Shown piece by piece: positions 1-64,000 of a stretch of DNA of 64,000 bases (position 1 is its first letter; each line of letters opens with the position of its first letter). The notes beneath the pieces were generated by a model, which ran no database searches, was not told the origin of the DNA, and worked only from the letters and a program-made list of their open reading frames with translations. A program made the translations under genes and the position numbers. Origin of the DNA: Bradyrhizobium sp. LHD-71 (lineage in GTDB: Bacteria > Pseudomonadota > Alphaproteobacteria > Rhizobiales > Xanthobacteraceae); contig NZ_JAVIFX010000006.1 of NCBI RefSeq assembly GCF_031157255.1, positions 62,001 through 126,000 on the forward strand. Direction: 5' to 3'.

Positions 1-1
1 C

Positions 2-1015
2 TGGCCGAGTGCGGCGATATCGGCCAAGCGGCTGGTGCTGAATCCGGGAAAGCTCGCGAGCACGGCTGAAGCGGCCCAGGCCATTACGTTCTGCACGCCG
101 CAGACATTGGGCCTGGACGGTGGCGAGCTGATGCCGTGGTTCCTCAATGGCCCATCTCCGGACATGCCCGGCGATCAGCGCGCCGATGACGGGAAATCGG
201 TGGTGTTCGACAGCGCCCCGCTCGGCGCCGACGTCGAGATTCTCGGTGCTCCGGCCGTCAAGCTCGACATTGCGGTCGACAGGCCCGCTGCATTCGTGGC
301 CGTGCGCCTGTGCGATGTCGCTCCGGACGGCGCATCGAAGCGCGTGACGTACGGCATCCTGAACCTGACTCATCGCCGTGGCGCGGAACGGCCGGCGCCG
401 CTGCAGCCGGGCGAACGCTTCACCGTCGATGTGCCGCTGGTGGAAGCCGGCTATCGCTTCAAGGCCGGCCACCGCATTCGTCTCGCCATTTCGACGACAT
501 ACTGGCCGCTGATCTGGCCGTCGCCGAAGCCGGTCAGCCTGACCCTGCACACCGGCACCAGCACGCTCGATCTTCCGCTTCGCGACGCGGCACAGGAGGC
601 AGCCGAGATTCCGGCATTTGCGGAGCCTGAAGTCGCGACGGCCGTGCGCCGGACGGTGCTGAAGCCGGGTAGTCGCAAGCGCACGTTCCGCACCGATCCG
701 CTCAGCGGCGCGGTTACCGTCGATGTTGCCGATACGCCGGGCCGCTATCGGCTCGATGATATCAACCTCGAGGTCGAGTCCTGGTCGACCGAGAGCTACG
801 AGGTCGTGGAAGGCGATCCGTTGTCGGCTGTGGGCGATTTCACCTGGACATGGATCTTCGAACGCGACGACTGGAAGGTCCGCACCGACAGCCGGATTCG
901 GCTGACATCGACAAAGAGCGACTTCGTCCTCCACGCGACCATGGATGCGTTCGAAGGTGAACGACGCGTGTTCTCGCGGAACTACGACTACACAATTCTG
1001 CGCCGGGGCAATTGA
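2..1015 (+). CDS. CocE/NonD-family hydrolase, C-terminal part (cut by window edge)
   Basis: The reading frame is open from the left edge to a stop at 1015, so only the last ~338 residues are visible and the start lies outside. The visible part matches the beta-sandwich C-terminal domain of X-Pro dipeptidyl-peptidase/CocE esterases (family knowledge): residues such as FVAVRLCDVAPDG, GILNLTHRRG and AGHRIRLAISTTYWP are typical of that jelly-roll. The catalytic alpha/beta-hydrolase domain must be upstream. The substrate cannot be told; relatives cleave esters or peptides. The stop nearly touches the next gene, an FAD-dependent amino-acid oxidase-like enzyme, so the two are probably co-transcribed and may act in the same catabolic route (inference). 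Confidence 0.85.
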   Translation, partial: WPSAAISAKRLVLNPGKLASTAEAAQAITFCTPQTLGLDGGELMPWFLNGPSPDMPGDQRADDGKSVVFDSAPLGADVEILGAPAVKLDIAVDRPAAFVAVRLCDVAPDGASKRVTYGILNLTHRRGAERPAPLQPGERFTVDVPLVEAGYRFKAGHRIRLAISTTYWPLIWPSPKPVSLTLHTGTSTLDLPLRDAAQEAAEIPAFAEPEVATAVRRTVLKPGSRKRTFRTDPLSGAVTVDVADTPGRYRLDDINLEVESWSTESYEVVEGDPLSAVGDFTWTWIFERDDWKVRTDSRIRLTSTKSDFVLHATMDAFEGERRVFSRNYDYTILRRGN

Positions 1016-1020
1016 ACACG

Positions 1021-2271
1021 ATGAAAAGTGAGGGAAGAGAAAAGGCTGTCGTCATCGGCGGCGGGATCGTGGGCGTCAGCACCGCGTGGCATCTGTTGCG
1101 TCGCGGTGCCGACGTCACCCTGATCGATCGCGACGAGCCGGGGCGCGGCTGCTCGTTTGGCAATGCCGGAGCCGTGAGCTTCGGCAGCGTGACGCCGCTG
1201 GCGATGCCAGGCGTGCTGCGCGATGGCCTGCGCATGCTGTTCGATCCGGCCGCGCCGTTGCGAATTCCGCTGCATTACCTGCCGAAAGCGGCGCCCTGGT
1301 TGCGTCGTTTCGTGCGAGCATCCCGCCCGGAGGAGGTGAAGCGTCTCGCGGGCGCGCTCTCGAGCGTGCTTGGCCATGCCATGGAGCGGCATGTCGACCT
1401 GATGGGACAGGTCGGAGCGCCGGAATTGATTCAGCGCAGGGGCCAGCTCCACCTCTACCCGGACGAAGCATCGCTCGGCAAAGACAAGATGTCCTGGGCT
1501 CTGCGCGCCGAACACGGTCTGCGCATCGAACGGCTTAAGCGAGGCGACATCCTTGCGCTCGAACCAGAGATCGGCGCCGACTATTCGGTCGGCATTTTCA
1601 CCCCGGATCAGGGAATGTCGATCAATCCCTACCGCCAGGTCGCGGCGATCGTCGCGGATTTCGCCCGTCGGGGTGGACGCATTGTCCGCGACCGCGTCGC
1701 AGCGATCGAGGTCGCGGACCAGCGCGTCCGCGCGGTGCGCGGCGAAATCGCCTCGTATGATTGCGATCATGCGGTCGTCTGCGCGGGCGCCTGGTCGGCG
1801 CAACTGCTGGCTCCGCTCGGCTACGACATTCCGCTGGAAAGCCAGCGGGGATATCACGTGATGATTGCGTCGCCGGGTGTCCAGATCTCGCGTCCGGTGA
1901 TTGCCGCCGACCGGAAGGTCTTTCTGTCACCGATGGAAGAGGGGCTGCGCGTGGCGGGAACGGTGGAGTTCGGCGGCCTCGAACGGAAGCCGAGCCGGCG
2001 GCGAGCGGAATTTCTGATGCAGGACGTCGCCCGGGTCTTTCCCCGCGCGCAGCTGCCGAACGACTGGTCATTCTGGATGGGACACCGGCCGTGCTTGCCG
2101 GACTCCCTGCCGGTGCTGGGCCCGAGCCGGCATCAAGGGCTCTGGTTCAATTTCGGCCACGGCCATCTGGGACTGACCATGTCCGCGACCACGAGCGAAA
2201 TGCTTGCGCGCGCCGTATGCGGCGAGCCGTCGAACGTGGATCTGGCGCCGTTTTCCGCCGACCGGTTCTGA
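1021..2271 (+). CDS. FAD-dependent amino-acid oxidase/dehydrogenase (DadA-like)
   Basis: A 416-residue flavoenzyme of the DAO/DadA family. The N-terminus has the dinucleotide-binding GGGIVGVSTAWHLLRRG motif with an acidic residue closing the second strand (LIDRDEPG). The C-terminal part has GHRPCLPDSLPVLG and FNFGHGHLGLTMS, the FAD-contacting end typical of D-amino-acid dehydrogenases. It should oxidise an amino or imino acid to the oxo-acid in the cytoplasm or at the inner membrane face. ATG 1021 was chosen; a TTG at 1012 overlapping the upstream stop is the alternative. It follows the hydrolase gene directly, so both are likely one transcript. The exact substrate is unknown. Confidence 0.85.
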   Translation: MKSEGREKAVVIGGGIVGVSTAWHLLRRGADVTLIDRDEPGRGCSFGNAGAVSFGSVTPLAMPGVLRDGLRMLFDPAAPLRIPLHYLPKAAPWLRRFVRASRPEEVKRLAGALSSVLGHAMERHVDLMGQVGAPELIQRRGQLHLYPDEASLGKDKMSWALRAEHGLRIERLKRGDILALEPEIGADYSVGIFTPDQGMSINPYRQVAAIVADFARRGGRIVRDRVAAIEVADQRVRAVRGEIASYDCDHAVVCAGAWSAQLLAPLGYDIPLESQRGYHVMIASPGVQISRPVIAADRKVFLSPMEEGLRVAGTVEFGGLERKPSRRRAEFLMQDVARVFPRAQLPNDWSFWMGHRPCLPDSLPVLGPSRHQGLWFNFGHGHLGLTMSATTSEMLARAVCGEPSNVDLAPFSADRF

Positions 2272-2288
2272 CGGTCGCGACTAAAGCC

Positions 2289-2315
2289 TCCGGGGCTTTG
2301 GCAGCACGCCCCGGA
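2289..2315. terminator. Hairpin after the FAD oxidoreductase gene
   Basis: An 8-bp perfect stem, TCCGGGGC paired with GCCCCGGA, has an 11-nt loop and lies 18 bp after the stop at 2271. A smaller nested alternative (AAAGCC/GGCTTT, 2283-2299) also exists. It sits between converging genes, so it may end transcription from both sides. There is no clear T-tract, which lowers confidence in intrinsic termination. Confidence 0.45.
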
Positions 2316-2351
2316 TGAGGGATCTGGTTCGATCCGACGACGGCCGACGAC

Positions 2352-2642
2352 TTACGTCTGCGCAGTCTTGTTCTTGATTGCGCCGGCGATCGCGGTGAGG
2401 ATCGCGCCGCCCGCACCACCCGCAATCACGTGCGTGATGATGTTGCCGATGCTCAGATTGCCGGACTGTGCAGCGGCAGTGACCGCAGGCATGAGAGCCG
2501 TCACGATCTGACCCAACACGCCGCCGCCAACCGCGCCGGCGATAAGGTTGCCGATCGTGCCGAGGTCGAACGACGGAGACGCCTTTCCTGCGCCCGCGCC
2601 GCCGAGAGCTCCGGTGATGAGATTGATTAAAATGTTTTCCAT
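2352..2642 (-). CDS. Small Gly/Ala-rich membrane protein, unknown function
   Basis: A 96-residue protein of low complexity, with glycine-rich hydrophobic stretches LITGALGGAGAG, LIAGAVGGGVLGQIVTALMPA and VIAGGAGGAILTAIAGAI, and a short basic tail (KNKTAQT). This looks like two or three glycine-zipper-type membrane helices. I cannot assign a function. The start is uncertain: ATG 2642 is used; an in-frame ATG at 2651 and a TTG at 2699 are alternatives, and none has a strong Shine-Dalgarno sequence. It converges on the upstream FAD oxidoreductase gene. Confidence 0.6.
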   Translation of the reverse strand: MENILINLITGALGGAGAGKASPSFDLGTIGNLIAGAVGGGVLGQIVTALMPAVTAAAQSGNLSIGNIITHVIAGGAGGAILTAIAGAIKNKTAQT

Positions 2643-3111
2643 GTGGTCCATCCAGGTGGTGTCGTGGAAGGAGATGGGAAGCCTATCCTTCGCATGCAAT
2701 CGAGTCGAGGCCGCGCCCGCATCGCCGCCGCGTCGGAGGCTTAAGAAATCTTCTGGATCAACTCGCGAATTAAAAGCGTGTTGTCATCAATGACTCCAGT
2801 TCAATCAGCTTTCGATCGACGATGCGCATCGACGTGCAGACTGCGAATGCGCGCGCCATGGTCGGGATGATCGCGAGCATCCCTATCGCGACTGCGAAGG
2901 GGATCGCTGAGTGCTCACGTCGATTTGCCGCGCTGCAGCGTCCTTCGATATTCCGTTTCATACGGGCGTGCCGCCGAATCGGTATTGGACATGCCACTCG
3001 TTCGCTCTCATTCTGCAGTTTCTCCAGCTGGCGGTTCGCTGCTGTCGCGGTGCGCGGTCAGACTGCGGGATGTCTCGACCAAGAAGCAAAATATTCCGGG
3101 GAGGATCGAGG
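2643..3111. other. Intergenic stretch without a convincing gene
   Basis: About 470 bp separate the small membrane protein (leftward) from the amidohydrolase operon (rightward), so both promoters must lie here. A minus-strand frame (2770-2961) could encode a ~63-residue peptide with one hydrophobic segment, but it has no ribosome binding site. The long in-frame extension of the amidohydrolase frame upstream of 3112 lacks a start with a good ribosome binding site. I see no clear promoter consensus or repeat. Confidence 0.5.
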
Positions 3112-4371
3112 ATGCTGGAACGTGTCGCACAGCCGCCGACGCGCGAGCTCGCTGAAATAACGACGCGCACCGATACCCGCGACTACCTTGCCCACGCCAC
3201 CAAGCAGGCGCGCTCCTACGATGACTACGAGGTCATCGTCGACATCGATGCGCATGTCAGCGAAAGCCGGTTCTGGGCCGAGATTTGCACGTACATCGAG
3301 AATGACGTGCTGAAACAGATGGCCGAAGGGATGATGCAGGGCGCCAAGAGTGGCAATGCGCTGCTCAACTCCGCTTCCGGCATCTCGTTCCAGGCGGTGA
3401 GCGGCCGGATTCCGCATCAGCAGAACAACCTGGAGGAGGTCGAGCCCGGCGCGGGGCACGGCTTTGCGCAGAACATGCGCCGTTCCATGGACGCCATGGG
3501 TATCGACTACCAAGTGGTGTTCCCAAGCGGCATGCTGCTGCTCGGCATGCATCCCATGCACGATGTGGAGCTGCACGTCAGCAATGCCTTCAACCGCTGG
3601 ATCATCGAGCGGATCATCCCCGACGAGCCGCGGCTGTTGTGCCTGCTCTACCTGCCGTTCCACTCACCCGATCTGTGCGTCCAGCTGGTCGAGAAGTATG
3701 CGCATATTCCGGGCGTGATCGGCTTCTCGGTCAGCTGCGTGCGCAACAATCCCGTCTATCATCCTTCCTACATGAAGCTCTACCGCGCGGTCGAAGCGAC
3801 GGGAAAGCCGCTGGTGTTCCACACCGCCTATAACTGGACCGATCCGTCGTTCGCGCAATTGAATCGGTTCGGGGCGATGCATGCGCTCTCATTCTCTCAC
3901 TATAACCTGATCCATCTCACCAACTGGCTGTTCAACGGCCTGCCGGATCGTTTTCCGAAGTTGAAGGTGGTGTGGATCGAAGGCGGCCTCGCCTGGATTC
4001 CGTACCTGATGCAACGGCTCGACCACGAGATCCTGATGCGTCCCAGCGAGGCGCCGGGCCTGAAGCGGCTGCCGAGTGAATACATCCGCGAAATGTACTT
4101 CACCAGCCAGCCGCTGGAGCGCTCCAACATCAGGATGCTGCAGGCGACGATGGAGACCATCAATGCCGAAACCCAGCTCCTGTTCGCATCGGATTGGCCG
4201 CATTGGGATTTCGATCCACCGAGCGCGATCACCACGCTGCCGTTCTTGAGCGACACAGCCAAGCGCAATATTCTCGGCCTGAACGCCGCGAAGCTGTTCA
4301 ATCTGCCGGTCAAGCGCGTTCGGCCCCGCGCCGAGGACGTGCTTGCCTCGCGTGGCAATCTCGTGAGCTGA
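3112..4371 (+). CDS. Amidohydrolase-2 family metal-dependent hydrolase/decarboxylase
   Basis: A 419-residue TIM-barrel protein of the amidohydrolase-2 family (relatives include ACMSD-type decarboxylases). The metal-site strand 1 reads VDIDAHVSE, with a single His where many relatives have HxH. Other signature segments are VFHTAYNW, the WIEGGLAWIPYLMQRLDHE helix and the closing FASDWPHWDFD motif. ATG 3112 is preceded by a GGGGAGGA Shine-Dalgarno at 3098-3105, which decides the start over longer frames. It is followed after 4 bp by a small gene and then a Rieske ferredoxin, forming a tight operon. Hydrolysis or decarboxylation of a ring-cleavage product is plausible; the substrate is unknown. 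Confidence 0.85.
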   Translation: MLERVAQPPTRELAEITTRTDTRDYLAHATKQARSYDDYEVIVDIDAHVSESRFWAEICTYIENDVLKQMAEGMMQGAKSGNALLNSASGISFQAVSGRIPHQQNNLEEVEPGAGHGFAQNMRRSMDAMGIDYQVVFPSGMLLLGMHPMHDVELHVSNAFNRWIIERIIPDEPRLLCLLYLPFHSPDLCVQLVEKYAHIPGVIGFSVSCVRNNPVYHPSYMKLYRAVEATGKPLVFHTAYNWTDPSFAQLNRFGAMHALSFSHYNLIHLTNWLFNGLPDRFPKLKVVWIEGGLAWIPYLMQRLDHEILMRPSEAPGLKRLPSEYIREMYFTSQPLERSNIRMLQATMETINAETQLLFASDWPHWDFDPPSAITTLPFLSDTAKRNILGLNAAKLFNLPVKRVRPRAEDVLASRGNLVS

Positions 4372-4375
4372 GGCT

Positions 4376-4678
4376 ATGACGGTTTCCGATGCGGCAGGCG
4401 CTGAGACGCCATCGGCGGCGATGTCTTTCGTGGCGATTGCCCGGCGCGCCCTTGCGGAGGGCGACCATGCATCCGTCTCCGACGCCGAACTCGAGGCGGT
4501 GCTGACGGCAGCGGTGAAACTCTATGCCGCCCGGGCCGAGTGGCGCCAGGAGTTGCCGCCGCCGCTGACCGAAAGCGATGTGTCGCCTACCGAGGTGGTC
4601 GTCGCGGCCAGCGAAATGATCCGGGTGGTCGACCTCAATCCGTTCGACCTGTCCATGTGGTATCGGCGCGCCCGTTGA
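4376..4678 (+). CDS. Unknown 100-residue protein in amidohydrolase/Rieske operon
   Basis: A 100-residue soluble, acidic, mostly helical protein without signal peptide or metal motif. The middle contains ALAEGDHASVSDAELEAVLT, and the C-terminus ends in DLNPFDLSMWYRRAR. It starts 4 bp after the amidohydrolase stop and ends 19 bp before the Rieske gene, so it is translated within the same operon. I do not recognise the family. Position between an amidohydrolase and a ferredoxin suggests a small subunit or assembly partner (inference from context only). Confidence 0.75.
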   Translation: MTVSDAAGAETPSAAMSFVAIARRALAEGDHASVSDAELEAVLTAAVKLYAARAEWRQELPPPLTESDVSPTEVVVAASEMIRVVDLNPFDLSMWYRRAR

Positions 4679-4697
4679 GCGCGGCTCTGGGAGGACA

Positions 4698-5153
4698 ATG
4701 ATGACCGAAGTGAGTGCAGGGCGCGTTGACGCGTTTGCCGATCCCGGCCGCAAGGTGATCGAGGTCGGTGGTATCGAGATCGGCATTTTCCAGTTCAAGG
4801 GCGCATTCACGGCATTCGAGAACATCTGCCCGCATCTGGGCGGTCCGGTCTGCCAGGGGCTGATGCTGCCACGCACGGTCGACGACGTCACTCAGGACAA
4901 CGTCAATCTGGCGCGCAGCTTCTCCAAGACGCATCACAACGTGATTTGTCCCTGGCACGGCATGGAGTTCGATATCTCGACCGGCGAGCACGTCACGACC
5001 AAGACGCTGCGCTTGAGGAAGGTGCCGGTGCGGGTCGAGGATGGCGAGGTCTTCGTCACGGTGCCCGATCGCAAGCATCAGCATGTCCATGCATGGTTCA
5101 CCGGCGAGCGCCAGCGGCCGCCGCGTGAACGCGGAACGAGCGATCGAACCTGA
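4698..5153 (+). CDS. Rieske [2Fe-2S] ferredoxin-type protein
   Basis: A 151-residue single-domain Rieske protein. The two cluster-binding motifs are visible as C44-P-H46-L-G-G and C84-P-W-H87-G. The spacing between the two motifs is ~37 residues, longer than the usual ~16-20 of ferredoxin-like Rieske proteins, because of an inserted loop at about residues 57-80. The tail after the domain is His/Arg-rich. ATG 4698 has a GGGAGGA Shine-Dalgarno just upstream; ATG 4701 is also possible. No oxygenase alpha subunit is encoded nearby, so it is either an electron carrier for an oxygenase elsewhere or a redox subunit of the amidohydrolase complex (inference). Confidence 0.88.
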   Translation: MMTEVSAGRVDAFADPGRKVIEVGGIEIGIFQFKGAFTAFENICPHLGGPVCQGLMLPRTVDDVTQDNVNLARSFSKTHHNVICPWHGMEFDISTGEHVTTKTLRLRKVPVRVEDGEVFVTVPDRKHQHVHAWFTGERQRPPRERGTSDRT

Positions 5154-5440
5154 TCCGATGCGCCGGCGTGCCTGCGGGCATCCTGGCCGCGCGTTGCCGA
5201 TAATCGAGCGTCGATTTCGAGATCTGAGCCAATTACAACGCCAAAAGCCGCCGCCCGGGTCGATGGCGCCCTACTTTCGACTGAATGGCGGCGCCCCCTT
5301 GCACCGTCCGCGTGACCGCGCGCGCTGTACAGGGGCAGTGCGGGCTTGTCATTCCCAAAAGCTGCGACGCAGGCCGTCTCGCTGCGCGTTAACGTCAAAC
5401 GCGAAGATCTCTTTGCGTGCAATCATACAGTCAAGAGTTC

Positions 5441-6220
5441 ATGATGATCCACTCGACGGCACAAATCGAAGACGGGGCGGTCATCGGCGAAGGCGCGGTC
5501 ATTGGGCCCTACTGCATTATCGGCAAAGACGTCCAAATCGGCGACGGCTGCAGGCTGGTGGCCCACGTGCATGTCACTGGTGTGACAACGATCGGAGCTC
5601 GCGCTGTCATCAGTCCTTTTGCCTCCTTGGGATCCGCGCCGCAGTCATCGAGCTATCGCGGAGGTCAGACCCGGCTCATCATTGGTGCCGACTGCGACAT
5701 TCGCCAGGGCGTGACGATCGACGCGGGCACGGAAGACGGCGGCGGCGTCACGCGCGTTGGCACACGTGCGTTTTTCATGGCGAATAGTCATGTGGGACAT
5801 GATTGCGCTGTCGGCGACGACGTCGTGTTGGCCAATTGCGCGGGCCTTGGCGGGCACTGCACTGTCGGAGACCATGTGTTTATCGGTGCAATGTCAGGCG
5901 TGCATCAGCGCACGCGCGTCGGGTCGTATGCGATGATCGGCGGCGTTTCCGGGGTACGCGGGGACATCATTCCATTCGGCCTTGCTGCCGGGGCGTTTGC
6001 TCGATTGAGCGGAGTCAATGTCCTGGGAATGAAACGAAAAAAATTCTCCAGCCAGTCCATTCGTGCGGCTCGAGCGGCCTATCGCCTGATCTTTCTGGGC
6101 AAGGACACGATGGTCCGGCGTCTTGAGGAGGCGGAATCAAAATTCGGCGCCGACGCCGCGGTGGCGCAAATCGTTGCGTTCATTCGCGCCAAGGGAAACA
6201 GGTCAATCTGTCCGGCATAA
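5441..6220 (+). CDS. lpxA: LpxA-type acyl-ACP:UDP-GlcNAc O-acyltransferase (orphan copy)
   Basis: A 259-residue left-handed beta-helix protein with hexapeptide repeats over roughly residues 8-190 and a helical C-terminus (KRKKFSSQSIRAARAAYRLI), the LpxA architecture and length (about 260). The catalytic His region reads NSHVGHDC (H117, H120, matching E. coli H122/H125), and SGVHQRTRVGSYAMIGGVSG follows. LpxA puts the first acyl chain on UDP-GlcNAc in lipid A synthesis. Here it stands alone rather than in an lpxD-fabZ-lpxA-lpxB operon, so it is probably a second copy or acylates another sugar. The start is ATG 5441 (or 5444) after AAGAG. Confidence 0.82.
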   Translation: MMIHSTAQIEDGAVIGEGAVIGPYCIIGKDVQIGDGCRLVAHVHVTGVTTIGARAVISPFASLGSAPQSSSYRGGQTRLIIGADCDIRQGVTIDAGTEDGGGVTRVGTRAFFMANSHVGHDCAVGDDVVLANCAGLGGHCTVGDHVFIGAMSGVHQRTRVGSYAMIGGVSGVRGDIIPFGLAAGAFARLSGVNVLGMKRKKFSSQSIRAARAAYRLIFLGKDTMVRRLEEAESKFGADAAVAQIVAFIRAKGNRSICPA

Positions 6221-6225
6221 TTCGC

Positions 6226-6261
6226 CACAGGCGAGCGAAGCGACGCCGTTCGTCGAACGGC
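6226..6261 (-). repeat. Dispersed intergenic repeat, copy 1
   Basis: The segment reading AGGCGAGCGAAGCGACGCC followed by GTTCGTCGAACGGC recurs as its reverse complement at about 28766-28800 with few differences. It contains the small palindrome GCCGTTCGTCGAACGGC. Such short GC-rich repeats are scattered between genes in Bradyrhizobium-type genomes (general knowledge). Confidence 0.65.
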
Positions 6262-6279
6262 AATATTGCGATAAGCGCC

Positions 6280-6366
6280 GTAGCCCGCATGAGCACAGCG
6301 ATATGCGGGAGCGGCCTCGCAGGCGACTGATGCTGTCCCGCATGTCGCTCCGCTCATGCGGGCTAC
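6280..6366. repeat. Long inverted repeat between convergent genes
   Basis: A 31-nt left arm (6280-6310, starting GTAGCCCGCATGAGC) is mirrored by a 31-nt right arm (6336-6366, ending GCTCATGCGGGCTAC) with a few mismatches and a 25-nt loop. It sits between the converging lpxA-type and glgP genes, so it can act as a bidirectional transcription barrier. The arm sequence resembles a common rhizobial intergenic repeat. Confidence 0.75.
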
Positions 6367-6400
6367 ACGCGTCTCGCGGCGCTCCTCGCAGTGACGAGAC

Positions 6401-8884
6401 TCAACTCGGCGCTTCGAAATTCAGCGCCGGAAGCCCCCAGATGTCCTCGGCGTATTCCCGCACGGTGCGATCGGAGGAGAACCAGCCCATCCGCGCGACG
6501 TTCAGCATGCTCGACGACGCCCATCCGGGCGTGGCCCATTGACTGTCGATCTTGCGCTGCGTGCGATAGTAATCGTCGAAATCGACCGACACCATGTAGT
6601 AGTCGAGATATCTGAGGCTGTGGGTGATCGGCGCAAAGCGGGAAGGGTCGTCGGGCGAAAAGTCGCCCCGATCCAGCGCGTCGATGACGCGACCGAGCAT
6701 GGCTGATCGTTCGATGCTCTCGGTCGCATCAAGGCCGAGCTTGCGCCGTCGCAAGACTTCATCCGCCTTCATGCCGAAGATGAAGATGTTCTCTTCGCCG
6801 ACATGGTCGCGAATCTCGATATTGGCGCCATCCAGCGTTCCGATCGTCCGCGCGCCGTTGAGCGCAAGCTTCATGTTGCCGGTGCCGGACGCTTCCATGC
6901 CCGCCGTCGAAATCTGCTCCGACAGATCACAGGCCGGCACCAGGACCTCGGCGGCACTCACATTGTAGTTCGGCAGGAACACGACCTTGAGCAGATTGCG
7001 GATCGAAGGGTCGTTGTTCACCACCGACGCGACGTCGTTGATCAGCTTGATGATCAGCTTGGCCTGTTGATAGCTGGCGGCGGCCTTGCCGGCGAAGATT
7101 TTCACGCGCGGCGTCCAGTTTCGATTTGGCTCGTCGCGGATGGCGAGATAAAGGCCGATTGTCTCCAGCGCGTTCAGAAGCTGACGCTTATACTCGTGGA
7201 TCCGCTTGATCTGGATGTCGAACAGTGATGTCGGATCGATCTTGGTGCCGAGGCTGCTCGCGATCAGCGACGACAGGGCCGCTTTGTTGCGGCGCTTCAC
7301 CTGCATAAACCGCTCCATCACGGCGTGGTCTTCGCTGCACACTTCCAGCCGCCGCGCAGCGAGCGGATCGTCGAGCACGACGTCGCCGCACACGTCCTTC
7401 AAGAGCTCGGTAAGGCCGGGATTGCAGCCATGCAGCCACCGCCGGAACGTGATGCCGTTGGTCTTGTTGGTTATCCGGCCGGGATACAGCGCGTTGAGAT
7501 CGGCGAACACGGTCTCCTTCATCAGTTCGGAATGCATCTCCGAAACGCCGTTGATCCGATGCGATCCCACGAAGGCGAGGTGACCCATGCGCACGCGGCG
7601 GCCGCCGGCCTCGTCGATCAGCGAAACCGAGGCGATGTATCGCGCATCCGAAGGCGCGTGTGCCTCGGCGGCGGCAAGATTCTCGACATTGATGCGATAG
7701 ATGATTTCAAGGTGACGCGGCAGCATGCGTTCGAACAGCTCGACCGGCCACGATTCCAGCGCCTCCGGCAGCAGGGTGTGATTGGTGTAGGAGATCGTCT
7801 GCTGGGTAATCTCGCGCGCCTCGCGCCAGGACAGCGCGTATTTGTCGACCAGCAGACGGATCAGCTCAGGGACCGCCAGGCTCGGATGCGTATCGTTCAG
7901 CTGAATGGCGGCGCGTGTCGCGAGCGTTCGAACGCTGCCTTCGGAGCGAAGATGGGCCTCGATGATGTCCTGCAGGGACGCAGAGACGAAGAAATATTCC
8001 TGCCGGAGCCGCAGCTCCTTGCCCGCAGGCTGTTCGTCGCTCGGGTAAAGAAACTTGGAAATCGCCTCTGCGCGCGCCATCTCCGACATGGCGCCGAGAT
8101 GGTCGCCCCGATTGAACGTCTCGAGCTGCATGGGATCGACCGCGCGCGCCGACCAGAGCCGCAGCGCGTTGACGTGACGTTCACGCCAGCCGACGATCGG
8201 CGTGTCGAAGGCGACCGCTTTGATCGTCTCGTCGGGCACCCATTCGATCTTCTGACTGCCGTCGCGACGATCGGTCCGGCGGATATGGCCGCCGTAATGA
8301 ACGTTGTAGACAACGTCGGAGCGCTCGAACTCCCACGGGTTGCCGGACGCCAGCCATTGTTCCGGAAACTCCTCCTGCCAGCCGTTCGAGATCAATTGGC
8401 GGAACAGGCCGTGCTCATAGCGGATGCCATAACCCTGCGCAGGAATGGCAAGGCTCGCCATGCTGTCCATGAAGCAGGCTGCCAGCCGGCCGAGGCCGCC
8501 ATTGCCGAGCGCGGCGTCCGGCTCGACCTCGGCGACGTCGCGCAGATTGATGCCGAAATCTCGCAGCGCGGCCGCGAACTTGCTCATCAGTTCCATGTTG
8601 CCGAGCGCATCACAGAACAGCCGGCCGATCAGGAATTCGAGCGAGAGGTAATAAACGCGTTTCTTTCCGGCGCGGCGCGTCTCGCGTTCGGACTCCAGCC
8701 AGCGGTGGACGATCCTGTCCCGCAGCGTCAGCGCCGCAGCCACGTACCAATCGTGCTTCGTTGCCCGCTCCGGTTCCTTTCCGACCATCAATGCGATTTT
8801 CGACAGCATGGCACCCCGGATCTCGGCGATGTCGTCATGCACGGGATCAGGAGTCGCTCTCGATCGAAACGGAAACTGCTTCAT
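6401..8884 (-). CDS. glgP: Glycogen/alpha-glucan phosphorylase
   Basis: An 827-residue GT35 phosphorylase that releases glucose 1-phosphate from the non-reducing ends of alpha-1,4-glucans using pyridoxal phosphate. The visible landmarks are YYLSLEFLIGR near residue 80, ALGNGGLGRLAACFMDS, and the cofactor motif EASGTGNMKLALNGA with K672 as the Schiff-base lysine. Length fits the family (about 800-840). ATG 8884 was chosen; a GTG two codons earlier is possible. It is the last gene of the minus-strand glucan cluster, 26 bp after treY, and supplies the phosphorolytic exit from glycogen. Confidence 0.97.
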   Translation of the reverse strand: MKQFPFRSRATPDPVHDDIAEIRGAMLSKIALMVGKEPERATKHDWYVAAALTLRDRIVHRWLESERETRRAGKKRVYYLSLEFLIGRLFCDALGNMELMSKFAAALRDFGINLRDVAEVEPDAALGNGGLGRLAACFMDSMASLAIPAQGYGIRYEHGLFRQLISNGWQEEFPEQWLASGNPWEFERSDVVYNVHYGGHIRRTDRRDGSQKIEWVPDETIKAVAFDTPIVGWRERHVNALRLWSARAVDPMQLETFNRGDHLGAMSEMARAEAISKFLYPSDEQPAGKELRLRQEYFFVSASLQDIIEAHLRSEGSVRTLATRAAIQLNDTHPSLAVPELIRLLVDKYALSWREAREITQQTISYTNHTLLPEALESWPVELFERMLPRHLEIIYRINVENLAAAEAHAPSDARYIASVSLIDEAGGRRVRMGHLAFVGSHRINGVSEMHSELMKETVFADLNALYPGRITNKTNGITFRRWLHGCNPGLTELLKDVCGDVVLDDPLAARRLEVCSEDHAVMERFMQVKRRNKAALSSLIASSLGTKIDPTSLFDIQIKRIHEYKRQLLNALETIGLYLAIRDEPNRNWTPRVKIFAGKAAASYQQAKLIIKLINDVASVVNNDPSIRNLLKVVFLPNYNVSAAEVLVPACDLSEQISTAGMEASGTGNMKLALNGARTIGTLDGANIEIRDHVGEENIFIFGMKADEVLRRRKLGLDATESIERSAMLGRVIDALDRGDFSPDDPSRFAPITHSLRYLDYYMVSVDFDDYYRTQRKIDSQWATPGWASSSMLNVARMGWFSSDRTVREYAEDIWGLPALNFEAPS

Positions 8885-8910
8885 GGTCACTGGAACCGGA
8901 AAATGCGCGG

Positions 8911-11661
8911 TCAGGCACGCGACAGCGCGCGATCATTACGCACGGTTTTAGTCAGCCCTGCGTGGTGCGGATATACTACTGCCGGTATATCCCCCAACAA
9001 TTGGCCGACATCGAGTTCCATTGCGTCGATGCTAATCCGCGCATTCAGCATGCTGAAATCCGGGGAGGCGCCGCCGTCACGGGTAAACGGGGCGAAATGG
9101 CGCAATGCAACAACAGAACAGGCCTGATCGCGGTAGTGACGGGTGAAGGCGATCACGTGTTCCGCATGGGGTCCCTGCACGGCCAGAGGAATATAGCCGC
9201 CGAGCGCGAAAACGTTCGAATAGCGCTGTCGAAGCTCGAGCAAATGGCGCGTCCACGCCAGCTTGATGGTTCCATCTTCCCACGTGTCCGCGAACATCAG
9301 GGGTTTTTGGCGGATCGCACTTAAGCGCCCGGCGCGCGCCGGAAAATCCACCGGCCGGCGGTTGTCTGGATCGACCAATGACAGATCCCACAGCTCGGTT
9401 CCCTGATAGAAATCGGGAACTCCGGGAACGGTCGCTTTCAGCGTCAGCTGGCTGAGACTGTTGAGCGCTCCAAGCAATGCTGCGCGGCGCGCAAACAAGG
9501 CAAACGAGTCCAGGAAGCCCGGTGCAGCGCTGGCATCGAGGATGCGTGCGACGAACGCCCTGATGCCTTCTTCATAGTCAGAGTTCGGATTGAGCCAGCT
9601 GGACTGCAGCTTCTCCTCGCGGATGGCCTTTTGCACGTATTGCTGGAACCGCGCGACGAAGTCGGACGTGATGCCGTCGAGCGGCCAGGCGCCGATCAAC
9701 GCCTGGTAAATCATGTACTCATCGACAAGCGACGGACACCGCTGGCCGCGCGCCTGCGTCACGAAGCGCGCGTTCTGCGTCTTCCACTGGCCGATAGCGC
9801 CGCCCCAGTCGCCCGCGAGCTCGGCGACGGCGAGAATGCGCATCCGTGCGTCTTCGCCACGCTTGGTGTCATGGGTCGCCGTGGCGGTGAGTCCCTTGGG
9901 CCATTGTCGCGCCCGCTCCGCCATATTCGCATGGAAGGTTGCAAGCGGCATTGCCGGTGCGGCGGGATTGCCGCCAACCTCGTTCAGCGCCAGGAGCAGC
10001 GGGTAGCGGTAGAAGGCGGTATCCTCCAGCGACTTCGCCATCAAGGGCCCAGTGAACTGCTGGACCTTGGAGGCGAAGCGGCGCACCCGCGCACGGCTGT
10101 GCAGCGCGCGACCGGGAAGAAGCAGGTCGAGGGTGAGCGCATCGCGCAGGAAATCGAAAATGCCGTCGTCCGCGGCAAACCATTCGGCCTGCGCCTTTCT
10201 GATCGCCTGTTCGATCGTCTCGCGATCGCTGCTGCTGACGCTGCGGCCTCTGATATAGGTCCGGTAGACCGGGAAATGCAGCACAAACAGCGTCAGCGCC
10301 TGTCGCAGGCTGTCTTCGGAATAGTCGCGGGTCGAGTGGTGTCCGGCGGCGATGCGTGCCAGCAATCGCGTCAGGACCGTGAATTCACTGACGAGCAGCG
10401 TCTCGAGCACGCGGCGCTTGGCCTCGATCAAGACCGGTTCGAATGCCGGCGCGAGATTGCTCGCCTGCCGCCAGATTTCCTTGAGCTCGTCCTGACCTTG
10501 CGGAAACATCAGGACCTGGCTGAACTGGTTCAGCCACTCATATCCGGTCGTGCCGTCGCAGGCTTCAAATCCCTGCAACGTCTCATCCTCGCCGAGGATC
10601 TTCTCGATCAGCAGGATGAAGGGGCGAGGGGAGGCACCTTGCGCCTTGCGAATCAGCCGTCGCAGCCGCTGCAGGTATTGCACCGGGTCATGCAGGCCGT
10701 CGATGTGGTCGATGCGCAGGCCCTGGAGCTTGTCTTCGGCAATGAGGCGATGCACCAGCGCATGCACGCGTTCGAACGTTTCGCCATCCTCGATGCGCAG
10801 TCCTGCAAGCGAGTTGATGTCGAAGAAGCGCCGATAGTTGATGTCGCTGCTCGCCAGTCGCCAATGCGACAGACGATAGTGCTGGCGCTCCAGAAGATGA
10901 TGAAGCGCAGTGACTTGCGCGGGGCCGTTTGGCGCGCGGAACGCCTCCAGTCCTTCTGCGATGACAGCGTCACCGCCGGCGATTTGCGCAAGCTCCTGTT
11001 CGAGCCTTGGCGCGGCGCGCTGGTCGGGATTGTTCGGGCCGCTGTAACGCTCCGCGACTTCGAGCAGAGCCGCGCCCGCGGCCGTGTGTGAGGCTTGCGC
11101 GGCCGCGACGATGACGCGCAGGATCTCGCTGTATCTCTGCGGCGCGATCGGAAGCTTGTGCTCATAATAATACGCGCTGAACTTGCCGGCAGCGTAGCGT
11201 AGTTCGATCTGACCCTTGTTCAGGGCTTCGCCATAGGACACGCCGAGGATCGGCAGCAGCAAGCCCGGTTTTCGCCGATGCGGCAGCATGTCCCAATCGA
11301 TATCGAACGACTTAGCGTAGCGCGATTTCGGTCCCCATTCGAGAATATCCAGCCACCAGTCATTGTCCGAGTAATGCACGCCCATGTGGTTCGGAACGAA
11401 ATCCAGGATCAGGCCGAGGCTGTTGGCTTTGAGCGCGGCGCTGAGCTTTTCGAAGCCGGCTTCGCCGCCGAGCTCGGGATTAAAGGCGGTATGATCGACC
11501 ACGTCGTAGCCGTGGGTGCTGCCGCTGCGCGCCCGCGTGAATGGCGAGGCGTAAACGTGCGTGATGCCAAGCGCTTTCAGATAAGGCACGACGGCTGCGG
11601 CCGGCTCGAATCCGAAGTCCTTCGTGAGCTGCAGACGGTAGGTGGCAAGCGCGGTCGTCAC
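8911..11661 (-). CDS. treY: Malto-oligosyltrehalose synthase
   Basis: A 916-residue GH13 enzyme that converts the reducing end of a malto-oligosaccharide to a trehalosyl end. TreY landmarks include TYRLQLTKDFGF at the N-terminus, ASPFTRARSGSTHGYDVVD, INYRRFFDINSLAGLR, the nucleophile in LRIDHIDGL (D318) and the acid in LIEKILGE (E353). The GTG at 11661 is preceded by GGAGCAATA and gives the expected TreY N-terminus; a longer frame starting at 11700 would run through a palindrome and is unlikely. Its ribosome binding site is the inner end of that hairpin, so translation may be restrained. The substrate comes from GlgX/GlgE products and the product goes to TreZ. Confidence 0.96.
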   Translation of the reverse strand: MTTALATYRLQLTKDFGFEPAAAVVPYLKALGITHVYASPFTRARSGSTHGYDVVDHTAFNPELGGEAGFEKLSAALKANSLGLILDFVPNHMGVHYSDNDWWLDILEWGPKSRYAKSFDIDWDMLPHRRKPGLLLPILGVSYGEALNKGQIELRYAAGKFSAYYYEHKLPIAPQRYSEILRVIVAAAQASHTAAGAALLEVAERYSGPNNPDQRAAPRLEQELAQIAGGDAVIAEGLEAFRAPNGPAQVTALHHLLERQHYRLSHWRLASSDINYRRFFDINSLAGLRIEDGETFERVHALVHRLIAEDKLQGLRIDHIDGLHDPVQYLQRLRRLIRKAQGASPRPFILLIEKILGEDETLQGFEACDGTTGYEWLNQFSQVLMFPQGQDELKEIWRQASNLAPAFEPVLIEAKRRVLETLLVSEFTVLTRLLARIAAGHHSTRDYSEDSLRQALTLFVLHFPVYRTYIRGRSVSSSDRETIEQAIRKAQAEWFAADDGIFDFLRDALTLDLLLPGRALHSRARVRRFASKVQQFTGPLMAKSLEDTAFYRYPLLLALNEVGGNPAAPAMPLATFHANMAERARQWPKGLTATATHDTKRGEDARMRILAVAELAGDWGGAIGQWKTQNARFVTQARGQRCPSLVDEYMIYQALIGAWPLDGITSDFVARFQQYVQKAIREEKLQSSWLNPNSDYEEGIRAFVARILDASAAPGFLDSFALFARRAALLGALNSLSQLTLKATVPGVPDFYQGTELWDLSLVDPDNRRPVDFPARAGRLSAIRQKPLMFADTWEDGTIKLAWTRHLLELRQRYSNVFALGGYIPLAVQGPHAEHVIAFTRHYRDQACSVVALRHFAPFTRDGGASPDFSMLNARISIDAMELDVGQLLGDIPAVVYPHHAGLTKTVRNDRALSRA

Positions 11662-11737
11662 TATTGCTCCGTTTCCGAAGTTCGCATCACGTCGCGGCAC
11701 ACTCTACATGCGAACTTCGGAAACATAAGGAGCAATA
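11662..11737 (-). repeat. Palindromic element 1A covering the treY ribosome binding site
   Basis: A near-perfect foldback: outer 9-bp stem (TATTGCTCC with GGAGCAATA), an unpaired ATAA on the right arm (11725-11728), an inner perfect 17-bp stem (11671-11687 with 11708-11724) and a 20-nt loop containing GCGGCA. In the treY transcript the SD sequence GGAG is part of the outer stem, directly next to the GTG start. It is paired with element 1B, 14 bp away and in opposite orientation. Confidence 0.85.
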
Positions 11738-11751
11738 GCAAGTTTATGATG

Positions 11752-11830
11752 CCAGTGCCGCTTATCGATTTGAAATTCCTTGTATGAGCTCGCCGCAGGT
11801 GGTGCAGGAATTTCAAATCGGCGGCGCTGG
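11752..11830 (+). repeat. Palindromic element 1B covering the end of treZ
   Basis: Outer 10-bp stem with one mismatch (11752-11761 with 11821-11830), an unpaired TTAT on the left arm (11762-11765), an inner perfect 15-bp stem (11766-11780 with 11806-11820) and a 25-nt loop with a GCCGC core. Its architecture is that of element 1A but inverted, and the arm sequence is unrelated. The treZ stop codon (11813-11815) and the last residues of TreZ lie inside the right arm. Confidence 0.82.
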
Positions 11831-13594
11831 GCCGGCCCCGATCGACCAGAAGACCGACCAGGGTGGCAACCGCTCCGGCGCCTCGCCGCCCCAGATCGAC
11901 CGTCCATGAAATGCCGCGTGACCGCGCGTCGTGATCTCACCGGACAGATTTGCGATCAGCGCCAACGTCTGGTCGTCGCCAAGCGTCCATTGAGCGGTGA
12001 GGATGTTGCTCTGTAGAAATTCCGAATGGGCAAACGAGGCGCCGCGAAGGCGGGGGACGATCTCGGTCCTTCGCACATCGAGCAGCGCCTTGACGAGCTG
12101 GTGCCGTGCAAGGCCCTCGCCGTCGCGGGCCGCCCAGTCGAGCTTGGCGGCCTGAAATGTCGATGGCGCCAGTGGATCGGGGACATCCTGGGCGGATGTT
12201 GCGTAGCTTTGCGCAAACTCCCTGCGCCGGCCCTGGCGAACGGCCTCAGCCAGCGCGCCGTCGAAATCGCAGAAGAACGGAAACGGCGTGCGCGCTCCCC
12301 AGTCTTCGCCCATGAACAGCAGTGGTGGCATCGGCGCAAGCAGGGTGATCGCCAAGGCGGCTTCGATTGCGATCGGGCTGGCAGAAAGGCCCAGCCGATC
12401 CCCAAACGCACGATTGCCGATCTGGTCGTGATTTTGCAGAAAGTTGACGAAGGCGGCCGGCGACAGACCGCCGACCTTTTCGCCACGAGGCTTGCCGCCG
12501 CGGTGGCGCGAGGGTTCGCCCTGGTAAGCGAAGCCCTGCGCCAGCATCTGTGCGATCATCTGCTGCGGGCCAGACGCATAGTCGGAATAGTAGCCGTGGG
12601 TTTCACCGGTCAGCAGGACATGCCAGGCGTGGTGGTAGTCGTCGTTCCACTGCGCCCGGTATCGTCCGGAAGGTATCTCCGTGTCGGGATCAAGAAGCGA
12701 TGCGCGGTTGTCGTCGTTCTCCAGAACGAGATGAATATGCCGGCCGCTTTCGCTTGCGACCACTCCGACCGCCTCGCTGAGCTCTTGAAGCATCGCAAGC
12801 CCGCCCGGTTCGGCGAGCGCGTGGACGGCATCCAGGCGCAGCCCGTCGAAGCGGTAGTCGCGCAACCAATGCACGGCATTCTCGATGGCGAACGCCCGCA
12901 CCTCCGGAATCGAATAATCGATCGCCGCGCCCCACGGGGTCGCCGCGGCCTTGAAGAATTGCGGCGCGTACCGGCCAAGGTAATTCCCCTCCGGCCCGAA
13001 GTGATTGTAGACGACGTCCAGAAACACCATGATGTTGCGCAGGTGCGCGGAATCGATGAGCTGCTTGAGCTCGTCCGGCGAACCATACGTGTGGTCCGGC
13101 GCAAACCAGAGTACGCCGTCGTAGCCCCAGTTCCAGCGGCCCGGAAAATCAGCGAGCGGCATCAGCTCGATCGCGGTGATGCCGGTTTCGACGACATGAT
13201 CGAGCTTGTCGATCAAGCCGCGGTATGTGCCTTCCGGTGAAAACGCTCCGACGTGACATTCGAGCAGAACGGTCTCGTGCCAGGGCCGGCCGCGCCAGCT
13301 CTCGGCCTGCCACGTGAAGGCGTCATGGTCGATGATCTGGCTCGGACCGGCAACATCTTCAGGCTGAAAGTTCGACGCCGGATCGGGCACGTCCAACTCG
13401 TCGTCGATCCTGAAGCGATAGCGACTGCCGGCGGCGGCACCGTCAACACCCACCGCGAACCAGCCATCTTCGGACCGCGTCATACTGTGCCGCTGTCCCT
13501 CCACCATCGCATCGACCGTTTTTGCGGCAGGCGCCCAGAGCCGAAGCGTCGTACCAGACGCGGTGATCTCAGGCCCGAAGCGCCGGACCGTCAT
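11813..13594 (-). CDS. treZ: Malto-oligosyltrehalose trehalohydrolase
   Basis: A 593-residue GH13 enzyme that cuts trehalose from maltooligosyl-trehalose made by TreY. It has an N-terminal beta-sandwich (LRLWAPAAKTVD) and then the barrel: LECHVGAFSPEGTY, MVFLDVVYNHFGPEGNYL, the nucleophile in FDGLRLDAVHAL (D255) and the acid in HLVLENDDN (E292). The start ATG 13594 overlaps the glgX stop (ATGA) and has GGAGG upstream, so the two are translationally coupled. The C-terminal residues PAPPI and the stop are supplied by the palindromic element 1B, suggesting the natural end was altered by that element (inference). Confidence 0.96.
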   Translation of the reverse strand: MTVRRFGPEITASGTTLRLWAPAAKTVDAMVEGQRHSMTRSEDGWFAVGVDGAAAGSRYRFRIDDELDVPDPASNFQPEDVAGPSQIIDHDAFTWQAESWRGRPWHETVLLECHVGAFSPEGTYRGLIDKLDHVVETGITAIELMPLADFPGRWNWGYDGVLWFAPDHTYGSPDELKQLIDSAHLRNIMVFLDVVYNHFGPEGNYLGRYAPQFFKAAATPWGAAIDYSIPEVRAFAIENAVHWLRDYRFDGLRLDAVHALAEPGGLAMLQELSEAVGVVASESGRHIHLVLENDDNRASLLDPDTEIPSGRYRAQWNDDYHHAWHVLLTGETHGYYSDYASGPQQMIAQMLAQGFAYQGEPSRHRGGKPRGEKVGGLSPAAFVNFLQNHDQIGNRAFGDRLGLSASPIAIEAALAITLLAPMPPLLFMGEDWGARTPFPFFCDFDGALAEAVRQGRRREFAQSYATSAQDVPDPLAPSTFQAAKLDWAARDGEGLARHQLVKALLDVRRTEIVPRLRGASFAHSEFLQSNILTAQWTLGDDQTLALIANLSGEITTRGHAAFHGRSIWGGEAPERLPPWSVFWSIGAGPAPPI

Positions 13595-15666
13595 GGCACG
13601 CCCTCCAGCACCATTACACTGCGCGGAGCGGCCTTCGCCACCGTTCCCGACCTGAACGAATGGGCTGCTGTCCTGTCTTCCGCCGTGTTGAGCAAAAGCT
13701 TCCACGACGCATAGCCAGGCAATTTCGGCAGGCTGAACTCGATCCGCTCGGGTGCGGCATTCAACGTGACAAAGAGTGCTGGCGCCTCGCCGACGGCGCC
13801 GAGGGCATAAGACAGGAACCGGCCTTCGGGAAAATTCCAGTCAGTCTCGGTCATCTCGGTGGATTGAGGCGTGAGCCAGAGCACGCCAAACGAGCCGCCG
13901 TCCTTCTTTCCCTGGACCCAATGACGCGGCGTGAGCTGCGGAAAGCGCCGTCGCAATGCGCTGAGATGGCCGATGAAATCCGTCAGATCTTCGTACGGTG
14001 TGCCGAGATTGGACCAGTCGATCCAGCCGATCTCATTGTCCTGGCAGTACGCGTTGTTGTTGCCGCCCTGGCTGTTTGCCACCTCGTCGCCAGCGAGCAG
14101 CAGCGGGACGCCTTGCGCAAGCATGAGGCAAGCGAGCTGGTTTTTTCGCAGTTGCCGGCGCAGCCGAATGATCGAGGGGTCGTCGGTCGGCCCTTCGTGC
14201 CCGCAATTGTTGCTCACATTGTCGTTGGAGCCATCGCGGTTACCCTCGCCGTTCGCCTCGTTGTGCTTTGCGTTGTAGGAATAGAGGTCGGCCAGCGTAA
14301 AACCGTCATGAACGGTAACGTGGTTGACGCTTGCCCGCGGCGAGCGGGCATCGTGGTCGAACAGGTCGGCCGAGCCCGTCATGCGGCGGCCGACGTCGCC
14401 GATCAGATTGCCTTCGCCGCCCCAGTAGCGGCGCATCGTCTGCCGATAGAGGTCGTTCCATTCCGACCATTGCGACGGAAAGGCGCCGACCTGATAGCCG
14501 CCGAGGCCGACGTCCCATGGTTCGGCAACGAGCTTCACGCCTGCAAGCACCGGATCCTGACGCACTGCGGTGAGGAACGAGCTGTGCTGGTCAAAGCCGT
14601 TCGGCCCGCGCGCGAGGGTGGGGGCAAGATCAAAGCGGAAGCCGTCGATGTGGCACACCTCGACCCAGTAGCGCAGCGAATCCATCACCATCTGCAGGAC
14701 GCGCATGTTGGTGAGGTTCAGCGAATTTCCGCAGCCGGTGAAGTCGTCATAGTAGCGGCCGCTCTCCGGCTTCAGCCAGTAATAGGACGCGTTGTCGATG
14801 CCGCGGAACGACAGGGTGGGGCCGAGATGATTTCCTTCCGCCGTGTGGTTGTAGACGACGTCAAGCATCACCTCGATGCCGGCGTCGTGCAGTCGCGCGA
14901 CGGCCGTGCGAAGCTCGTCCAGAGTCCCGTCCTGCGCATAACGCGGCTCCGGCGCGAAATAGGCGATCGAATTGTAGCCCCAGTAGTTCGACAGCTTGCG
15001 TTCGACCAACTGGCGATCATCAATGAAAGCGTGGACGGGCAACAGCTCGATCGTCGTGATCCCCAGGCGCTTGAAATGATCGATCATCGCGGGCGCGGCC
15101 AGCGCGCGGTAGCCGCCGCGCATCGCCGGCGGCACGTCGTCGCGCGTTTTGGTCAGCCCCTTGACGTGCGCCTCGTAGATGATCGTCTCTTCCCATGGAA
15201 TGCTTGGCCGCGGCTCGCGCTTGGCCGCATTTGAAGTCTCATCGACAACAACTGACTTCGGCATGCCGCGGGCGTTGTCGCGCCGGTCGAACGAAAGGTC
15301 CTGTCGCGGGCTGCCGGTGCGGTAGCCGAAATGCGCATCGCTCCAGACGAGCCGGCCGGCAAGACGCTTTGCGTAAGGGTCGATGAGCAGCTTGTTGGCG
15401 TTGAAGCGATGACCTTTCTCGGGCTCGTACGGTCCATGCACCCGATATCCGTAAAGTTGGCCCGGCGTCGCGTCTGCGAGATAGCCATGCCAGACGTCCT
15501 CCGTGCGTTCGGGCAGTACGACCCGATCGATCTCGCGCCGGCCCTGGCTGTCGAAGAGGCAGAGTTCGATCTTCTCCGCATGCGCGGAAAACAGCGCGAA
15601 ATTTGTGCCTCTGCCGTCCCAAGTGGCTCCAAGGCGAACAGATGATCCTTCCGTGAGCCGCATCAT
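13591..15666 (-). CDS. glgX: Glycogen debranching enzyme GlgX
   Basis: A 691-residue isoamylase-type GH13 enzyme that hydrolyses alpha-1,6 branches of phosphorylase- or cycle-processed glycogen. It begins with the CBM48-like domain (LGATWDGRGTNFALFSAHAE). The barrel carries ELLPVHAFIDD, VMLDVVYNHTAEGNHLGPT, nucleophile D346 in GFRFDLAPTL and acid E382 in LVAEPWDVG. Length is typical (about 660-710). It starts directly at the glgB stop (TGAATG arrangement) and overlaps treZ by 4 nt, so it is in the middle of a coupled operon. In this setting it probably releases linear chains for TreY/TreZ. Confidence 0.96.
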   Translation of the reverse strand: MMRLTEGSSVRLGATWDGRGTNFALFSAHAEKIELCLFDSQGRREIDRVVLPERTEDVWHGYLADATPGQLYGYRVHGPYEPEKGHRFNANKLLIDPYAKRLAGRLVWSDAHFGYRTGSPRQDLSFDRRDNARGMPKSVVVDETSNAAKREPRPSIPWEETIIYEAHVKGLTKTRDDVPPAMRGGYRALAAPAMIDHFKRLGITTIELLPVHAFIDDRQLVERKLSNYWGYNSIAYFAPEPRYAQDGTLDELRTAVARLHDAGIEVMLDVVYNHTAEGNHLGPTLSFRGIDNASYYWLKPESGRYYDDFTGCGNSLNLTNMRVLQMVMDSLRYWVEVCHIDGFRFDLAPTLARGPNGFDQHSSFLTAVRQDPVLAGVKLVAEPWDVGLGGYQVGAFPSQWSEWNDLYRQTMRRYWGGEGNLIGDVGRRMTGSADLFDHDARSPRASVNHVTVHDGFTLADLYSYNAKHNEANGEGNRDGSNDNVSNNCGHEGPTDDPSIIRLRRQLRKNQLACLMLAQGVPLLLAGDEVANSQGGNNNAYCQDNEIGWIDWSNLGTPYEDLTDFIGHLSALRRRFPQLTPRHWVQGKKDGGSFGVLWLTPQSTEMTETDWNFPEGRFLSYALGAVGEAPALFVTLNAAPERIEFSLPKLPGYASWKLLLNTAEDRTAAHSFRSGTVAKAAPRSVMVLEGVP

Positions 15667-17814
15667 TCAAGCGTCCGGCACAAGGAAGATGACCGCGAGC
15701 GGCGGTATCGTCAGGCTGAGCGTGGGAACTGCACCGCTTGAGGTTCGCACGGCGCCGCGATTGCCGATATCGCTGCCGCCGTAATAGACGGAGTCAGTAT
15801 TCAATACCTCCCGCCAGAGACCGGTGAACGGCACGCGGACCTGATAGTCGTGGTAGACGTTCGGCGTGAAGTTCGCGACCACGAGGCACTGCGCACGTCC
15901 GTCACGCCCCTTGCGCATCCACGCGAACACGCCGCGGTCGCTGTCATCGGTGATAACCCATTCAAAGCCGGACGCATTGCAGTCGAGCTCGTGCAGTGCA
16001 GGCAGCTTGCGATAGAGCGCATTGAGGTCGCGGACCAGCGCCTGAACGCCACGATGCCGAGCCTGGTCAAGCAGATGCCAATCGAGTGACTGATCGTGGT
16101 TCCATTCGCGTTCCTGGCCGAACTCGCTTCCCATGAACAACAGCTTCTTGCCGGGATGTGCGAACATGAAACCATAGTAGGCGCGCAGATTGGCGAAGCG
16201 TTGCCAGTCGTCGCCAGGCATGCGTCCAAGGATCGATCGCTTGCCGTGCACGACCTCGTCGTGGGACAGCGGCAGAATGAAGTTCTCCGAAAACGCATAG
16301 TGGAGACCGAACAGGATCTGGCCGTGATGATGCTTGCGATAAATCGGATCCTTGCTGACGTAATCCAGCGTATCGTGCATCCACCCCATGTTCCATTTGT
16401 AGCCGAAGCCGAGGCCGCCATATTCGGTCGGCCGTGAGACTTGCGGCCACGCCGTCGACTCCTCCGCCGCAGTCGTCGCATGCGGAAACTTGCCGAAGAC
16501 TTCGCGGTTGAAACGGCGCAGGAACTCGATCGCTTCCAGGTTCTCGCGCCCGCCATGCTTGTTGGGAATCCATCCGCCCTCAGGACGGCTGTAATCGAGG
16601 TAGAGCATCGAGGCCACAGCATCGACTCGCAGGCCGTCGACGCCGTAACGTTCGAGCCAGAACAGGGCATTCGAGACCAGGAAGTTGACGATCTCTGTCC
16701 GCCCGTAATTGTAGATCAGCGTATCCCAATCCTGATGGCGGCCCTGCAGCGGGTTCGAGTGCTCATAGAGCGCGGTACCGTCGAACACTCCGAGCCCATG
16801 CGGGTCATCGGGAAAGTGTCCCGGCACCCAGTCGAGCAGGAGGCCGACGCCTGCGCGATGGCAGGCATCGACGAGATATGAAAACTCCGTCGGAGAGCCA
16901 AACCGGCTGGTCGGCGCAAACAGTCCTGTCGGCTGATAGCCCCATGAGCCATCGAACGGATGCTCGTTCACAGGCAATAGCTCGATGTGGGTGAAGCCCA
17001 TCTCGCGCGCGTATTGGGGCAGCGTCTCGGCCAGCTCGCGATAGCTGAGCCAGGCGTTGTCGTCCTTGCGGCGCCAGGAGCCGAGATGAACCTCGTAGAT
17101 AGACATCGGCGACGACACCGCATTGATGTTCGCCGGGCTGCGTGTCGGCCGAGGCAGTGATCGTTCGTCGAACACGATCGACGCCGTATCGGGCCGGAGC
17201 TCGCATGCGAACGCGAGCGGATCGGACTTGAACGGCAGCAGCCGCCCGTCACGCGCAGTGATCGCAAACTTGTAATGATCGCCGGGTTGGGCCCCGGGGA
17301 CGAACAGCTCCCAGTATCCATTGCCGCGCACGCGCATTGGATGGCGCTTCGAGTGCCAGAAGTTGAAGTCGCCGACGACGGCGACGGCCTGCGCGTTGGG
17401 CGCCAGCACGACAAAGCCTGTGCCCTCCACGCCGTCGCTGACCATCGGATGCGCGCCAAGCTTGTCGTAGAGATGCTGGTGCGTGCCTTCGCCGAGCAGG
17501 TAGAGGTCGAAGTCGCTCAGGATCGGCGGGAAGCGGTAGGGGTCTTCGATCTCGACGGTGTCGTCGCCAAAGCGGGCCCGCAGCCGGTAATGCTGCGAAC
17601 CGTTGGGAAGTTCGCCCGAGAACAACCCGCCCTCATGGATTCGGGCGAGCGGAACGGCGGTTCCACATTCTTCGACGACCTCGACATCCGACGCGTCGGG
17701 CAAAAATGCGCGGACGACGCTGTGTCCGTTCTCCTGATGGCGGCCGAGATAGCGGAACGGGTCGGAGTGATGACCGCGCAGGATCGCATAGGCATCGCCC
17801 GGGAGCTCGGTCAT
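15667..17814 (-). CDS. glgB: 1,4-alpha-glucan branching enzyme
   Basis: A 715-residue GH13 branching enzyme with both N-terminal modules: an N1 domain to about residue 110 and CBM48 around [19 protein letters not shown]. The catalytic domain shows [30 protein letters not shown], nucleophile D398 in [10 protein letters not shown] and acid E451 in AAEESTAWP. It forms alpha-1,6 branches in the alpha-glucan built by GlgE. It overlaps treS by 4 nt (ATGA) and is followed without gap by glgX, so expression is coupled. Confidence 0.97.
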
Positions 17815-20800
17815 GCCAGTCTTCCTTCCCCGAGCACACGCAGCGCGCCGCTCAAAGCGACTTTCAGCCAGTCGGGCCGATGTGCCAGCTCGTACTCGAT
17901 CTCATAAAAGGCTTTTTCCAGCAGGAAGAACTGCAGCACGTTGTCCGCGGTGGCTGGATCCTGAGGCCACAGCCGCGCGTCCGTCAGCGTCGCGCGATAG
18001 GCGGTGAGGAACGACTGCACGCTCGCCTCGCGCCAATCGGCGAGTGCGGCCTGAAGCTGACCGTGTTCGTCGGCCTTCACCTTCAGCGAGCGCTCGAGCG
18101 CGGCACTCACGGAATAGTCGATCGAGCGGATCAGGCCCGCGACGTCACGCGCAGCGGGGGCCTTCATTCGCCGCTCGGCGAGCGTGCGGCGCGGTTCACC
18201 TTCGAAGTCGATGATGAAAATGTCGTCCTTGACGATCAGCATCTGGCCGAGATGGAAATCGCCATGGTGACGGATGTTGAGAATCTGCTCCGGCTGCGGC
18301 AGCAGGGCGGCGAGGCGGTCTCGCAACGTCTGCCGATGCTTCAACAGCTCCTCGACCAACAGCGCATCCGCCTGGCTGACCCGCGTATTTTCAAGCCGCG
18401 CAAAGGCGCGCGATGCGCGCGACAGGATGCCTTCGATCCACCTGCTGATCTCCTCCTGCGTCGCAGCGCGTGGCCGGAAATCCTCGATGTCGTCACGGCT
18501 CGCCAGGGCAATCTGCATCTCGGCGACGCGCCTGCCGGTGTGGGTCATGTAGCGTTGATATGCAGCCTTCTCATCGCTCGCAGGCGTGGTGTCGGCCGTG
18601 CCAACGAAGCTTTCTCCTTCGACGAACCGGTCGAGCGCCGTGCCGGTGAGCGTCCACGCATCGCCCTGGTTCTCGACGAAGGCGTGGACGATGGCCACTG
18701 CGCATTCGATGTCGGGACCTTTCAGTTCGATGCTCCCGAGCAGCGCGGGGGTATTCGAGAAACCGGCGACGTCGGTCAGGAAACGACCAACGTCGGCTTC
18801 CGGATTGAGTCCATCCTCGAGTTTCCGATAGATCTTGACGACGTACCGGTCGTCCACCAGGGCTGTCGAGTTGGATTGCTCGGCCTCGACGGCGCGAACG
18901 TTCTCGATCTGGGCTTCCTCGATCGTCTGCAATCGCTCGGTCGGCTTGAAATGAATCCGGTAGTCGCCTTCCTGCAGAACCGCCGACTTGCGGAGATCGG
19001 AAAGAAGGGTCGCGATAAACCGCGTGTCGGTCGCGACATCGATCAGCGTCCCTTCCTTTGCGCCTTGTCGGACGGCGGCGAGCGCTTTCGGGTTGAAGTG
19101 ACGGCGATCCAGCCGGTCCCATACGATGCGCACCGGCATCGCAAATCGCTCGCTCTCGCCATGCAGTTTGGCGTCGAACAGCACCAGCCAGGGCCGCGAT
19201 TGCGGTTCGGACGAGAGCGGTACGACCGTTGCTACATGAGTTGAGATCGCGCGGGCGGAGCGTTCCGGAAACCAGCGCGCGTGGGAGAGGAAGGACGGCA
19301 GCACGTCCCGTTCGAACACTGCTTTCGTCCGCGACAGAGTCGTAAAGGTCGCGCCGGCCGGAATGACGAGCGTTTGAAAATCCGGAACGATGACAGGCGC
19401 GACGTTGGGCGAAACCGGCTTTTCCTTGAGCTCGAACCAGTAGAAGCCATATGGGCCCAGCGTGACGAGGTAGGGAAGGTCGCCGATGTCCGGGAAGGTC
19501 GTGCGGCCGAGCATCTCGAAGGGAGAACGGCCCTTCCATTGCGTCAGATCGAGCTCCGAAGCCTGCGACGCACGCGAAAGGTTGGCGACGCAGAGAATTA
19601 CCTCGTTCTCGTCGATCCGCAAATACGCGAGCACCGCATGATTGGACGATCGCACGAACGTCATCGTCCCGCGCCCGAACGCTCGCGAAGATTTCCGCAC
19701 CGCGATGAGCTTCTTGGTCCAGTTCAGCAGCGAGGACAGGCTGCGCGACTGCGATTCGACGTTGATGGACTCATAGCCATATACCGCGTCCATCACCGGC
19801 GGCGCGTACAGGCGGGCCGGATCGCAGCGCGAGAAGCCGCCGTTGCGGTCGGGCGACCATTGCATCGGCGTACGCACGCCGTTGCGATCGCCGAGATAGA
19901 TGTTGTCGCCCATGCCGATCTCGTCGCCATAGTAGATGATCGGTGTGCCGGGGAACGACATCAGCAGCGAGTTCATCAGCTCCATCTTGCGACGGTCATT
20001 GTCCATCAGGGGCGCCAGGCGGCGCCGGATCCCGAGGTTGATGCGCGCGCGGGGATCGGCCGCGTAGGTCGACCACAGGTAGTCGCGCTCGATGTCGGTC
20101 ACCATCTCGAGTGTCAGTTCGTCGTGGTTGCGCAGGAACATCGCCCACTGGCAATTGCCGGGAATGTCTGGTGTTTGCCGCAGGATATCGACAATCGGAA
20201 AGCGATCTTCCTGCGCGATCGCCATGTAGATGCGCGGCATCAGCGGAAAATGATATGCCATATGGCATTCGTCGCCGTCACCGAAATAATACTGGACGTC
20301 TTCCGGCCACTGGTTCGCCTCGGCAAGCAGAACTTTTCCTTTCGCATAGGCGTCCAGTTCGGCGCGCAGCTGCTTGATCACCGCGTGGGTTTCGGGGAGG
20401 TTCTCGTTCGAGGTGCCCTCGCGCTCGCAGAGGTATGGAATGGCGTCGAGCCGGAAGCCGTCGACGCCTGAGTCGAGCCAGCGCTTCATCACCTGCACCA
20501 CGGCGCTGACGACGCGCGGATTGTCGAAATTCAGATCCGGCTGGTGTGCGAAGAACCGATGCCAGTAATAGGCCTTCGCTTCAGCATCCCAGGTCCAGTT
20601 CGATTTCTCCGTGTCCGTGAAGATGATGCGGGTTCCGGTGTAGCGCTTGTCCGTATCGCTCCAGACGTACCAGTCGCGTGCGCTTGAGCCCGGCGGACTG
20701 CGGCGTGCACGACGAAACCACGGGTGCTGGTCGGAGGTGTGATTGACGACAAGTTCGGTGATGACGCGCAGGTTGCGCCGCTTGGCTTCCGTAATGAAGC

Positions 20801-21089
20801 GACGAAACTCCTTCATTGTCCCGAAGTCAGGATTGATCGATCCGTAGTCGGCAATGTCATAGCCGTCGTCGCGGCCCGGGGAGGGATAGAACGGAAGCAG
20901 CCAGATGGCGGTGACGCCAAGCTCGTGCAGGTAATCGAGTTTTTCCGTCAGGCCAGCGAAGTCGCCGATCCCGTCATTATTGCTGTCGGCGAAGGCCTTG
21001 ACGTGCAATTGATAGATGATTGCATCCTTGTACCACAGCTCGTCGGTGTCGGCGAACTGAGCGGTATCGATCGTCTCGAGCCTGTTCAT
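17811..21089 (-). CDS. treS: Trehalose synthase fused to maltokinase
   Basis: A 1092-residue two-part protein. Residues ~15-570 are a GH13 trehalose synthase interconverting trehalose and maltose: [19 protein letters not shown], nucleophile D215 in [10 protein letters not shown], acid E257 in [11 protein letters not shown] and NHDE at 321-324. Residues ~590-1090 are an aminoglycoside-phosphotransferase-like maltokinase (Pep2/Mak), seen in [11 protein letters not shown] and FIIDFEGEP, which makes maltose 1-phosphate with ATP. Joined this way, the enzyme channels trehalose straight to the GlgE substrate. It starts 9 bp after glgE and overlaps glgB by 4 nt. Such fusions are known; this one is full length with no visible defect. 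Confidence 0.96.
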
Positions 21090-21098
21090 GATCGACGC

Positions 21099-23072
21099 TC
21101 ATATGATGCAGCGGAAAAGCAGCGCGGGGTCGAGCATCGGATCGATCCGGAGGTGAGTGCCTCCCCACTCGACCGCGCGGCGTTCGCCGGTGAAAAGATT
21201 CTCCAGGGCCAGCGGCGGCTTCGGGCCGCCGTCGGCGTGAAGCTCGATATCAGCGAGCGGCAACCAGAATTCCTGCGCGTCGCGCACGAGCGAGATCGCT
21301 CCGACAACCACGTTCTGCGCGCCATCGTCATATTTGACGAAGGCGATGATGTTGGCGTTTTCAACCGGCAGGAACCGCAGGTTGCGCGTCTGCCTCAAAG
21401 CCGGATTGGCACGCCGTGCCTCATTGATGGCGGTAATGTAACGCTTGATATTGCCCGGCTTGTTCCAGTTGCGGGTCTTGATCTCGTATTTTTCGGAATC
21501 GAGGTACTCTTCGCGCCCGGGGAGCGGCTCGTGTTCCAGCAGTTCGAAGCCGTTGTAGATGCCGTAGTTGCCCGAAAGAGTCGCGGCGAGCGCAACGCGC
21601 GATTTGAACATCCAAGGCTCGCCGCCTTGCAAATGGTAGGGAAGAATATCTGGCGTGTTGACGAAGAAGTTCGGCCGATAGTAGTCGCGCTCCGGATAGT
21701 TCGTCAGCTCGTTCAGATACGCTTCGATTTCCCATTTCTGGGTTCGCCACGTGAAGTAGGTGTAGGACTGGGTGAAACCGAGCTTCGCCAGCCCCTTCAT
21801 CACTTTCGGGCGGGTAAAGGCCTCTGCGAGAAAGATCACGCCAGGATCACGCGTCTGAACTTCGCGAATGAGCCATTCCCAGAAATTGAACGGCTTGGTG
21901 TGGGGGTTGTCGACGCGAAAGATGCGAACGCCGTGATCGACCCAGAACAGGATGACATCGCGCAGGGCGTTCCAGAGCGAGCCGGCATCGTCGCAACCGA
22001 AGTCAGGATTGACGATGTCCTCGTATTTCTTGGGCGGGTTTTCAGCGTAACGCATCGAGCCATCCGGCCGCTTCCTGAACCATTCCTCGTGTTCGCGCAG
22101 CCAGGGATGATCCGGTGAACATTGCACAGCGATGTCGAGTGCGATTTCCAGATCATGCGCCTTGCAGGCGTCGACCAGCGCGCGGAAGTCGTCCAACGTG
22201 CCGAGTTCGGGGTGGACCGCGGTGTGCCCGCCGTCCTGCGAACCGATAGCGTAAAAGCTACCGGGGTCGCCGGGCGCTGCCTTCAAGGCGTTGTTGCTAC
22301 CCTTGCGGTTGGTGGTCCCGATCGGATGGATTGGCGTGAAATAGAGCACGTCGAAGCCCATGGCGGCGACATCGGGCAATCGCGCGATGCAATCCCGGAA
22401 CGTGCCGTGCTGGCCTGGAACTGCGCTCTGGCTGCGCGGTACCATCTCGTACCAGGCGCCGGCGACCGCCCGCTCGCGGTCGGCCACGAGCGGAAACAGG
22501 CGCGATCGTGTGAGATCGGGACGTTCCTGGGTGGACGTGAGGGCGGCAGCGAGATCGTCGGTCAGCAGCGCTTCGACTTTTCCGCTCTGCAGGTATGCAT
22601 CCAGTTGCCGCCGAATGAAGGCGGAGGTTTTTTCGTCGGCGTTGATCGGCAGCGCCAGCAGTGCGGCGCCCTCCAGGGCGTCGAGGTGGACGTCCTGCCC
22701 GGCTTTCGCCTTCAGCTCGAAGCCATGCCTCCAAGTGGCGAAAGTGTCGGTCCAGGCTTCGATTGCGTATTCGTAGCGGCCGGGCTGGGTCGGGCTGAAG
22801 CGCCCGTCCCAGCGGTCGTTGTCATGCCGTACCATTGGTGCGCGTTGCCATGACGACGTGCCTTCCCGCCGCCAGATCAGTTCGGCAACGACCACATCGT
22901 GACCGCTCCGATAGATGTCCGCCCAGACGTCGATCATCTCGCCTGCAAGGCGCTTGACGGGATAGCGCCCGCATTCGATCGACGGATAGATGTCTTCAAT
23001 GTGAAATGCGCCCGCGGTCGCGCCGCGCTCGCCTGGTCGCAAAGCCAAATTCTTCTGTGCTGACACAGACAT
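21099..23072 (-). CDS. glgE: Alpha-1,4-glucan:maltose-1-phosphate maltosyltransferase
   Basis: A 657-residue GH13_3 enzyme that adds maltosyl units from maltose 1-phosphate to alpha-glucan. After an N-terminal Ig-like domain (FHIEDIYPSIECGRYPVKR) and an insertion domain, the barrel has DVLYFTPIHPIGTTNRKG, nucleophile D388 in FRVDNPHTKP and acid E417 in FLAEAFTRP, with the same spacing as D394/E423 of Streptomyces GlgE (family knowledge). It is the first gene of the leftward operon glgE-treS-glgB-glgX-treZ-treY-glgP. The divergent gap to malQ carries back-to-back GGAAC elements. Confidence 0.97.
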   Translation of the reverse strand: MSVSAQKNLALRPGERGATAGAFHIEDIYPSIECGRYPVKRLAGEMIDVWADIYRSGHDVVVAELIWRREGTSSWQRAPMVRHDNDRWDGRFSPTQPGRYEYAIEAWTDTFATWRHGFELKAKAGQDVHLDALEGAALLALPINADEKTSAFIRRQLDAYLQSGKVEALLTDDLAAALTSTQERPDLTRSRLFPLVADRERAVAGAWYEMVPRSQSAVPGQHGTFRDCIARLPDVAAMGFDVLYFTPIHPIGTTNRKGSNNALKAAPGDPGSFYAIGSQDGGHTAVHPELGTLDDFRALVDACKAHDLEIALDIAVQCSPDHPWLREHEEWFRKRPDGSMRYAENPPKKYEDIVNPDFGCDDAGSLWNALRDVILFWVDHGVRIFRVDNPHTKPFNFWEWLIREVQTRDPGVIFLAEAFTRPKVMKGLAKLGFTQSYTYFTWRTQKWEIEAYLNELTNYPERDYYRPNFFVNTPDILPYHLQGGEPWMFKSRVALAATLSGNYGIYNGFELLEHEPLPGREEYLDSEKYEIKTRNWNKPGNIKRYITAINEARRANPALRQTRNLRFLPVENANIIAFVKYDDGAQNVVVGAISLVRDAQEFWLPLADIELHADGGPKPPLALENLFTGERRAVEWGGTHLRIDPMLDPALLFRCII

Positions 23073-23128
23073 CCAACGCCTACCTGCAGTGGGCTTCCCC
23101 AGCGAGCATAAGGCGGCAGGAAGTCAAA

Positions 23129-23162
23129 GGTTCCACAGGAACCGCGCGAACGTGTCGGTGTT
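23129..23162 (+). promoter_or_regulatory. Divergent EcfG-type promoter elements between glgE and malQ
   Basis: A perfect palindrome GGTTCC-ACA-GGAACC (23129-23143) places a GGAAC -35 element on each strand. On the plus strand GGAAC (23138-23142) is followed after 16 nt by TGTT (23159-23162), one base off the general-stress consensus GGAAC-N16/17-CGTT, and lies 41 bp before malQ. On the minus strand the -10 match is poorer (CCTT or CTTA at N16-17). This suggests that EcfG activates malQ and possibly the glgE operon. Confidence 0.5.
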
Positions 23163-23202
23163 AGTTTTCGTCTTCCACTGTCATCACATCGCCGAAGGTT
23201 GC

Positions 23203-25185
23203 ATGCTCGCTTCGGCTGCTGTCATCGCGTGCAGGGATAAGCGTTTGGATATTTTGGCCGAAGCGCGTGAAGCCGGTGTGCTTCCTGATTATTACGATGC
23301 GCGCGGCCATCACCAGCATGTGCCGCTCGAAGCGCTCAAGCGCGTGCTTGATGCGCTGCCAAAGCCCTGCTCCGATTCGTCGGCCCAACCGATCGTCCAT
23401 CGCCTTGGTTCGGGACCTATTCACGTGGCGGCGTCGAAACGTGACAGCACGACGCGATGGGTGCTGCTAGACGGCGCCCGATGTGTGAGCGAAGGGTATC
23501 TGGCTGACGATGCGGTTCGTCTGCCGGACAGCCTTGCAATCGGTGCCTACCGATTGGACTTGCTCGATGAAGATCGCTCGATCCACTCATCGCGACAGGT
23601 TCTTGTGGTGCCCCCGGCGGCATTTCAGGGTGATTTCGATCGCGTATGGGTGCTGGCCGTGCAGCTCTATGCTCTTCGTTCGGATCGGAACTGGGGTATC
23701 GGCGATTTCACCGATCTCAAGCACCTCATCAGCATCGCTTCTGAGCTAGGCTGCGCAGGCATCGGCCTGAACCCGCTGCACGCGCTGTTTGATGATCAAC
23801 CTGCGAGTTGCAGTCCTTACGCGCCGAACAGCCGCCTGTTTCTCAATCCGATCTACATCGATGTCGAGGCGGTCACGGCAAGCTCCAGCCTGGATGCGGA
23901 CCTCCGCGAGGCTATCGCACGCGAGAAGCAGCAGCCTCTCATCGACTATCCGGCTGTGTCGCGCTGGAAGCTGCAGGCGTTGCGGCACGCATTCGAGGCC
24001 TTCAAGGTGAAGCTGATGCCTGACGACGCGGCGCAGTTCGCCCGGTTTCGGCAGGAGAGGGGCATTCTGTTGCAACGCTTCGCCTGCTTTGAGACGTTGC
24101 GAAAGCAATTCCAGCGGCCCTGGTGGGAATGGCCTGAAGAGTTCCGAAAGCCGACCGATGATTGTCTCCGCAAATTCGAGGCTCAATCGGGGAGCGACAC
24201 GGAATTCGTGATGTATCTGCAATGGATTGCGCATACGCAACTGCAGGCATGCACCGACTTTGCGAAGCTGAAAGGGCTCAAGGTCGGGCTCTATCTTGAC
24301 GTCGCGGTCGGCGTTCGCGCCGACGGCTTCGATGCGTGGCTGGAGCAGGAAGCGATTTCGCGCGAACTGTCGGTAGGCGCGCCGCCTGACTTGCTTAACG
24401 TCGCCGGGCAGGACTGGGGTTTGTCCGGTTTCAACGGCATCGGCCTTACCGCGCGCGGCTTCGAACCGTTTCGCGCAATGATCGAAGCATCGGCTCGGTA
24501 TGCCGGTGCGATCCGCCTCGACCACGTGATGGGACTTGCGCGGTTGTTTCTCGTGCCTTCGGGATTCTCGCCTCGGGAAGGGGCGTATGTCACGATGCCG
24601 CTTGAAGCGCTGCTCGGCGCGACCGCCCTGGAGAGCCAGTTGTGGCGCTGCATTGTCATCGGCGAGGATCTCGGCACCGTACCGGAGGGCTTCCGCGACA
24701 GGCTGAAGGAATGGGGCGTGTGGTCCTATCAGGTCATGCTGTTTGAGCGTGAATATGATGGCCGCTTCAAGTCCCCCGGCCAGTTCTCATCCAGCGCACT
24801 CGTAACATTCAACACGCACGATCTGCCGTCCTATGCGGGATGGCGCTCCGGCCATGATCTTCGTGTCAAGACCAGCATCGGCATTGATCCCGGCGAAAGC
24901 GCTGAGGAGCGGAGTCACGCGATCTCCGCGCTCGATCGAACGCTCGCAGAAAACGGGATTCAGGATTCAGATTTTGCAGCGGTCATCAAGTTCTTATCGT
25001 GGACACCATCGCGGATACTCGCGGTGTCGCTCGACGATATCGTCGGGCTGATCGAGCAGATCAACGTGCCGGGCACCGTTGACGAGCATCCCAACTGGCG
25101 GCGTCGTCTTCCGATTTCGCTTGAGGATCTTTCTGCGCGCTACCGGGCGGTGAACATGAAAGCCGCGCTGGAGTCGCGGCTCTGA
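23203..25185 (+). CDS. malQ: 4-alpha-glucanotransferase (amylomaltase)
   Basis: A 660-residue GH77 disproportionating enzyme that moves glucan segments between malto-oligosaccharides. Landmarks are WGIGDFTDL, CSPYAPNSRLFLNPIYIDVE, the nucleophile D440 in AIRLDHVMGL and the acid E488 in IGEDLGTVPEGFRD. ATG 23203 has GAAGG just upstream and was chosen over the longer in-frame start at 23089, which adds an atypical 38 residues. It is transcribed away from the glgE operon but shares its intergenic promoter region, and should recycle short oligosaccharides left by GlgX, TreZ and GlgP. Confidence 0.95.
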   Translation: MLASAAVIACRDKRLDILAEAREAGVLPDYYDARGHHQHVPLEALKRVLDALPKPCSDSSAQPIVHRLGSGPIHVAASKRDSTTRWVLLDGARCVSEGYLADDAVRLPDSLAIGAYRLDLLDEDRSIHSSRQVLVVPPAAFQGDFDRVWVLAVQLYALRSDRNWGIGDFTDLKHLISIASELGCAGIGLNPLHALFDDQPASCSPYAPNSRLFLNPIYIDVEAVTASSSLDADLREAIAREKQQPLIDYPAVSRWKLQALRHAFEAFKVKLMPDDAAQFARFRQERGILLQRFACFETLRKQFQRPWWEWPEEFRKPTDDCLRKFEAQSGSDTEFVMYLQWIAHTQLQACTDFAKLKGLKVGLYLDVAVGVRADGFDAWLEQEAISRELSVGAPPDLLNVAGQDWGLSGFNGIGLTARGFEPFRAMIEASARYAGAIRLDHVMGLARLFLVPSGFSPREGAYVTMPLEALLGATALESQLWRCIVIGEDLGTVPEGFRDRLKEWGVWSYQVMLFEREYDGRFKSPGQFSSSALVTFNTHDLPSYAGWRSGHDLRVKTSIGIDPGESAEERSHAISALDRTLAENGIQDSDFAAVIKFLSWTPSRILAVSLDDIVGLIEQINVPGTVDEHPNWRRRLPISLEDLSARYRAVNMKAALESRL

Positions 25186-25307
25186 CATTGTACCCCGGTA
25201 TCCCGCGCCGCGATCTCTCCTGCCGACAGGTCTATGAGTGAGGTGCCGATCTGCCGTTCGTACGGCGGCGATCGGGACCGAGCGTCAAATCCGGCGCATT
25301 GGCGCCG

Positions 25308-25383
25308 CTAGTGTCCCGAATCCGAAGTTCGCCATACTTCGCGGCACGCTCAGAGCGAACTTCGGATTCGATAAGGACACTAG
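25308..25383. repeat. Palindromic element 2A
   Basis: Perfect 9-bp outer stem (CTAGTGTCC with GGACACTAG), an unpaired ATAA on the right arm (25371-25374), perfect 16-bp inner stem (25317-25332 with 25355-25370) and a 22-nt loop holding GCGGCA. The bulge sits at the same place as in 1A although the outer arms differ in sequence. It lies 123 bp after malQ, in the convergent gap before the response regulator. Confidence 0.85.
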
Positions 25384-25398
25384 CAAAGTCATAATTCT

Positions 25399-25474
25399 AG
25401 TGTCGTTCATGGTTCAGAAATTCGCTCCTCGGATTCGCGGCAAATGATGGAGCGAACTTCTGAACCACGACACT
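25399..25474. repeat. Palindromic element 2B
   Basis: Seven-bp outer stem (AGTGTCG with CGACACT), an unpaired TTCA on the left arm (25406-25409), a 19-bp inner stem with one mismatch (25410-25428 with 25449-25467) and a 20-nt loop with GCGGCA. It is inverted relative to 2A, 15 bp away. Its right edge runs into a CTAG (25477-25480) that forms the stop codon of the response regulator. Confidence 0.82.
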
Positions 25475-25476
25475 GG

Positions 25477-25854
25477 CTAGCGCTCGACTTTCAATGCGGC
25501 CAGCGCCGCCTTCAGTTGCTCGGTAGCGTAAGGCTTGGCCAGGAAAGTGATGCTGCTATCGTTTTTGAAGCGCTTATGCAGCGCTGTTTCGCCGTGGCCG
25601 CTGGCGATGACGATCGGCATCGATGGACGGATCGCTCGCACTTCTCCGATCAAGACGTCGCCCTTCCGGTCAGGGAGCCCGATGTCAACGATCGCTGCCT
25701 CGAAATCATCACCGAGCCTGATCTTGTTCATCGCCTCCGTGGCCGAGGCGGCGGTTTCGACCTGGAAGCCGAGCGACTCCAGTTGCTCCGCCGCCAGCAT
25801 CTGGATCAGTACTTCATCTTCGACCAGAAGAATCCTTCCGGATCGTGCAGGCAT
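25477..25854 (-). CDS. Single-domain (CheY-like) response regulator
   Basis: A 125-residue receiver domain with no output domain. The phosphate-accepting Asp is D57 in AAIVDIGLPD, the acidic pocket is VEDE near residues 11-14 and the conserved Lys is K107 in FLAKPYATEQL. The FLAKPY motif is typical of receivers linked to hybrid or HWE-type kinases in alphaproteobacteria (general knowledge). No kinase is encoded next to it, so its partner is elsewhere. The TAG stop lies at the edge of palindromic element 2B. Confidence 0.9.
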   Translation of the reverse strand: MPARSGRILLVEDEVLIQMLAAEQLESLGFQVETAASATEAMNKIRLGDDFEAAIVDIGLPDRKGDVLIGEVRAIRPSMPIVIASGHGETALHKRFKNDSSITFLAKPYATEQLKAALAALKVER

Positions 25855-26143
25855 GTCGACGACACTCCATTTTCGATATCGCGCCTTGATATCCGGCCGT
25901 CACCGCGGCACCAGAAGCGCTCTTGTGCTCAAGTAAATGACCGGATCCGCAGTGCTGGCGCCAGGATAACATTATGTGGGGGGAGCGTGACCATCGGCGC
26001 TTTGCGATCGGCCGCCCCGCGTCCCGAATTGGCGTCACGTTGATGGCATCGGAAGATCGATATGGTGAACAGAAGCTGAATCCGCATTGAGCTGCAGAGC
26101 CGTGGTGACATCCGCGGCACGCAATCAGCGCTTCGCCGACCGA

Positions 26144-26530
26144 TCAGCAGCCCCGGCAAATATTCTGGATGCGTCGGTCGACTTCGCGCTCGCCTGCTTC
26201 GATGAGCGCTTCTTCCTTCCGCTCGTCCTTGGTCGGGCGTGCGGATCGTCCAACTGTGGCGCTACCCGGGCCGCCGCTGCTGCTGGTGATCCCCGGTCCC
26301 AGATTACTGGGCGGCGGCGTTGTGGAGCGAAGAATACCGCCCGTATTGGGCGCCACGCCGGTGGTCGTGCCCGGCACAGCGCCAAGGGGAGTGGCTACAC
26401 CAGGCACGGCGCCGATAGCGCTGGCAGCAACGCCGCTCGGTCCGCTCGGAGCCAATTGAGCCATGGTGACGGTCGCTTGGGCCAGCAGAAGCGCGACCAC
26501 GATGGCGGGCAGGTTTGCTATGGGTTTCAT
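26144..26530 (-). CDS. Small secreted proline/glycine-rich protein, unknown
   Basis: A 128-residue protein with a clear signal peptide (MKPIANLPAIVVALLLAQAT, likely cleavage near TMA-Q). A low-complexity Gly/Ala/Pro/Thr stretch (residues ~24-85) follows, then a charged C-terminal tail KDERKEEALIEAGEREVDRR ending in NICRGC. It is probably periplasmic; the terminal CRGC could form a disulfide. I do not recognise a family. ATG 26530 is chosen because it opens the signal peptide. A GGAAC-like element lies ~45 bp upstream on the same strand, but its -10 partner (ACTT) is poor. Confidence 0.6.
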   Translation of the reverse strand: MKPIANLPAIVVALLLAQATVTMAQLAPSGPSGVAASAIGAVPGVATPLGAVPGTTTGVAPNTGGILRSTTPPPSNLGPGITSSSGGPGSATVGRSARPTKDERKEEALIEAGEREVDRRIQNICRGC

Positions 26531-26714
26531 CACAAAAATCCCATTCTTTTGCGTCCCAGAACCTAAGTATGGGCGGAACCAAAAGTTCCCACTCGATCGA
26601 TGTGGCCATTCGCTAACCGGCCCTCGCATTTCGTCGGCTCAGGCTTCCTCATTCGCCGATGGCTTTGGCCCTGACCATCATAAGGCCCGAAGGCTGTTCT
26701 CCACTTGACTCATC

Positions 26715-26732
26715 CATAGCCGGATGGCTATG
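26715..26732. promoter_or_regulatory. Candidate operator of the ArsR-type regulator
   Basis: A perfect palindrome CATAGCC-GGAT-GGCTATG lies 38 bp before the regulator start, with a third GATAGCC half site at 26741-26747. Autoregulation through an inverted repeat close to the promoter is common for ArsR-family repressors (family knowledge). No direct evidence of binding. Confidence 0.45.
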
Positions 26733-26769
26733 CGTTGATCGATAGCCAGCGAGGTATAGATCCCAGAAG

Positions 26770-27093
26770 ATGTCGAAGGCTCAGGATACTCTCTTCAAAA
26801 CGCTTGCCGATCCGACGCGGCGGACGTTGTTCGAACGACTGTGCCGCGAAGGAGAGAAGACGGTCGGGGCCCTGACGGAGCGCGCCGGCGTCTCGCAACC
26901 GGTCGTCTCAAAGCATCTCGGGGTCCTGAAGCACGCCGGACTGGTGCGTGACCGGCATGAGGGGCGCCATGCATATTACAGCGCGCACCCTGGCGCCTTG
27001 GCTCCGCTGATCGACTGGACAAGCCAAATGACCGGCTTCTGGCAGAGCCGGTTCGACGATCTCGAAGACTTGCTGAAAAGGATGGATCAATGA
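26770..27093 (+). CDS. ArsR-family winged-helix regulator
   Basis: A 107-residue DNA-binding protein of the ArsR/SmtB type: FKTLADPTRRTLFERLCREG, then the helix-turn-helix VGALTERAGVSQPVVSKHLG and the wing LVRDRHEGRHAYYS. The metal-binding Cys motif of ArsR is absent (a single Cys at LCRE), so it senses something else. It overlaps the next gene (SRPBCC protein) by 4 nt, the standard pairing of this regulator subgroup with an AHSA1-like ligand-binding protein. It probably represses its own operon through the palindrome at 26715. Confidence 0.9.
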   Translation: MSKAQDTLFKTLADPTRRTLFERLCREGEKTVGALTERAGVSQPVVSKHLGVLKHAGLVRDRHEGRHAYYSAHPGALAPLIDWTSQMTGFWQSRFDDLEDLLKRMDQ

Positions 27094-27500
27094 GCAATCC
27101 CGCGACCGAAGTGCGCTCCGTTGTTGTCGAACGTGAGATGCCTTATCCGCCGGAAAAGATCTGGCGCGCGCTCACCCAATCACACCTGATCGAGGAGTGG
27201 CTGATGAAGAACGATTTCAAGCCCGACGAAGGGCACCGCTTCAATTTCAGTGCCGACTGGGGCGGCGTCGAAGGTCGGGTCGAGACGGTCGATCCGAACC
27301 GAACGCTGGCCTACACGTGGGACACCAAGGATCTCAGGAGCGTTATCACGTGGACGCTCACACCGACGGGCACGGGGACTCTTCTACGCATGGAGCAGTC
27401 GGGCTTCCGTGCGGACCAGGAGCCATACTACCGGGGCGCCCAGGCCGGATGGCAACGCTTCTTCGGGGCCCTGGAGCAAGTCTTGAAGCGCACCGACTGA
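27090..27500 (+). CDS. SRPBCC/AHSA1-domain protein
   Basis: A 136-residue START/Bet v1-fold protein of the AHSA1 type (VEREMPYPPEKIWRALTQ, LIEEWLMKNDF, WTLTPTGTGTLLRMEQSG, GWQRFFGALEQVLKR). The fold has a hydrophobic pocket for small ligands. It is translationally coupled (ATGA) to the ArsR-like regulator, which suggests shared signal sensing. The ligand and role are unknown; no catalytic residues can be assigned. Confidence 0.88.
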   Translation: MSNPATEVRSVVVEREMPYPPEKIWRALTQSHLIEEWLMKNDFKPDEGHRFNFSADWGGVEGRVETVDPNRTLAYTWDTKDLRSVITWTLTPTGTGTLLRMEQSGFRADQEPYYRGAQAGWQRFFGALEQVLKRTD

Positions 27501-27562
27501 GGTCTTCATCATTCAACGTCAGGCGGGTCGCGATCGGCTCGTCTTCAGGGAAGGAGGTTCAA

Positions 27563-27790
27563 TTGAACTGGAACGCTTGGGTTCGCCAGATCCATCGCTG
27601 GCTCTCGATCATCTTTACGGTGACCGTCATCGCCAACTTCGTAGCCCTGGGACTGGGCGAGCCTCCCGCCTGGGTGGTTTATTCGCCACTGCTTCCGCTC
27701 TTCCTGCTGTTGTTCAGCGGCCTGTACATGTTCGTGCTACCGTACGCCACCAGGTGGCGCGGTGCGGGACGCGCCGTTGGGCAGGAGTGA
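27563..27790 (+). CDS. Small two-helix membrane protein, unknown (TTG start)
   Basis: A 75-residue protein with two hydrophobic helices (WLSIIFTVTVIANFVALGL and SPLLPLFLLLFSGLYMFVLP) and a basic C-terminus RWRGAGR. The start is TTG 27563, supported by a strong AAGGAGG six bases upstream and by the peptide beginning immediately before the amphipathic WNAWVRQIHRW segment. It lies between the SRPBCC gene and two DUF1801 genes, all in the same direction with small gaps, so it belongs to that operon. Function is unknown. Confidence 0.72.
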   Translation: MNWNAWVRQIHRWLSIIFTVTVIANFVALGLGEPPAWVVYSPLLPLFLLLFSGLYMFVLPYATRWRGAGRAVGQE

Positions 27791-27794
27791 ATAG

Positions 27795-28262
27795 ATGGCC
27801 GCCAAGGCGTCCAAGAAGTCTGCCACCGCCAAGAAAAAGCCTGCGCCGCGCAACGACGCCGGCGAGGTCGTGCTGCTCTCGGGCGGCAACCCTCAAATCG
27901 CCAAGGGCTACGGCGACGCACCCGTGCAGGCCTATATCGCAGCCATGCCGGGCTGGAAAAGCGATGTCGGGCGGCGGCTCGATATGCTTATCGGACGCAC
28001 GGTCCCCGGCGTGCGCAAGGCCGTCAAATGGAATTCGCCCTTCTATGGCATCGAGGACGACGTCTGGTTCCTCAGCTTTCACTGCTTCACGAAATACGTG
28101 AAAGTGACTTTCTTTCGCGGAGCGTCGCTCGACCCTCGTCCTCCCGGCGAGTCCAAGCACAAGGACGTGCGCTACGTCGACATCTACGAGGGCAAGCTCG
28201 ATGAAACGCAGTTTGCCGACTGGGTGAAGCAGGCCAGCCGTCTGCCCGGCGAACGGTTGTGA
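27795..28262 (+). CDS. DUF1801-domain protein
   Basis: A 155-residue protein with a Lys/Ala-rich N-terminal tail (KASKKSATAKKKPAPR) and then a DUF1801/YdhG-like domain: DVGRRLDMLIGRTVPGVRKAVKWNSPFYG, WFLSFHCFTKYVKVTFFRGA and DETQFADWVKQA. The domain is common in ArsR/AHSA1 operons but its biochemical role is not established. GGAG eight bases upstream supports ATG 27795. It is followed after 7 bp by a second DUF1801 gene. Confidence 0.85.
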   Translation: MAAKASKKSATAKKKPAPRNDAGEVVLLSGGNPQIAKGYGDAPVQAYIAAMPGWKSDVGRRLDMLIGRTVPGVRKAVKWNSPFYGIEDDVWFLSFHCFTKYVKVTFFRGASLDPRPPGESKHKDVRYVDIYEGKLDETQFADWVKQASRLPGERL

Positions 28263-28269
28263 GGAGCCG

Positions 28270-28701
28270 ATGAAGAAAGCGACGACCGTCAGAAAGAGCG
28301 ACTCCCCAGCAGGTGGGGGAGACTCTCCTTCTCGGCTGATAGACGCGAGAATCAACGAGCTCGGCGATTGGCGCGGCGAGACGCTCGCTCGGATCCGAAC
28401 TCTCATCAAGCAGGCCGATCCTGACGTGGTCGAGGAGTGGAAGTGGAGAGGCGTTCCGGTGTGGTCACACGCCGGGATAATCTGCACCGGTGAGACGTAC
28501 AAGAGTGCTGTGAAGATGACCTTCGCCAAGGGCGCGTCGCTGGAGGATCCCGCAGGCCTCTTCAACTCCAGCCTCGAGGGCAACACCAGGCGCGCCATCG
28601 ATCTCCATGAGGGCGACAAGATTGATGAAAAGGCATTGAAGGCGCTCATTCGAGACGCGGTGGCACTGAACACGTCCCAGAAGAGACCGAAGCGCGCCTG
28701 A
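28270..28701 (+). CDS. DUF1801-domain protein, second copy
   Basis: A 143-residue DUF1801 protein (IDARINELGDWRGETLARIR, VVEEWKWRGVPVWSHAGIIC, YKSAVKMTFAKGASLED, DEKALKALIRDAV). The copy is clearly diverged from the preceding DUF1801 gene, so this is an old duplication or two separate acquisitions rather than a recent tandem copy. It is the last gene of the ArsR-led operon; repeats follow directly after it. Confidence 0.87.
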   Translation: MKKATTVRKSDSPAGGGDSPSRLIDARINELGDWRGETLARIRTLIKQADPDVVEEWKWRGVPVWSHAGIICTGETYKSAVKMTFAKGASLEDPAGLFNSSLEGNTRRAIDLHEGDKIDEKALKALIRDAVALNTSQKRPKRA

Positions 28702-28755
28702 CTAGTAGTGCACGATGAAATCAGGTTTGTAAGGTCGACGACACAAATTCGGCGT

Positions 28756-28872
28756 CATCCCCATAGCCGTTCGAGGAACGGCGTCGCTTCGCTCGCCTAT
28801 GGAAAGCGGGGATCCAGTATCCCAGAGCGTCAGAGTTCAGATCGCCAACGCTGCGGAGTACTGGATGCCCAC
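28756..28872 (+). repeat. Dispersed intergenic repeat, copy 2, with inverted ends
   Basis: The block GCCGTTCGAGGAACGGC plus GTCGCTTCGCTCGCC (28766-28797) is the reverse complement of the repeat at 6226-6261. It is followed by GGGGATCCAGTAT and, 45 bp on, by TACTGGATGCCC, giving an imperfect inverted repeat. This composite is typical of Bradyrhizobium-type intergenic repeats (general knowledge). Confidence 0.6.
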
Positions 28873-28958
28873 CCTCGGAGTTAAGGACTTCGAGGTGCTC
28901 GACGCGCCGATCGTGCAATCGACGATCCCGCGCGTGGGGCGGTGAGGCGAGGACGGCA

Positions 28959-29924
28959 TCAGGCGGTCAGCCTGCGGCTATCTGCGACACTGAAACGAGC
29001 GGCGACCTCGCCGATCAGCTGGCGGTTTACTGAAACCTGTTGGATGACGGCGACGAGTTCATCCCGGCCTTGCTCACTTAGCTGCACCAAGGGCAGCCGC
29101 ACGGCGGCGGACATCAGTCCGAGCAGGCTCAGGGCCTGCTTCAACGGGATGGGGCTGGTTTTACGGAAAAGCGCAGCGGTCAGAATCGAAAGCGGGATCG
29201 AGAGCCGATGCGCTTCGGCCAGATCGCCCCGTACCAGCGCGAGGTACATGTCCCGGCACAGTTGCGGGGCGACATTGGAGGTCACCGAAATGCAGCCGTC
29301 GCCACCCTGTGCAAGGAACGCCGGCGCCGTTGCGTCGTCCCCGGAGAGCAATCGAAAATCCGATCCGACAAGGCGCCTCAGCCGTAGCGGGCGGGACACG
29401 TCGCCGGTTGCGTCCTTCAGACCGGCGAAGCGCGGATTCTCCGCGAGCCTGGCAACGGTGTCGTCAGCAAGCGCGGACACGGTTCGCGACGGTACGTCAT
29501 AAAGGATGATCGGCAGATCGGTAGCCTTCGCGATCGCGAGAAAATGCGCGTGAATTCCCGCTTGTGGTGGCTTGTTGTAGTACGGGACGACCGACAGCAA
29601 CGCGTCGGCTCCCGCAGCCGTGGCCATCCGTGAAAGCTCGATCGCGTGCGCAGTCGAGTTCGACCCGGCGCCTGCAACGACCGGCACGCGGCGGGATGCG
29701 ATCCGGCGGGCGGCCAAGATCAACTGGCGTTGCTCGTCGATGCCGAGGGTCGGCGCTTCACCGGTCGTTCCTAAGACGACCAGTGCTGTGGCGCCGGCCT
29801 CGATCTGCAGGTCGCAGAAGCGCGCGAACGCCGCAAAGTCGACCGTGTCGCCCGTGGTGAAGGGCGTTGGGACCGCCGGCATGTATCCCGACAGCTCGCG
29901 AATTGACGACGTGGTTGATGCCAT
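28959..29924 (-). CDS. dapA: 4-hydroxy-tetrahydrodipicolinate synthase family (DapA-type) aldolase
   Basis: A 321-residue class I aldolase of the DHDPS/NAL superfamily. The key residues are all visible: GTTGE (T53-T54), YYNKPPQ, Y142 and R147 in YDVPSRT, and Schiff-base lysine K170 in GLKDATGD. DHDPS condenses pyruvate with aspartate semialdehyde for lysine and peptidoglycan. The protein is about 25 residues longer than the usual 292-300. It stands outside any lysine operon and follows a small unknown gene by 13 bp, so it may be an extra DapA or a related aldolase. ATG 29924 is preferred over the in-frame ATG at 29975. Confidence 0.85.
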   Translation of the reverse strand: MASTTSSIRELSGYMPAVPTPFTTGDTVDFAAFARFCDLQIEAGATALVVLGTTGEAPTLGIDEQRQLILAARRIASRRVPVVAGAGSNSTAHAIELSRMATAAGADALLSVVPYYNKPPQAGIHAHFLAIAKATDLPIILYDVPSRTVSALADDTVARLAENPRFAGLKDATGDVSRPLRLRRLVGSDFRLLSGDDATAPAFLAQGGDGCISVTSNVAPQLCRDMYLALVRGDLAEAHRLSIPLSILTAALFRKTSPIPLKQALSLLGLMSAAVRLPLVQLSEQGRDELVAVIQQVSVNRQLIGEVAARFSVADSRRLTA

Positions 29925-29937
29925 GTGCGACCGGCGC

Positions 29938-30222
29938 TCACGCTGCTTTTGGGAGCTGCGCTCCGGCTGACTCATGGCGGAGCGGCGTAGAGCTGAAGTC
30001 CAGCTCGACAATGCCGGCCAGCGAGACAATTGCTTCGTGCCGATTGCCGTTTTCGCCGAGTGCGAACTTCCGCGCCGCGGCCTCGTTGATGAACATGCCG
30101 CCGCGAAGATGGTCGGCATCCTGGACGATCCAACGGCCGTGGCGATCGCGGCCGAGATAGAAGATCGCCGACCTGTTCTCGAAACTTCCAGGGGAAGGGT
30201 CTTCCTTGTGCATGTTGCTCAT
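29938..30222 (-). CDS. Unknown 94-residue protein upstream of dapA-type gene
   Basis: A soluble 94-residue protein: a polar N-terminus, then IFYLGRDRHGRWIVQDADHL, GGMFINEAAARKFALGENG and a short hydrophobic-rich end. The middle looks like a compact beta-hairpin domain found as stand-alone small proteins in this bacterial group; I cannot name it. ATG 30222 has GGAG upstream. Its stop is 13 bp before the dapA-type start, so the two are probably co-transcribed. Confidence 0.65.
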   Translation of the reverse strand: MSNMHKEDPSPGSFENRSAIFYLGRDRHGRWIVQDADHLRGGMFINEAAARKFALGENGNRHEAIVSLAGIVELDFSSTPLRHESAGAQLPKAA

Positions 30223-30339
30223 CCAATTCTCCGCAGGTCTCGACCTGAGTTGATGCACGCAAGGTGATCCCGCCGACGTTTGAAATCGAGATAAGGAGAA
30301 TCGGATCTTCATAGCCGCCGCATAGCCGCACAATCATCA

Positions 30340-30606
30340 TCATGTGAACTTGAGCGCGAGCGATGCGAGACAGCCGTAGGCCATCGCCTCGTCCCAGTTG
30401 GTCAGCGAGCGACCGAGCATCCGTTCGCGCCGGACCGTGCCCCAGAAGAAGCATAAGAGGATGGACAGCGTCAGCAGGACAGCGACGGCGTACGCATAGC
30501 TCGTTCGGGCAAGGGTGCCACAAAGCAGAATCATGCCGAGGCGAAGCATGAACCTGACAAGAACCCTGGCGGAGCCCAGTTGATCCGGGCTTGGCAGCGG
30601 TTGCAT
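30340..30606 (-). CDS. Small two-helix membrane protein, unknown
   Basis: An 88-residue protein with two hydrophobic segments (VRFMLRLGMILLCGTLA and YAYAVAVLLTLSILLCFFWG) followed by a basic, tryptophan-containing C-terminus (RRERMLGRSLTNWDEA). No enzymatic motif. It is in the same direction as the neighbouring small genes but separated by ~120 bp. Function is unknown. Confidence 0.55.
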   Translation of the reverse strand: MQPLPSPDQLGSARVLVRFMLRLGMILLCGTLARTSYAYAVAVLLTLSILLCFFWGTVRRERMLGRSLTNWDEAMAYGCLASLALKFT

Positions 30607-30660
30607 GGCGATACCCAGCGCCCCGCCTTCAGCCTGACGTCGTCGTCGACGATCGGACTG

Positions 30661-31128
30661 TCACGAAAAATTCTCACAGCAGATTCGATGACGGTCGATC
30701 GGCGCGCGCCACGAGGACGTCACTGCGGTGCGCGCTGCGGCGGGCGCCACGCGTTTTACTTGCACGAGAGCCGCAAGTATGGCCAGCGCCACCGTCTCAT
30801 GGCTTGTCTCGACGGCATCGTCGAGTTCAGCGGGAAGATTTGGCGAGCGCGAAAGCGAACAGAACCATAGCGCTTCATCACGGATGATGCGGCGGACCGA
30901 CCAGCCCGGCAGCTCGAGCGCGACGAGCTCCAGCGCAGCATCGAGGAAGGCTCCGGACCTGCACCACTCTTCGAGCTTGCGGGTCTTGCCTGCGACCCGC
31001 AGCGCTGGGAGGCGGGTACACGCAGTTGTCATGATATCGTCGATCAGTTCGCAATTCGGCTTGGAAGCGCGACCGAGGCGACTTGCCAGGCGCTCCAGCG
31101 AATCGTCAGTTCTTGGAACAAGCAGCAT
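30661..31128 (-). CDS. Unknown 155-residue protein
   Basis: A soluble, helical protein of 155 residues: LERLASRLGRASKPNCELID, LPALRVAGKTRKLEEWCRSG, AFLDAALELVALELPGW and DEALWFCSLSRSPNLPAELDD. Codon use fits the surrounding genes and the amino-acid composition is not that of a shadow frame. The family is not recognised. ATG 31128 is preferred over an in-frame upstream start at 31155. Confidence 0.6.
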   Translation of the reverse strand: MLLVPRTDDSLERLASRLGRASKPNCELIDDIMTTACTRLPALRVAGKTRKLEEWCRSGAFLDAALELVALELPGWSVRRIIRDEALWFCSLSRSPNLPAELDDAVETSHETVALAILAALVQVKRVAPAAARTAVTSSWRAPIDRHRICCENFS

Positions 31129-31265
31129 GGGCGAATACTCAGTGAGCGGCCTCAATCGACCGCAGCGGTGAAGGTGGCGCGGCGAGCATAAAGATGCGAG
31201 CTGTGAGCGGCCGTTACGTTATAGTCGCGTCATAAGTGCGCGCCGGTTCGGCATCGGGCCGTCTC

Positions 31266-31661
31266 CTATCGTTTCGGCAATCCCCTCCAGAGATCTTGCC
31301 GGTCCCGCCACGCCGCTCGTGGTTTGCGCCTTGTCGAGGTGGCGCAGTCCTGCAGACCGACAGCCGCGGAGAACGCGTCCTTCAGCCGCGTGTCGTCGAT
31401 GCGTGCTGTGAAGGTGCGCAGCATCGATCTTGCGCGCTCGTCGGGGAGCTGGGCAACTGCCTGGCAAATCTCGGCGGTGGTTCGCGTGAAGAAGGCGAAC
31501 GCGGATCGGCCCGATGCACGCATCGCATCCAGCTCCCTTGCCTGACTTGCAGCAACGTCCCGGTCCAGGACATCGCGCGTGATCGCAAAGCGCAGCAGGA
31601 GCAGCTGCCATTCCCTAATACGCTGCTGGTGCCGATCGTCCCGGCCTGGATGCTCGCCCAT
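31266..31661 (-). CDS. Unknown 131-residue protein
   Basis: A 131-residue charged, helical protein (RIREWQLLLLRFAITRDVLD, ARELDAMRASGRSAFAFF, ICQAVAQLPDERARSMLRTF) with an Arg/Trp-rich tail. A different minus-strand frame overlaps it (31219-31611) but encodes a Cys/Arg/Pro-rich composition typical of a shadow. Family and function are unknown. It lies upstream of and divergent from the kdp region. Confidence 0.55.
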   Translation of the reverse strand: MGEHPGRDDRHQQRIREWQLLLLRFAITRDVLDRDVAASQARELDAMRASGRSAFAFFTRTTAEICQAVAQLPDERARSMLRTFTARIDDTRLKDAFSAAVGLQDCATSTRRKPRAAWRDRQDLWRGLPKR

Positions 31662-31898
31662 CCGCTCGATTTGCGTGGGGGCGCCGTAGGAAAGCCAGCG
31701 TGGTCAGCGGGCCATGGCATAGGAATTCCATAGGGGGACGGCGCGATCTGAGGGAGGCCGCTGTCCGATTTGTTCGCGCGTGCGAGGCTTGATGTATGAA
31801 ACGTGACCTGCCGAGCGGCATCTTTATGAGATTCCTATAACGTTTCGCGTCGATCGATCTCGAAAATATACGCCGCGAGGTGCCACGTAGGATCGAAC

Positions 31899-31924
31899 GG
31901 AACAAGGTTCCATCGACCCGCGTT
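31899..31924 (+). promoter_or_regulatory. EcfG (general stress sigma) promoter consensus ahead of kdp
   Basis: GGAAC (31899-31903), exactly 17 nt, then CGTT (31921-31924), is a perfect match to the EcfG consensus GGAAC-N16/17-CGTT known from alphaproteobacteria. It lies 67 bp before the first small ORF of the kdp operon and in the right direction. The rest of the ~330-bp gap (31662-31991) shows a TATAAC at 31836-31841 that could serve a KdpE-activated promoter, and a GGAATTCC palindrome near 31723-31730. Confidence 0.6.
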
Positions 31925-31991
31925 GGTGGCCTTGGTCTGGCATGCCGTTTGGCCGGCCTCGCCGGCCGGCATTCATGACAGGAGCGTTCCC

Positions 31992-32075
31992 ATGATGGAC
32001 GTGATCGTGCTGGCGGTCGGGCTTGTCTTCTTCGCCGCGACCATCGCCTACGCCTATGCGTGCGAGCGCCTTTGA
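31992..32075 (+). CDS. 27-residue membrane microprotein at the head of the kdp operon
   Basis: A 27-residue ORF, MMDVIVLAVGLVFFAATIAY followed by AYACERL, is a single hydrophobic helix with a charged C-terminus. It begins after a clear GGAG (eight bases before ATG) and ends 11 bp before kdpF, so it is probably translated. It resembles KdpF in size and topology but not in sequence. It may be a second small Kdp-associated subunit or a leader peptide. It is too short for most gene finders. Confidence 0.65.
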   Translation: MMDVIVLAVGLVFFAATIAYAYACERL

Positions 32076-32086
32076 AGGAAACCGCC

Positions 32087-32176
32087 ATGGGCTTCGATTA
32101 TGCGCTCGCGGCCATCGTCACCGTTGGCCTGCTCGTCTACCTCACATACGCCTTGTTGCGGCCTGAACGCTTCTAA
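32087..32176 (+). CDS. kdpF: Potassium-transporting ATPase small subunit KdpF
   Basis: A 29-residue single-helix peptide, MGFDYALAAIVTVGLLVYLT then YALLRPERF. The LRPERF ending and position just before kdpA are the hallmarks of KdpF, which stabilises the KdpABC pump in the inner membrane. It starts 11 bp after the 27-residue ORF and ends 12 bp before kdpA. Confidence 0.92.
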   Translation: MGFDYALAAIVTVGLLVYLTYALLRPERF

Positions 32177-32188
32177 AGGGCAATCCTC

Positions 32189-33892
<1,704 letters not shown>

Positions 33893-33915
33893 TTTGACGA
33901 CTGGAGCTGTCACCC

Positions 33916-36027
<2,112 letters not shown>

Positions 36028-36038
36028 GGAGGTTCACC

Positions 36039-36641
36039 ATGTTGAGACAAATCCGCCCGGCGCTGGTCCTGTTTGTCGCGCTGACGGTGATCACCGGACT
36101 GCTCTATCCCCTGGCGATCACCGGCATCGCGGGCGTGATCTTCCCGCGTCAGGCGCAAGGAAGCCTGATCGAACGGGACGGCAAGGTCATCGGTTCTGAG
36201 CTGATCGGTCAGGCGTTTACCGAGGACAAGTACTTCCACGGACGACCGTCGGCAACGACCGGTCCGGACCCGCAGGATTCGACCAAGACGACGGCGGCGC
36301 CCTACAATGCTTCGAACTCGATGGGCTCGAATCTGGGACCGACCAACAAGAGCTTGATCGAACGGGTCAAAGGCGACGTCGAAAAGGCACAGGCGGAGAA
36401 TTCCGCCGCGCCCGTACCAGTCGACCTCGTGACGACGTCGGGCAGCGGTCTCGACCCGCATATCTCACCAGAAAGTGCGATGTTCCAGGTGCCGCGCGTC
36501 GCCAAGGCGCGTAACATTCCCGAAGAGCGCCTCCGCGTGCTTGTCCAAGAGCATATGGAGAGCCGCCTGGCGGGCATACTGGGCGAGCCGCGGGTTAATG
36601 TGCTGGCGCTCAATCTTGCACTGGATCAGGGAGCGCGCTAG
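36039..36641 (+). CDS. kdpC: Potassium-transporting ATPase subunit KdpC
   Basis: A 200-residue membrane-anchored subunit: one N-terminal helix ([20 protein letters not shown]), [31 protein letters not shown] and the C-terminal [20 protein letters not shown] and LNLALDQ that define KdpC. It is needed for assembly and ATP affinity of the pump. Starts 11 bp after kdpB with GAGGAGG. The stop codon TAG (36639-36641) is also the first three bases of palindromic element 3A. Confidence 0.97.
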
Positions 36642-36715
36642 TGCGCTGGATTTGACGTTCGTACCATCCTTGCCGCGGCTCCTGTGTACGAACGTCAAAA
36701 TCCAAAAACGCACTA
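36639..36715. repeat. Palindromic element 3A, starting on the kdpC stop codon
   Basis: Outer 7-bp stem TAGTGCG/CGCACTA (36639-36645 with 36709-36715), an A-rich bulge on the right arm (36704-36708), a 17-18-bp inner stem with one single-base bulge (36648-36664 with 36686-36703) and a ~21-nt loop with TGCCGCGGC. Same plan as elements 1A and 2A with different arm sequence. It separates kdpC from kdpD. Confidence 0.82.
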
Positions 36716-36722
36716 ACTTTAC

Positions 36723-36800
36723 AAAGTGGCTGCTCTTGGTTCTAACGTTCGCAGACGAGATTGCCGCAAAGTGATGCGAACGTTAGAACCGGGACACTAG
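36723..36800. repeat. Palindromic element 3B upstream of kdpD
   Basis: Perfect 16-bp inner stem (GGTTCTAACGTTCGCA at 36738-36753 with 36775-36790) and a 21-nt loop with TGCCGC. The right end is GGGACACTAG (36791-36800), while the left outer arm is degraded. The inferred bulge is on the left arm, so it is inverted relative to 3A. It ends 35 bp before the kdpD start. Confidence 0.8.
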
Positions 36801-36835
36801 TCGCTCCCACGGTCGAACGAAGGACATCGTAAGGG

Positions 36836-39556
36836 ATGGCCGATCAGCGACGCGACACTTCCCGACCTTCGCCCGACGCCTTGCTCGAGGCGGCGCGGCG
36901 CGAGGAGGGGCGCGTCGGCAAGCTCAAGATCTTTGTCGGTGCGGCGCCCGGCGTAGGCAAGACCTACGAAATGCTTCAGCAGGCCCGTGCGCGCCGGAAG
37001 GACGGTTATGACGTCGTCGTCGGGGTCGTAGAGACCCACGGACGGAAGGAAACCGAGGCCCTGCTCGAAGGGCTGGACGTGATCCCGCGTCGCAGTGTTT
37101 CCTATCGCGGACAAGCGCTCGACGAAATGGATCTGGACGCGATCATTGCGCGCCGGCCGCAGATCGTTCTCGTCGATGAGCTTGCACACACGAACGCAGC
37201 CGGTAGCCGCCATCCGAAGCGATATCTCGATGTCGAGGAGATCCTGAGCTGCGGCATCGACGTCTACACGACCGTCAATATCCAGCACATCGAAAGTTTG
37301 AACGATGTCGTCGCGCAGATCACACATGTGCGGGTTCGCGAAACCTTGCCGGACAGGATCTTCAATCGCGCGGATGCGGTCGAACTGGTCGATCTCACGC
37401 CGGACGACCTCATCCAGCGGCTGAAGGATGGCAAGGTCTATGTTCCAAGGCAGGCGGAGCGCGCCCTCCAGCACTTCTTCTCACCGGCCAACCTGACGGC
37501 GCTGCGTGAACTGGCTCTGCGCCGGACGGCAGATCGGGTCGACGAGCAGCTTCTCGTGGAGATGCAGGCCGGCGCCATTGCGGGGCCATGGGCAGCGGGC
37601 GAGCGCATCCTTGTCTGCATCAACGAGGATGTCCGGGCTGCCGGTCTGGTCCGCTACACCAAGCGCCTGTCCGACCGGCTGCACGCGCCGTTCGTCGCCT
37701 TGAGCATCGAGACCCGCCGGACACTGCAGCTTTCCGAGCAGGAGCGCGATCGAATAGCCGATACGCTCCGCCTGGCGGAGGCGCTTGGCGGAGAAGCAGT
37801 GACGATCCCGGGCGCCGGCCGAACCATCGCCGACGATCTCATCGACTACGCGCAGTCGAACAATGTCACACAGATCGTCATCGGCAAATCGTCCCGCTCG
37901 CGCTGGTTCGAGTTGCTGCACGGATCCGTGGTCCACGATCTTGTTCGCAAGGCGGGACATATCAGCGTTCATGTCATCGCCGGTGCCGACATCACCGGTG
38001 AACCGATGCCGAAGAAGGTCGTCCGAACCGCATCGGACAATGCGGCCTTGCAGCCCGTGCCCTACGGCTTCGCGTTGCTGGCGGTGGCGAGCGCGCTCGC
38101 GATCAGCCTGCTCATTCATCCTCTTCTCGGCGTCGAGAACGTTGATCTCGTATTTCTGACAGCTGTGCTCGGGGTTGCGGTCCGCTTCGGCCTTGCGCCC
38201 TCGCTGGCTGCGAGCGTCGCTGCCTCGCTTTGCTACAACTTCTTTTTCATGGCGCCGACCTACACATTTACGATCGCCGATCCGACCAACGTCGTCGCCT
38301 TTCTTTTCTTCATCATCGTGGCGGTCGTGGTCTCGAACGTCGCCGCGCGTGTGCGGACCCAGGCCATGACGGCAGCGCTTCGCGCGCGGACCACCGAATC
38401 GCTCTATTCCTTCAGCCGGAAGCTCGCCGGCGTCGGCAGCCTGGACGATGTCCTTTGGGCCACCGCCTACCAGACCGCACTGATGCTCAAGGTGCGCGTC
38501 GTGCTGCTGTTGCCGGAGGACGGAACGATCGCCGTTCGCGGCGCCTATCCGCCTGAAGACATTCTCGATGATGCCGACCTGGCGGCCGCGAAATGGGCGT
38601 GGGAGAACAACCGCCCGGCTGGTCGCGGCTCCGATACGCTTCCGGGCGCAAAGCGTTTGTTTCTGCCGATGCAGACCGGCCGCGGGCCGATCGGCATCGT
38701 CGGGATCGACAGCGATAAGCCGGGGCTGCTGTTGTCGCCCGATGATCGGCGGCTGCTCGATGCGCTGATCGATCAGAGCGCCCTCGCCATCGAACGGGTT
38801 TTTCTGGTCGAGGACATGGATCGGGTGAAGCGAAACGCCGAGACGGACCGGCTTAGATCCGCGCTGCTCACCTCGATTTCGCACGATCTGAAGACGCCGT
38901 TGGCGGCGGTCCTGGGCTCCGCCACCACGCTGCGCGACCTGTCGAGCAAACTCAGCGAGGCGGAGAAGACCGACCTCTTGACGACGGTCATCGAGGAGTC
39001 CGAGCGGCTCAATCGATTCATTGCCAATCTTCTCGACATGACGAAACTGGAGTCTGGAGCGATCACGCCGAACGTCGCGCCGTACGACTTGCGTGAGATC
39101 GTCGACACCGCCTTGCGGCGCGCGAGCAAGATCCTCTCGCACCACAACGTCGAGCTCAAACTGGCTTCCGTTCTTCCCATGGTGGAGATCGACGCGGTCC
39201 TGTTCGAGCAGGCGCTGTTCAATGTTCTGGACAATGCAGCAAAGTATGCACCTCTGGGCTCCACCATTCGGATCGAGGGTGAACAGGATGGTCCGGTTGT
39301 TGCTCTGCGCGTGCTTGACGAAGGCGAAGGCATTCCGCCGGCCGACGTCGACCAGATCTTCGACAAGTTCTATCGCGCAAGAAAGGGTGATCAAGTCCGG
39401 CCAGGAACCGGCCTGGGACTCGCCATTGCGCGAGGCTTCATCGAGGCGATGAAAGGGACGATCACGGCGGCCAATCGCTATGACAGATCGGGTGCCGCGT
39501 TCATCATCACCTTTCCGATTCGCGCCCATGTTGGATCGTTGGAAACCGCCGCATGA
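36836..39556 (+). CDS. kdpD: Sensor histidine kinase KdpD
   Basis: A 906-residue sensor. In order: the KdpD N-terminal domain with Walker A GAAPGVGKT (35-43) and LVDELAHTNAAGSRHPKRY, a universal-stress-like domain (QIVIGKSSRSRWFELLHGS near 350), four membrane helices (~400-500, including SLCYNFFFMAPTYTFTI), a GAF-like domain, the dimerisation box with phospho-accepting H683 in SISHDLKTPLAAVLG, and the ATPase domain (NVLDNAAKYAPLG, DEGEGIPP, GTGLGLAIARGF). It senses low K+ or high ionic strength and phosphorylates KdpE. It overlaps kdpE by 4 nt and is separated from kdpC by two palindromes. Confidence 0.97.
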   Translation: MADQRRDTSRPSPDALLEAARREEGRVGKLKIFVGAAPGVGKTYEMLQQARARRKDGYDVVVGVVETHGRKETEALLEGLDVIPRRSVSYRGQALDEMDLDAIIARRPQIVLVDELAHTNAAGSRHPKRYLDVEEILSCGIDVYTTVNIQHIESLNDVVAQITHVRVRETLPDRIFNRADAVELVDLTPDDLIQRLKDGKVYVPRQAERALQHFFSPANLTALRELALRRTADRVDEQLLVEMQAGAIAGPWAAGERILVCINEDVRAAGLVRYTKRLSDRLHAPFVALSIETRRTLQLSEQERDRIADTLRLAEALGGEAVTIPGAGRTIADDLIDYAQSNNVTQIVIGKSSRSRWFELLHGSVVHDLVRKAGHISVHVIAGADITGEPMPKKVVRTASDNAALQPVPYGFALLAVASALAISLLIHPLLGVENVDLVFLTAVLGVAVRFGLAPSLAASVAASLCYNFFFMAPTYTFTIADPTNVVAFLFFIIVAVVVSNVAARVRTQAMTAALRARTTESLYSFSRKLAGVGSLDDVLWATAYQTALMLKVRVVLLLPEDGTIAVRGAYPPEDILDDADLAAAKWAWENNRPAGRGSDTLPGAKRLFLPMQTGRGPIGIVGIDSDKPGLLLSPDDRRLLDALIDQSALAIERVFLVEDMDRVKRNAETDRLRSALLTSISHDLKTPLAAVLGSATTLRDLSSKLSEAEKTDLLTTVIEESERLNRFIANLLDMTKLESGAITPNVAPYDLREIVDTALRRASKILSHHNVELKLASVLPMVEIDAVLFEQALFNVLDNAAKYAPLGSTIRIEGEQDGPVVALRVLDEGEGIPPADVDQIFDKFYRARKGDQVRPGTGLGLAIARGFIEAMKGTITAANRYDRSGAAFIITFPIRAHVGSLETAA

Positions 39557-40242
39557 CAGGACCACAGCTCAAGGTGCTCGTCGTCGATGACGAACCGCCG
39601 ATCCGCAAGCTGTTGCGCATGGGGCTTGCAACCGCAAACTATCAGATCCTCGAAGCGCCGAACGGCAAAACGGCGTTGACGTTGCTGTCCGAAAAGCCCG
39701 ATCTCGTTATCCTCGACCTGGGCCTGCCGGATATTGATGGTCACGAGTTGTTGCGAACGATCAGGTCACGGAACGAGAGCGTGCCGATCGTCGTTCTCTC
39801 CAGTCGCGGTGACGAAGCCGGGAAGGTCCGCGCGCTTGACTATGGAGCCGACGACTATGTCACGAAGCCGTTCGGCATGGATGAGCTTCTCGCCCGCCTG
39901 CGTGCAGCGCTGCGACACCAACTCCAGGTCCATGGCGAGCGACCGATCTTTCGCGTCGGCGATCTCTCCGTCGATCTGGTCCGCCGTATCGTCAAGGTCG
40001 GCGAGAAGGAGGTGAAGCTTTCGCCGAAGGAGTATGACCTGCTGCGGCTGCTGGTACAGCATGCCGGCAAGGTGCTGACACACAGATTTCTGCTCAGCGA
40101 GCTTTGGGACGACCTGACGGATGCGCAGTATCTGCGGGTGTACGTGCGTCAGCTCAGGCAGAAGGTCGAGACCGATCCCGAGCGGCCGCAATATATCCAG
40201 ACCGAGACCGGTATCGGCTACCGTCTGCGATCGCCTGATTAA
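39553..40242 (+). CDS. kdpE: Response regulator KdpE
   Basis: A 229-residue OmpR-type regulator. The receiver has VVDDEPP, phospho-accepting D55 in VILDLGLPD and K105 in YVTKPFG. The C-terminal winged helix is seen in EVKLSPKEYDLLRLLVQHAG, VLTHRFLLSELW and YLRVYVRQLRQKVE. It activates kdpFABC transcription. ATG overlaps the kdpD stop (ATGA), giving equal synthesis of sensor and regulator. It is followed 18 bp later by a ptsN-type gene. Confidence 0.97.
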   Translation: MTGPQLKVLVVDDEPPIRKLLRMGLATANYQILEAPNGKTALTLLSEKPDLVILDLGLPDIDGHELLRTIRSRNESVPIVVLSSRGDEAGKVRALDYGADDYVTKPFGMDELLARLRAALRHQLQVHGERPIFRVGDLSVDLVRRIVKVGEKEVKLSPKEYDLLRLLVQHAGKVLTHRFLLSELWDDLTDAQYLRVYVRQLRQKVETDPERPQYIQTETGIGYRLRSPD

Positions 40243-40260
40243 GCGCGGAAGGTGAGTGCA

Positions 40261-40704
40261 ATGGAAATATCCGAGGTTCTGGCCGAGCGTGACGTGCTCA
40301 TGGACGTCGACGTGACGGACAAGACCGCGATTCTGAACCGGCTTGCGAAGCAGGCGGCGGATGCGTTGGAATTGAAGGCCGCGGAGGTCGAAACCGCACT
40401 TCAAGAGCGGGAAAAGCTCGGCTCGACCGGGACGGGCGATGGAATCGCAATTCCTCACGCACGCTTGCGAAAGGTCACGCGACCGATCGGGGTTTTCGCC
40501 CGCAGCAAGAGGCCCATCGACTTTCAAGCCATCGATGGCGAGCCCGTCGACCTCTTCTTCCTTCTGCTACTGCCCGCGAGCAATGAGGGACGATATCTCA
40601 GCGTGCTCGCGGCAGTTGCGCGCAAGCTACGGAATGCTGACACGCAAGCAAGACTTCGAAGCGCGGACACCCAGGCCAGGCTATATGCAAGCTTACGCGC
40701 TTGA
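40261..40704 (+). CDS. ptsN: PTS EIIA (PtsN-type) protein linked to kdp
   Basis: A 147-residue EIIA domain of the nitrogen-PTS family. The phosphorylatable histidine is H66 in GIAIPHARL, preceded by ALQEREKLGSTGTGDG. EIIA-Ntr proteins bind KdpD and tune K+ uptake in several proteobacteria (established for E. coli and R. leguminosarum), so its place directly after kdpDE is meaningful. The C-terminus contains a tandem copy ADTQARLRSADTQARL, matched by two ~21-bp near repeats in the DNA, which is unusual for the family. ATG 40261 is chosen because GGAAGG precedes it at a proper distance; an upstream GTG at 40252 is possible. Confidence 0.85.
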   Translation: MEISEVLAERDVLMDVDVTDKTAILNRLAKQAADALELKAAEVETALQEREKLGSTGTGDGIAIPHARLRKVTRPIGVFARSKRPIDFQAIDGEPVDLFFLLLLPASNEGRYLSVLAAVARKLRNADTQARLRSADTQARLYASLRA

Positions 40705-40723
40705 AGCGCGTGGCTGTCCCTGC

Positions 40724-40769
40724 GGCAACATGAGGGCGACGGCGTGTGGGCGCTCGCCCCGATGTTGCC
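40724..40769 (+). terminator. Strong hairpin ending the kdp-ptsN operon
   Basis: GGCAACAT (40724-40731) pairs with ATGTTGCC (40762-40769), and inside it GGGCGA (40734-40739) pairs with TCGCCC (40754-40759), giving a 14-bp interrupted stem 20 bp after the ptsN stop. No T-tract follows. Position between kdp-ptsN and the B12 riboswitch promoter makes a terminator role likely. Confidence 0.6.
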
Positions 40770-40775
40770 AAGCAA

Positions 40776-40805
40776 TTGACAGGATTGATTTCGCGTTCTT
40801 AAAGT
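40776..40805 (+). promoter_or_regulatory. Probable housekeeping promoter of the btu cluster
   Basis: A perfect -35 hexamer TTGACA (40776-40781) is followed after 18 bp by TAAAGT (40800-40805, four of six -10 matches). It lies immediately before the cobalamin riboswitch, where transcription of the leader must begin. Confidence 0.5.
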
Positions 40806-41010
40806 GAATCGACGGTTCCCTTCGGGGATTAAACGGGAACGCAGATGTCGGCTTCGCCAATTGGTTTTGCCCGATCAAGCTGCGGCTGCCCCCGCAACTG
40901 TGAGCGGTGAATCTGTCGTCAAAAATGCCACTGGGGTCCTCGGCTCCGGGAAGGCGACGACCGATGATGATCCGCGAGCCAGGAGACCTGCCGTCAGCCG
41001 TGGTCACACG
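40806..41010 (+). promoter_or_regulatory. Cobalamin (B12) riboswitch
   Basis: The leader carries the conserved elements of the adenosylcobalamin riboswitch. These are an initial hairpin GGTTCCCTTCGGGGATTAAA with GGGAACGC, the GCTGCGGCTGCCCCCGCAAC segment with TGTGAGCGG, then AAATGCCACTGGGG with CCGGGAAGGC, and the B12 box AGCCAGGAGACCTGCC (40979-40994). High cobalamin would shut off btuB expression. About 110 nt remain to the btuB ATG, room for the expression platform. Confidence 0.93.
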
Positions 41011-41121
41011 CGAGCATATCGATCGGGGTGTATCGGTAGGTGCCTGACCTGCTGCGGTTGCAGCGGCGAGGGGCTTCGTTCGCGGTGACGTGCCACATGC
41101 TGTCACCCGAGGCCTCTCGCT

Positions 41122-43089
41122 ATGGGGAAATTGCCCTTTACAACCAGCACCCGTTTGCGGCCACTGCTGCAGTCTGTTTTGCTTGCCGCCCTTGCCGCTG
41201 CGGGACTGCCATCCATCGCCAGCGCCCAGCAATCGGCGTCCCCGCCGGATGTGCTGCCGACCATCGTCATCAGCCCGACCAGCCTGCCGACACCGGAAGC
41301 TCAGATCGCCAACTCCGTCACCGTCGTCACCGCGGAAGACATCGAGCGCGAGCAGCGGCGAACCGTTCCGGACATCCTGGCGAACGTTCCGGGCCTCAAT
41401 GTCGTGCAGGCCGGCGGGCCGGGATCGCAGACATCCGTGTTTGTGCGCGGCACCAACGCTAACCACGTCAAGGTTCTGATCGACGGAATCGACGTCAGCG
41501 ACCCGAGCAATCCGGCGCGCACATTCGAATTCGGGCATCTTCTCGCCAACGATATCGAGCGTATCGAGGTGCTGCGCGGCCCGCAGAGCGGCCTTTATGG
41601 GTCGGACGCGATCGGCGGCGTCATCTCCATCGTCACAAAGCGCGGCAAGGGCCCGGCGAAGGTCACGGGCCTGGTGGAAGGCGGAAGTTTCGGCACGTTC
41701 AATCAGGCGGCGAGTCTGAGCGGCTCGAAGGAGAACTTCGACTACGCATTCAACGTGATCCATTTCCGCGCCGCGGATACGCCGGTCACGCCGCCGAACC
41801 TGCTGCCGCCGGGGCGCGCAGCGATCGGCGATTTTTACGACAACACCACGGTGTCCACCAAGCTCGGCCTCGACATCAGTGAAAGCTTTCGCCTGAACTA
41901 TGTCGGCCGCTACACCGAGAGCGAGTTAAGGTTCACCCAGGACGAGTTTCTGCCACCGACATTCGCGGGCGTGCCGCGCGCGGAGCAGAGCACCCAGAAT
42001 CTCAAGCAGTTCTTCACCCGCGCTGAGGCGGTGTGGACGGGCTTCGATGGTCGCTTCACCAACTATTTCGGCGTGAACTACACGGATCATCGCACCGAGA
42101 ATCTGCTGACTCCGACCTCGATCCCGACGATCAACACGGGTCAGCGTACGAAAGTGGACTGGCGCGGCGTCTCGCTGCTGATGCCCGGGCAAACCCTCGT
42201 CACCGGCCTTGAGCACGAGATCGAAAGCATGGGCACGGCGTTCGTCAATGCCGACAATGCCAACAGCGGCGGCTATATCGAACTGCAGTCGGAGTTCGCG
42301 CAGCGCCTCTTCATCGTCAGCAATGTTCGCCACGACGCCAACGAGCGCTTTGGCGAGGCGACCACGTATCGTGTCGCGCCGGCGCTGCTATTGCCGGTGA
42401 CCGAGACCAAGCTGAAGGCGAGCGTCGGCTCGGGGTTCAAGGCGCCGACCCTCAACCAGCTGTTCGTCGATTTCCTGCCGACCTTCGTCGCCAACCCCAA
42501 CCTGTTGCCGGAGGAGAGCGTCGGCTACGACGTCGGCTTCGAACAGCCGCTGTTCAACAATCGTGTTCGTTTCGGCGCGACCTGGTTTCATAATGACATC
42601 ACCAACCTGATTTCCGGCACCGGCATCGTGCAGACGGTCCCGTTCACCGTGCGCACCAACGTCAATGTCGGCAAGGCGGAGACCTCGGGCGTCGAGGCGT
42701 TCATCGCGGTCAATCCGACCGACCGGCTCTGGTTCCGCGCGGACTACACCTACACCGACGCGTTCGACGCCATCACGCACGAGCGGCTGCTGCGCAGGCC
42801 GCGCCACAAGGCAAGCCTTGCAGCGGGATGGAATCCGATCGATCCGCTGACACTGTCGGCGACGCTGCTGTACGTCGGAGAGTTCATCGACGGCAACCGC
42901 GATTTCTCGATCCCGCGGCTGGTCGCACCCGGTTTCACCGTGGTCAACATCGCCGCGGACTACAAAATCAACGACTACGCGAAGGTGTTTGCCCGGATCG
43001 ACAATCTGTTCGATGAGCGCTACGAAGAGCCGACGGGCTTCCTGCGTCCGGGATTTGCGGTCTACGGCGGGGTGCGCCTGACCAACTAG
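41122..43089 (+). CDS. btuB: TonB-dependent vitamin B12 receptor BtuB
   Basis: A 655-residue outer-membrane receptor: signal peptide (LLQSVLLAALAAAGLPSIASA), TonB box region near LPTIVISPT, plug domain (VPDILANVPGLNVVQAGGPG, SVFVRGTNANHVKVLIDGI, IERIEVLRGPQSGLYGSDA, GGVISIVTKRG) and a beta-barrel. It imports cobalamin into the periplasm using TonB energy. The cobalamin riboswitch upstream confirms the substrate. The protein ends GGVRLTN rather than with the usual terminal aromatic residue; the TAG stop is the first part of an inverted repeat (43086-43121), so the end may have been altered. Confidence 0.95.
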   Translation: MGKLPFTTSTRLRPLLQSVLLAALAAAGLPSIASAQQSASPPDVLPTIVISPTSLPTPEAQIANSVTVVTAEDIEREQRRTVPDILANVPGLNVVQAGGPGSQTSVFVRGTNANHVKVLIDGIDVSDPSNPARTFEFGHLLANDIERIEVLRGPQSGLYGSDAIGGVISIVTKRGKGPAKVTGLVEGGSFGTFNQAASLSGSKENFDYAFNVIHFRAADTPVTPPNLLPPGRAAIGDFYDNTTVSTKLGLDISESFRLNYVGRYTESELRFTQDEFLPPTFAGVPRAEQSTQNLKQFFTRAEAVWTGFDGRFTNYFGVNYTDHRTENLLTPTSIPTINTGQRTKVDWRGVSLLMPGQTLVTGLEHEIESMGTAFVNADNANSGGYIELQSEFAQRLFIVSNVRHDANERFGEATTYRVAPALLLPVTETKLKASVGSGFKAPTLNQLFVDFLPTFVANPNLLPEESVGYDVGFEQPLFNNRVRFGATWFHNDITNLISGTGIVQTVPFTVRTNVNVGKAETSGVEAFIAVNPTDRLWFRADYTYTDAFDAITHERLLRRPRHKASLAAGWNPIDPLTLSATLLYVGEFIDGNRDFSIPRLVAPGFTVVNIAADYKINDYAKVFARIDNLFDERYEEPTGFLRPGFAVYGGVRLTN

Positions 43090-43121
43090 AGCGTATTCGG
43101 TTCACGTTGAGTACGCTCTAG
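43086..43121. repeat. Inverted repeat overlapping the btuB stop codon
   Basis: CTAGAGCGTA (43086-43095) and TACGCTCTAG (43112-43121) are perfect 10-bp arms around a 16-nt loop. The btuB stop TAG is part of the left arm. The following bases to about 43194 (TGCGGAAAGCCGG … TCTTTCCGGAAAATGCTCT) form a second imperfect palindrome like one seen widely between genes in rhizobia, so the whole 43086-43194 block is probably one mosaic repeat. Confidence 0.7.
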
Positions 43122-43210
43122 ATTCCCTGTTTGTGGTCGCATCTTCTTGCGGAAAGCCGGTATCCATCTTTCCGGAAAATGCTCTGGGGCAAACACACGA
43201 GACGGAGTGA

Positions 43211-44059
43211 ATGCGGCTTCTGCCATTCGCAACATGGATTGCCGGCGCAGCGGTTCTTGCGCTGCTGCTGCCGACATCGGCCGGCGCAGCGCAAAAGATC
43301 GTCTCGCTCAATCTGTGCACCGACGAACTGCTGCTACGGCTCGCCGACCGGCCGCGGATCGCCTCGGTGACCTGGCTGTCGCGCGATCCGGCCACCTCGA
43401 ACGTGGCAGCGCTTGCAGAGCGGGTCCCCGTCAACTACGGCTCCGCTGAGCAGGTCGTCGTGTCCAATCCTGATCTTGTGTTGGCCGGCACCTTCACAAC
43501 CCGGGTCACGGTCAGCATGCTCAAGCGCACAGCGGTGCCGGTCGTCGAATTCGGCGTGCCGCGCAGTCTGGATGAGGTCCGGCAGCAGATCCGAGACGTC
43601 GCGGCGCTCGTTCAGGCTGAAGACAAGGGCAAGCAGCTGATCGACGAGATCAACCGGCGCATCGATGCCGTCGCGAGCAAAGCACGCGCAGTACGGCCGA
43701 CCGCCGTCGTGCTGAATCCCAATGGCGCGACGGTCGCGCGGGGCACGCTCGCGGATCAGGTGATGACGGCTGCGGGACTGGAAAATATTGCTGCGAGGCT
43801 GAACATCGACAACTACGGCGAAATTCCACTGGAGATGGTCGCGCTGCACCAGGTGGATGTGCTGATCGTCAGCGCGAGCCGCGACGGCCCGCCCTCGCAG
43901 GCGACGGAGATGCTGCGCCACCCGATTTTATCGAAGCTTGCGCGGACGCGGATCGTCGTGCTGCCGGGGCGGTTGTGGAATTGCGGCGGCCCGGGGGTGG
44001 CCGAGGCGGTCGAGCGGCTGGATGCTGTCGCCACCGATGTCGTCCGCGGCCGATCATGA
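43211..44059 (+). CDS. btuF: Cobalamin ABC transporter substrate-binding protein
   Basis: A 282-residue periplasmic protein of the BtuF/helical-backbone family: signal peptide (WIAGAAVLALLLPTSAGA), KIVSLNLCTDELLLRLADR, then VVSNPDLVLAGTF, a long backbone helix and RIVVLPGRLWNCGGPGVAEA. It should hand cobalamin to the BtuCD importer. It overlaps the permease gene by 4 nt and sits downstream of the B12 riboswitch with btuB. Confidence 0.9.
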   Translation: MRLLPFATWIAGAAVLALLLPTSAGAAQKIVSLNLCTDELLLRLADRPRIASVTWLSRDPATSNVAALAERVPVNYGSAEQVVVSNPDLVLAGTFTTRVTVSMLKRTAVPVVEFGVPRSLDEVRQQIRDVAALVQAEDKGKQLIDEINRRIDAVASKARAVRPTAVVLNPNGATVARGTLADQVMTAAGLENIAARLNIDNYGEIPLEMVALHQVDVLIVSASRDGPPSQATEMLRHPILSKLARTRIVVLPGRLWNCGGPGVAEAVERLDAVATDVVRGRS

Positions 44060-45087
44060 TGGCCGGCGAAATCATCACGCGTCTTCCGTTGCATGAGCGC
44101 GTCTCCTACGGCGTGCTGGTCACTTATCTGGCGCTGCTGCTCGCCGTGTTGGCGGCGGGATCATTGTCGGTCGGCTACGCGCCGCTCGATTTGCATCAGG
44201 CTGCGTCCGACGTGCTGCACGGAGAATCGAGCCTTGGCGCGCTGGTGCTGGTCGAGCTGCGCATTCCGCGAATGGTCCTCGGCGCGCTGGTCGGTTTCAG
44301 CCTCGGCGTGGCCGGCGCTGCCATGCAGGGGCTGCTGCGAAATCCGCTGGCGGAGCCGGGCATCACCGGCGTGTCGGGGATGGCGGCGCTCGGCGCAGTG
44401 ATCGTATTCTATTTCGGCTTCGCGGAGACAGCGCCGCTGGTGCTGCCGCTTGGCGGCATAGCCGGAGCAGCCGTCGCGACCTTCATGCTCTATGGCATTG
44501 CCGGCCAGGGCGCCGGCACGATGACGCTGATTCTGGCGGGCGTTGCGATCAACAGCTTCGCGGGCGCGCTGACGTCGCTCGCGCTCAACCTGGCGCCAAA
44601 TCCGTACGCAGTAACGGAGATCGTCTACTGGCTGCTGGGCTCGCTGGCTGATCGCAGCCTGCAGTATGTCTATCTCGTCCTGCCGCTGATGGTGATCGGC
44701 TGGATCATGCTGATCATGACGGGCCCCGCGCTCGACAGCCTGACGCTCGGCGAGGATACGGCCGCGAGTATGGGTTTCAACCTCCCGCGGCTGCGCATGC
44801 AGTTGATCGCAGGCACCGCTCTATGCGTCGGCAGTGCGGTCGCAGTCACCGGTGCGATTGCGTTCGTCGGCCTCGTGGTGCCGCATCTGTTGCGCCCCTG
44901 GGTCCGGCAGCAGCCAGGCAAGCTGCTGCTGGTCAGCGGCCTCGGCGGCGCGGTGCTGACGCTGATGGCAGACGTTGCGGTGCGATCGCTGCCGATCAGG
45001 CCGGAGCTTAAGCTCGGCGTGGTGATGGCAATCATCGGCGCGCCATTTCTGTTCAGCCTGATCTGGCGCCTGCGCAGCGAAGCCTGA
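44056..45087 (+). CDS. btuC: Cobalamin ABC transporter permease
   Basis: A 343-residue FecCD/BtuC-type permease with about ten helices. Landmarks: RIPRMVLGALVGFSLGVAGA, MQGLLRNPLAEPGITGVSG (the ATPase-contact loop), YWLLGSLADRS and AVTGAIAFVGLVVPHLLRPW. The start ATG 44056 overlaps the btuF stop (ATGATG); the longer frame upstream is inside btuF. It overlaps btuD by one base. Confidence 0.93.
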   Translation: MMAGEIITRLPLHERVSYGVLVTYLALLLAVLAAGSLSVGYAPLDLHQAASDVLHGESSLGALVLVELRIPRMVLGALVGFSLGVAGAAMQGLLRNPLAEPGITGVSGMAALGAVIVFYFGFAETAPLVLPLGGIAGAAVATFMLYGIAGQGAGTMTLILAGVAINSFAGALTSLALNLAPNPYAVTEIVYWLLGSLADRSLQYVYLVLPLMVIGWIMLIMTGPALDSLTLGEDTAASMGFNLPRLRMQLIAGTALCVGSAVAVTGAIAFVGLVVPHLLRPWVRQQPGKLLLVSGLGGAVLTLMADVAVRSLPIRPELKLGVVMAIIGAPFLFSLIWRLRSEA

Positions 45088-45920
45088 TGCGGATCGAGGC
45101 GCAAGGAATTTCCGTCCGGCTCGGCAGCGTCGATGCGCTGCAGGGGGTCGATTTCGTGGCGGAGGCCGGTGAGATCGTCGGGCTGATCGGACCGAACGGA
45201 TCGGGCAAGACGACCCTGCTGCGGACGCTCGCGAACTTGCGTCCCTCCGACCGCGGCCGGGTGCGTTACGAAGGCAGGAGTGCTGCCGAGGTCGGCGCCG
45301 CTGAGCTGTCGCGGCAGATCGCCTACCTTGCACAAAGCGGCGAAGCGCACTGGCCGATGCGGGTCGAGGCGCTGGTCGCGCTCGGCCGGCTGCCGCATCG
45401 CCGCCGGTTTCAGCGGTCAGCGGCCGCCGATCGCGCGGCGATCGAGCGTGCCATGCTTGCGACGGATATCGTTTCCTTGCGCGAACGGACGATGACCCAG
45501 ATCTCGGGCGGCGAGCGGATGCGCGTGCTGCTGGCGCGGGCGCTGGCGGTGGAGGCGCCGATGCTGCTCGCCGACGAGCCGGTTGCGGCGCTCGATCCGC
45601 TGCACCAGTTGCAGGTGATGGACCTGTTGCGGAAGAAAGCGGCGGCAGGGGGCGGGGTGGTCGTAGTGTTGCATGATTTGGCACTTGCAGCGCGATTCTG
45701 CGATCGGCTAGTTTTGCTCGACGGCGGCAGGGTTCTCGCCGCGGGCGACCCTGCGGCGGTCCTGACAGATGACCATCTTGCCACGGCATTCGGTGTCGAG
45801 GTCGTGCGGGGTGAGCACCAAGGTGCAGCCTTCGTGGTACCCTGGGCGCCGTCAGAAAAGTTGGCGGGCTTCGCGGATGAGCAAGCAACCAACGACAACA
45901 ACAAGGAGCCTCGCCCATGA
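45087..45920 (+). CDS. btuD: Cobalamin ABC transporter ATPase
   Basis: A 277-residue ABC ATPase: Walker A GPNGSGKT (35-42), signature ISGGERMRVLLARAL, Walker B LLADEPVAALDP and the switch His in VVLHDLALAARFCD. It powers the BtuCD-F importer. Start and stop are coupled to both neighbours (TGATG with btuC, ATGA with the crotonase gene). The C-terminal ~25 residues are polar and look unstructured. Confidence 0.93.
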   Translation: MRIEAQGISVRLGSVDALQGVDFVAEAGEIVGLIGPNGSGKTTLLRTLANLRPSDRGRVRYEGRSAAEVGAAELSRQIAYLAQSGEAHWPMRVEALVALGRLPHRRRFQRSAAADRAAIERAMLATDIVSLRERTMTQISGGERMRVLLARALAVEAPMLLADEPVAALDPLHQLQVMDLLRKKAAAGGGVVVVLHDLALAARFCDRLVLLDGGRVLAAGDPAAVLTDDHLATAFGVEVVRGEHQGAAFVVPWAPSEKLAGFADEQATNDNNKEPRP

Positions 45921-46741
45921 GCGCCAGTGAAACCACGATCGATACCGGCACCAGCGACCTGCTTTGCAGTATCTCGTCCGGCGTTGCCACTATCACGCTG
46001 AACCGACCCGAGGCGAAGAACGCGCTCTCGCCGGCGATGTCGCAAGGGCTGCAGGCGGCGCTCGCCAACTGCGAGAGCGATCATGCGGTCCGTGTCATCC
46101 TGCTGACGGGGGCGGGCAATGCCTTCTGCGCCGGCGGCGACGTCAAGAACATGGGTGATCGCAGGCCGAAGACGCTGACGCCGGAAGAGCGCGTCAAGGA
46201 GATGAAGCAGCGGCATCGCGGTGTCGGCGGTGGCATCGCCTCGGCATCGAAACCGACGATTGCTGCCTTGCCGGGCGCGGCAGTCGGCGCGGGCCTTGCC
46301 ATCGCGCTCGCCTGTGACATCCGTGTTGCCGGGCAATCCGCGTTCCTGTCAGGCGGTTACGCCAAGATCGGCCTGAGCGGCGACTATGGCATCGCCTGGC
46401 TGCTGACGCGCACGATCGGCACCTCGATGGCGCGCGAGATGATGTTCACGTCCGACCGCATCGATGCGGCGCGCGCCGAGAAGCTGGGCCTCGTCAACCG
46501 TGTGGTGCCCGACGCTGAGCTTGCATCCGCATCGCGCGCGCTCGCCCAGCAGATCGCCGACGGTCCGGCTGACGCGATCCGGATGATGAAGCAGAACCTG
46601 AACGAAGTGGTCTCGCTCGATTACTTCACCGCGATCGATCACGAGGCCGAGCGGATCGTCCAGCTCTCGGCGTCCGAAAATCACAAGGAGGCCGTGCGCG
46701 CCTTCGTGGAGAAGCGTAAGCCGGTGTTCAACAAAGCGTAA
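45917..46741 (+). CDS. Enoyl-CoA hydratase/isomerase (crotonase) family protein
   Basis: A 274-residue crotonase. The oxyanion-hole segments are GNAFCAGGDVKNMG and ALPGAAVGAGLAIALACDIR; the usual catalytic Glu position reads SGGYAKIGLSGDYG, so the second hydratase Glu is not obvious and isomerase or other crotonase activity is possible. It overlaps btuD by 4 nt (ATGA), so it is translated with the B12 importer. Coupling hints at a B12-linked acyl-CoA pathway such as methylmalonyl- or ethylmalonyl-CoA metabolism (inference). Confidence 0.88.
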   Translation: MSASETTIDTGTSDLLCSISSGVATITLNRPEAKNALSPAMSQGLQAALANCESDHAVRVILLTGAGNAFCAGGDVKNMGDRRPKTLTPEERVKEMKQRHRGVGGGIASASKPTIAALPGAAVGAGLAIALACDIRVAGQSAFLSGGYAKIGLSGDYGIAWLLTRTIGTSMAREMMFTSDRIDAARAEKLGLVNRVVPDAELASASRALAQQIADGPADAIRMMKQNLNEVVSLDYFTAIDHEAERIVQLSASENHKEAVRAFVEKRKPVFNKA

Positions 46742-46770
46742 TGCGCGATACTATTGCGGGCTCGGCCCGC

Positions 46771-47817
46771 TCAGACGAACAGCGAATCCAGCGACTTCGA
46801 CAACTCGCTGAATTCCCTGTGCTTCAGTAATCCCGGCTGATGGATCACGGCGTCGACGGCCTGCGTTGCGGCCTTTCGGTTGGCGATGCACGTCGCCAGC
46901 CGTTGCAGCAGCGCGTCTGCGTCCGACGCCGCCAACTGCGGCATGAACAGCTCCGATGTCGCGTATGATGCGGCGTCGCTGACGATCGGGATCAATCCGC
47001 TCGACAGATAGTCCACGAGTTTCACGTCCGACTTCGCGTCGAAATAGCGTTGCGCCTGTTGCGGCAGGCGTGTGGGCATTGGCGCGATGGCGACGCCGCC
47101 TGCAAGGGTGCGCAGGTAGCCGCGGTAGGACGTGAAGTCGAGATGGCCGATATGTCGCGACCGTTCGAACAGCCCGCGAAGATCCTGATCAAATTGCCCG
47201 ATCAGAATGGCCTCATAGCCTTCACGGTTGAGCAAGGTTGCGAGGTTGGTCGCGAACTGCGGATTTTCGCGCAGGAAGAACGGCACGTCACTCGAGGTCC
47301 AGACCAGTTGCCGCCGGCCGTCGGCTCGCTCGGGGGGCGCACATTGCGAACAGCCGTTCTTGAGAACCATGATCCTGTCGGCTGAAACGGGCGCATCTTC
47401 CTGCAGGGAGGCCTTCAGTCTGTCGCTGGCGACGGTGATCGCAGCGGCGTGTTTCAGACACCAGGCCACACGGTTGAGCATGGTCCGCTTGGAGGACGCC
47501 ACGAAATCCGGCATCGATGTCAGAAGGTCATCCATGTCATAGATGATCGGCACGTGACTGTTTGCCTTGAGAAAGGCAAATTGCGCCGTCGAGACGTTCC
47601 GCTGACACCAGATATGCGTGAACGAATAAGTCTTAAGTCCCTCCATCGTCATCGCCCGGTCGGCGACCTGATAATCGGCGATCACGCCCCGGCCGAGCAG
47701 CGCGTTCAGGTAGGGCTTGATGCGGATTTCACCGATGAACGTGCTCGAATAGAGCGCGAGGACTTTCGCAGGCCTGACATCGCTGCGATGCAGGTATGGG
47801 CTTTTCCTGAAGAACAT
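46771..47817 (-). CDS. Glycosyltransferase-like protein, substrate unknown
   Basis: A 348-residue protein with the split Rossmann pattern of GT-B glycosyltransferases: VLALYSSTFIGEIRIKPYLN at the N-terminus, HVPIIYDMDDLLTSMPDFVA, RIMVLKNGCS as the start of the second domain, and late SDVKLVDYLSSGLIPIVSDA, which resembles the nucleotide-sugar-binding loop of GT4 enzymes. There is no signal peptide. It diverges from a WaaG-like gene with a 130-bp gap, suggesting joint use in cell-surface polysaccharide synthesis (inference). Confidence 0.72.
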   Translation of the reverse strand: MFFRKSPYLHRSDVRPAKVLALYSSTFIGEIRIKPYLNALLGRGVIADYQVADRAMTMEGLKTYSFTHIWCQRNVSTAQFAFLKANSHVPIIYDMDDLLTSMPDFVASSKRTMLNRVAWCLKHAAAITVASDRLKASLQEDAPVSADRIMVLKNGCSQCAPPERADGRRQLVWTSSDVPFFLRENPQFATNLATLLNREGYEAILIGQFDQDLRGLFERSRHIGHLDFTSYRGYLRTLAGGVAIAPMPTRLPQQAQRYFDAKSDVKLVDYLSSGLIPIVSDAASYATSELFMPQLAASDADALLQRLATCIANRKAATQAVDAVIHQPGLLKHREFSELSKSLDSLFV

Positions 47818-47947
47818 TCGGCTCTTTGGCAGTTCACCGGTGGGTTGCGGCGGGCAGGATCAAAGGCCGAAAACGCCGCACGCGTCAATCGCCGGCCTCC
47901 GGCGCCTTGATTCCAGGGCGCAACTCGATTCTATAGAGGAATCCGAG

Positions 47948-49075
47948 ATGGACAGGAGGATGCAGCTGGCGATGAAGTTGGCGCTCGCCATCGTGAGGCT
48001 GTTTCCCCATGGCGGCCTGCAGCGCGATTGCATGGCCATTGCCCGGCTGCTCGGCGCGCAAGGGCATCAGGTGACGATCCTCACCTCGCGGCTGGAAGGT
48101 GATGTCGGCGGCGATCTGGATGTGGAAACGCTGCCGGTGCGGGCATGGACCAACCATGGACGAAATGCTGCTTTCTCGAAAGCGCTTGCGCGGCGCTGCA
48201 CCGGAAAATTCGATCGGATCATCGGTTTCGACAAGCTCGAGGGCCTCGATCTTCTCTACTGCGCCGATCCACCCGTCGCCCTGCGCTACAGGCGGCGCTT
48301 GTCGCGCGTGCTGCCGCGCGAGCGAACATTGACGCTGCTCGAGCGCGCCTGCTTCTCGCGGGAGGCGACGACGAGGCTGCTGCTGTTGAGCGAGCCGCAG
48401 GCCGATGCGTACCGCAGCGCCTGGCAGACGCAGGCCGAACGTATCACGCTGCTGCCGCCGACGGTCAAGGCGGAGCGGCGAAACCCTGAGCTGCGCACCG
48501 ACGGAACGCGCAAGCGGCTGCGCGAGGAAATGTCCGTTGCCGCGAATGACACGGTATGGCTTGCGATCGGTCACCAACTTCGCGTGAAAGGGATCGATCG
48601 CACACTCGAGGCTCTTGGAGCATTCCCTGATGCACGGCTCGTCATTGCGGGCGTGACCGCAGACTCGAAAGCCGGCCGCAGGCTATTGCGGCTGGCCGGC
48701 AGGCATGGCGTGCGCGATCGCGTTCGGCCGGCCGGCATTCGCGAGGATATACCGGAGCTGATGGCGGCGGCTGATCTCTTGGTCCACCCTGCGCGCACGG
48801 AAACGACCGGGACCGTCATCCTCGAAGCCATCGTCAACGGTTTGCCGGTTGCCGCGAGTGCTGCTTGTGGCTATGCCGAGCATATCGTGCGGGCGAATGC
48901 CGGGCTGGTGTTGCCCGAGCCGTTCTCGCAGGCCGCCTATATCTCCGGCCTCCGCGAGGCGAAGCCCTCGAGCTTGCGCAAACAATGGAGCGCGAACGGC
49001 GTCCGCTACGGGGAAACAGTCGACCTTTATCACGGCCTTGCTCGGGCCGCATCCATCATGGCAGGCTCCGCATAA
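47948..49075 (+). CDS. GT4 glycosyltransferase, WaaG (LPS core)-like
   Basis: A 375-residue glycosyltransferase. The N-terminal RLFPHGGLQRDCMAIARLLG, GHQVTILTSRLEG and the ERACFSREATTRLLLLSE segment match the WaaG/RfaG pattern (LPS core glucosyltransferase I). The second domain has LAIGHQLRVKGIDRTLEALG, AADLLVHPARTETTGTVILE with the conserved Glu, and GLPVAASAACGYAEHI. ATG 47948 has GAGGA upstream; the long in-frame extension from 47840 is not needed. The likely role is sugar transfer onto lipid A-core at the inner membrane. Confidence 0.82.
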   Translation: MDRRMQLAMKLALAIVRLFPHGGLQRDCMAIARLLGAQGHQVTILTSRLEGDVGGDLDVETLPVRAWTNHGRNAAFSKALARRCTGKFDRIIGFDKLEGLDLLYCADPPVALRYRRRLSRVLPRERTLTLLERACFSREATTRLLLLSEPQADAYRSAWQTQAERITLLPPTVKAERRNPELRTDGTRKRLREEMSVAANDTVWLAIGHQLRVKGIDRTLEALGAFPDARLVIAGVTADSKAGRRLLRLAGRHGVRDRVRPAGIREDIPELMAAADLLVHPARTETTGTVILEAIVNGLPVAASAACGYAEHIVRANAGLVLPEPFSQAAYISGLREAKPSSLRKQWSANGVRYGETVDLYHGLARAASIMAGSA

Positions 49076-49234
49076 TTGTGGCGAAGAGCAATCGTCTCGA
49101 CAATAAACGTTGGCCGCCCTTGCTCATTTGTTTGTATCGACTAAGTAACGGACATCTCTTCGCGGTGTCCGCCCGGATGCTGTCACCAATTCGCAAGGCC
49201 CGGCCGATCCCGCGTCCAGCTTACTGACCTCCTC

Positions 49235-50161
49235 ATGTCCCCGATCATTTCCGTCTCGGGTCTCACAAAGACCTACGGCTCTGACTTCCACGCGCTTCGC
49301 ACGATCAACCTCGAGATCAACCGCGGCGAGATTTTCGCGCTGCTGGGGCCGAACGGCGCCGGCAAGACGACGCTGATCGGCATCATCTGCGGCATTGTCA
49401 ATCCAAGCCAGGGCAAGATCACGGTCGGCGGACACGACATCATTCGCGACTACCGCGCGGCGCGATCGCTGATCGGTCTCGTGCCGCAGGAGCTTGCGAC
49501 CGATTCGTTCGAAACAGTGTGGGCGACGGTCAGCTTCAGCCGCGGCCTGTTCGGCAAGAAGGCCGATCCCGCGCATCTCGAAAAGGTGCTCAAGGATCTG
49601 TCGCTGTGGGACAAGAAGGATTCCAAGATCCTAACGCTTTCCGGTGGTATGAAGCGGCGGGTGATGATCGCCAAGGCGCTGGCGCATGAGCCGAGCGTGC
49701 TGTTTCTCGACGAGCCGACCGCCGGGGTCGATGTCGAGTTGCGTAAGGACATGTGGGAGATGGTGCGCGCATTGCGGGCATCCGGGGTGACGATCGTGCT
49801 GACCACCCACTACATCGAAGAAGCCGAGGAGATGGCAGACCGCATCGGCGTCATCAACAAGGGCGAGATCGTACTGGTCGAACAGAAGGCCGAGCTGATG
49901 CGCAAGCTTGGCAGGAAGCAGATGACGCTGCATCTGAAGACCAAGCTGGATATGATACCCGCCGCACTGGCTGCGCACAATCTGACGCTGGCTGATCAGG
50001 GCAGGGAGCTGATTTACACCTACGACACTCAAAGTGGTCGCACCGGCATCACGGCTCTGCTCGATGATCTCGGTGCCGCGGGCATCAGCTTCAACGACCT
50101 GCATACGACGCAATCCTCGCTCGAGGACATCTTCGTCGATCTGGTGAGACAGCGATCATGA
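49235..50161 (+). CDS. ABC-2 type exporter, ATPase subunit
   Basis: A 308-residue ABC ATPase: Walker [11 protein letters not shown] (36-45), signature [15 protein letters not shown], Walker [13 protein letters not shown] and switch [17 protein letters not shown]. The C-terminal ~80 residues form the extra domain seen in drug/polysaccharide ABC-2 ATPases of the YadG/CcmA-like group. It overlaps its permease by 4 nt. The cargo cannot be told; neighbours make surface sugars, which is only suggestive. Confidence 0.92.
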
Positions 50162-50919
50162 ACTGGCGGGCAGCGGCAGCGATCTACAAGTTCGAGATGG
50201 CGCGCACCGGGCGGACGCTGCTGCAAAGTATCGTCTCTCCGGTCATCTCCACCTCGCTCTATTTCGTCGTGTTCGGGGCCGCAATCGGCTCGCGCATCAC
50301 CGAAATCGAGGGCGTCAACTACGGCGCGTTCATCGTGCCGGGATTGATCATGCTGACGCTGCTCACCCAGAGCACCGCAAATGCGTCGTTCGGCATCTAT
50401 TTCCCCAAATTTGTCGGCACCATCTACGAAATCCTGTCGGCGCCGATCTCGCCGATGGAAATCGTGGTGGGCTACGTGGGCGCCGCAGCGAGCAAATCGA
50501 TCATCCTCGGCCTGATCATTCTCGCCACCGCCGGATTCTTCGTGCCGCTGCAGATTCTGCATCCGTTCTGGATGATCGCATTCCTGGTGCTGACCGCGGT
50601 AACCTTCAGCCTGCTCGGCTTCATCATCGGCATCTGGGCGGACGGGTTCGAGCAGTTGCAGTTCATTCCGCTATTGATCATTACCCCGCTGACGTTCCTC
50701 GGTGGCACCTTCTACTCGGTCAACGTGCTGTCGCCGGTCTGGCAGACGATCGCGCTATTCAACCCTATCGTGTACCTCGTCAGCGGTTTTCGCTGGAGTT
50801 TCTACGGCATCGCGGATGTCGGCGTGGGCGTCAGCCTCGGCATGACGCTGTTGTTCCTGTTCACCTGCCTTGGCGTCGTATGGTGGATTTTCCACACCGG
50901 CTATCGCCTCAAGCGGTAA
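50158..50919 (+). CDS. ABC-2 type exporter, permease subunit
   Basis: A 253-residue membrane protein with six helices ([74 protein letters not shown] and [19 protein letters not shown]). The [12 protein letters not shown]…NP(I)VYLV…R signature is that of YadH/ABC-2 permeases. It is translationally coupled to the ATPase gene and completes a two-gene exporter. Confidence 0.92.
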
Positions 50920-51026
50920 TCTGCCGTTCGGCATGGTTGCCTTGCGTCGCCGATTGTCCCATGACATGCGCCGCATTCCCGCATAGATTTCGCCCGCATC
51001 GCGGCAGGTGAAAGTGGCGGGAAACG

Positions 51027-53390
51027 ATGACGGACGTGGTCGACGAGGCTCTTGACGGCTCTCTAAATGGTACGCTTGGCGGCTCCCACAGCTCGCATTG
51101 GGGGGCGTTCAAGGGTGTGTGGCAGGGCGATACGCTGGTCGTCACGCCGCATCCGCGCGATCCCGATCCGAACCCGATTATTCAGAATTTCCCGTCGGCG
51201 CTGCGGCACCGGGCACGCATCGACCGGCCTTACGTGCGGCGCGGCTGGCTGGAAGGCGGACCCGGCAAGGACGACCGCCGCGGCCGCGACGAGTTCGTCG
51301 CCATGGAATGGGACGAGGTGCTCGATCTCCTTGCCAGTGAGCTTGCGCGCGTGCGCGATGCCCACGGTCCTGGCGCGATCTTCGGCGGTTCCTACGGCTG
51401 GTCCAGTGCCGGCCGCTTCCATCACGCTCAGAGCCAGATCCATCGGTTCCTGAACACGGCACTCGGCGGCTATGTCCGTTCGGTCAACAGCTACAGCGCC
51501 GGGGCCTCCAATGTTCTGCTGCCGCATATTCTCGGCGGTTATGACGATGTCACGCGCCGCAACGTATCGTGGGACGATATCGTGCAGTACACCGACATCG
51601 TTCTGGCTTTCGGCGGCATGGCCGCAAAGAACTCCCGCGTGGCGTCCGGCGGCATCAGTGAGCACACCGAACGCAAGGCGATGGGGCAGGCGCGCGCTCG
51701 CGGAACAGAGTTCGTCCTCGTCAGCCCCCAGCGCTCGGACCTGCCGCGTGAGGCGGAGGCAGAATGGATCGCGCCCGCTCCGGGAACCGACGTCGCGCTG
51801 ATGCTCGGCATCGCGCATACGCTGGTGGCAGCCGGTCTGCACGATCGGGCCTTTCTCGACAGTCACTGCGTCGGCTGGAGCGTGTTCGAGGATTACCTGA
51901 TGGGCCGTAGCGACGGTGAGCCGAAGACCGCCGCCTGGGCGGCGCCGATCTGCGGTATCGCTGCGTCCGAGATCGAGGCATTGGCACGGCGTCTCGCCGG
52001 CAAGCGCGTGCTGATCGTCGTGTCGCATTCGATGCAGCGTTCCGAGCACGGCGAGCAGCCGGTGTGGATGGGCGCGGTGCTGGCGGCGATGCTGGGACAG
52101 ATGGGCTTGCCCGGCGGCGGCTACAACTATGCGCTCGGCGCCGTCGCAAACTACGGCAAGCGGATGAATGCTGTCCCGGTCGCGGCCCTGCCGCAAGGAC
52201 AGAACGCGGTGCGGGATTTCATACCCGTCGCGCGCATCTCCGACATGCTTCTCAATCCAGGAAAGCCGTTCGACTATAACGGCCAGCGGCTGACCTATCC
52301 GGATATCAAGCTGGTCTACTGGGCCGGCGGCAATCCGTTCCATCATCACCAGGACATCAATCGCCTCCGTCGCGCATTCTTCGGCCTCGAGACGCTGGTG
52401 GTGCACGAAATCGCCTGGACCGCCACGGCGCGACATGCCGACATCGTCCTTCCGTGCACGATGACACTGGAGCGCGAAGACATCGGCGCAACGCCGACAG
52501 ATCAGCTGATGATCGCCATGCACCGGCTCGCGAAGCCGTTTGCCCAGGCGCGTGATGACTACGATATTTTCGCCGCGCTCGCCGAGCGGCTGGGCCAGCG
52601 AGAGGCCTTCACCGAAGGTCGCAGCACCCGCGACTGGCTGCGCCACATCTATGCGACGACCCAGAAGGCGCTGGCCACCAAGGATTTGCCGGCGCCCGAT
52701 TTCGATCATTTCTGGGGCGAGGGCGAACTCGAGCTGCCTGCTTTGCCTGCCGACGGCGGCATCCTGCGTGCGTTCCGTGATGATCCGCAAGGCAAGCCAC
52801 TGCCGACCCCGAGCGGCAAGATCGAGATCTTCTCAAAGACCATTGCCGGCTTCGGCTACGCCGACTGTCCCGGCCACCCTGCCTGGTTGGCACCGTCGGA
52901 CGTACCCGACGAGAAAGCGCCGCTGCATCTCGTCGCCAATCAGCCCGCGACGCGGCTGCACAGCCAGTTCGATTTCGGCGGACATAGCGACGCGGAGAAG
53001 CTGCGTGGTCGCGAGGTGATGAGCATTCACTCCCTGGATGCTGCAGCACGCGGCATCAAGGACGGTGATATTGTCCGTCTTTTCAACGCTCGCGGAGCCT
53101 GCCTGGCTGCGGCGAGCGTGACCGACGACATTCGCGTCGGTGTGGTGCGGTTGCCGACCGGAGCCTGGTACGATCCGGAAGACGCTGAAGAGGACAACCC
53201 GCTTTGCGTGCACGGCAATCCGAACGTGTTGACACGCGATATCGGCACGTCGTCGCTCGCGCAAGGCTGTTGCGGACAGCTCACGACCGTGCAGGTCGAA
53301 CGGTTCACCGGCAATCTTCCGCCGATCAGGACATTCGATCCGCCAGCTTCTGTCGAGCTGCGCATGATCGCAGGGCGGACAAAATCGTAA
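51027..53390 (+). CDS. bisC: Molybdopterin oxidoreductase, biotin/methionine sulfoxide reductase type
   Basis: A 787-residue member of the DMSO-reductase family. The molybdenum-ligating serine is S127 in SYGWSSAGRFHHAQSQ, and other cofactor segments include GGMAAKNSRVASGG, GLPGGGYNYALGAVANYGKR, AGGNPFHHHQDINRL and ATRLHSQFDFG. There is no 4Fe-4S Cys motif and no Tat signal, so it is cytoplasmic, as in E. coli BisC. It should reduce S- or N-oxides (biotin sulfoxide, free methionine sulfoxide). It stands alone; no electron-donor gene is next to it. A TMAO reductase role is less likely without export. Confidence 0.85.
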   Translation: MTDVVDEALDGSLNGTLGGSHSSHWGAFKGVWQGDTLVVTPHPRDPDPNPIIQNFPSALRHRARIDRPYVRRGWLEGGPGKDDRRGRDEFVAMEWDEVLDLLASELARVRDAHGPGAIFGGSYGWSSAGRFHHAQSQIHRFLNTALGGYVRSVNSYSAGASNVLLPHILGGYDDVTRRNVSWDDIVQYTDIVLAFGGMAAKNSRVASGGISEHTERKAMGQARARGTEFVLVSPQRSDLPREAEAEWIAPAPGTDVALMLGIAHTLVAAGLHDRAFLDSHCVGWSVFEDYLMGRSDGEPKTAAWAAPICGIAASEIEALARRLAGKRVLIVVSHSMQRSEHGEQPVWMGAVLAAMLGQMGLPGGGYNYALGAVANYGKRMNAVPVAALPQGQNAVRDFIPVARISDMLLNPGKPFDYNGQRLTYPDIKLVYWAGGNPFHHHQDINRLRRAFFGLETLVVHEIAWTATARHADIVLPCTMTLEREDIGATPTDQLMIAMHRLAKPFAQARDDYDIFAALAERLGQREAFTEGRSTRDWLRHIYATTQKALATKDLPAPDFDHFWGEGELELPALPADGGILRAFRDDPQGKPLPTPSGKIEIFSKTIAGFGYADCPGHPAWLAPSDVPDEKAPLHLVANQPATRLHSQFDFGGHSDAEKLRGREVMSIHSLDAAARGIKDGDIVRLFNARGACLAAASVTDDIRVGVVRLPTGAWYDPEDAEEDNPLCVHGNPNVLTRDIGTSSLAQGCCGQLTTVQVERFTGNLPPIRTFDPPASVELRMIAGRTKS

Positions 53391-53540
53391 ACTGAAGCTT
53401 GCCGCGATTGCAGAGTCGCGGCCTTCCTCACGGCGAGTTGAAAGGCGAGGTTTCAGTTCGTCGCCTGCGTTTCCAGATAGGGCCGTCTTTCGTTAATCGG
53501 ATTCAGAATTGATTCAAATGTCCCACGTAAATGCGGGCAA

Positions 53541-53675
53541 ATGATTAGGAAAATTCGCAACTTCCTGGCAATACGTTTCCTGTCCGCGTTCGACTTCGTG
53601 TTGATCGTTGCGGCGGTCGTCGTTGCATTGGCCTCGATTATCAGCGGGTTTTCTCAGCTCGCGGGTGGCGGCTGA
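53541..53675 (+). CDS. Putative 44-residue single-helix membrane protein
   Basis: ATG 53541 opens 44 codons: a basic amphipathic start (MIRKIRNFLAIRFLSAF), one strongly hydrophobic helix (FVLIVAAVVVALASIISGF) and a short Gly end. The positive-inside pattern is right for a small inner-membrane protein. No good Shine-Dalgarno is visible and no family is recognised. It lies in the 383-bp gap between the molybdoenzyme and DUF169 genes; the rest of that gap shows nothing else. Confidence 0.42.
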   Translation: MIRKIRNFLAIRFLSAFDFVLIVAAVVVALASIISGFSQLAGGG

Positions 53676-53773
53676 CGATCGCCCGCGCGCAATGGCTGCG
53701 CCAACATGTTTAACGCCATGGCGCCGTTCGGCACTTTGGGATAGGTTTTCGGGAAAACCAGAGGAAACTCCCG

Positions 53774-54544
53774 ATGACTTACGATTGGCCCTCGCTCGTC
53801 GACGAATTGTCTTCGCTCTTGAAACTGCGCACCATCCCGTTCGGCATGAAGATGTTCGAGCGGCGCGAGGACATGGAGGCAATCGAGCGCATCCGCCGTC
53901 CGCAATCGATCCATACGCTCGATCAGATCGTCGGCCAGGCATCGCGGCTCGGCTGGACAGTCGGAATCACCGCGGACGATCTGGTGGGCGCGCAGTGCCG
54001 CGCAGTGGTCGGACTCGGGAACGCCAAGACCGAGGCCTGGCAATCCGGGCAACACATGAAGGGCGTCTGGTTCTCCACGCTTGAGGACGCAACCGCGCAC
54101 CAGAGCGCGATGCATTGCGTACCGGACGGAAAATACGACGCGCTGGCGGTTGGGCCTCTGTCGAGCGGCAAGCTCGATCCCCCCGACATCGCGCTGTTCT
54201 ATGCGACGCCGGGCGCGATGATCTACTTCATCAATGGTTTGCAGTGGTCGGGCTACAAACGGTTCGACTGGAGCGTCGTCGGCGAATCCGCTTGCGCGGA
54301 CTCATGGGGCAGGGCGCTGACGACCCGGCAACCCAGCCTGTCGATTCCCTGCTTCGCCGAGCGTCGCTACGGCGGCGTGCTCGACGAAGAGATGCTGATG
54401 GCGACGCCGCCGGAGCATCTCGCGAGCGCGATCACCGGCATGAAAGCGCTGTCGAAGAATGGATTCCGCTATCCTTTCCCGCAATACGGCGTCCAGCAGG
54501 ACGTGCGCGCCGGCATGGCGGTGAGCTATCCGGGAAGGAAGTGA
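53774..54544 (+). CDS. DUF169-family protein
   Basis: A 256-residue soluble protein of the DUF169 type: LLKLRTIPFGMKMFERREDM, GITADDLVGAQCRAVVGLG, DIALFYATPGAMIYFINGL, SVVGESACADSWGRALTT and LSIPCFAERRYGG. Several conserved cysteines (in GAQCRA, SACADS and IPCFAERR) suggest metal or redox binding, but no function is established for the family. AGAGGAAA precedes ATG 53774. It converges on hpnO with 11 bp between stops. Confidence 0.87.
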   Translation: MTYDWPSLVDELSSLLKLRTIPFGMKMFERREDMEAIERIRRPQSIHTLDQIVGQASRLGWTVGITADDLVGAQCRAVVGLGNAKTEAWQSGQHMKGVWFSTLEDATAHQSAMHCVPDGKYDALAVGPLSSGKLDPPDIALFYATPGAMIYFINGLQWSGYKRFDWSVVGESACADSWGRALTTRQPSLSIPCFAERRYGGVLDEEMLMATPPEHLASAITGMKALSKNGFRYPFPQYGVQQDVRAGMAVSYPGRK

Positions 54545-54555
54545 CGCGCTTCAGC

Positions 54556-55953
54556 TCAAGCCGACTCCCGGACGCGGATGGCGTTGTCCACCAGCGTTTT
54601 GCCGAGCGACCAGACCGCACCCGGCACACGATGCGCGCCGGCGATCACCGAATCGAACGAGCTCTCGATCCATTCGCAGTCCTCGTCGGTGATCGTCAGC
54701 GACGGAAGAATCTTGATCGTGTGGCTGCCATGGCCGGAAACCTGCGTCAGCACCTTGTGATCCTTGAACAGCGGAATGGTGATGAGCTGGCAGAACAGCC
54801 CGGCGCTTGCCGTCTCCAGCACGTTCCACGAGGCCTTCAGCGCAAACGACTTGGGCGGGCCGAATTCGATGCCGATCATCAGTCCCTTGCCGCGGACCTC
54901 TTTCACAAGCTCGTAGCGCGTGACCATGTCGCTGAACGCACGCTGGATACGTGCCCCGCGCAGCGCGGCGTTCTCGATCAGCTTCTCTGACTCGATCACC
55001 TCGAGCGTAGCGATGCCTGCGGCCATCGCCATGTCGTTCTTGGAAAATGTGGAGCCATGAACCACCGCGCGGTCCATGCGGTCGAAGATCTTGTCGAAGA
55101 TCGCCTTGCGCGTGAGCAGCGCGCCGACCGGCACATGCCCGCCCGACAGCGATTTCGACAGCAGCACCATGTCGGGTTCGACATTCCAGTGCTCGATCGC
55201 GAGGAACTTGCCGGTGCGTCCCATCCCGCTCTGAATTTCGTCCGCGACCAGCAGCGTGCCGTATTTGCGACATAGCGCCGCAGCTTGGGGAAAAAAGTCG
55301 TCGTTAGGGATGTTTACGCCTTTTCCCTGGATCGGCTCGAACACGAACGCGGCGACCTGGCGATTCGCCAGTGCCTTCTCCAGGGCGGCGAGATCATTGA
55401 ACGGAACCGCCGTGCAGCCCGGCAGCAACGGCTCGAACCCGGTGCGGAAATTCTTGTCGTCGGTCAGCGACAGTGAACCGTAGGACAGGCCGTGGTACGC
55501 GTGCCCCATGTAGAGAATGCCAGGCCGGCCGGTCGCGCCGCGCGCGAACTTGATGGCAGCCTCGACGCATTCCGTGCCCGAGTTCGCGAAGAACGCCTTG
55601 TCGAGGTACGGCGTATAGGCGAGCAGCCGCTCGGCGAGAATTCCGGCGAGCGTCGAGATGTCCATCTGGACGAGGTTCGGAAGATCGCTGTCCAGTACGC
55701 TTTTCAGCGTGTCGCGCAACACCGGATGGTTGCGTCCGATAGCGAACACGCCAAATCCGGAGAGCAGGTCGAGATAGCGCTGATCTTTGCGGTCATACAG
55801 ATACTGACCCTGCCCCCGCTTGAAGCCGACATCGAAGCCGATCGTCTTCAGCACACGGACGAGTTGTTCGTTCAAGTGGCGCGTGTGGAGCGCCCCACGC
55901 TCGGATTCGCGCTGTTCGAACATCCGAGGCAGGTCCAGTTTTCCACCCGTCAT
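54556..55953 (-). CDS. hpnO: Hopanoid aminotransferase HpnO (class III)
   Basis: A 465-residue PLP-dependent class III aminotransferase: FFANSGTECVEAAIKFARGA, HAYHGLSYGSLSLTD, FEPIQGKGVNIP, PLP-ring Asp D238 in VADEIQSGMGRTG and Schiff-base lysine K267 in LLSKSLSGGH. Location beside hpnN and other hopanoid genes identifies it as HpnO, which makes aminobacteriohopanetriol from the hopanoid side-chain aldehyde (family knowledge). By sequence alone an ornithine aminotransferase-like role could not be excluded. Length fits. Confidence 0.85.
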   Translation of the reverse strand: MTGGKLDLPRMFEQRESERGALHTRHLNEQLVRVLKTIGFDVGFKRGQGQYLYDRKDQRYLDLLSGFGVFAIGRNHPVLRDTLKSVLDSDLPNLVQMDISTLAGILAERLLAYTPYLDKAFFANSGTECVEAAIKFARGATGRPGILYMGHAYHGLSYGSLSLTDDKNFRTGFEPLLPGCTAVPFNDLAALEKALANRQVAAFVFEPIQGKGVNIPNDDFFPQAAALCRKYGTLLVADEIQSGMGRTGKFLAIEHWNVEPDMVLLSKSLSGGHVPVGALLTRKAIFDKIFDRMDRAVVHGSTFSKNDMAMAAGIATLEVIESEKLIENAALRGARIQRAFSDMVTRYELVKEVRGKGLMIGIEFGPPKSFALKASWNVLETASAGLFCQLITIPLFKDHKVLTQVSGHGSHTIKILPSLTITDEDCEWIESSFDSVIAGAHRVPGAVWSLGKTLVDNAIRVRESA

Positions 55954-56090
55954 TGCTCACACTTTTGCTTTGTTGTGACGTCACAGAGGTAAATAGCATC
56001 TGGCCAGGTAGCGTCGAGTACGACTATCTTGCGCCATTGGTTCGAACGATTATTGAGAAACCAGGTTAAGTAAATAGGGCACCTGAGATC

Positions 56091-56699
56091 ATGCGAACGT
56101 TGGTCTTGTCAGGAACGATTCTGCTTGCCGCAACGGCGTCCGCCGCTGCGCAGACCGCCGATCCTGTCGGCGAATGGCTCGTGGAGGACGGCTCGGCGCG
56201 GATCAAGGTCGTCAGCTGTCCCCAGGGACCAAATCAGCCGCCGACGTTGTGGGGCGTTATCTGGGCAGAAACAAGCCCTGGTCGTGACACAGCGAACCCT
56301 GACCCTTCGATGCGGAACCGGCCGATGCTTGGCGTGCCGATCCTGATCAATATGCGGCAATCCGAATCCAATCTTTGGAACGGCAAAATCTACGACGCGC
56401 GCGGCGGCAGCATTTACGACGCCAAGATCAGCCTCAACCGCAAGGACATGCTCGAGGTCCGCGGTTGCGTCGCCAGCATCTTCTGCGGCGGCCAGGACTG
56501 GAGGCGCATCACCGATCCGAAGACGCCGCCAGTTCCGACCACAGCGGCCACGCCTGCTGCTCCGCAGGCTAAAAGTGGTGCGATGGCGCAGTCCCAGCAG
56601 ACCAAGGGGGCGGCGATGTCGAAGGGCGCTTCCTCTGCGCCGGCGGCGGCGGCCGATCCGATCTGCTCAAACGTTAGCAGTCTCGTTCCTCGCACCTGA
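56091..56699 (+). CDS. DUF2147-type secreted protein between hpnO and hpnN
   Basis: A 202-residue protein with a signal peptide (MRTLVLSGTILLAATASAAA). It is followed by a DUF2147-like beta-barrel domain (DPVGEWLVEDGSARIKVVSC, LWGVIWAETSPG, LINMRQSESNLWNGKIYDA, YDAKISLNRKDMLEVRGC), then an Ala/Pro/Ser-rich tail from about residue 150. Two Cys in the domain may form a disulfide. It is periplasmic. Its 3' end overlaps the 3' end of hpnN by 33 bp on the opposite strand. A link to hopanoid trafficking is only positional. Confidence 0.8.
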   Translation: MRTLVLSGTILLAATASAAAQTADPVGEWLVEDGSARIKVVSCPQGPNQPPTLWGVIWAETSPGRDTANPDPSMRNRPMLGVPILINMRQSESNLWNGKIYDARGGSIYDAKISLNRKDMLEVRGCVASIFCGGQDWRRITDPKTPPVPTTAATPAAPQAKSGAMAQSQQTKGAAMSKGASSAPAAAADPICSNVSSLVPRT

Positions 56700-59279
56700 C
56701 ACTTCGCGCGGCTTGCCCATCAGGGCCGGCTGGAACAGCACAGCGGCAAGCAGCGTCGTGGCGAGCGACAGAGCCAGCAGCTTGCCCATGCTTGCCGTGC
56801 CCGGATGGCTTGAGAACCACAGGCTCCCGAACGCCGTTGCTGTCGTCAGCGCACTCCAGAAGATCGCGCGCGTCAGGCTCGACTGCAGAAGATTGGTGCT
56901 GCCGGCGCGCCAGGCGACCACGTAGTAGATCTTGAACGCGACGCCGACGCCAAGCAGCAGCGGCAGCGCGACGATGTTGGCGAAGTTCATCGCTATTCCA
57001 AGCAGCACGCAGATCTCGAGTGTGAGCGCGCCGGCGAGAATCAGCGGCACCAGCGTCAGCAGCACGTCGCCGATGCGGCGGAGCACGACCCACAATAGCA
57101 GCGCGATCGAGCACAGCGCCCAAAGCCCAGCCTGAATGAAGGCGTGTGAAATGGTGTTGCCTGCTTCCAGAATCGAGATCGGTCCGCCGATCGCGGTCGG
57201 CTCGACGGCCAGCACTGCGCGGGCGAATTGGCGCAGCGTCTCGTTATCGTTCGGATCGCCCTTCGGCGTGACCTGAACACGAGTACGGCCATCGCTCGTC
57301 ATCCAGTCGGATACGATCTCCTTCGGCAGGGTCTCGAACGTGATCGGCTTTGCAAGCAGCGAATTCGAGATCCCTTCGAGGGCAACGCGGAGCGGCACGA
57401 TGAAGACGTTCTGCGCCTCGTTGCGCTGGGCTTCGCTGCTCTGCGCGAGCTTGGTGACGGTTCCGGCGAGACGGTTCATTGCATCGGCGCCAGATCCGGT
57501 CTTGCCGGCTGCCGCCTGCTTCAGGCCGGTGCCCGCATCCTTGAGCGCCTCGACGTTTTCAGCGTCAGTCGGCCGTTCGAGCTTGGCCTCCTTGAATGTC
57601 GGTCCGAGGACCTCGGCGGCCTTCTTGATGGCGGCGAGCTTGGCGGGCTGATCCTTGGGCACGAAGAAGTCGATCGACGTCACTTGATCGGCCTCAGGCA
57701 CTTTTCGCAAACGCTCCTCCACCTGCACTGCGGCCTGGCGCGAGGGGGCGATCACATCGATTGCGCTCGCGCCCGACTGCGGGTCGCGGCGAATGTCGAG
57801 ATATGTCGCAACCGACTCAACTTTTGCGCTGCGCAAGTTCATCGGGTTGAAGTCGAACTGCAGGTAGTACAGCAGTGGCAAGCCGGCGATCGCGACGCCG
57901 AGCGTCAGCGCGACGATGGCGATGCGATAACGCTCCATGAATGCATCGACGGGCGCCATGAATGCGTAGCCGAGCTCGTCCTTCTCGCCGGGCGGATTGA
58001 AGAGCACGAGCAGTGCAGGCAGCACAGTGATGCTGCCTAAGAACGCAATCAGCATGCCGGCGCCGGCGATCTTGCCGAGTTCGGAAACGCCCTGATACGC
58101 GGTCGGCAGAAACGACAGAAAACCCAGAGCGGTCGCGACTGCGGCGAGCGACAGCGGCACAGCGCTGTTCTCGGCGGCTTTCGCCAGCGCGTGGTAGAGG
58201 TCGTCGACTTCGTAGCGTTCGGTCCGGTAGCGGATGCTGAACTGGATTCCGAAGTCGACGCCGAGGCCGACGAACAGCACCGCGAACGCAACCGAAATCG
58301 GGTTGAAGGCACCCGCCAGCAGCAGCCCGACGGCGGTCGTGATGGCTAGTCCGAGCATCAGCGCAATCGACACCGCGGCGATGATCTTCGGCGAATGCAA
58401 TGCCATCCAGAGAATGAACAGCACGATCACGCAAGTGATGATCGAGTTGAGGACGATGCCTTCCTGCGTGCTGCCGAACTCGTCGTTGGCGATGGCCACC
58501 GGACCGGTAAGCCGGACGCGGGCCTGATACTTCTCGGCCAGTCCGAGTTCGCTGACGCTCTCCCGTATGGTGTTCTCGGCAGCGCGGCCCGGCTCCAGGG
58601 CGTTAAAGTCGAGCACCGGTCGCACCCGCAGAAAGCCCCGCAGGTCGGATGTCGGCAGCGGACCGCCGTTTGCCAGCTCGCGCCAGGAGAAGGTAGCGGT
58701 ACCTTTGGAAAGAACACTGTCGATCGTGTCGGAGAACTTGTTGAACGGCTTGGCGACGTCATCGATCTTGATTTCGCCGCGCTTCAGTCCGGCGAGCACC
58801 GTGGTCAGCGCCTCGGTCAGGCCGCGCAGGCTCGGATCAGTGGCGAGGCTGCCGATCAAGGGTTCGCCGGACGCGAGCTTTTCAGTGGTCTCCTTGACCT
58901 CGGCAGTCGGAAGAAAAAGCAGACCGTTGTGCTGAAAGAACGGGCTTCCTGCGATGTTTTCAACCAAGCGGAACTGGTCGGTGCGGCCTTCCAGCTTGGC
59001 CTGGAGCTCGCGCGTCGCAAGCGTCGTCAATTCGGCCGTGGGCGCCTCGATCACCGCGATGATCGATTCATGGCCGCCTGGGAACGCCTTCTCATAGGCG
59101 ATTTCGCGCTGGCGCCAATCCAGTGCGGGCGAGATGAGCTTGCTGATGTCGGTGTTGAGCGCAAAATTCTCCGCTGTGTACCAGATCGACAGCCCCGCCA
59201 GTGCGACGGTCAGCAGCACTACGGTCTTCGCATAGTGCGTGCAAACCGTAACTATCTGAACAACAACGTTTTTCAGCAC
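56667..59279 (-). CDS. hpnN: Hopanoid transporter HpnN (RND superfamily)
   Basis: An 870-residue RND/MmpL-like protein with twelve helices in two halves and two large periplasmic loops (about residues 40-270 and 470-700). Membrane landmarks are VLFVGLGVDFGIQFSIRYRT, LGFLSFLPTAYQGVSELGKI and FANIVALPLLLGVGVAFKIY; both halves keep the Gly-Val-Asp/Gly-Val-Ala position of helix 4/10. HpnN moves hopanoids from inner to outer membrane in Rhodopseudomonas and Burkholderia (family knowledge). The start is GTG 59279, preceded by AAGG. Its neighbours hpnO and hpnH support the call. Confidence 0.92.
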   Translation of the reverse strand: MLKNVVVQIVTVCTHYAKTVVLLTVALAGLSIWYTAENFALNTDISKLISPALDWRQREIAYEKAFPGGHESIIAVIEAPTAELTTLATRELQAKLEGRTDQFRLVENIAGSPFFQHNGLLFLPTAEVKETTEKLASGEPLIGSLATDPSLRGLTEALTTVLAGLKRGEIKIDDVAKPFNKFSDTIDSVLSKGTATFSWRELANGGPLPTSDLRGFLRVRPVLDFNALEPGRAAENTIRESVSELGLAEKYQARVRLTGPVAIANDEFGSTQEGIVLNSIITCVIVLFILWMALHSPKIIAAVSIALMLGLAITTAVGLLLAGAFNPISVAFAVLFVGLGVDFGIQFSIRYRTERYEVDDLYHALAKAAENSAVPLSLAAVATALGFLSFLPTAYQGVSELGKIAGAGMLIAFLGSITVLPALLVLFNPPGEKDELGYAFMAPVDAFMERYRIAIVALTLGVAIAGLPLLYYLQFDFNPMNLRSAKVESVATYLDIRRDPQSGASAIDVIAPSRQAAVQVEERLRKVPEADQVTSIDFFVPKDQPAKLAAIKKAAEVLGPTFKEAKLERPTDAENVEALKDAGTGLKQAAAGKTGSGADAMNRLAGTVTKLAQSSEAQRNEAQNVFIVPLRVALEGISNSLLAKPITFETLPKEIVSDWMTSDGRTRVQVTPKGDPNDNETLRQFARAVLAVEPTAIGGPISILEAGNTISHAFIQAGLWALCSIALLLWVVLRRIGDVLLTLVPLILAGALTLEICVLLGIAMNFANIVALPLLLGVGVAFKIYYVVAWRAGSTNLLQSSLTRAIFWSALTTATAFGSLWFSSHPGTASMGKLLALSLATTLLAAVLFQPALMGKPREVSGARNETANV

Positions 59280-60219
59280 TTGCTTTTACCTTGTCCTGTT
59301 TGCCGGCGGACCGGTGTCTGGAGTGACTTGCAGCTATGTGGCGGGATCACACGGCTCAGTGCAAATCGGTCCTAAGCTCAAGACATGCCATTAGTGATGG
59401 CACAGAAATTCGCCTCTGCGGCTGCCGCCCGTAGTGCTTGCGATTGCGCGCAAAATCAAGTTCCGGAGGTTCACGGTCGCGTATTTGGTGAACGCGGATG
59501 GATTTGCGGCAGTTGCAAGATGTCTGTGTTTGTTTTCCGAGTGGCGCGCAGGGCGCAGTGTTCGTCCGCAAAATGTGACCATATTGCGGCAGGTCGCCGC
59601 GGCAGATTGCATCGCAGCCCAGCCGTCTACCAAGAAAGAGCGAAGATCGTTTTTCCCATTCGGACGGTCGATCATCTACAACTAAAGGTGGATTATTTGG
59701 GGGTCGATGTGGCCGAAACGGCGCGGCGAGCGCCAAACACGCCCTCATCGCCGCAAATTTACTAACATTCTAGGCCTGGAGCCTCGGGATATCTGCTATG
59801 CGACACAGAATCGCCAGTCTGCGGTAAGAAGCATCCGAAGCTTACGCCGTTGGTCGTCGGGGCGGCCAACAATTCCAGTCGGCTCCGCGAAATCGGAGCA
59901 AGGGTGGGAGTTCGGAGCTTCTCATCGCAAACGAAAGCGAATTGAACCAAAAGCGGGTTGAAGGCGCTAAAGCTTCTGGGAATTGCCGAAGACGCAACCG
60001 CGTCCGGGGCGTTCTCGTCAAGGATGTGATCGAGGTTTTTGAAACGAGTCGGCCCGGTTGACGTGACCGTCCTGCCGGGCCAGCAAGAAGTTGTTGAGTA
60101 TCGGCTGCCCGTCGAGCTCTTTCGGGCGTGATGTTGGGAAAATGCATTCCCGGCACCTCGCTCGACAAGGTTTGGGTAGGTTTCGCTCAGCTCAACGGAC
60201 GTCCGGAAAGAGTGCGTTT
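59280..60219. other. 940-bp gap between divergent hpnN and hpnH, no convincing gene
   Basis: All frames here (for example 59385-59765 plus and 59356-59748 minus) have Cys/Arg/Ser-rich shadow-like compositions, no ribosome binding sites and no recognisable motif. The sequence is a little lower in GC than its neighbours. One inverted repeat, GGCCCGG/CCGGGCC (60051-60057 with 60075-60081), lies upstream of hpnH. The promoters of hpnN and hpnH must be in this gap; I could not find a clear consensus. A decayed gene is possible. Confidence 0.5.
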
Positions 60220-61371
60220 ATGGCCATACCGTTCTTCAAAGAGATCAAGATCGGCTCTTATCTGCTGAAGCAGAAGCTGCTCGGTCGGAAGCGTTTCCCT
60301 CTCGTGCTGATGCTGGAACCGCTGTTCCGCTGCAATCTTGCCTGCGCCGGTTGCGGCAAAATCGACTATCCCGATGCGATCCTGAACCGTCGTATGACAG
60401 CGCAGGAGTGCTGGGACGCCGCCGAGGAATGCGGCGCGCCGATGGTCGCCATTCCGGGCGGTGAGCCGCTCATCCACAAGGAAATTGGCGAGATCGTGCG
60501 CGGCCTCGTCGCCCGCAAGAAGTTCGTTTCGCTCTGCACCAATGCGCTGCTGCTCGAGAAGAAGTTGAACCTGTTCGAGCCGTCGCCCTATCTGTTCTTC
60601 TCCGTGCATCTCGACGGCTTGCGCGAACATCACGACAAGTCGGTGTGCCAGACGGGCGTGTTCGATCGCGCGGTGTCGGCAATCAAGGCCGCAAAGGCCA
60701 AGGGTTTCTCCGTCAACGTCAATGCGACGATATTCGACAATCATCCGGCCGATCAGATCGCCAAGTTTCTAGATTTCTGCAACGAGATTGGCGTCGGCGT
60801 GTCGCTATCGCCAGGCTACGCCTACGAGCGCGCCCCCGATCAGGAGCATTTCCTCAACAGGCAGAAGACCAAGAACCTGTTTCGGGATGTGTTCGCCCTC
60901 GGCAAGGGCAAGAAGTGGAATTTCATGCACTCCAGTCTGTTCCTCGACTTTCTCGCGGGCAACCAGGACTATGAGTGCACACCGTGGGGCATGCCTGCGC
61001 GCAACATCTTCGGGTGGCAGAAGCCGTGCTACCTGCTCGGTGAAGGCTATGCCAAGACCTTCAAGGAGCTGATGGACACCACCGACTGGGATTCATATGG
61101 CACCGGCAAGTACGAAAAGTGCGCGGACTGCATGGCGCATTGCGGCTACGAGCCGACGGCCGCGCTCGATGCCGTCAAGAATCCGCTCAAGGCAATGAAG
61201 GTCGCCCTGATGGGCGTGCGTACGACGGGGCCGATGGCACCGGAGATCGACCTGACGAAGCAGCGTCCCGCTCAGTACATCTTCGCCGAGCAGGTGCAGA
61301 AGAAGCTGTCAGAGATTCGCCGTGACGAAGGCGCTGCGGCTGTCCAGAAGAAGACTTCGACAGCGGCGTAA
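60220..61371 (+). CDS. hpnH: Radical-SAM adenosyl hopanoid synthase HpnH
   Basis: A 383-residue radical SAM enzyme. The [4Fe-4S]-SAM cysteines are C38-x3-C42-x2-C45 in FRCNLACAGCGKID, followed by IPGGEPLIHKEIGEIVRG and VNVNATIFDNHPAD. Extra cysteines near the C-terminus (CADCMAHCGYEP) form a SPASM-like motif. HpnH adds 5'-deoxyadenosine to diploptene, the first step of C35 hopanoids. ATG 60220 is chosen with GGAAAGAG upstream. The gene converges on hpnG and their 3' ends overlap by 63 bp. Confidence 0.95.
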   Translation: MAIPFFKEIKIGSYLLKQKLLGRKRFPLVLMLEPLFRCNLACAGCGKIDYPDAILNRRMTAQECWDAAEECGAPMVAIPGGEPLIHKEIGEIVRGLVARKKFVSLCTNALLLEKKLNLFEPSPYLFFSVHLDGLREHHDKSVCQTGVFDRAVSAIKAAKAKGFSVNVNATIFDNHPADQIAKFLDFCNEIGVGVSLSPGYAYERAPDQEHFLNRQKTKNLFRDVFALGKGKKWNFMHSSLFLDFLAGNQDYECTPWGMPARNIFGWQKPCYLLGEGYAKTFKELMDTTDWDSYGTGKYEKCADCMAHCGYEPTAALDAVKNPLKAMKVALMGVRTTGPMAPEIDLTKQRPAQYIFAEQVQKKLSEIRRDEGAAAVQKKTSTAA

Positions 61372-62031
61372 TGTTGCGATCGCCCGGTTGAAATCGTGGG
61401 CGGTCCGCATCAGCGACGGAATTACGGAGGGTTTGCGCGCGACGCCGCGCAACACCTTGCGTGGGCAGATGTCGCCGTTCGGCTTCAGCGCATTCAGGGC
61501 CAGTGCGGGCAGGGCGCGTGACGCGGGGTCGTTGATCACGCGCAACGCCGCAAACGGCAGGCCGACCGAAGCCGCATAGGCTGCAGCGATGTGGCTTTCC
61601 ATGTCCACCGCAGTCGCGCCGGTCTGCTCGTGCAGGCTGATCTTGTCGCGCGGGTCGAGAATGACCTCCTCGGCGCCGACGATGGAGCCGCCGACGATCT
61701 TGCGCCGGCCGATGTTCGTGCCTTCGATCAGGGCTTCGCTCAACGCGGGCGCGGTCGCCCAGCGTCCTTCTCCGGTCATGATCTCACTCGCCACGACAAG
61801 ATCGCCGGCTTTCAGCGACGGATCCAGTCCGCCGGCGATGCCGAAAGAGATGATGCCGCGCACGCTGGCGTGATCGAACGTGCCGAGCTGGGCGCGCAAT
61901 TGGCCGGGATCGCTTGAGCTGCAGATGACAGTCAGGCCCTGGCCTGCCGCAATCCGTGCCTCGCTGTAGAGACCCGTGACGATCAGGAGAGGTCGCCCCC
62001 CGGCGGCATCTCGGCTAGCCCCCACACTCAC
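61309..62031 (-). CDS. hpnG: Adenosylhopane nucleosidase/phosphorylase HpnG
   Basis: A 240-residue nucleoside phosphorylase-fold protein (LIVTGLYSEARIA, GIISFGIAGGLDPSLKAGDL, GATAVDMESHIAAAYAASVG, FAALRVINDPASRALP). HpnG removes adenine from adenosylhopane to give ribosylhopane. The GTG start at 62031 overlaps the shc stop (GTGA) and has GGAG upstream, so it is coupled to shc; the longer frame to 62178 lies inside shc. The last 21 codons run antisense to the hpnH end. Confidence 0.92.
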   Translation of the reverse strand: MSVGASRDAAGGRPLLIVTGLYSEARIAAGQGLTVICSSSDPGQLRAQLGTFDHASVRGIISFGIAGGLDPSLKAGDLVVASEIMTGEGRWATAPALSEALIEGTNIGRRKIVGGSIVGAEEVILDPRDKISLHEQTGATAVDMESHIAAAYAASVGLPFAALRVINDPASRALPALALNALKPNGDICPRKVLRGVARKPSVIPSLMRTAHDFNRAIATLRRCRSLLLDSRSAFVTANL

Positions 62032-63995
62032 ATTCCGACTCCGACCGTCCTCGAGTTCGTGTTCCGCAGGTTCCTGTAGCGCGCCAGCGCCCATAACGGG
62101 AAAAACTTCGGATATCCGTGATAGCGCAAATAGAACACGCGCGGGAAGCCCGTCGCAGTATAGCGTGCCTCGTCCCATTCGCCGGCCTTATTCTGCGTTT
62201 TCATCAGATATGCAACCCCGCGGGCGACCGCCGGATGATCGACCTGGCCCGCTGCCATCAACGCAAGCAAGCTCCATGCCGTCTGTGATGCCGTGCTCGG
62301 AGCCTGCGCGTATCCCTTGTAGTCGAGCTTGTAGCTCTCGCCGTCCTCGCCCCAGCCGCCGTCGGCGTTCTGGATGCGCACAAGCCAGTCGGCCGCCTTG
62401 CGGAACACGGGATCGGCGTGGTCAACGCCTGCGGCGTTGAGGGCGCAGAGCACCGACCACGTGCCGTAGATGTAGTTCATGCCCCAGCGGCCATACCAGG
62501 AGCCTTCCGGCATCTGGGTCCGCCTCAGATAGTCGAGGCCGCGGGCCAGCGCCGGGCTGGTCTGCGCGGTCTTGCCAAGTTGCGCCAGCATCGACACGCA
62601 TCGTGCCGTCACGTCTTCTGTCGGTGGATCGAGCAGTGCGGCGTGATCGGAGAAGGGGATGTTGTTCAGATAGTATTCGAGATTGTCAGCATCGAACGCG
62701 GCAAAACCACCGTCCTTGCTTTGCAGGCCCTCGATCCATTCGACGGCGCGGTCGATCGCTGCGTCGAACGTCTTGGTCTGGCCCGCGCGGCGGGTGCGGT
62801 CCATCGCCATGACGACGACGGCGGTATCGTCGAGATCGGGATAATGGGCGTTGTTGTACTGGAACGCCCAACCCCCCGGCCGCACGTCCGGTCGCTTCGC
62901 CGCCCAGTCGCCTTTCACGTCGAGGACCTGTCGCGGCTTCAGCCAGTCGAGCGCCTCTCCGGCCTTCTTGATCGAGGCCTCATCGCCTGCCTCCAGCAGC
63001 GCGTGACACGTCAGGGCCGTGTCCCACACCGGCGAGACGCAGGGTTGGCAATAGGCCTCGTCGCCGTTGAAGACGAGCAGCTTGTCGATTCCGCGCCGGG
63101 TGGTCGCGCGAGGCTCGTAATCCTCGCCATAGCCGAGGGCGTCGTACATCATTACAGCGTTTGCCATCGGCGGGAAGATCGCGCCCATGCCGTCCTCGCC
63201 GTTCAGCCGCTCGGCGGTGAAGCTGAGCGCACTGTCGATCGCGCGCTGCCGCAGACGCTTCGGGAAGAACGGTTCGATCACGCGCAGGATTGCATCGATG
63301 CCGCTGAACAGGGCGAACCACGCCTTGCTCTGATGCGGTGCGCGCCCAGGGGTGCCGACCGTCGCCGGGTCCTCGTGGAACAATTCGTCGATCCGAACAC
63401 CCTTTGGATTTCGAGCGCGTGGCTTCAGCGCAGCGAGCACCATCAGCGGCACCATCGTAGTGCGCGCCCAGTACGACACTTTGGTCAGGTGAAACGGCGA
63501 CCAGCGCGGCAGCAGCATGATCTCGATTGGCAGCACCGGCACGGCGCGCCAGGTGAGTTGCCCGAAAAACGCCAGCAGGAAACGGGTGAACACGTTTACC
63601 TTGGCCGCGCCGCCACGCGTCAGGATCGCCTCGCGCGCGCGCTTCATGTGGGGCGCATCGATATCGTGGCCGATCATCTTCAGCGCGAAATAGGCCTTCA
63701 CGCTTGCGCTCATGTCGAACGCGCCCTCGTGAAACAGCGGCCAGCCGCCATGTGTGCCCTGAATGCGCAGCAGGTAGTTGGCGATCTTGCGTTCCAGGTC
63801 GCTGTCGACCGGCTCGGCGAGGTAATGGCGGAACAGCACGTACTCGGAGGGGATGGTCGCGTCAGCCTCGAGTTCGAAAATCCAGTGGCCGTCGCCCTGT
63901 TGGTGGCCGTGCAATGCGCGCGTCGCGTCGGCGATGCTGGTCTGCACGGCCTTGGGATCGGGCGTCGTCTGTGTAACGGTCGTCGTGTCTAACAT
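62028..63995 (-). CDS. shc: Squalene-hopene cyclase
   Basis: A 655-residue cyclase (also called HpnF) that folds squalene into hopene. The catalytic DXDD motif is D387-L-D-D390 in YPDLDDTAVV. QW repeats are plain, for example QSKDGGFAAF, EGSWYGRWGMNYIYGTW and QNADGGWGED. It is a monotopic inner-membrane protein. The ATG at 63995 overlaps a TGA (63995-63997) that is probably the stop of the preceding hopanoid gene outside the window (inference). It is coupled to hpnG by a 4-nt overlap. Confidence 0.97.
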   Translation of the reverse strand: MLDTTTVTQTTPDPKAVQTSIADATRALHGHQQGDGHWIFELEADATIPSEYVLFRHYLAEPVDSDLERKIANYLLRIQGTHGGWPLFHEGAFDMSASVKAYFALKMIGHDIDAPHMKRAREAILTRGGAAKVNVFTRFLLAFFGQLTWRAVPVLPIEIMLLPRWSPFHLTKVSYWARTTMVPLMVLAALKPRARNPKGVRIDELFHEDPATVGTPGRAPHQSKAWFALFSGIDAILRVIEPFFPKRLRQRAIDSALSFTAERLNGEDGMGAIFPPMANAVMMYDALGYGEDYEPRATTRRGIDKLLVFNGDEAYCQPCVSPVWDTALTCHALLEAGDEASIKKAGEALDWLKPRQVLDVKGDWAAKRPDVRPGGWAFQYNNAHYPDLDDTAVVVMAMDRTRRAGQTKTFDAAIDRAVEWIEGLQSKDGGFAAFDADNLEYYLNNIPFSDHAALLDPPTEDVTARCVSMLAQLGKTAQTSPALARGLDYLRRTQMPEGSWYGRWGMNYIYGTWSVLCALNAAGVDHADPVFRKAADWLVRIQNADGGWGEDGESYKLDYKGYAQAPSTASQTAWSLLALMAAGQVDHPAVARGVAYLMKTQNKAGEWDEARYTATGFPRVFYLRYHGYPKFFPLWALARYRNLRNTNSRTVGVGM

Positions 63996-64000
63996 CAGGC

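Follow-up and report, generated by a model that had tools for sequence, protein, structure and literature searches.

How the short bacterial hairpin repeats that carry no genes (the CIR, RIME and REP-like repeats) spread is an open question, and the first of these reportedly go back to a paper of Chen and Shapiro in 2003. In extracts of a 2007 review, the CIR (Caulobacter CcrM-associated intergenic repeats, CIR1 to CIR4) are described as intergenic elements of the Alphaproteobacteria, about 110 bp long, in which two long inverted repeats form arms joined by a linker, with TA termini, a richness in GANTC and a GANTC at the terminal loop; the same extracts state that the mechanism of their mobility still needs more information (PMC2229807). 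The REP/BIME repeats associated with RAYT transposases are presented, in the available part of their description, as stem-loops of 20-40 bp carrying a GTAG or CGTC tag, and some RAYT-linked repeats as self-complementary TIRs arranged in dimers (PMC3733652). In Bradyrhizobium, excerpts of a further paper describe Br-REP1 and Br-REP2 as intergenic palindromes, of which Br-REP1 can have flanking palindromes (PMC5082802).

Here, we analyse a family of two-hairpin units present in a 64-kb stretch of the genome of Bradyrhizobium sp. LHD-71 (hereafter, the window). The element is real, abundant and recently spread, its shape is conserved and it is located at CTAG.

Two-hairpin units in the window and their anatomy

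The sequence-only reading of the window had described six palindromes arranged in three pairs, each with an outer stem, a one-sided bulge, an inner stem and a loop, the two members of a pair facing each other. All six foldbacks were found again within a few bases of the positions given, and folding confirmed in each of them the outer stem, the bulge on one side, the inner stem and a loop of 20-25 nt. The bulges do lie on opposite arms within each pair, and hairpin 3B has lost the larger part of the outer arm on its linker side. It is the pair, not the single palindrome, that forms the natural unit: it is about 168 bp long and ends with CTAG or a one-letter variant of it (Table 1). A covariance model built from the six window hairpins (R1) detected just these six places in the window, at 68.7-91.1 bits on the modelled strand and more weakly on the opposite one; the sole further match scored 14.1 bits (E 0.21).

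Unit 1, which is flanked by two alpha-amylase-family genes, ends with CTAT and CTGG instead of CTAG. Unit 2, with CTAG on the left and CTGG on the right, has a GH77 (malQ-like) gene and a response-regulator gene as neighbours. Unit 3 has CTAG at both outer ends and sits between kdpC and kdpD (all neighbours identified by Pfam); the kdpC product matches the KdpC Pfam model through its final position (1-182/182). The probable arm remnant directly left of unit 2 (C6:87278) shows three mismatches to the 3A arm.

Table 1. Coordinates of the two-hairpin units and associated features in the window.
Feature	Position	Strand	Description
Unit 1	11661..11830	.	Older, diverged copy; R1 91.1 + 78.2 bits
Hairpin 1A	11661-11738
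Linker of unit 1	11739-11751
Hairpin 1B	11752-11830
3A-type outer-arm remnant, probable	25278..25302	-	CCAATGCGCCGGATTTGACGCTCGG on the minus strand; directly left of unit 2
Unit 2	25308..25476	.	Major-subfamily copy; R1 80.3 + 86.1 bits
Hairpin 2A (alpha)	25308-25383
Linker of unit 2	25384-25396
Hairpin 2B (beta)	25397-25476
Unit 3	36638..36800	.	R1 81.1 + 68.7 bits
Hairpin 3A	36638-36716
Hairpin 3B	about 36723-36800		Linker-side outer arm degenerate
Left-end CTAG of unit 3	36638..36641	+	TAG 36639-36641 is the stop codon of kdpC (36039-36641)

Two other structured features were observed in the window. A 31-bp inverted repeat at 6280-6366 (GTAGCCCGCATGAGC../..GCTCATGCGGGCTAC) is a GTAG-type REP, of a family separate from the two-hairpin units, and resembles the REPs around a broken Y1 transposase gene (L061) of the same genome. 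A cobalamin riboswitch (RF00174, 40796-41009, 115.8 bits) is the sole Rfam match of the window at gathering score. The units themselves have no match among the Rfam covariance models, at gathering scores or at E up to 5.

The plan of a unit is CTAG, hairpin, linker of about 14 nt, hairpin and CTAG, and it is non-coding. An alpha and a beta hairpin are joined in 38 of 42 units from many genomes, the other four being unclear. The alpha half has the end CTAGCAA and the consensus CTAGTGTCCCGATTCCGAAGTTCGC, and the beta half the end CTAGAAN and the consensus CTAGTGTcGcGGaTTtGAAGTTCGC. The bulge (AAA, ATAA and similar) is located in the linker-side arm, where it separates the outer from the inner stem, which places the two halves face to face in those intact pairs that were inspected. 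The loop core is mostly GCGGC/GCCGC-like, and GATATC-like in several Mesorhizobium units and in the Bosea unit, the core type having switched in both halves of a unit together. The units are rich in GANTC (76 sites in 42 units vs 28 in mononucleotide shuffles; 10.5 per kb vs 2.15 in contig C6). These sites lie in the alpha stem, whose 5' arm has one in 23 of 38 hairpins, and in the linkers of 15 of the 42 units. They are not a feature of the loops, in which they were counted in two alpha and four beta hairpins out of 38 each (shuffles 2.5 and 2.9). In one locus of genome G034 (L082:1501-1761), three consecutive hairpins are joined at CTAG in the order beta, beta, alpha; an internal CTAG was apparently used as an end.

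Abundance, distribution and the CTAG site

The genome of this bacterium (G000) is available as a draft of 7.48 Mb, in which C numbers designate contigs and L numbers extracted loci. The window copies are three among many: the arm pattern CTAGTGTCNNGNNNNNGAANTTCGC has 141 exact matches in the 7.48 Mb (72 + 69), vs 0 for the reversed control, and R1 matched at least 150 candidates, i.e., every candidate scored. In 1.1 Mb of contigs C3, C4 and C6 (minus their ends), stretches chosen regardless of matches, we counted 37 units, 29 with both halves found and eight in which a single half was found, the second being deduced from its place; three partial matches (L119:25, L125:14646 and L130:8394) were left out. 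Nine of the 37 are clearly degenerate. Scaling this count, with 16% of the genome fully read, gives an estimated total of about 250 units. According to crude gene calls, 14 of the 37 units lie between tandem, nine between divergent and seven between convergent genes, and seven overlap a predicted gene. A single consensus is matched at 93% identity or more by 30 of the 43 full copies recovered from G000 loci. The first bases of contigs C7, C8, C33, C38, C39, C41, C44, C51 and C60 lie inside a hairpin of the family; the repeat thus breaks the draft assembly.

The family is patchy across Alphaproteobacteria. With R1 at E <= 1e-4 as the threshold, 20 of 61 genomes of relatives (G000 counted) are carriers, and the 24 genomes of this sample that belong to other families of the order include none. 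Confinement to one bacterial family, suggested by the latter result, was dropped after carriers turned up in 18 families in a sample of the order (at least 68 of 397 genomes). At least 21 of 385 genomes in a sample of the class have R1 matches, 20 of them from outside the order, and at least 16 of 398 in a sample of the phylum that includes the class, all 16 inside the class. These carrier counts are lower bounds, since the large samples were scored for at most 11 candidates per genome with stricter filters. The linker pattern retrieved 72 stretches, whose R1-confirmed carriers include Nitrobacter, a Bradyrhizobium MAG, Mesorhizobium, Phyllobacterium and Bosea. The stretches of an archaeal MAG (L209) and of Aquibacillus (L258), which are absent among the R1 matches listed (300 of 323), are probably due to chance. 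Unit 2 and the linker pattern, used as queries, had no match in collections of phages, plasmids and viral contigs.

CTAG is about 10-fold rarer than expected from base composition in the 1.1 Mb of G000 (375 vs about 3750), and the units account for about a quarter of these few sites (96 of 375). It is present at nearly all ends of the 43 full copies, in whose flanks no duplication longer than CTAG was seen by eye. Tandem units share exactly one CTAG as overlap (C10:5702-5747 and C19:86290-86335; also L245) and, at L219, one unit is nested in the internal CTAG of another. Both filled and empty sites were found. Two units (L053 and L154:4588) occupy the internal CTAG of a second repeat family, of which unoccupied copies were also seen, reading ..CGAATCTAGAGCGC.. 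at this place. A congener (G001) is devoid of unit 3 at the orthologous place: kdpC encodes 200 aa in both genomes, the TAG is at the same codon in G001 with G instead of C as the preceding base, and the aligned stretches flanking the site are 20 bp apart in G001 vs 189 bp in the window. Unit 3 is likewise absent from the orthologous place in G025. The G001 stretch past the malQ-like gene contains no R1 match, and it does not align at the unit 2 site. The two flanking CTAGs would fit either a 4-bp duplication or an insertion beside a CTAG with one CTAG carried at the end of the unit, which are indistinguishable in the sequence.

The second family is also made of CTAG-bounded hairpins (CTAGAGCATTTTCCGGAAAAGTGG..CGAATCTAGAGCGCTTTCC..); it was observed at 11 places in contigs C3, C4 and C6 of G000 and at none in the window.

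In 10 of the 37 units, the outer CTAG doubles as the stop codon of a neighbouring gene (as called by a crude gene finder). We considered a role of the units at stop codons and rejected it: of the 279 CTAGs found elsewhere than in units, 120 are located within genes and 50 form stop codons, and the 10 of 37 compare with 50 of 159 non-genic CTAGs, so that the supply of sites explains the association. Units are found at stop codons because CTAG itself is found there.

Arm covariation and the mode of spread

Covariation was studied on 84 hairpins, from 42 hand-chosen units (at most two from any genome or contig), aligned with MAFFT without structural information, the structure being then derived from the same alignment. 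Standard pairs occupy 96.3% of the 2015 cells, and pairing falls to 44.6% or less when the partner is slid out of register. Double (compensatory) changes are present at 21 of the 24 pairs, in 415 cells, and none of the 500 shuffles reached any of these measures; since the rows are related, with Mesorhizobium and Nitrobacter recurrent, and the structure comes from the alignment itself, these cells are not independent events. The two poorly paired positions (13-82 and 29-60, with 19 and 21 of 84 rows unpaired) are a matter of register. This very strong covariation of the arms bears out the idea of one family whose structure is preserved despite sequence turnover. By type, the 2015 cells comprise 1917 Watson-Crick pairs, 23 G-U pairs and 75 others. 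RNAs with a conserved fold usually show many more G-U pairs, and their scarcity here suggests that the constraint on the fold acts on DNA. Outer arms are 97% identical to their own partner vs 69% to the opposite outer arm of the unit, which indicates that the conserved thing is each local foldback.

The two halves of a unit also change together, at stem columns 10, 11 and 22 and loop columns 30, 31, 42 and 44 (0 of 1000 shuffles for each, about 75 columns having been tested). These changes fit a single factor reading both hairpins, although common ancestry may contribute. We do not claim a kissing interaction between the alpha and beta loops, even though the loop cores co-change (columns 42 and 44); the halves are inverted homologues, and likeness to each other's complement is therefore expected without kissing.

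We favour, with a probability of about 0.7, the explanation that the unit is mobile but non-autonomous and that an enzyme provided in trans acts on its folded DNA; a host function is probably not needed to account for the units. The unit would insert at CTAG, leaving CTAG on either side. The covariation suggests that the enzyme recognises both hairpins as folded DNA, either single-stranded or as a cruciform, and it would then move or copy the unit. If only well-folded units propagate, the fold would be filtered at each round while the letters of the arms drift, in step between the two halves at some positions. A single-strand mechanism (HUH, IS200-like) would fit the hairpins, the bulges and the tetranucleotide site, although no such gene could be linked to the units. 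Templated correction of the arms, or their recognition as a duplex, could give part of the covariation pattern.

Neither movement of the units nor a mobilising gene was seen in the stretches and genomes examined. An autonomous partner was sought in 1.1-1.2 Mb of G000, as cargo, long-range inverted pairs or partnerless arms, and none was found; the search yielded plain pairs and single and decayed copies only, all without cargo, and neighbouring units have host genes between them. For instance, two matches 1.5 kb apart at L126 (13558 and 15001), considered as a candidate autonomous element, are two decayed units enclosing host genes. An R1 scan of nine low-copy genomes detected no cargo-bearing relative among the matches listed. 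The transposase flanked by the same structure that the sequence-only reading had envisaged was thus not found in the G000 stretches, the Y1 loci or the low-copy genomes.

The search also gave no support to a RAYT as the mobiliser, since the RAYT-type genes carry other repeats: the only Y1_Tnp match of G000 has an internal stop and is set among GTAG-type repeats (L061), and several Y1 genes in this bacterial family lie between GTAG-type inverted repeats. Eight R1-positive genomes, including G000, have Y1_Tnp matches and 10 other R1 carriers were listed without one, suggesting that the units can be carried without a Y1 gene, although the carriers without one may have lost it. Two of the 30 Y1 loci have an R1 match, in neither case as a flanking pair: a whole unit lies near an IS200-like gene at L090, and an R1 match 1.1 kb away at L106. 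At L090 (1350-2000, genome G034), the IS200-like element, with a tnpA-like ORF of 143 aa, is located at the terminal CTAG of the unit, into which it seems to have inserted.

Could the units be ordinary MITEs, mobilised by a DDE transposase with double-stranded terminal repeats as its recognition sites? Each hairpin would then be a micro-element with its arms as TIRs, and a match between the arms would be required for one transposase to accept both. IS families with YTAR or CTAG targets exist (e.g., IS5 or IS701). The CTAG-like 4-bp site indeed flanks each hairpin and not just the whole unit, the three-hairpin array of L082 joins units at an internal CTAG, and the near-absence of G-U pairs also suits a constraint on duplex DNA. 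However, the two ends of a unit, which in a MITE would share terminal inverted repeats, have only CTAGTG in common, with outer arms 69% alike vs 97% to their inner partners. The one-sided bulge recurs at the same place in most halves, and about 1.2 Mb of G000 contain no insertion sequence with such arms as ends. Taken together, these observations make a MITE origin unlikely.

The decay of resident copies bears on the origin of the covariation. In the stems of the 30 recent copies, 44 changes break a pair and 26 are one-sided changes that still pair, vs a single compensated one (copy L130_16618, pair 111-151, A-T to C-G). Recent copies have changed at 2.1% of stem positions (73/3524) vs 3.2% of unpaired positions (48/1492), a small gap that comes in part from two variable loop positions; resident copies may be under weak selection. 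Older copies are degenerate. Since recent copies decay one-sidedly after landing, the fold would be filtered at propagation and not through host use, and the covariation would arise between active lineages. The proposal that structure rather than sequence is kept thus holds between subfamilies and species, but not in the sense of each copy being held by selection. Similarly, identical arms in all copies, as left by simple recent transposition, are nearly what is found inside the recent subfamily and not at all what is found across subfamilies and species.

The same counts make it very unlikely that complementarity is kept by copying one arm onto the other (by replication slippage or template switching), the fold itself having no role. 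Such copying would produce the scarcity of G-U pairs, and the clean compensated change of L130_16618 is of the kind that it predicts, but the excess of 70 one-sided changes over one two-sided change indicates that arm correction, if any, is far slower than mutation, and the old copies have become degenerate. Retention by the host as a structured RNA or a regulatory element, acting as a bidirectional terminator, in mRNA stabilisation or in processing, would agree with strong, mostly intergenic hairpins and yet is highly implausible, considering the one-sided decay of residents and the degeneracy of old copies, the 23 G-U pairs in 2015 cells, the presence of units in every gene context, divergent included, and the lack of an Rfam match.

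Relation to described repeats

The family offers several precise handles on the spread of geneless hairpin repeats: the unit is defined (168 bp), its insertion points lie at a rare word, sites occur both filled and empty, and some copies are clearly recent. There is also a built-in readout, the covarying arms almost without G-U pairs, which indicates a fold filtered as DNA. These handles make the question of mobility testable by pull-down or mobility assays. More tentatively, the units could represent a class-wide alphaproteobacterial mobile lineage addressed by shape, i.e., by facing alpha and beta hairpins plus CTAG, with the letters nearly free as long as pairing in the hairpins stays perfect; we find this possible, at less than even odds. 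If it were true, the present family, the second CTAG-bounded family, the pSymB repeat described below and perhaps the CIR would form one superfamily served by one undescribed type of machinery.

A literature search, which included stretches of the sequence and covered few subscription papers, returned no description of the units, a result that does not establish their absence from print. The statement that no described family has this layout was nevertheless too strong, as both the CIR and a repeat of Sinorhizobium meliloti pSymB follow the two-hairpin-plus-linker plan.

Compared with the REP/BIME, as described in the available part of their source, the units are likewise non-autonomous dimers of facing palindromes, often heterodimers; they differ by hairpins of about 77 nt with CTAG at both feet, vs 20-40 bp with a GTAG or CGTC tag. 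The Br-REPs are also intergenic palindromes of related bacteria, but the consensus sequences printed in the excerpts are shorter than the unit arms and unlike them.

The dispersed repeat of S. meliloti pSymB is about 118 bp long and consists of two hairpins with CTAG-like ends and a linker reading CAACTT..GAATC, the right hairpin having a one-sided bulge between its outer and inner stems. Six copies with both hairpins were found among 10 places, with CTAG (by eye) at five of six left and three of six right ends. We take this repeat to be RIME1, reportedly described by Osteras et al. in 1995. It shares with the units the succession of hairpin, linker and bulged hairpin, the CTAG-like ends and a similar linker; it differs by being shorter and by a left hairpin of another sequence, common to the second CTAG-bounded family of G000. 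R1 gave no match at E <= 1 in 400 kb of the 1.68 Mb of pSymB.

Kinship with the CIR is judged by the published description, as far as the extracts of the review give it. On this basis, the units, in the window and in many genomes, agree with the CIR in having two inverted-repeat arms joined by a linker, TA termini (here as CTAG), a richness in GANTC and an intergenic location in Alphaproteobacteria. They differ in length (about 168 bp vs about 110 bp) and in the place of GANTC, which is the terminal loop in the CIR and the alpha stem and some linkers here. The plan of the units thus belongs to the known but little-understood CIR/RIME kind, and the present family is a variant of it, larger in size and with arms that change fast.
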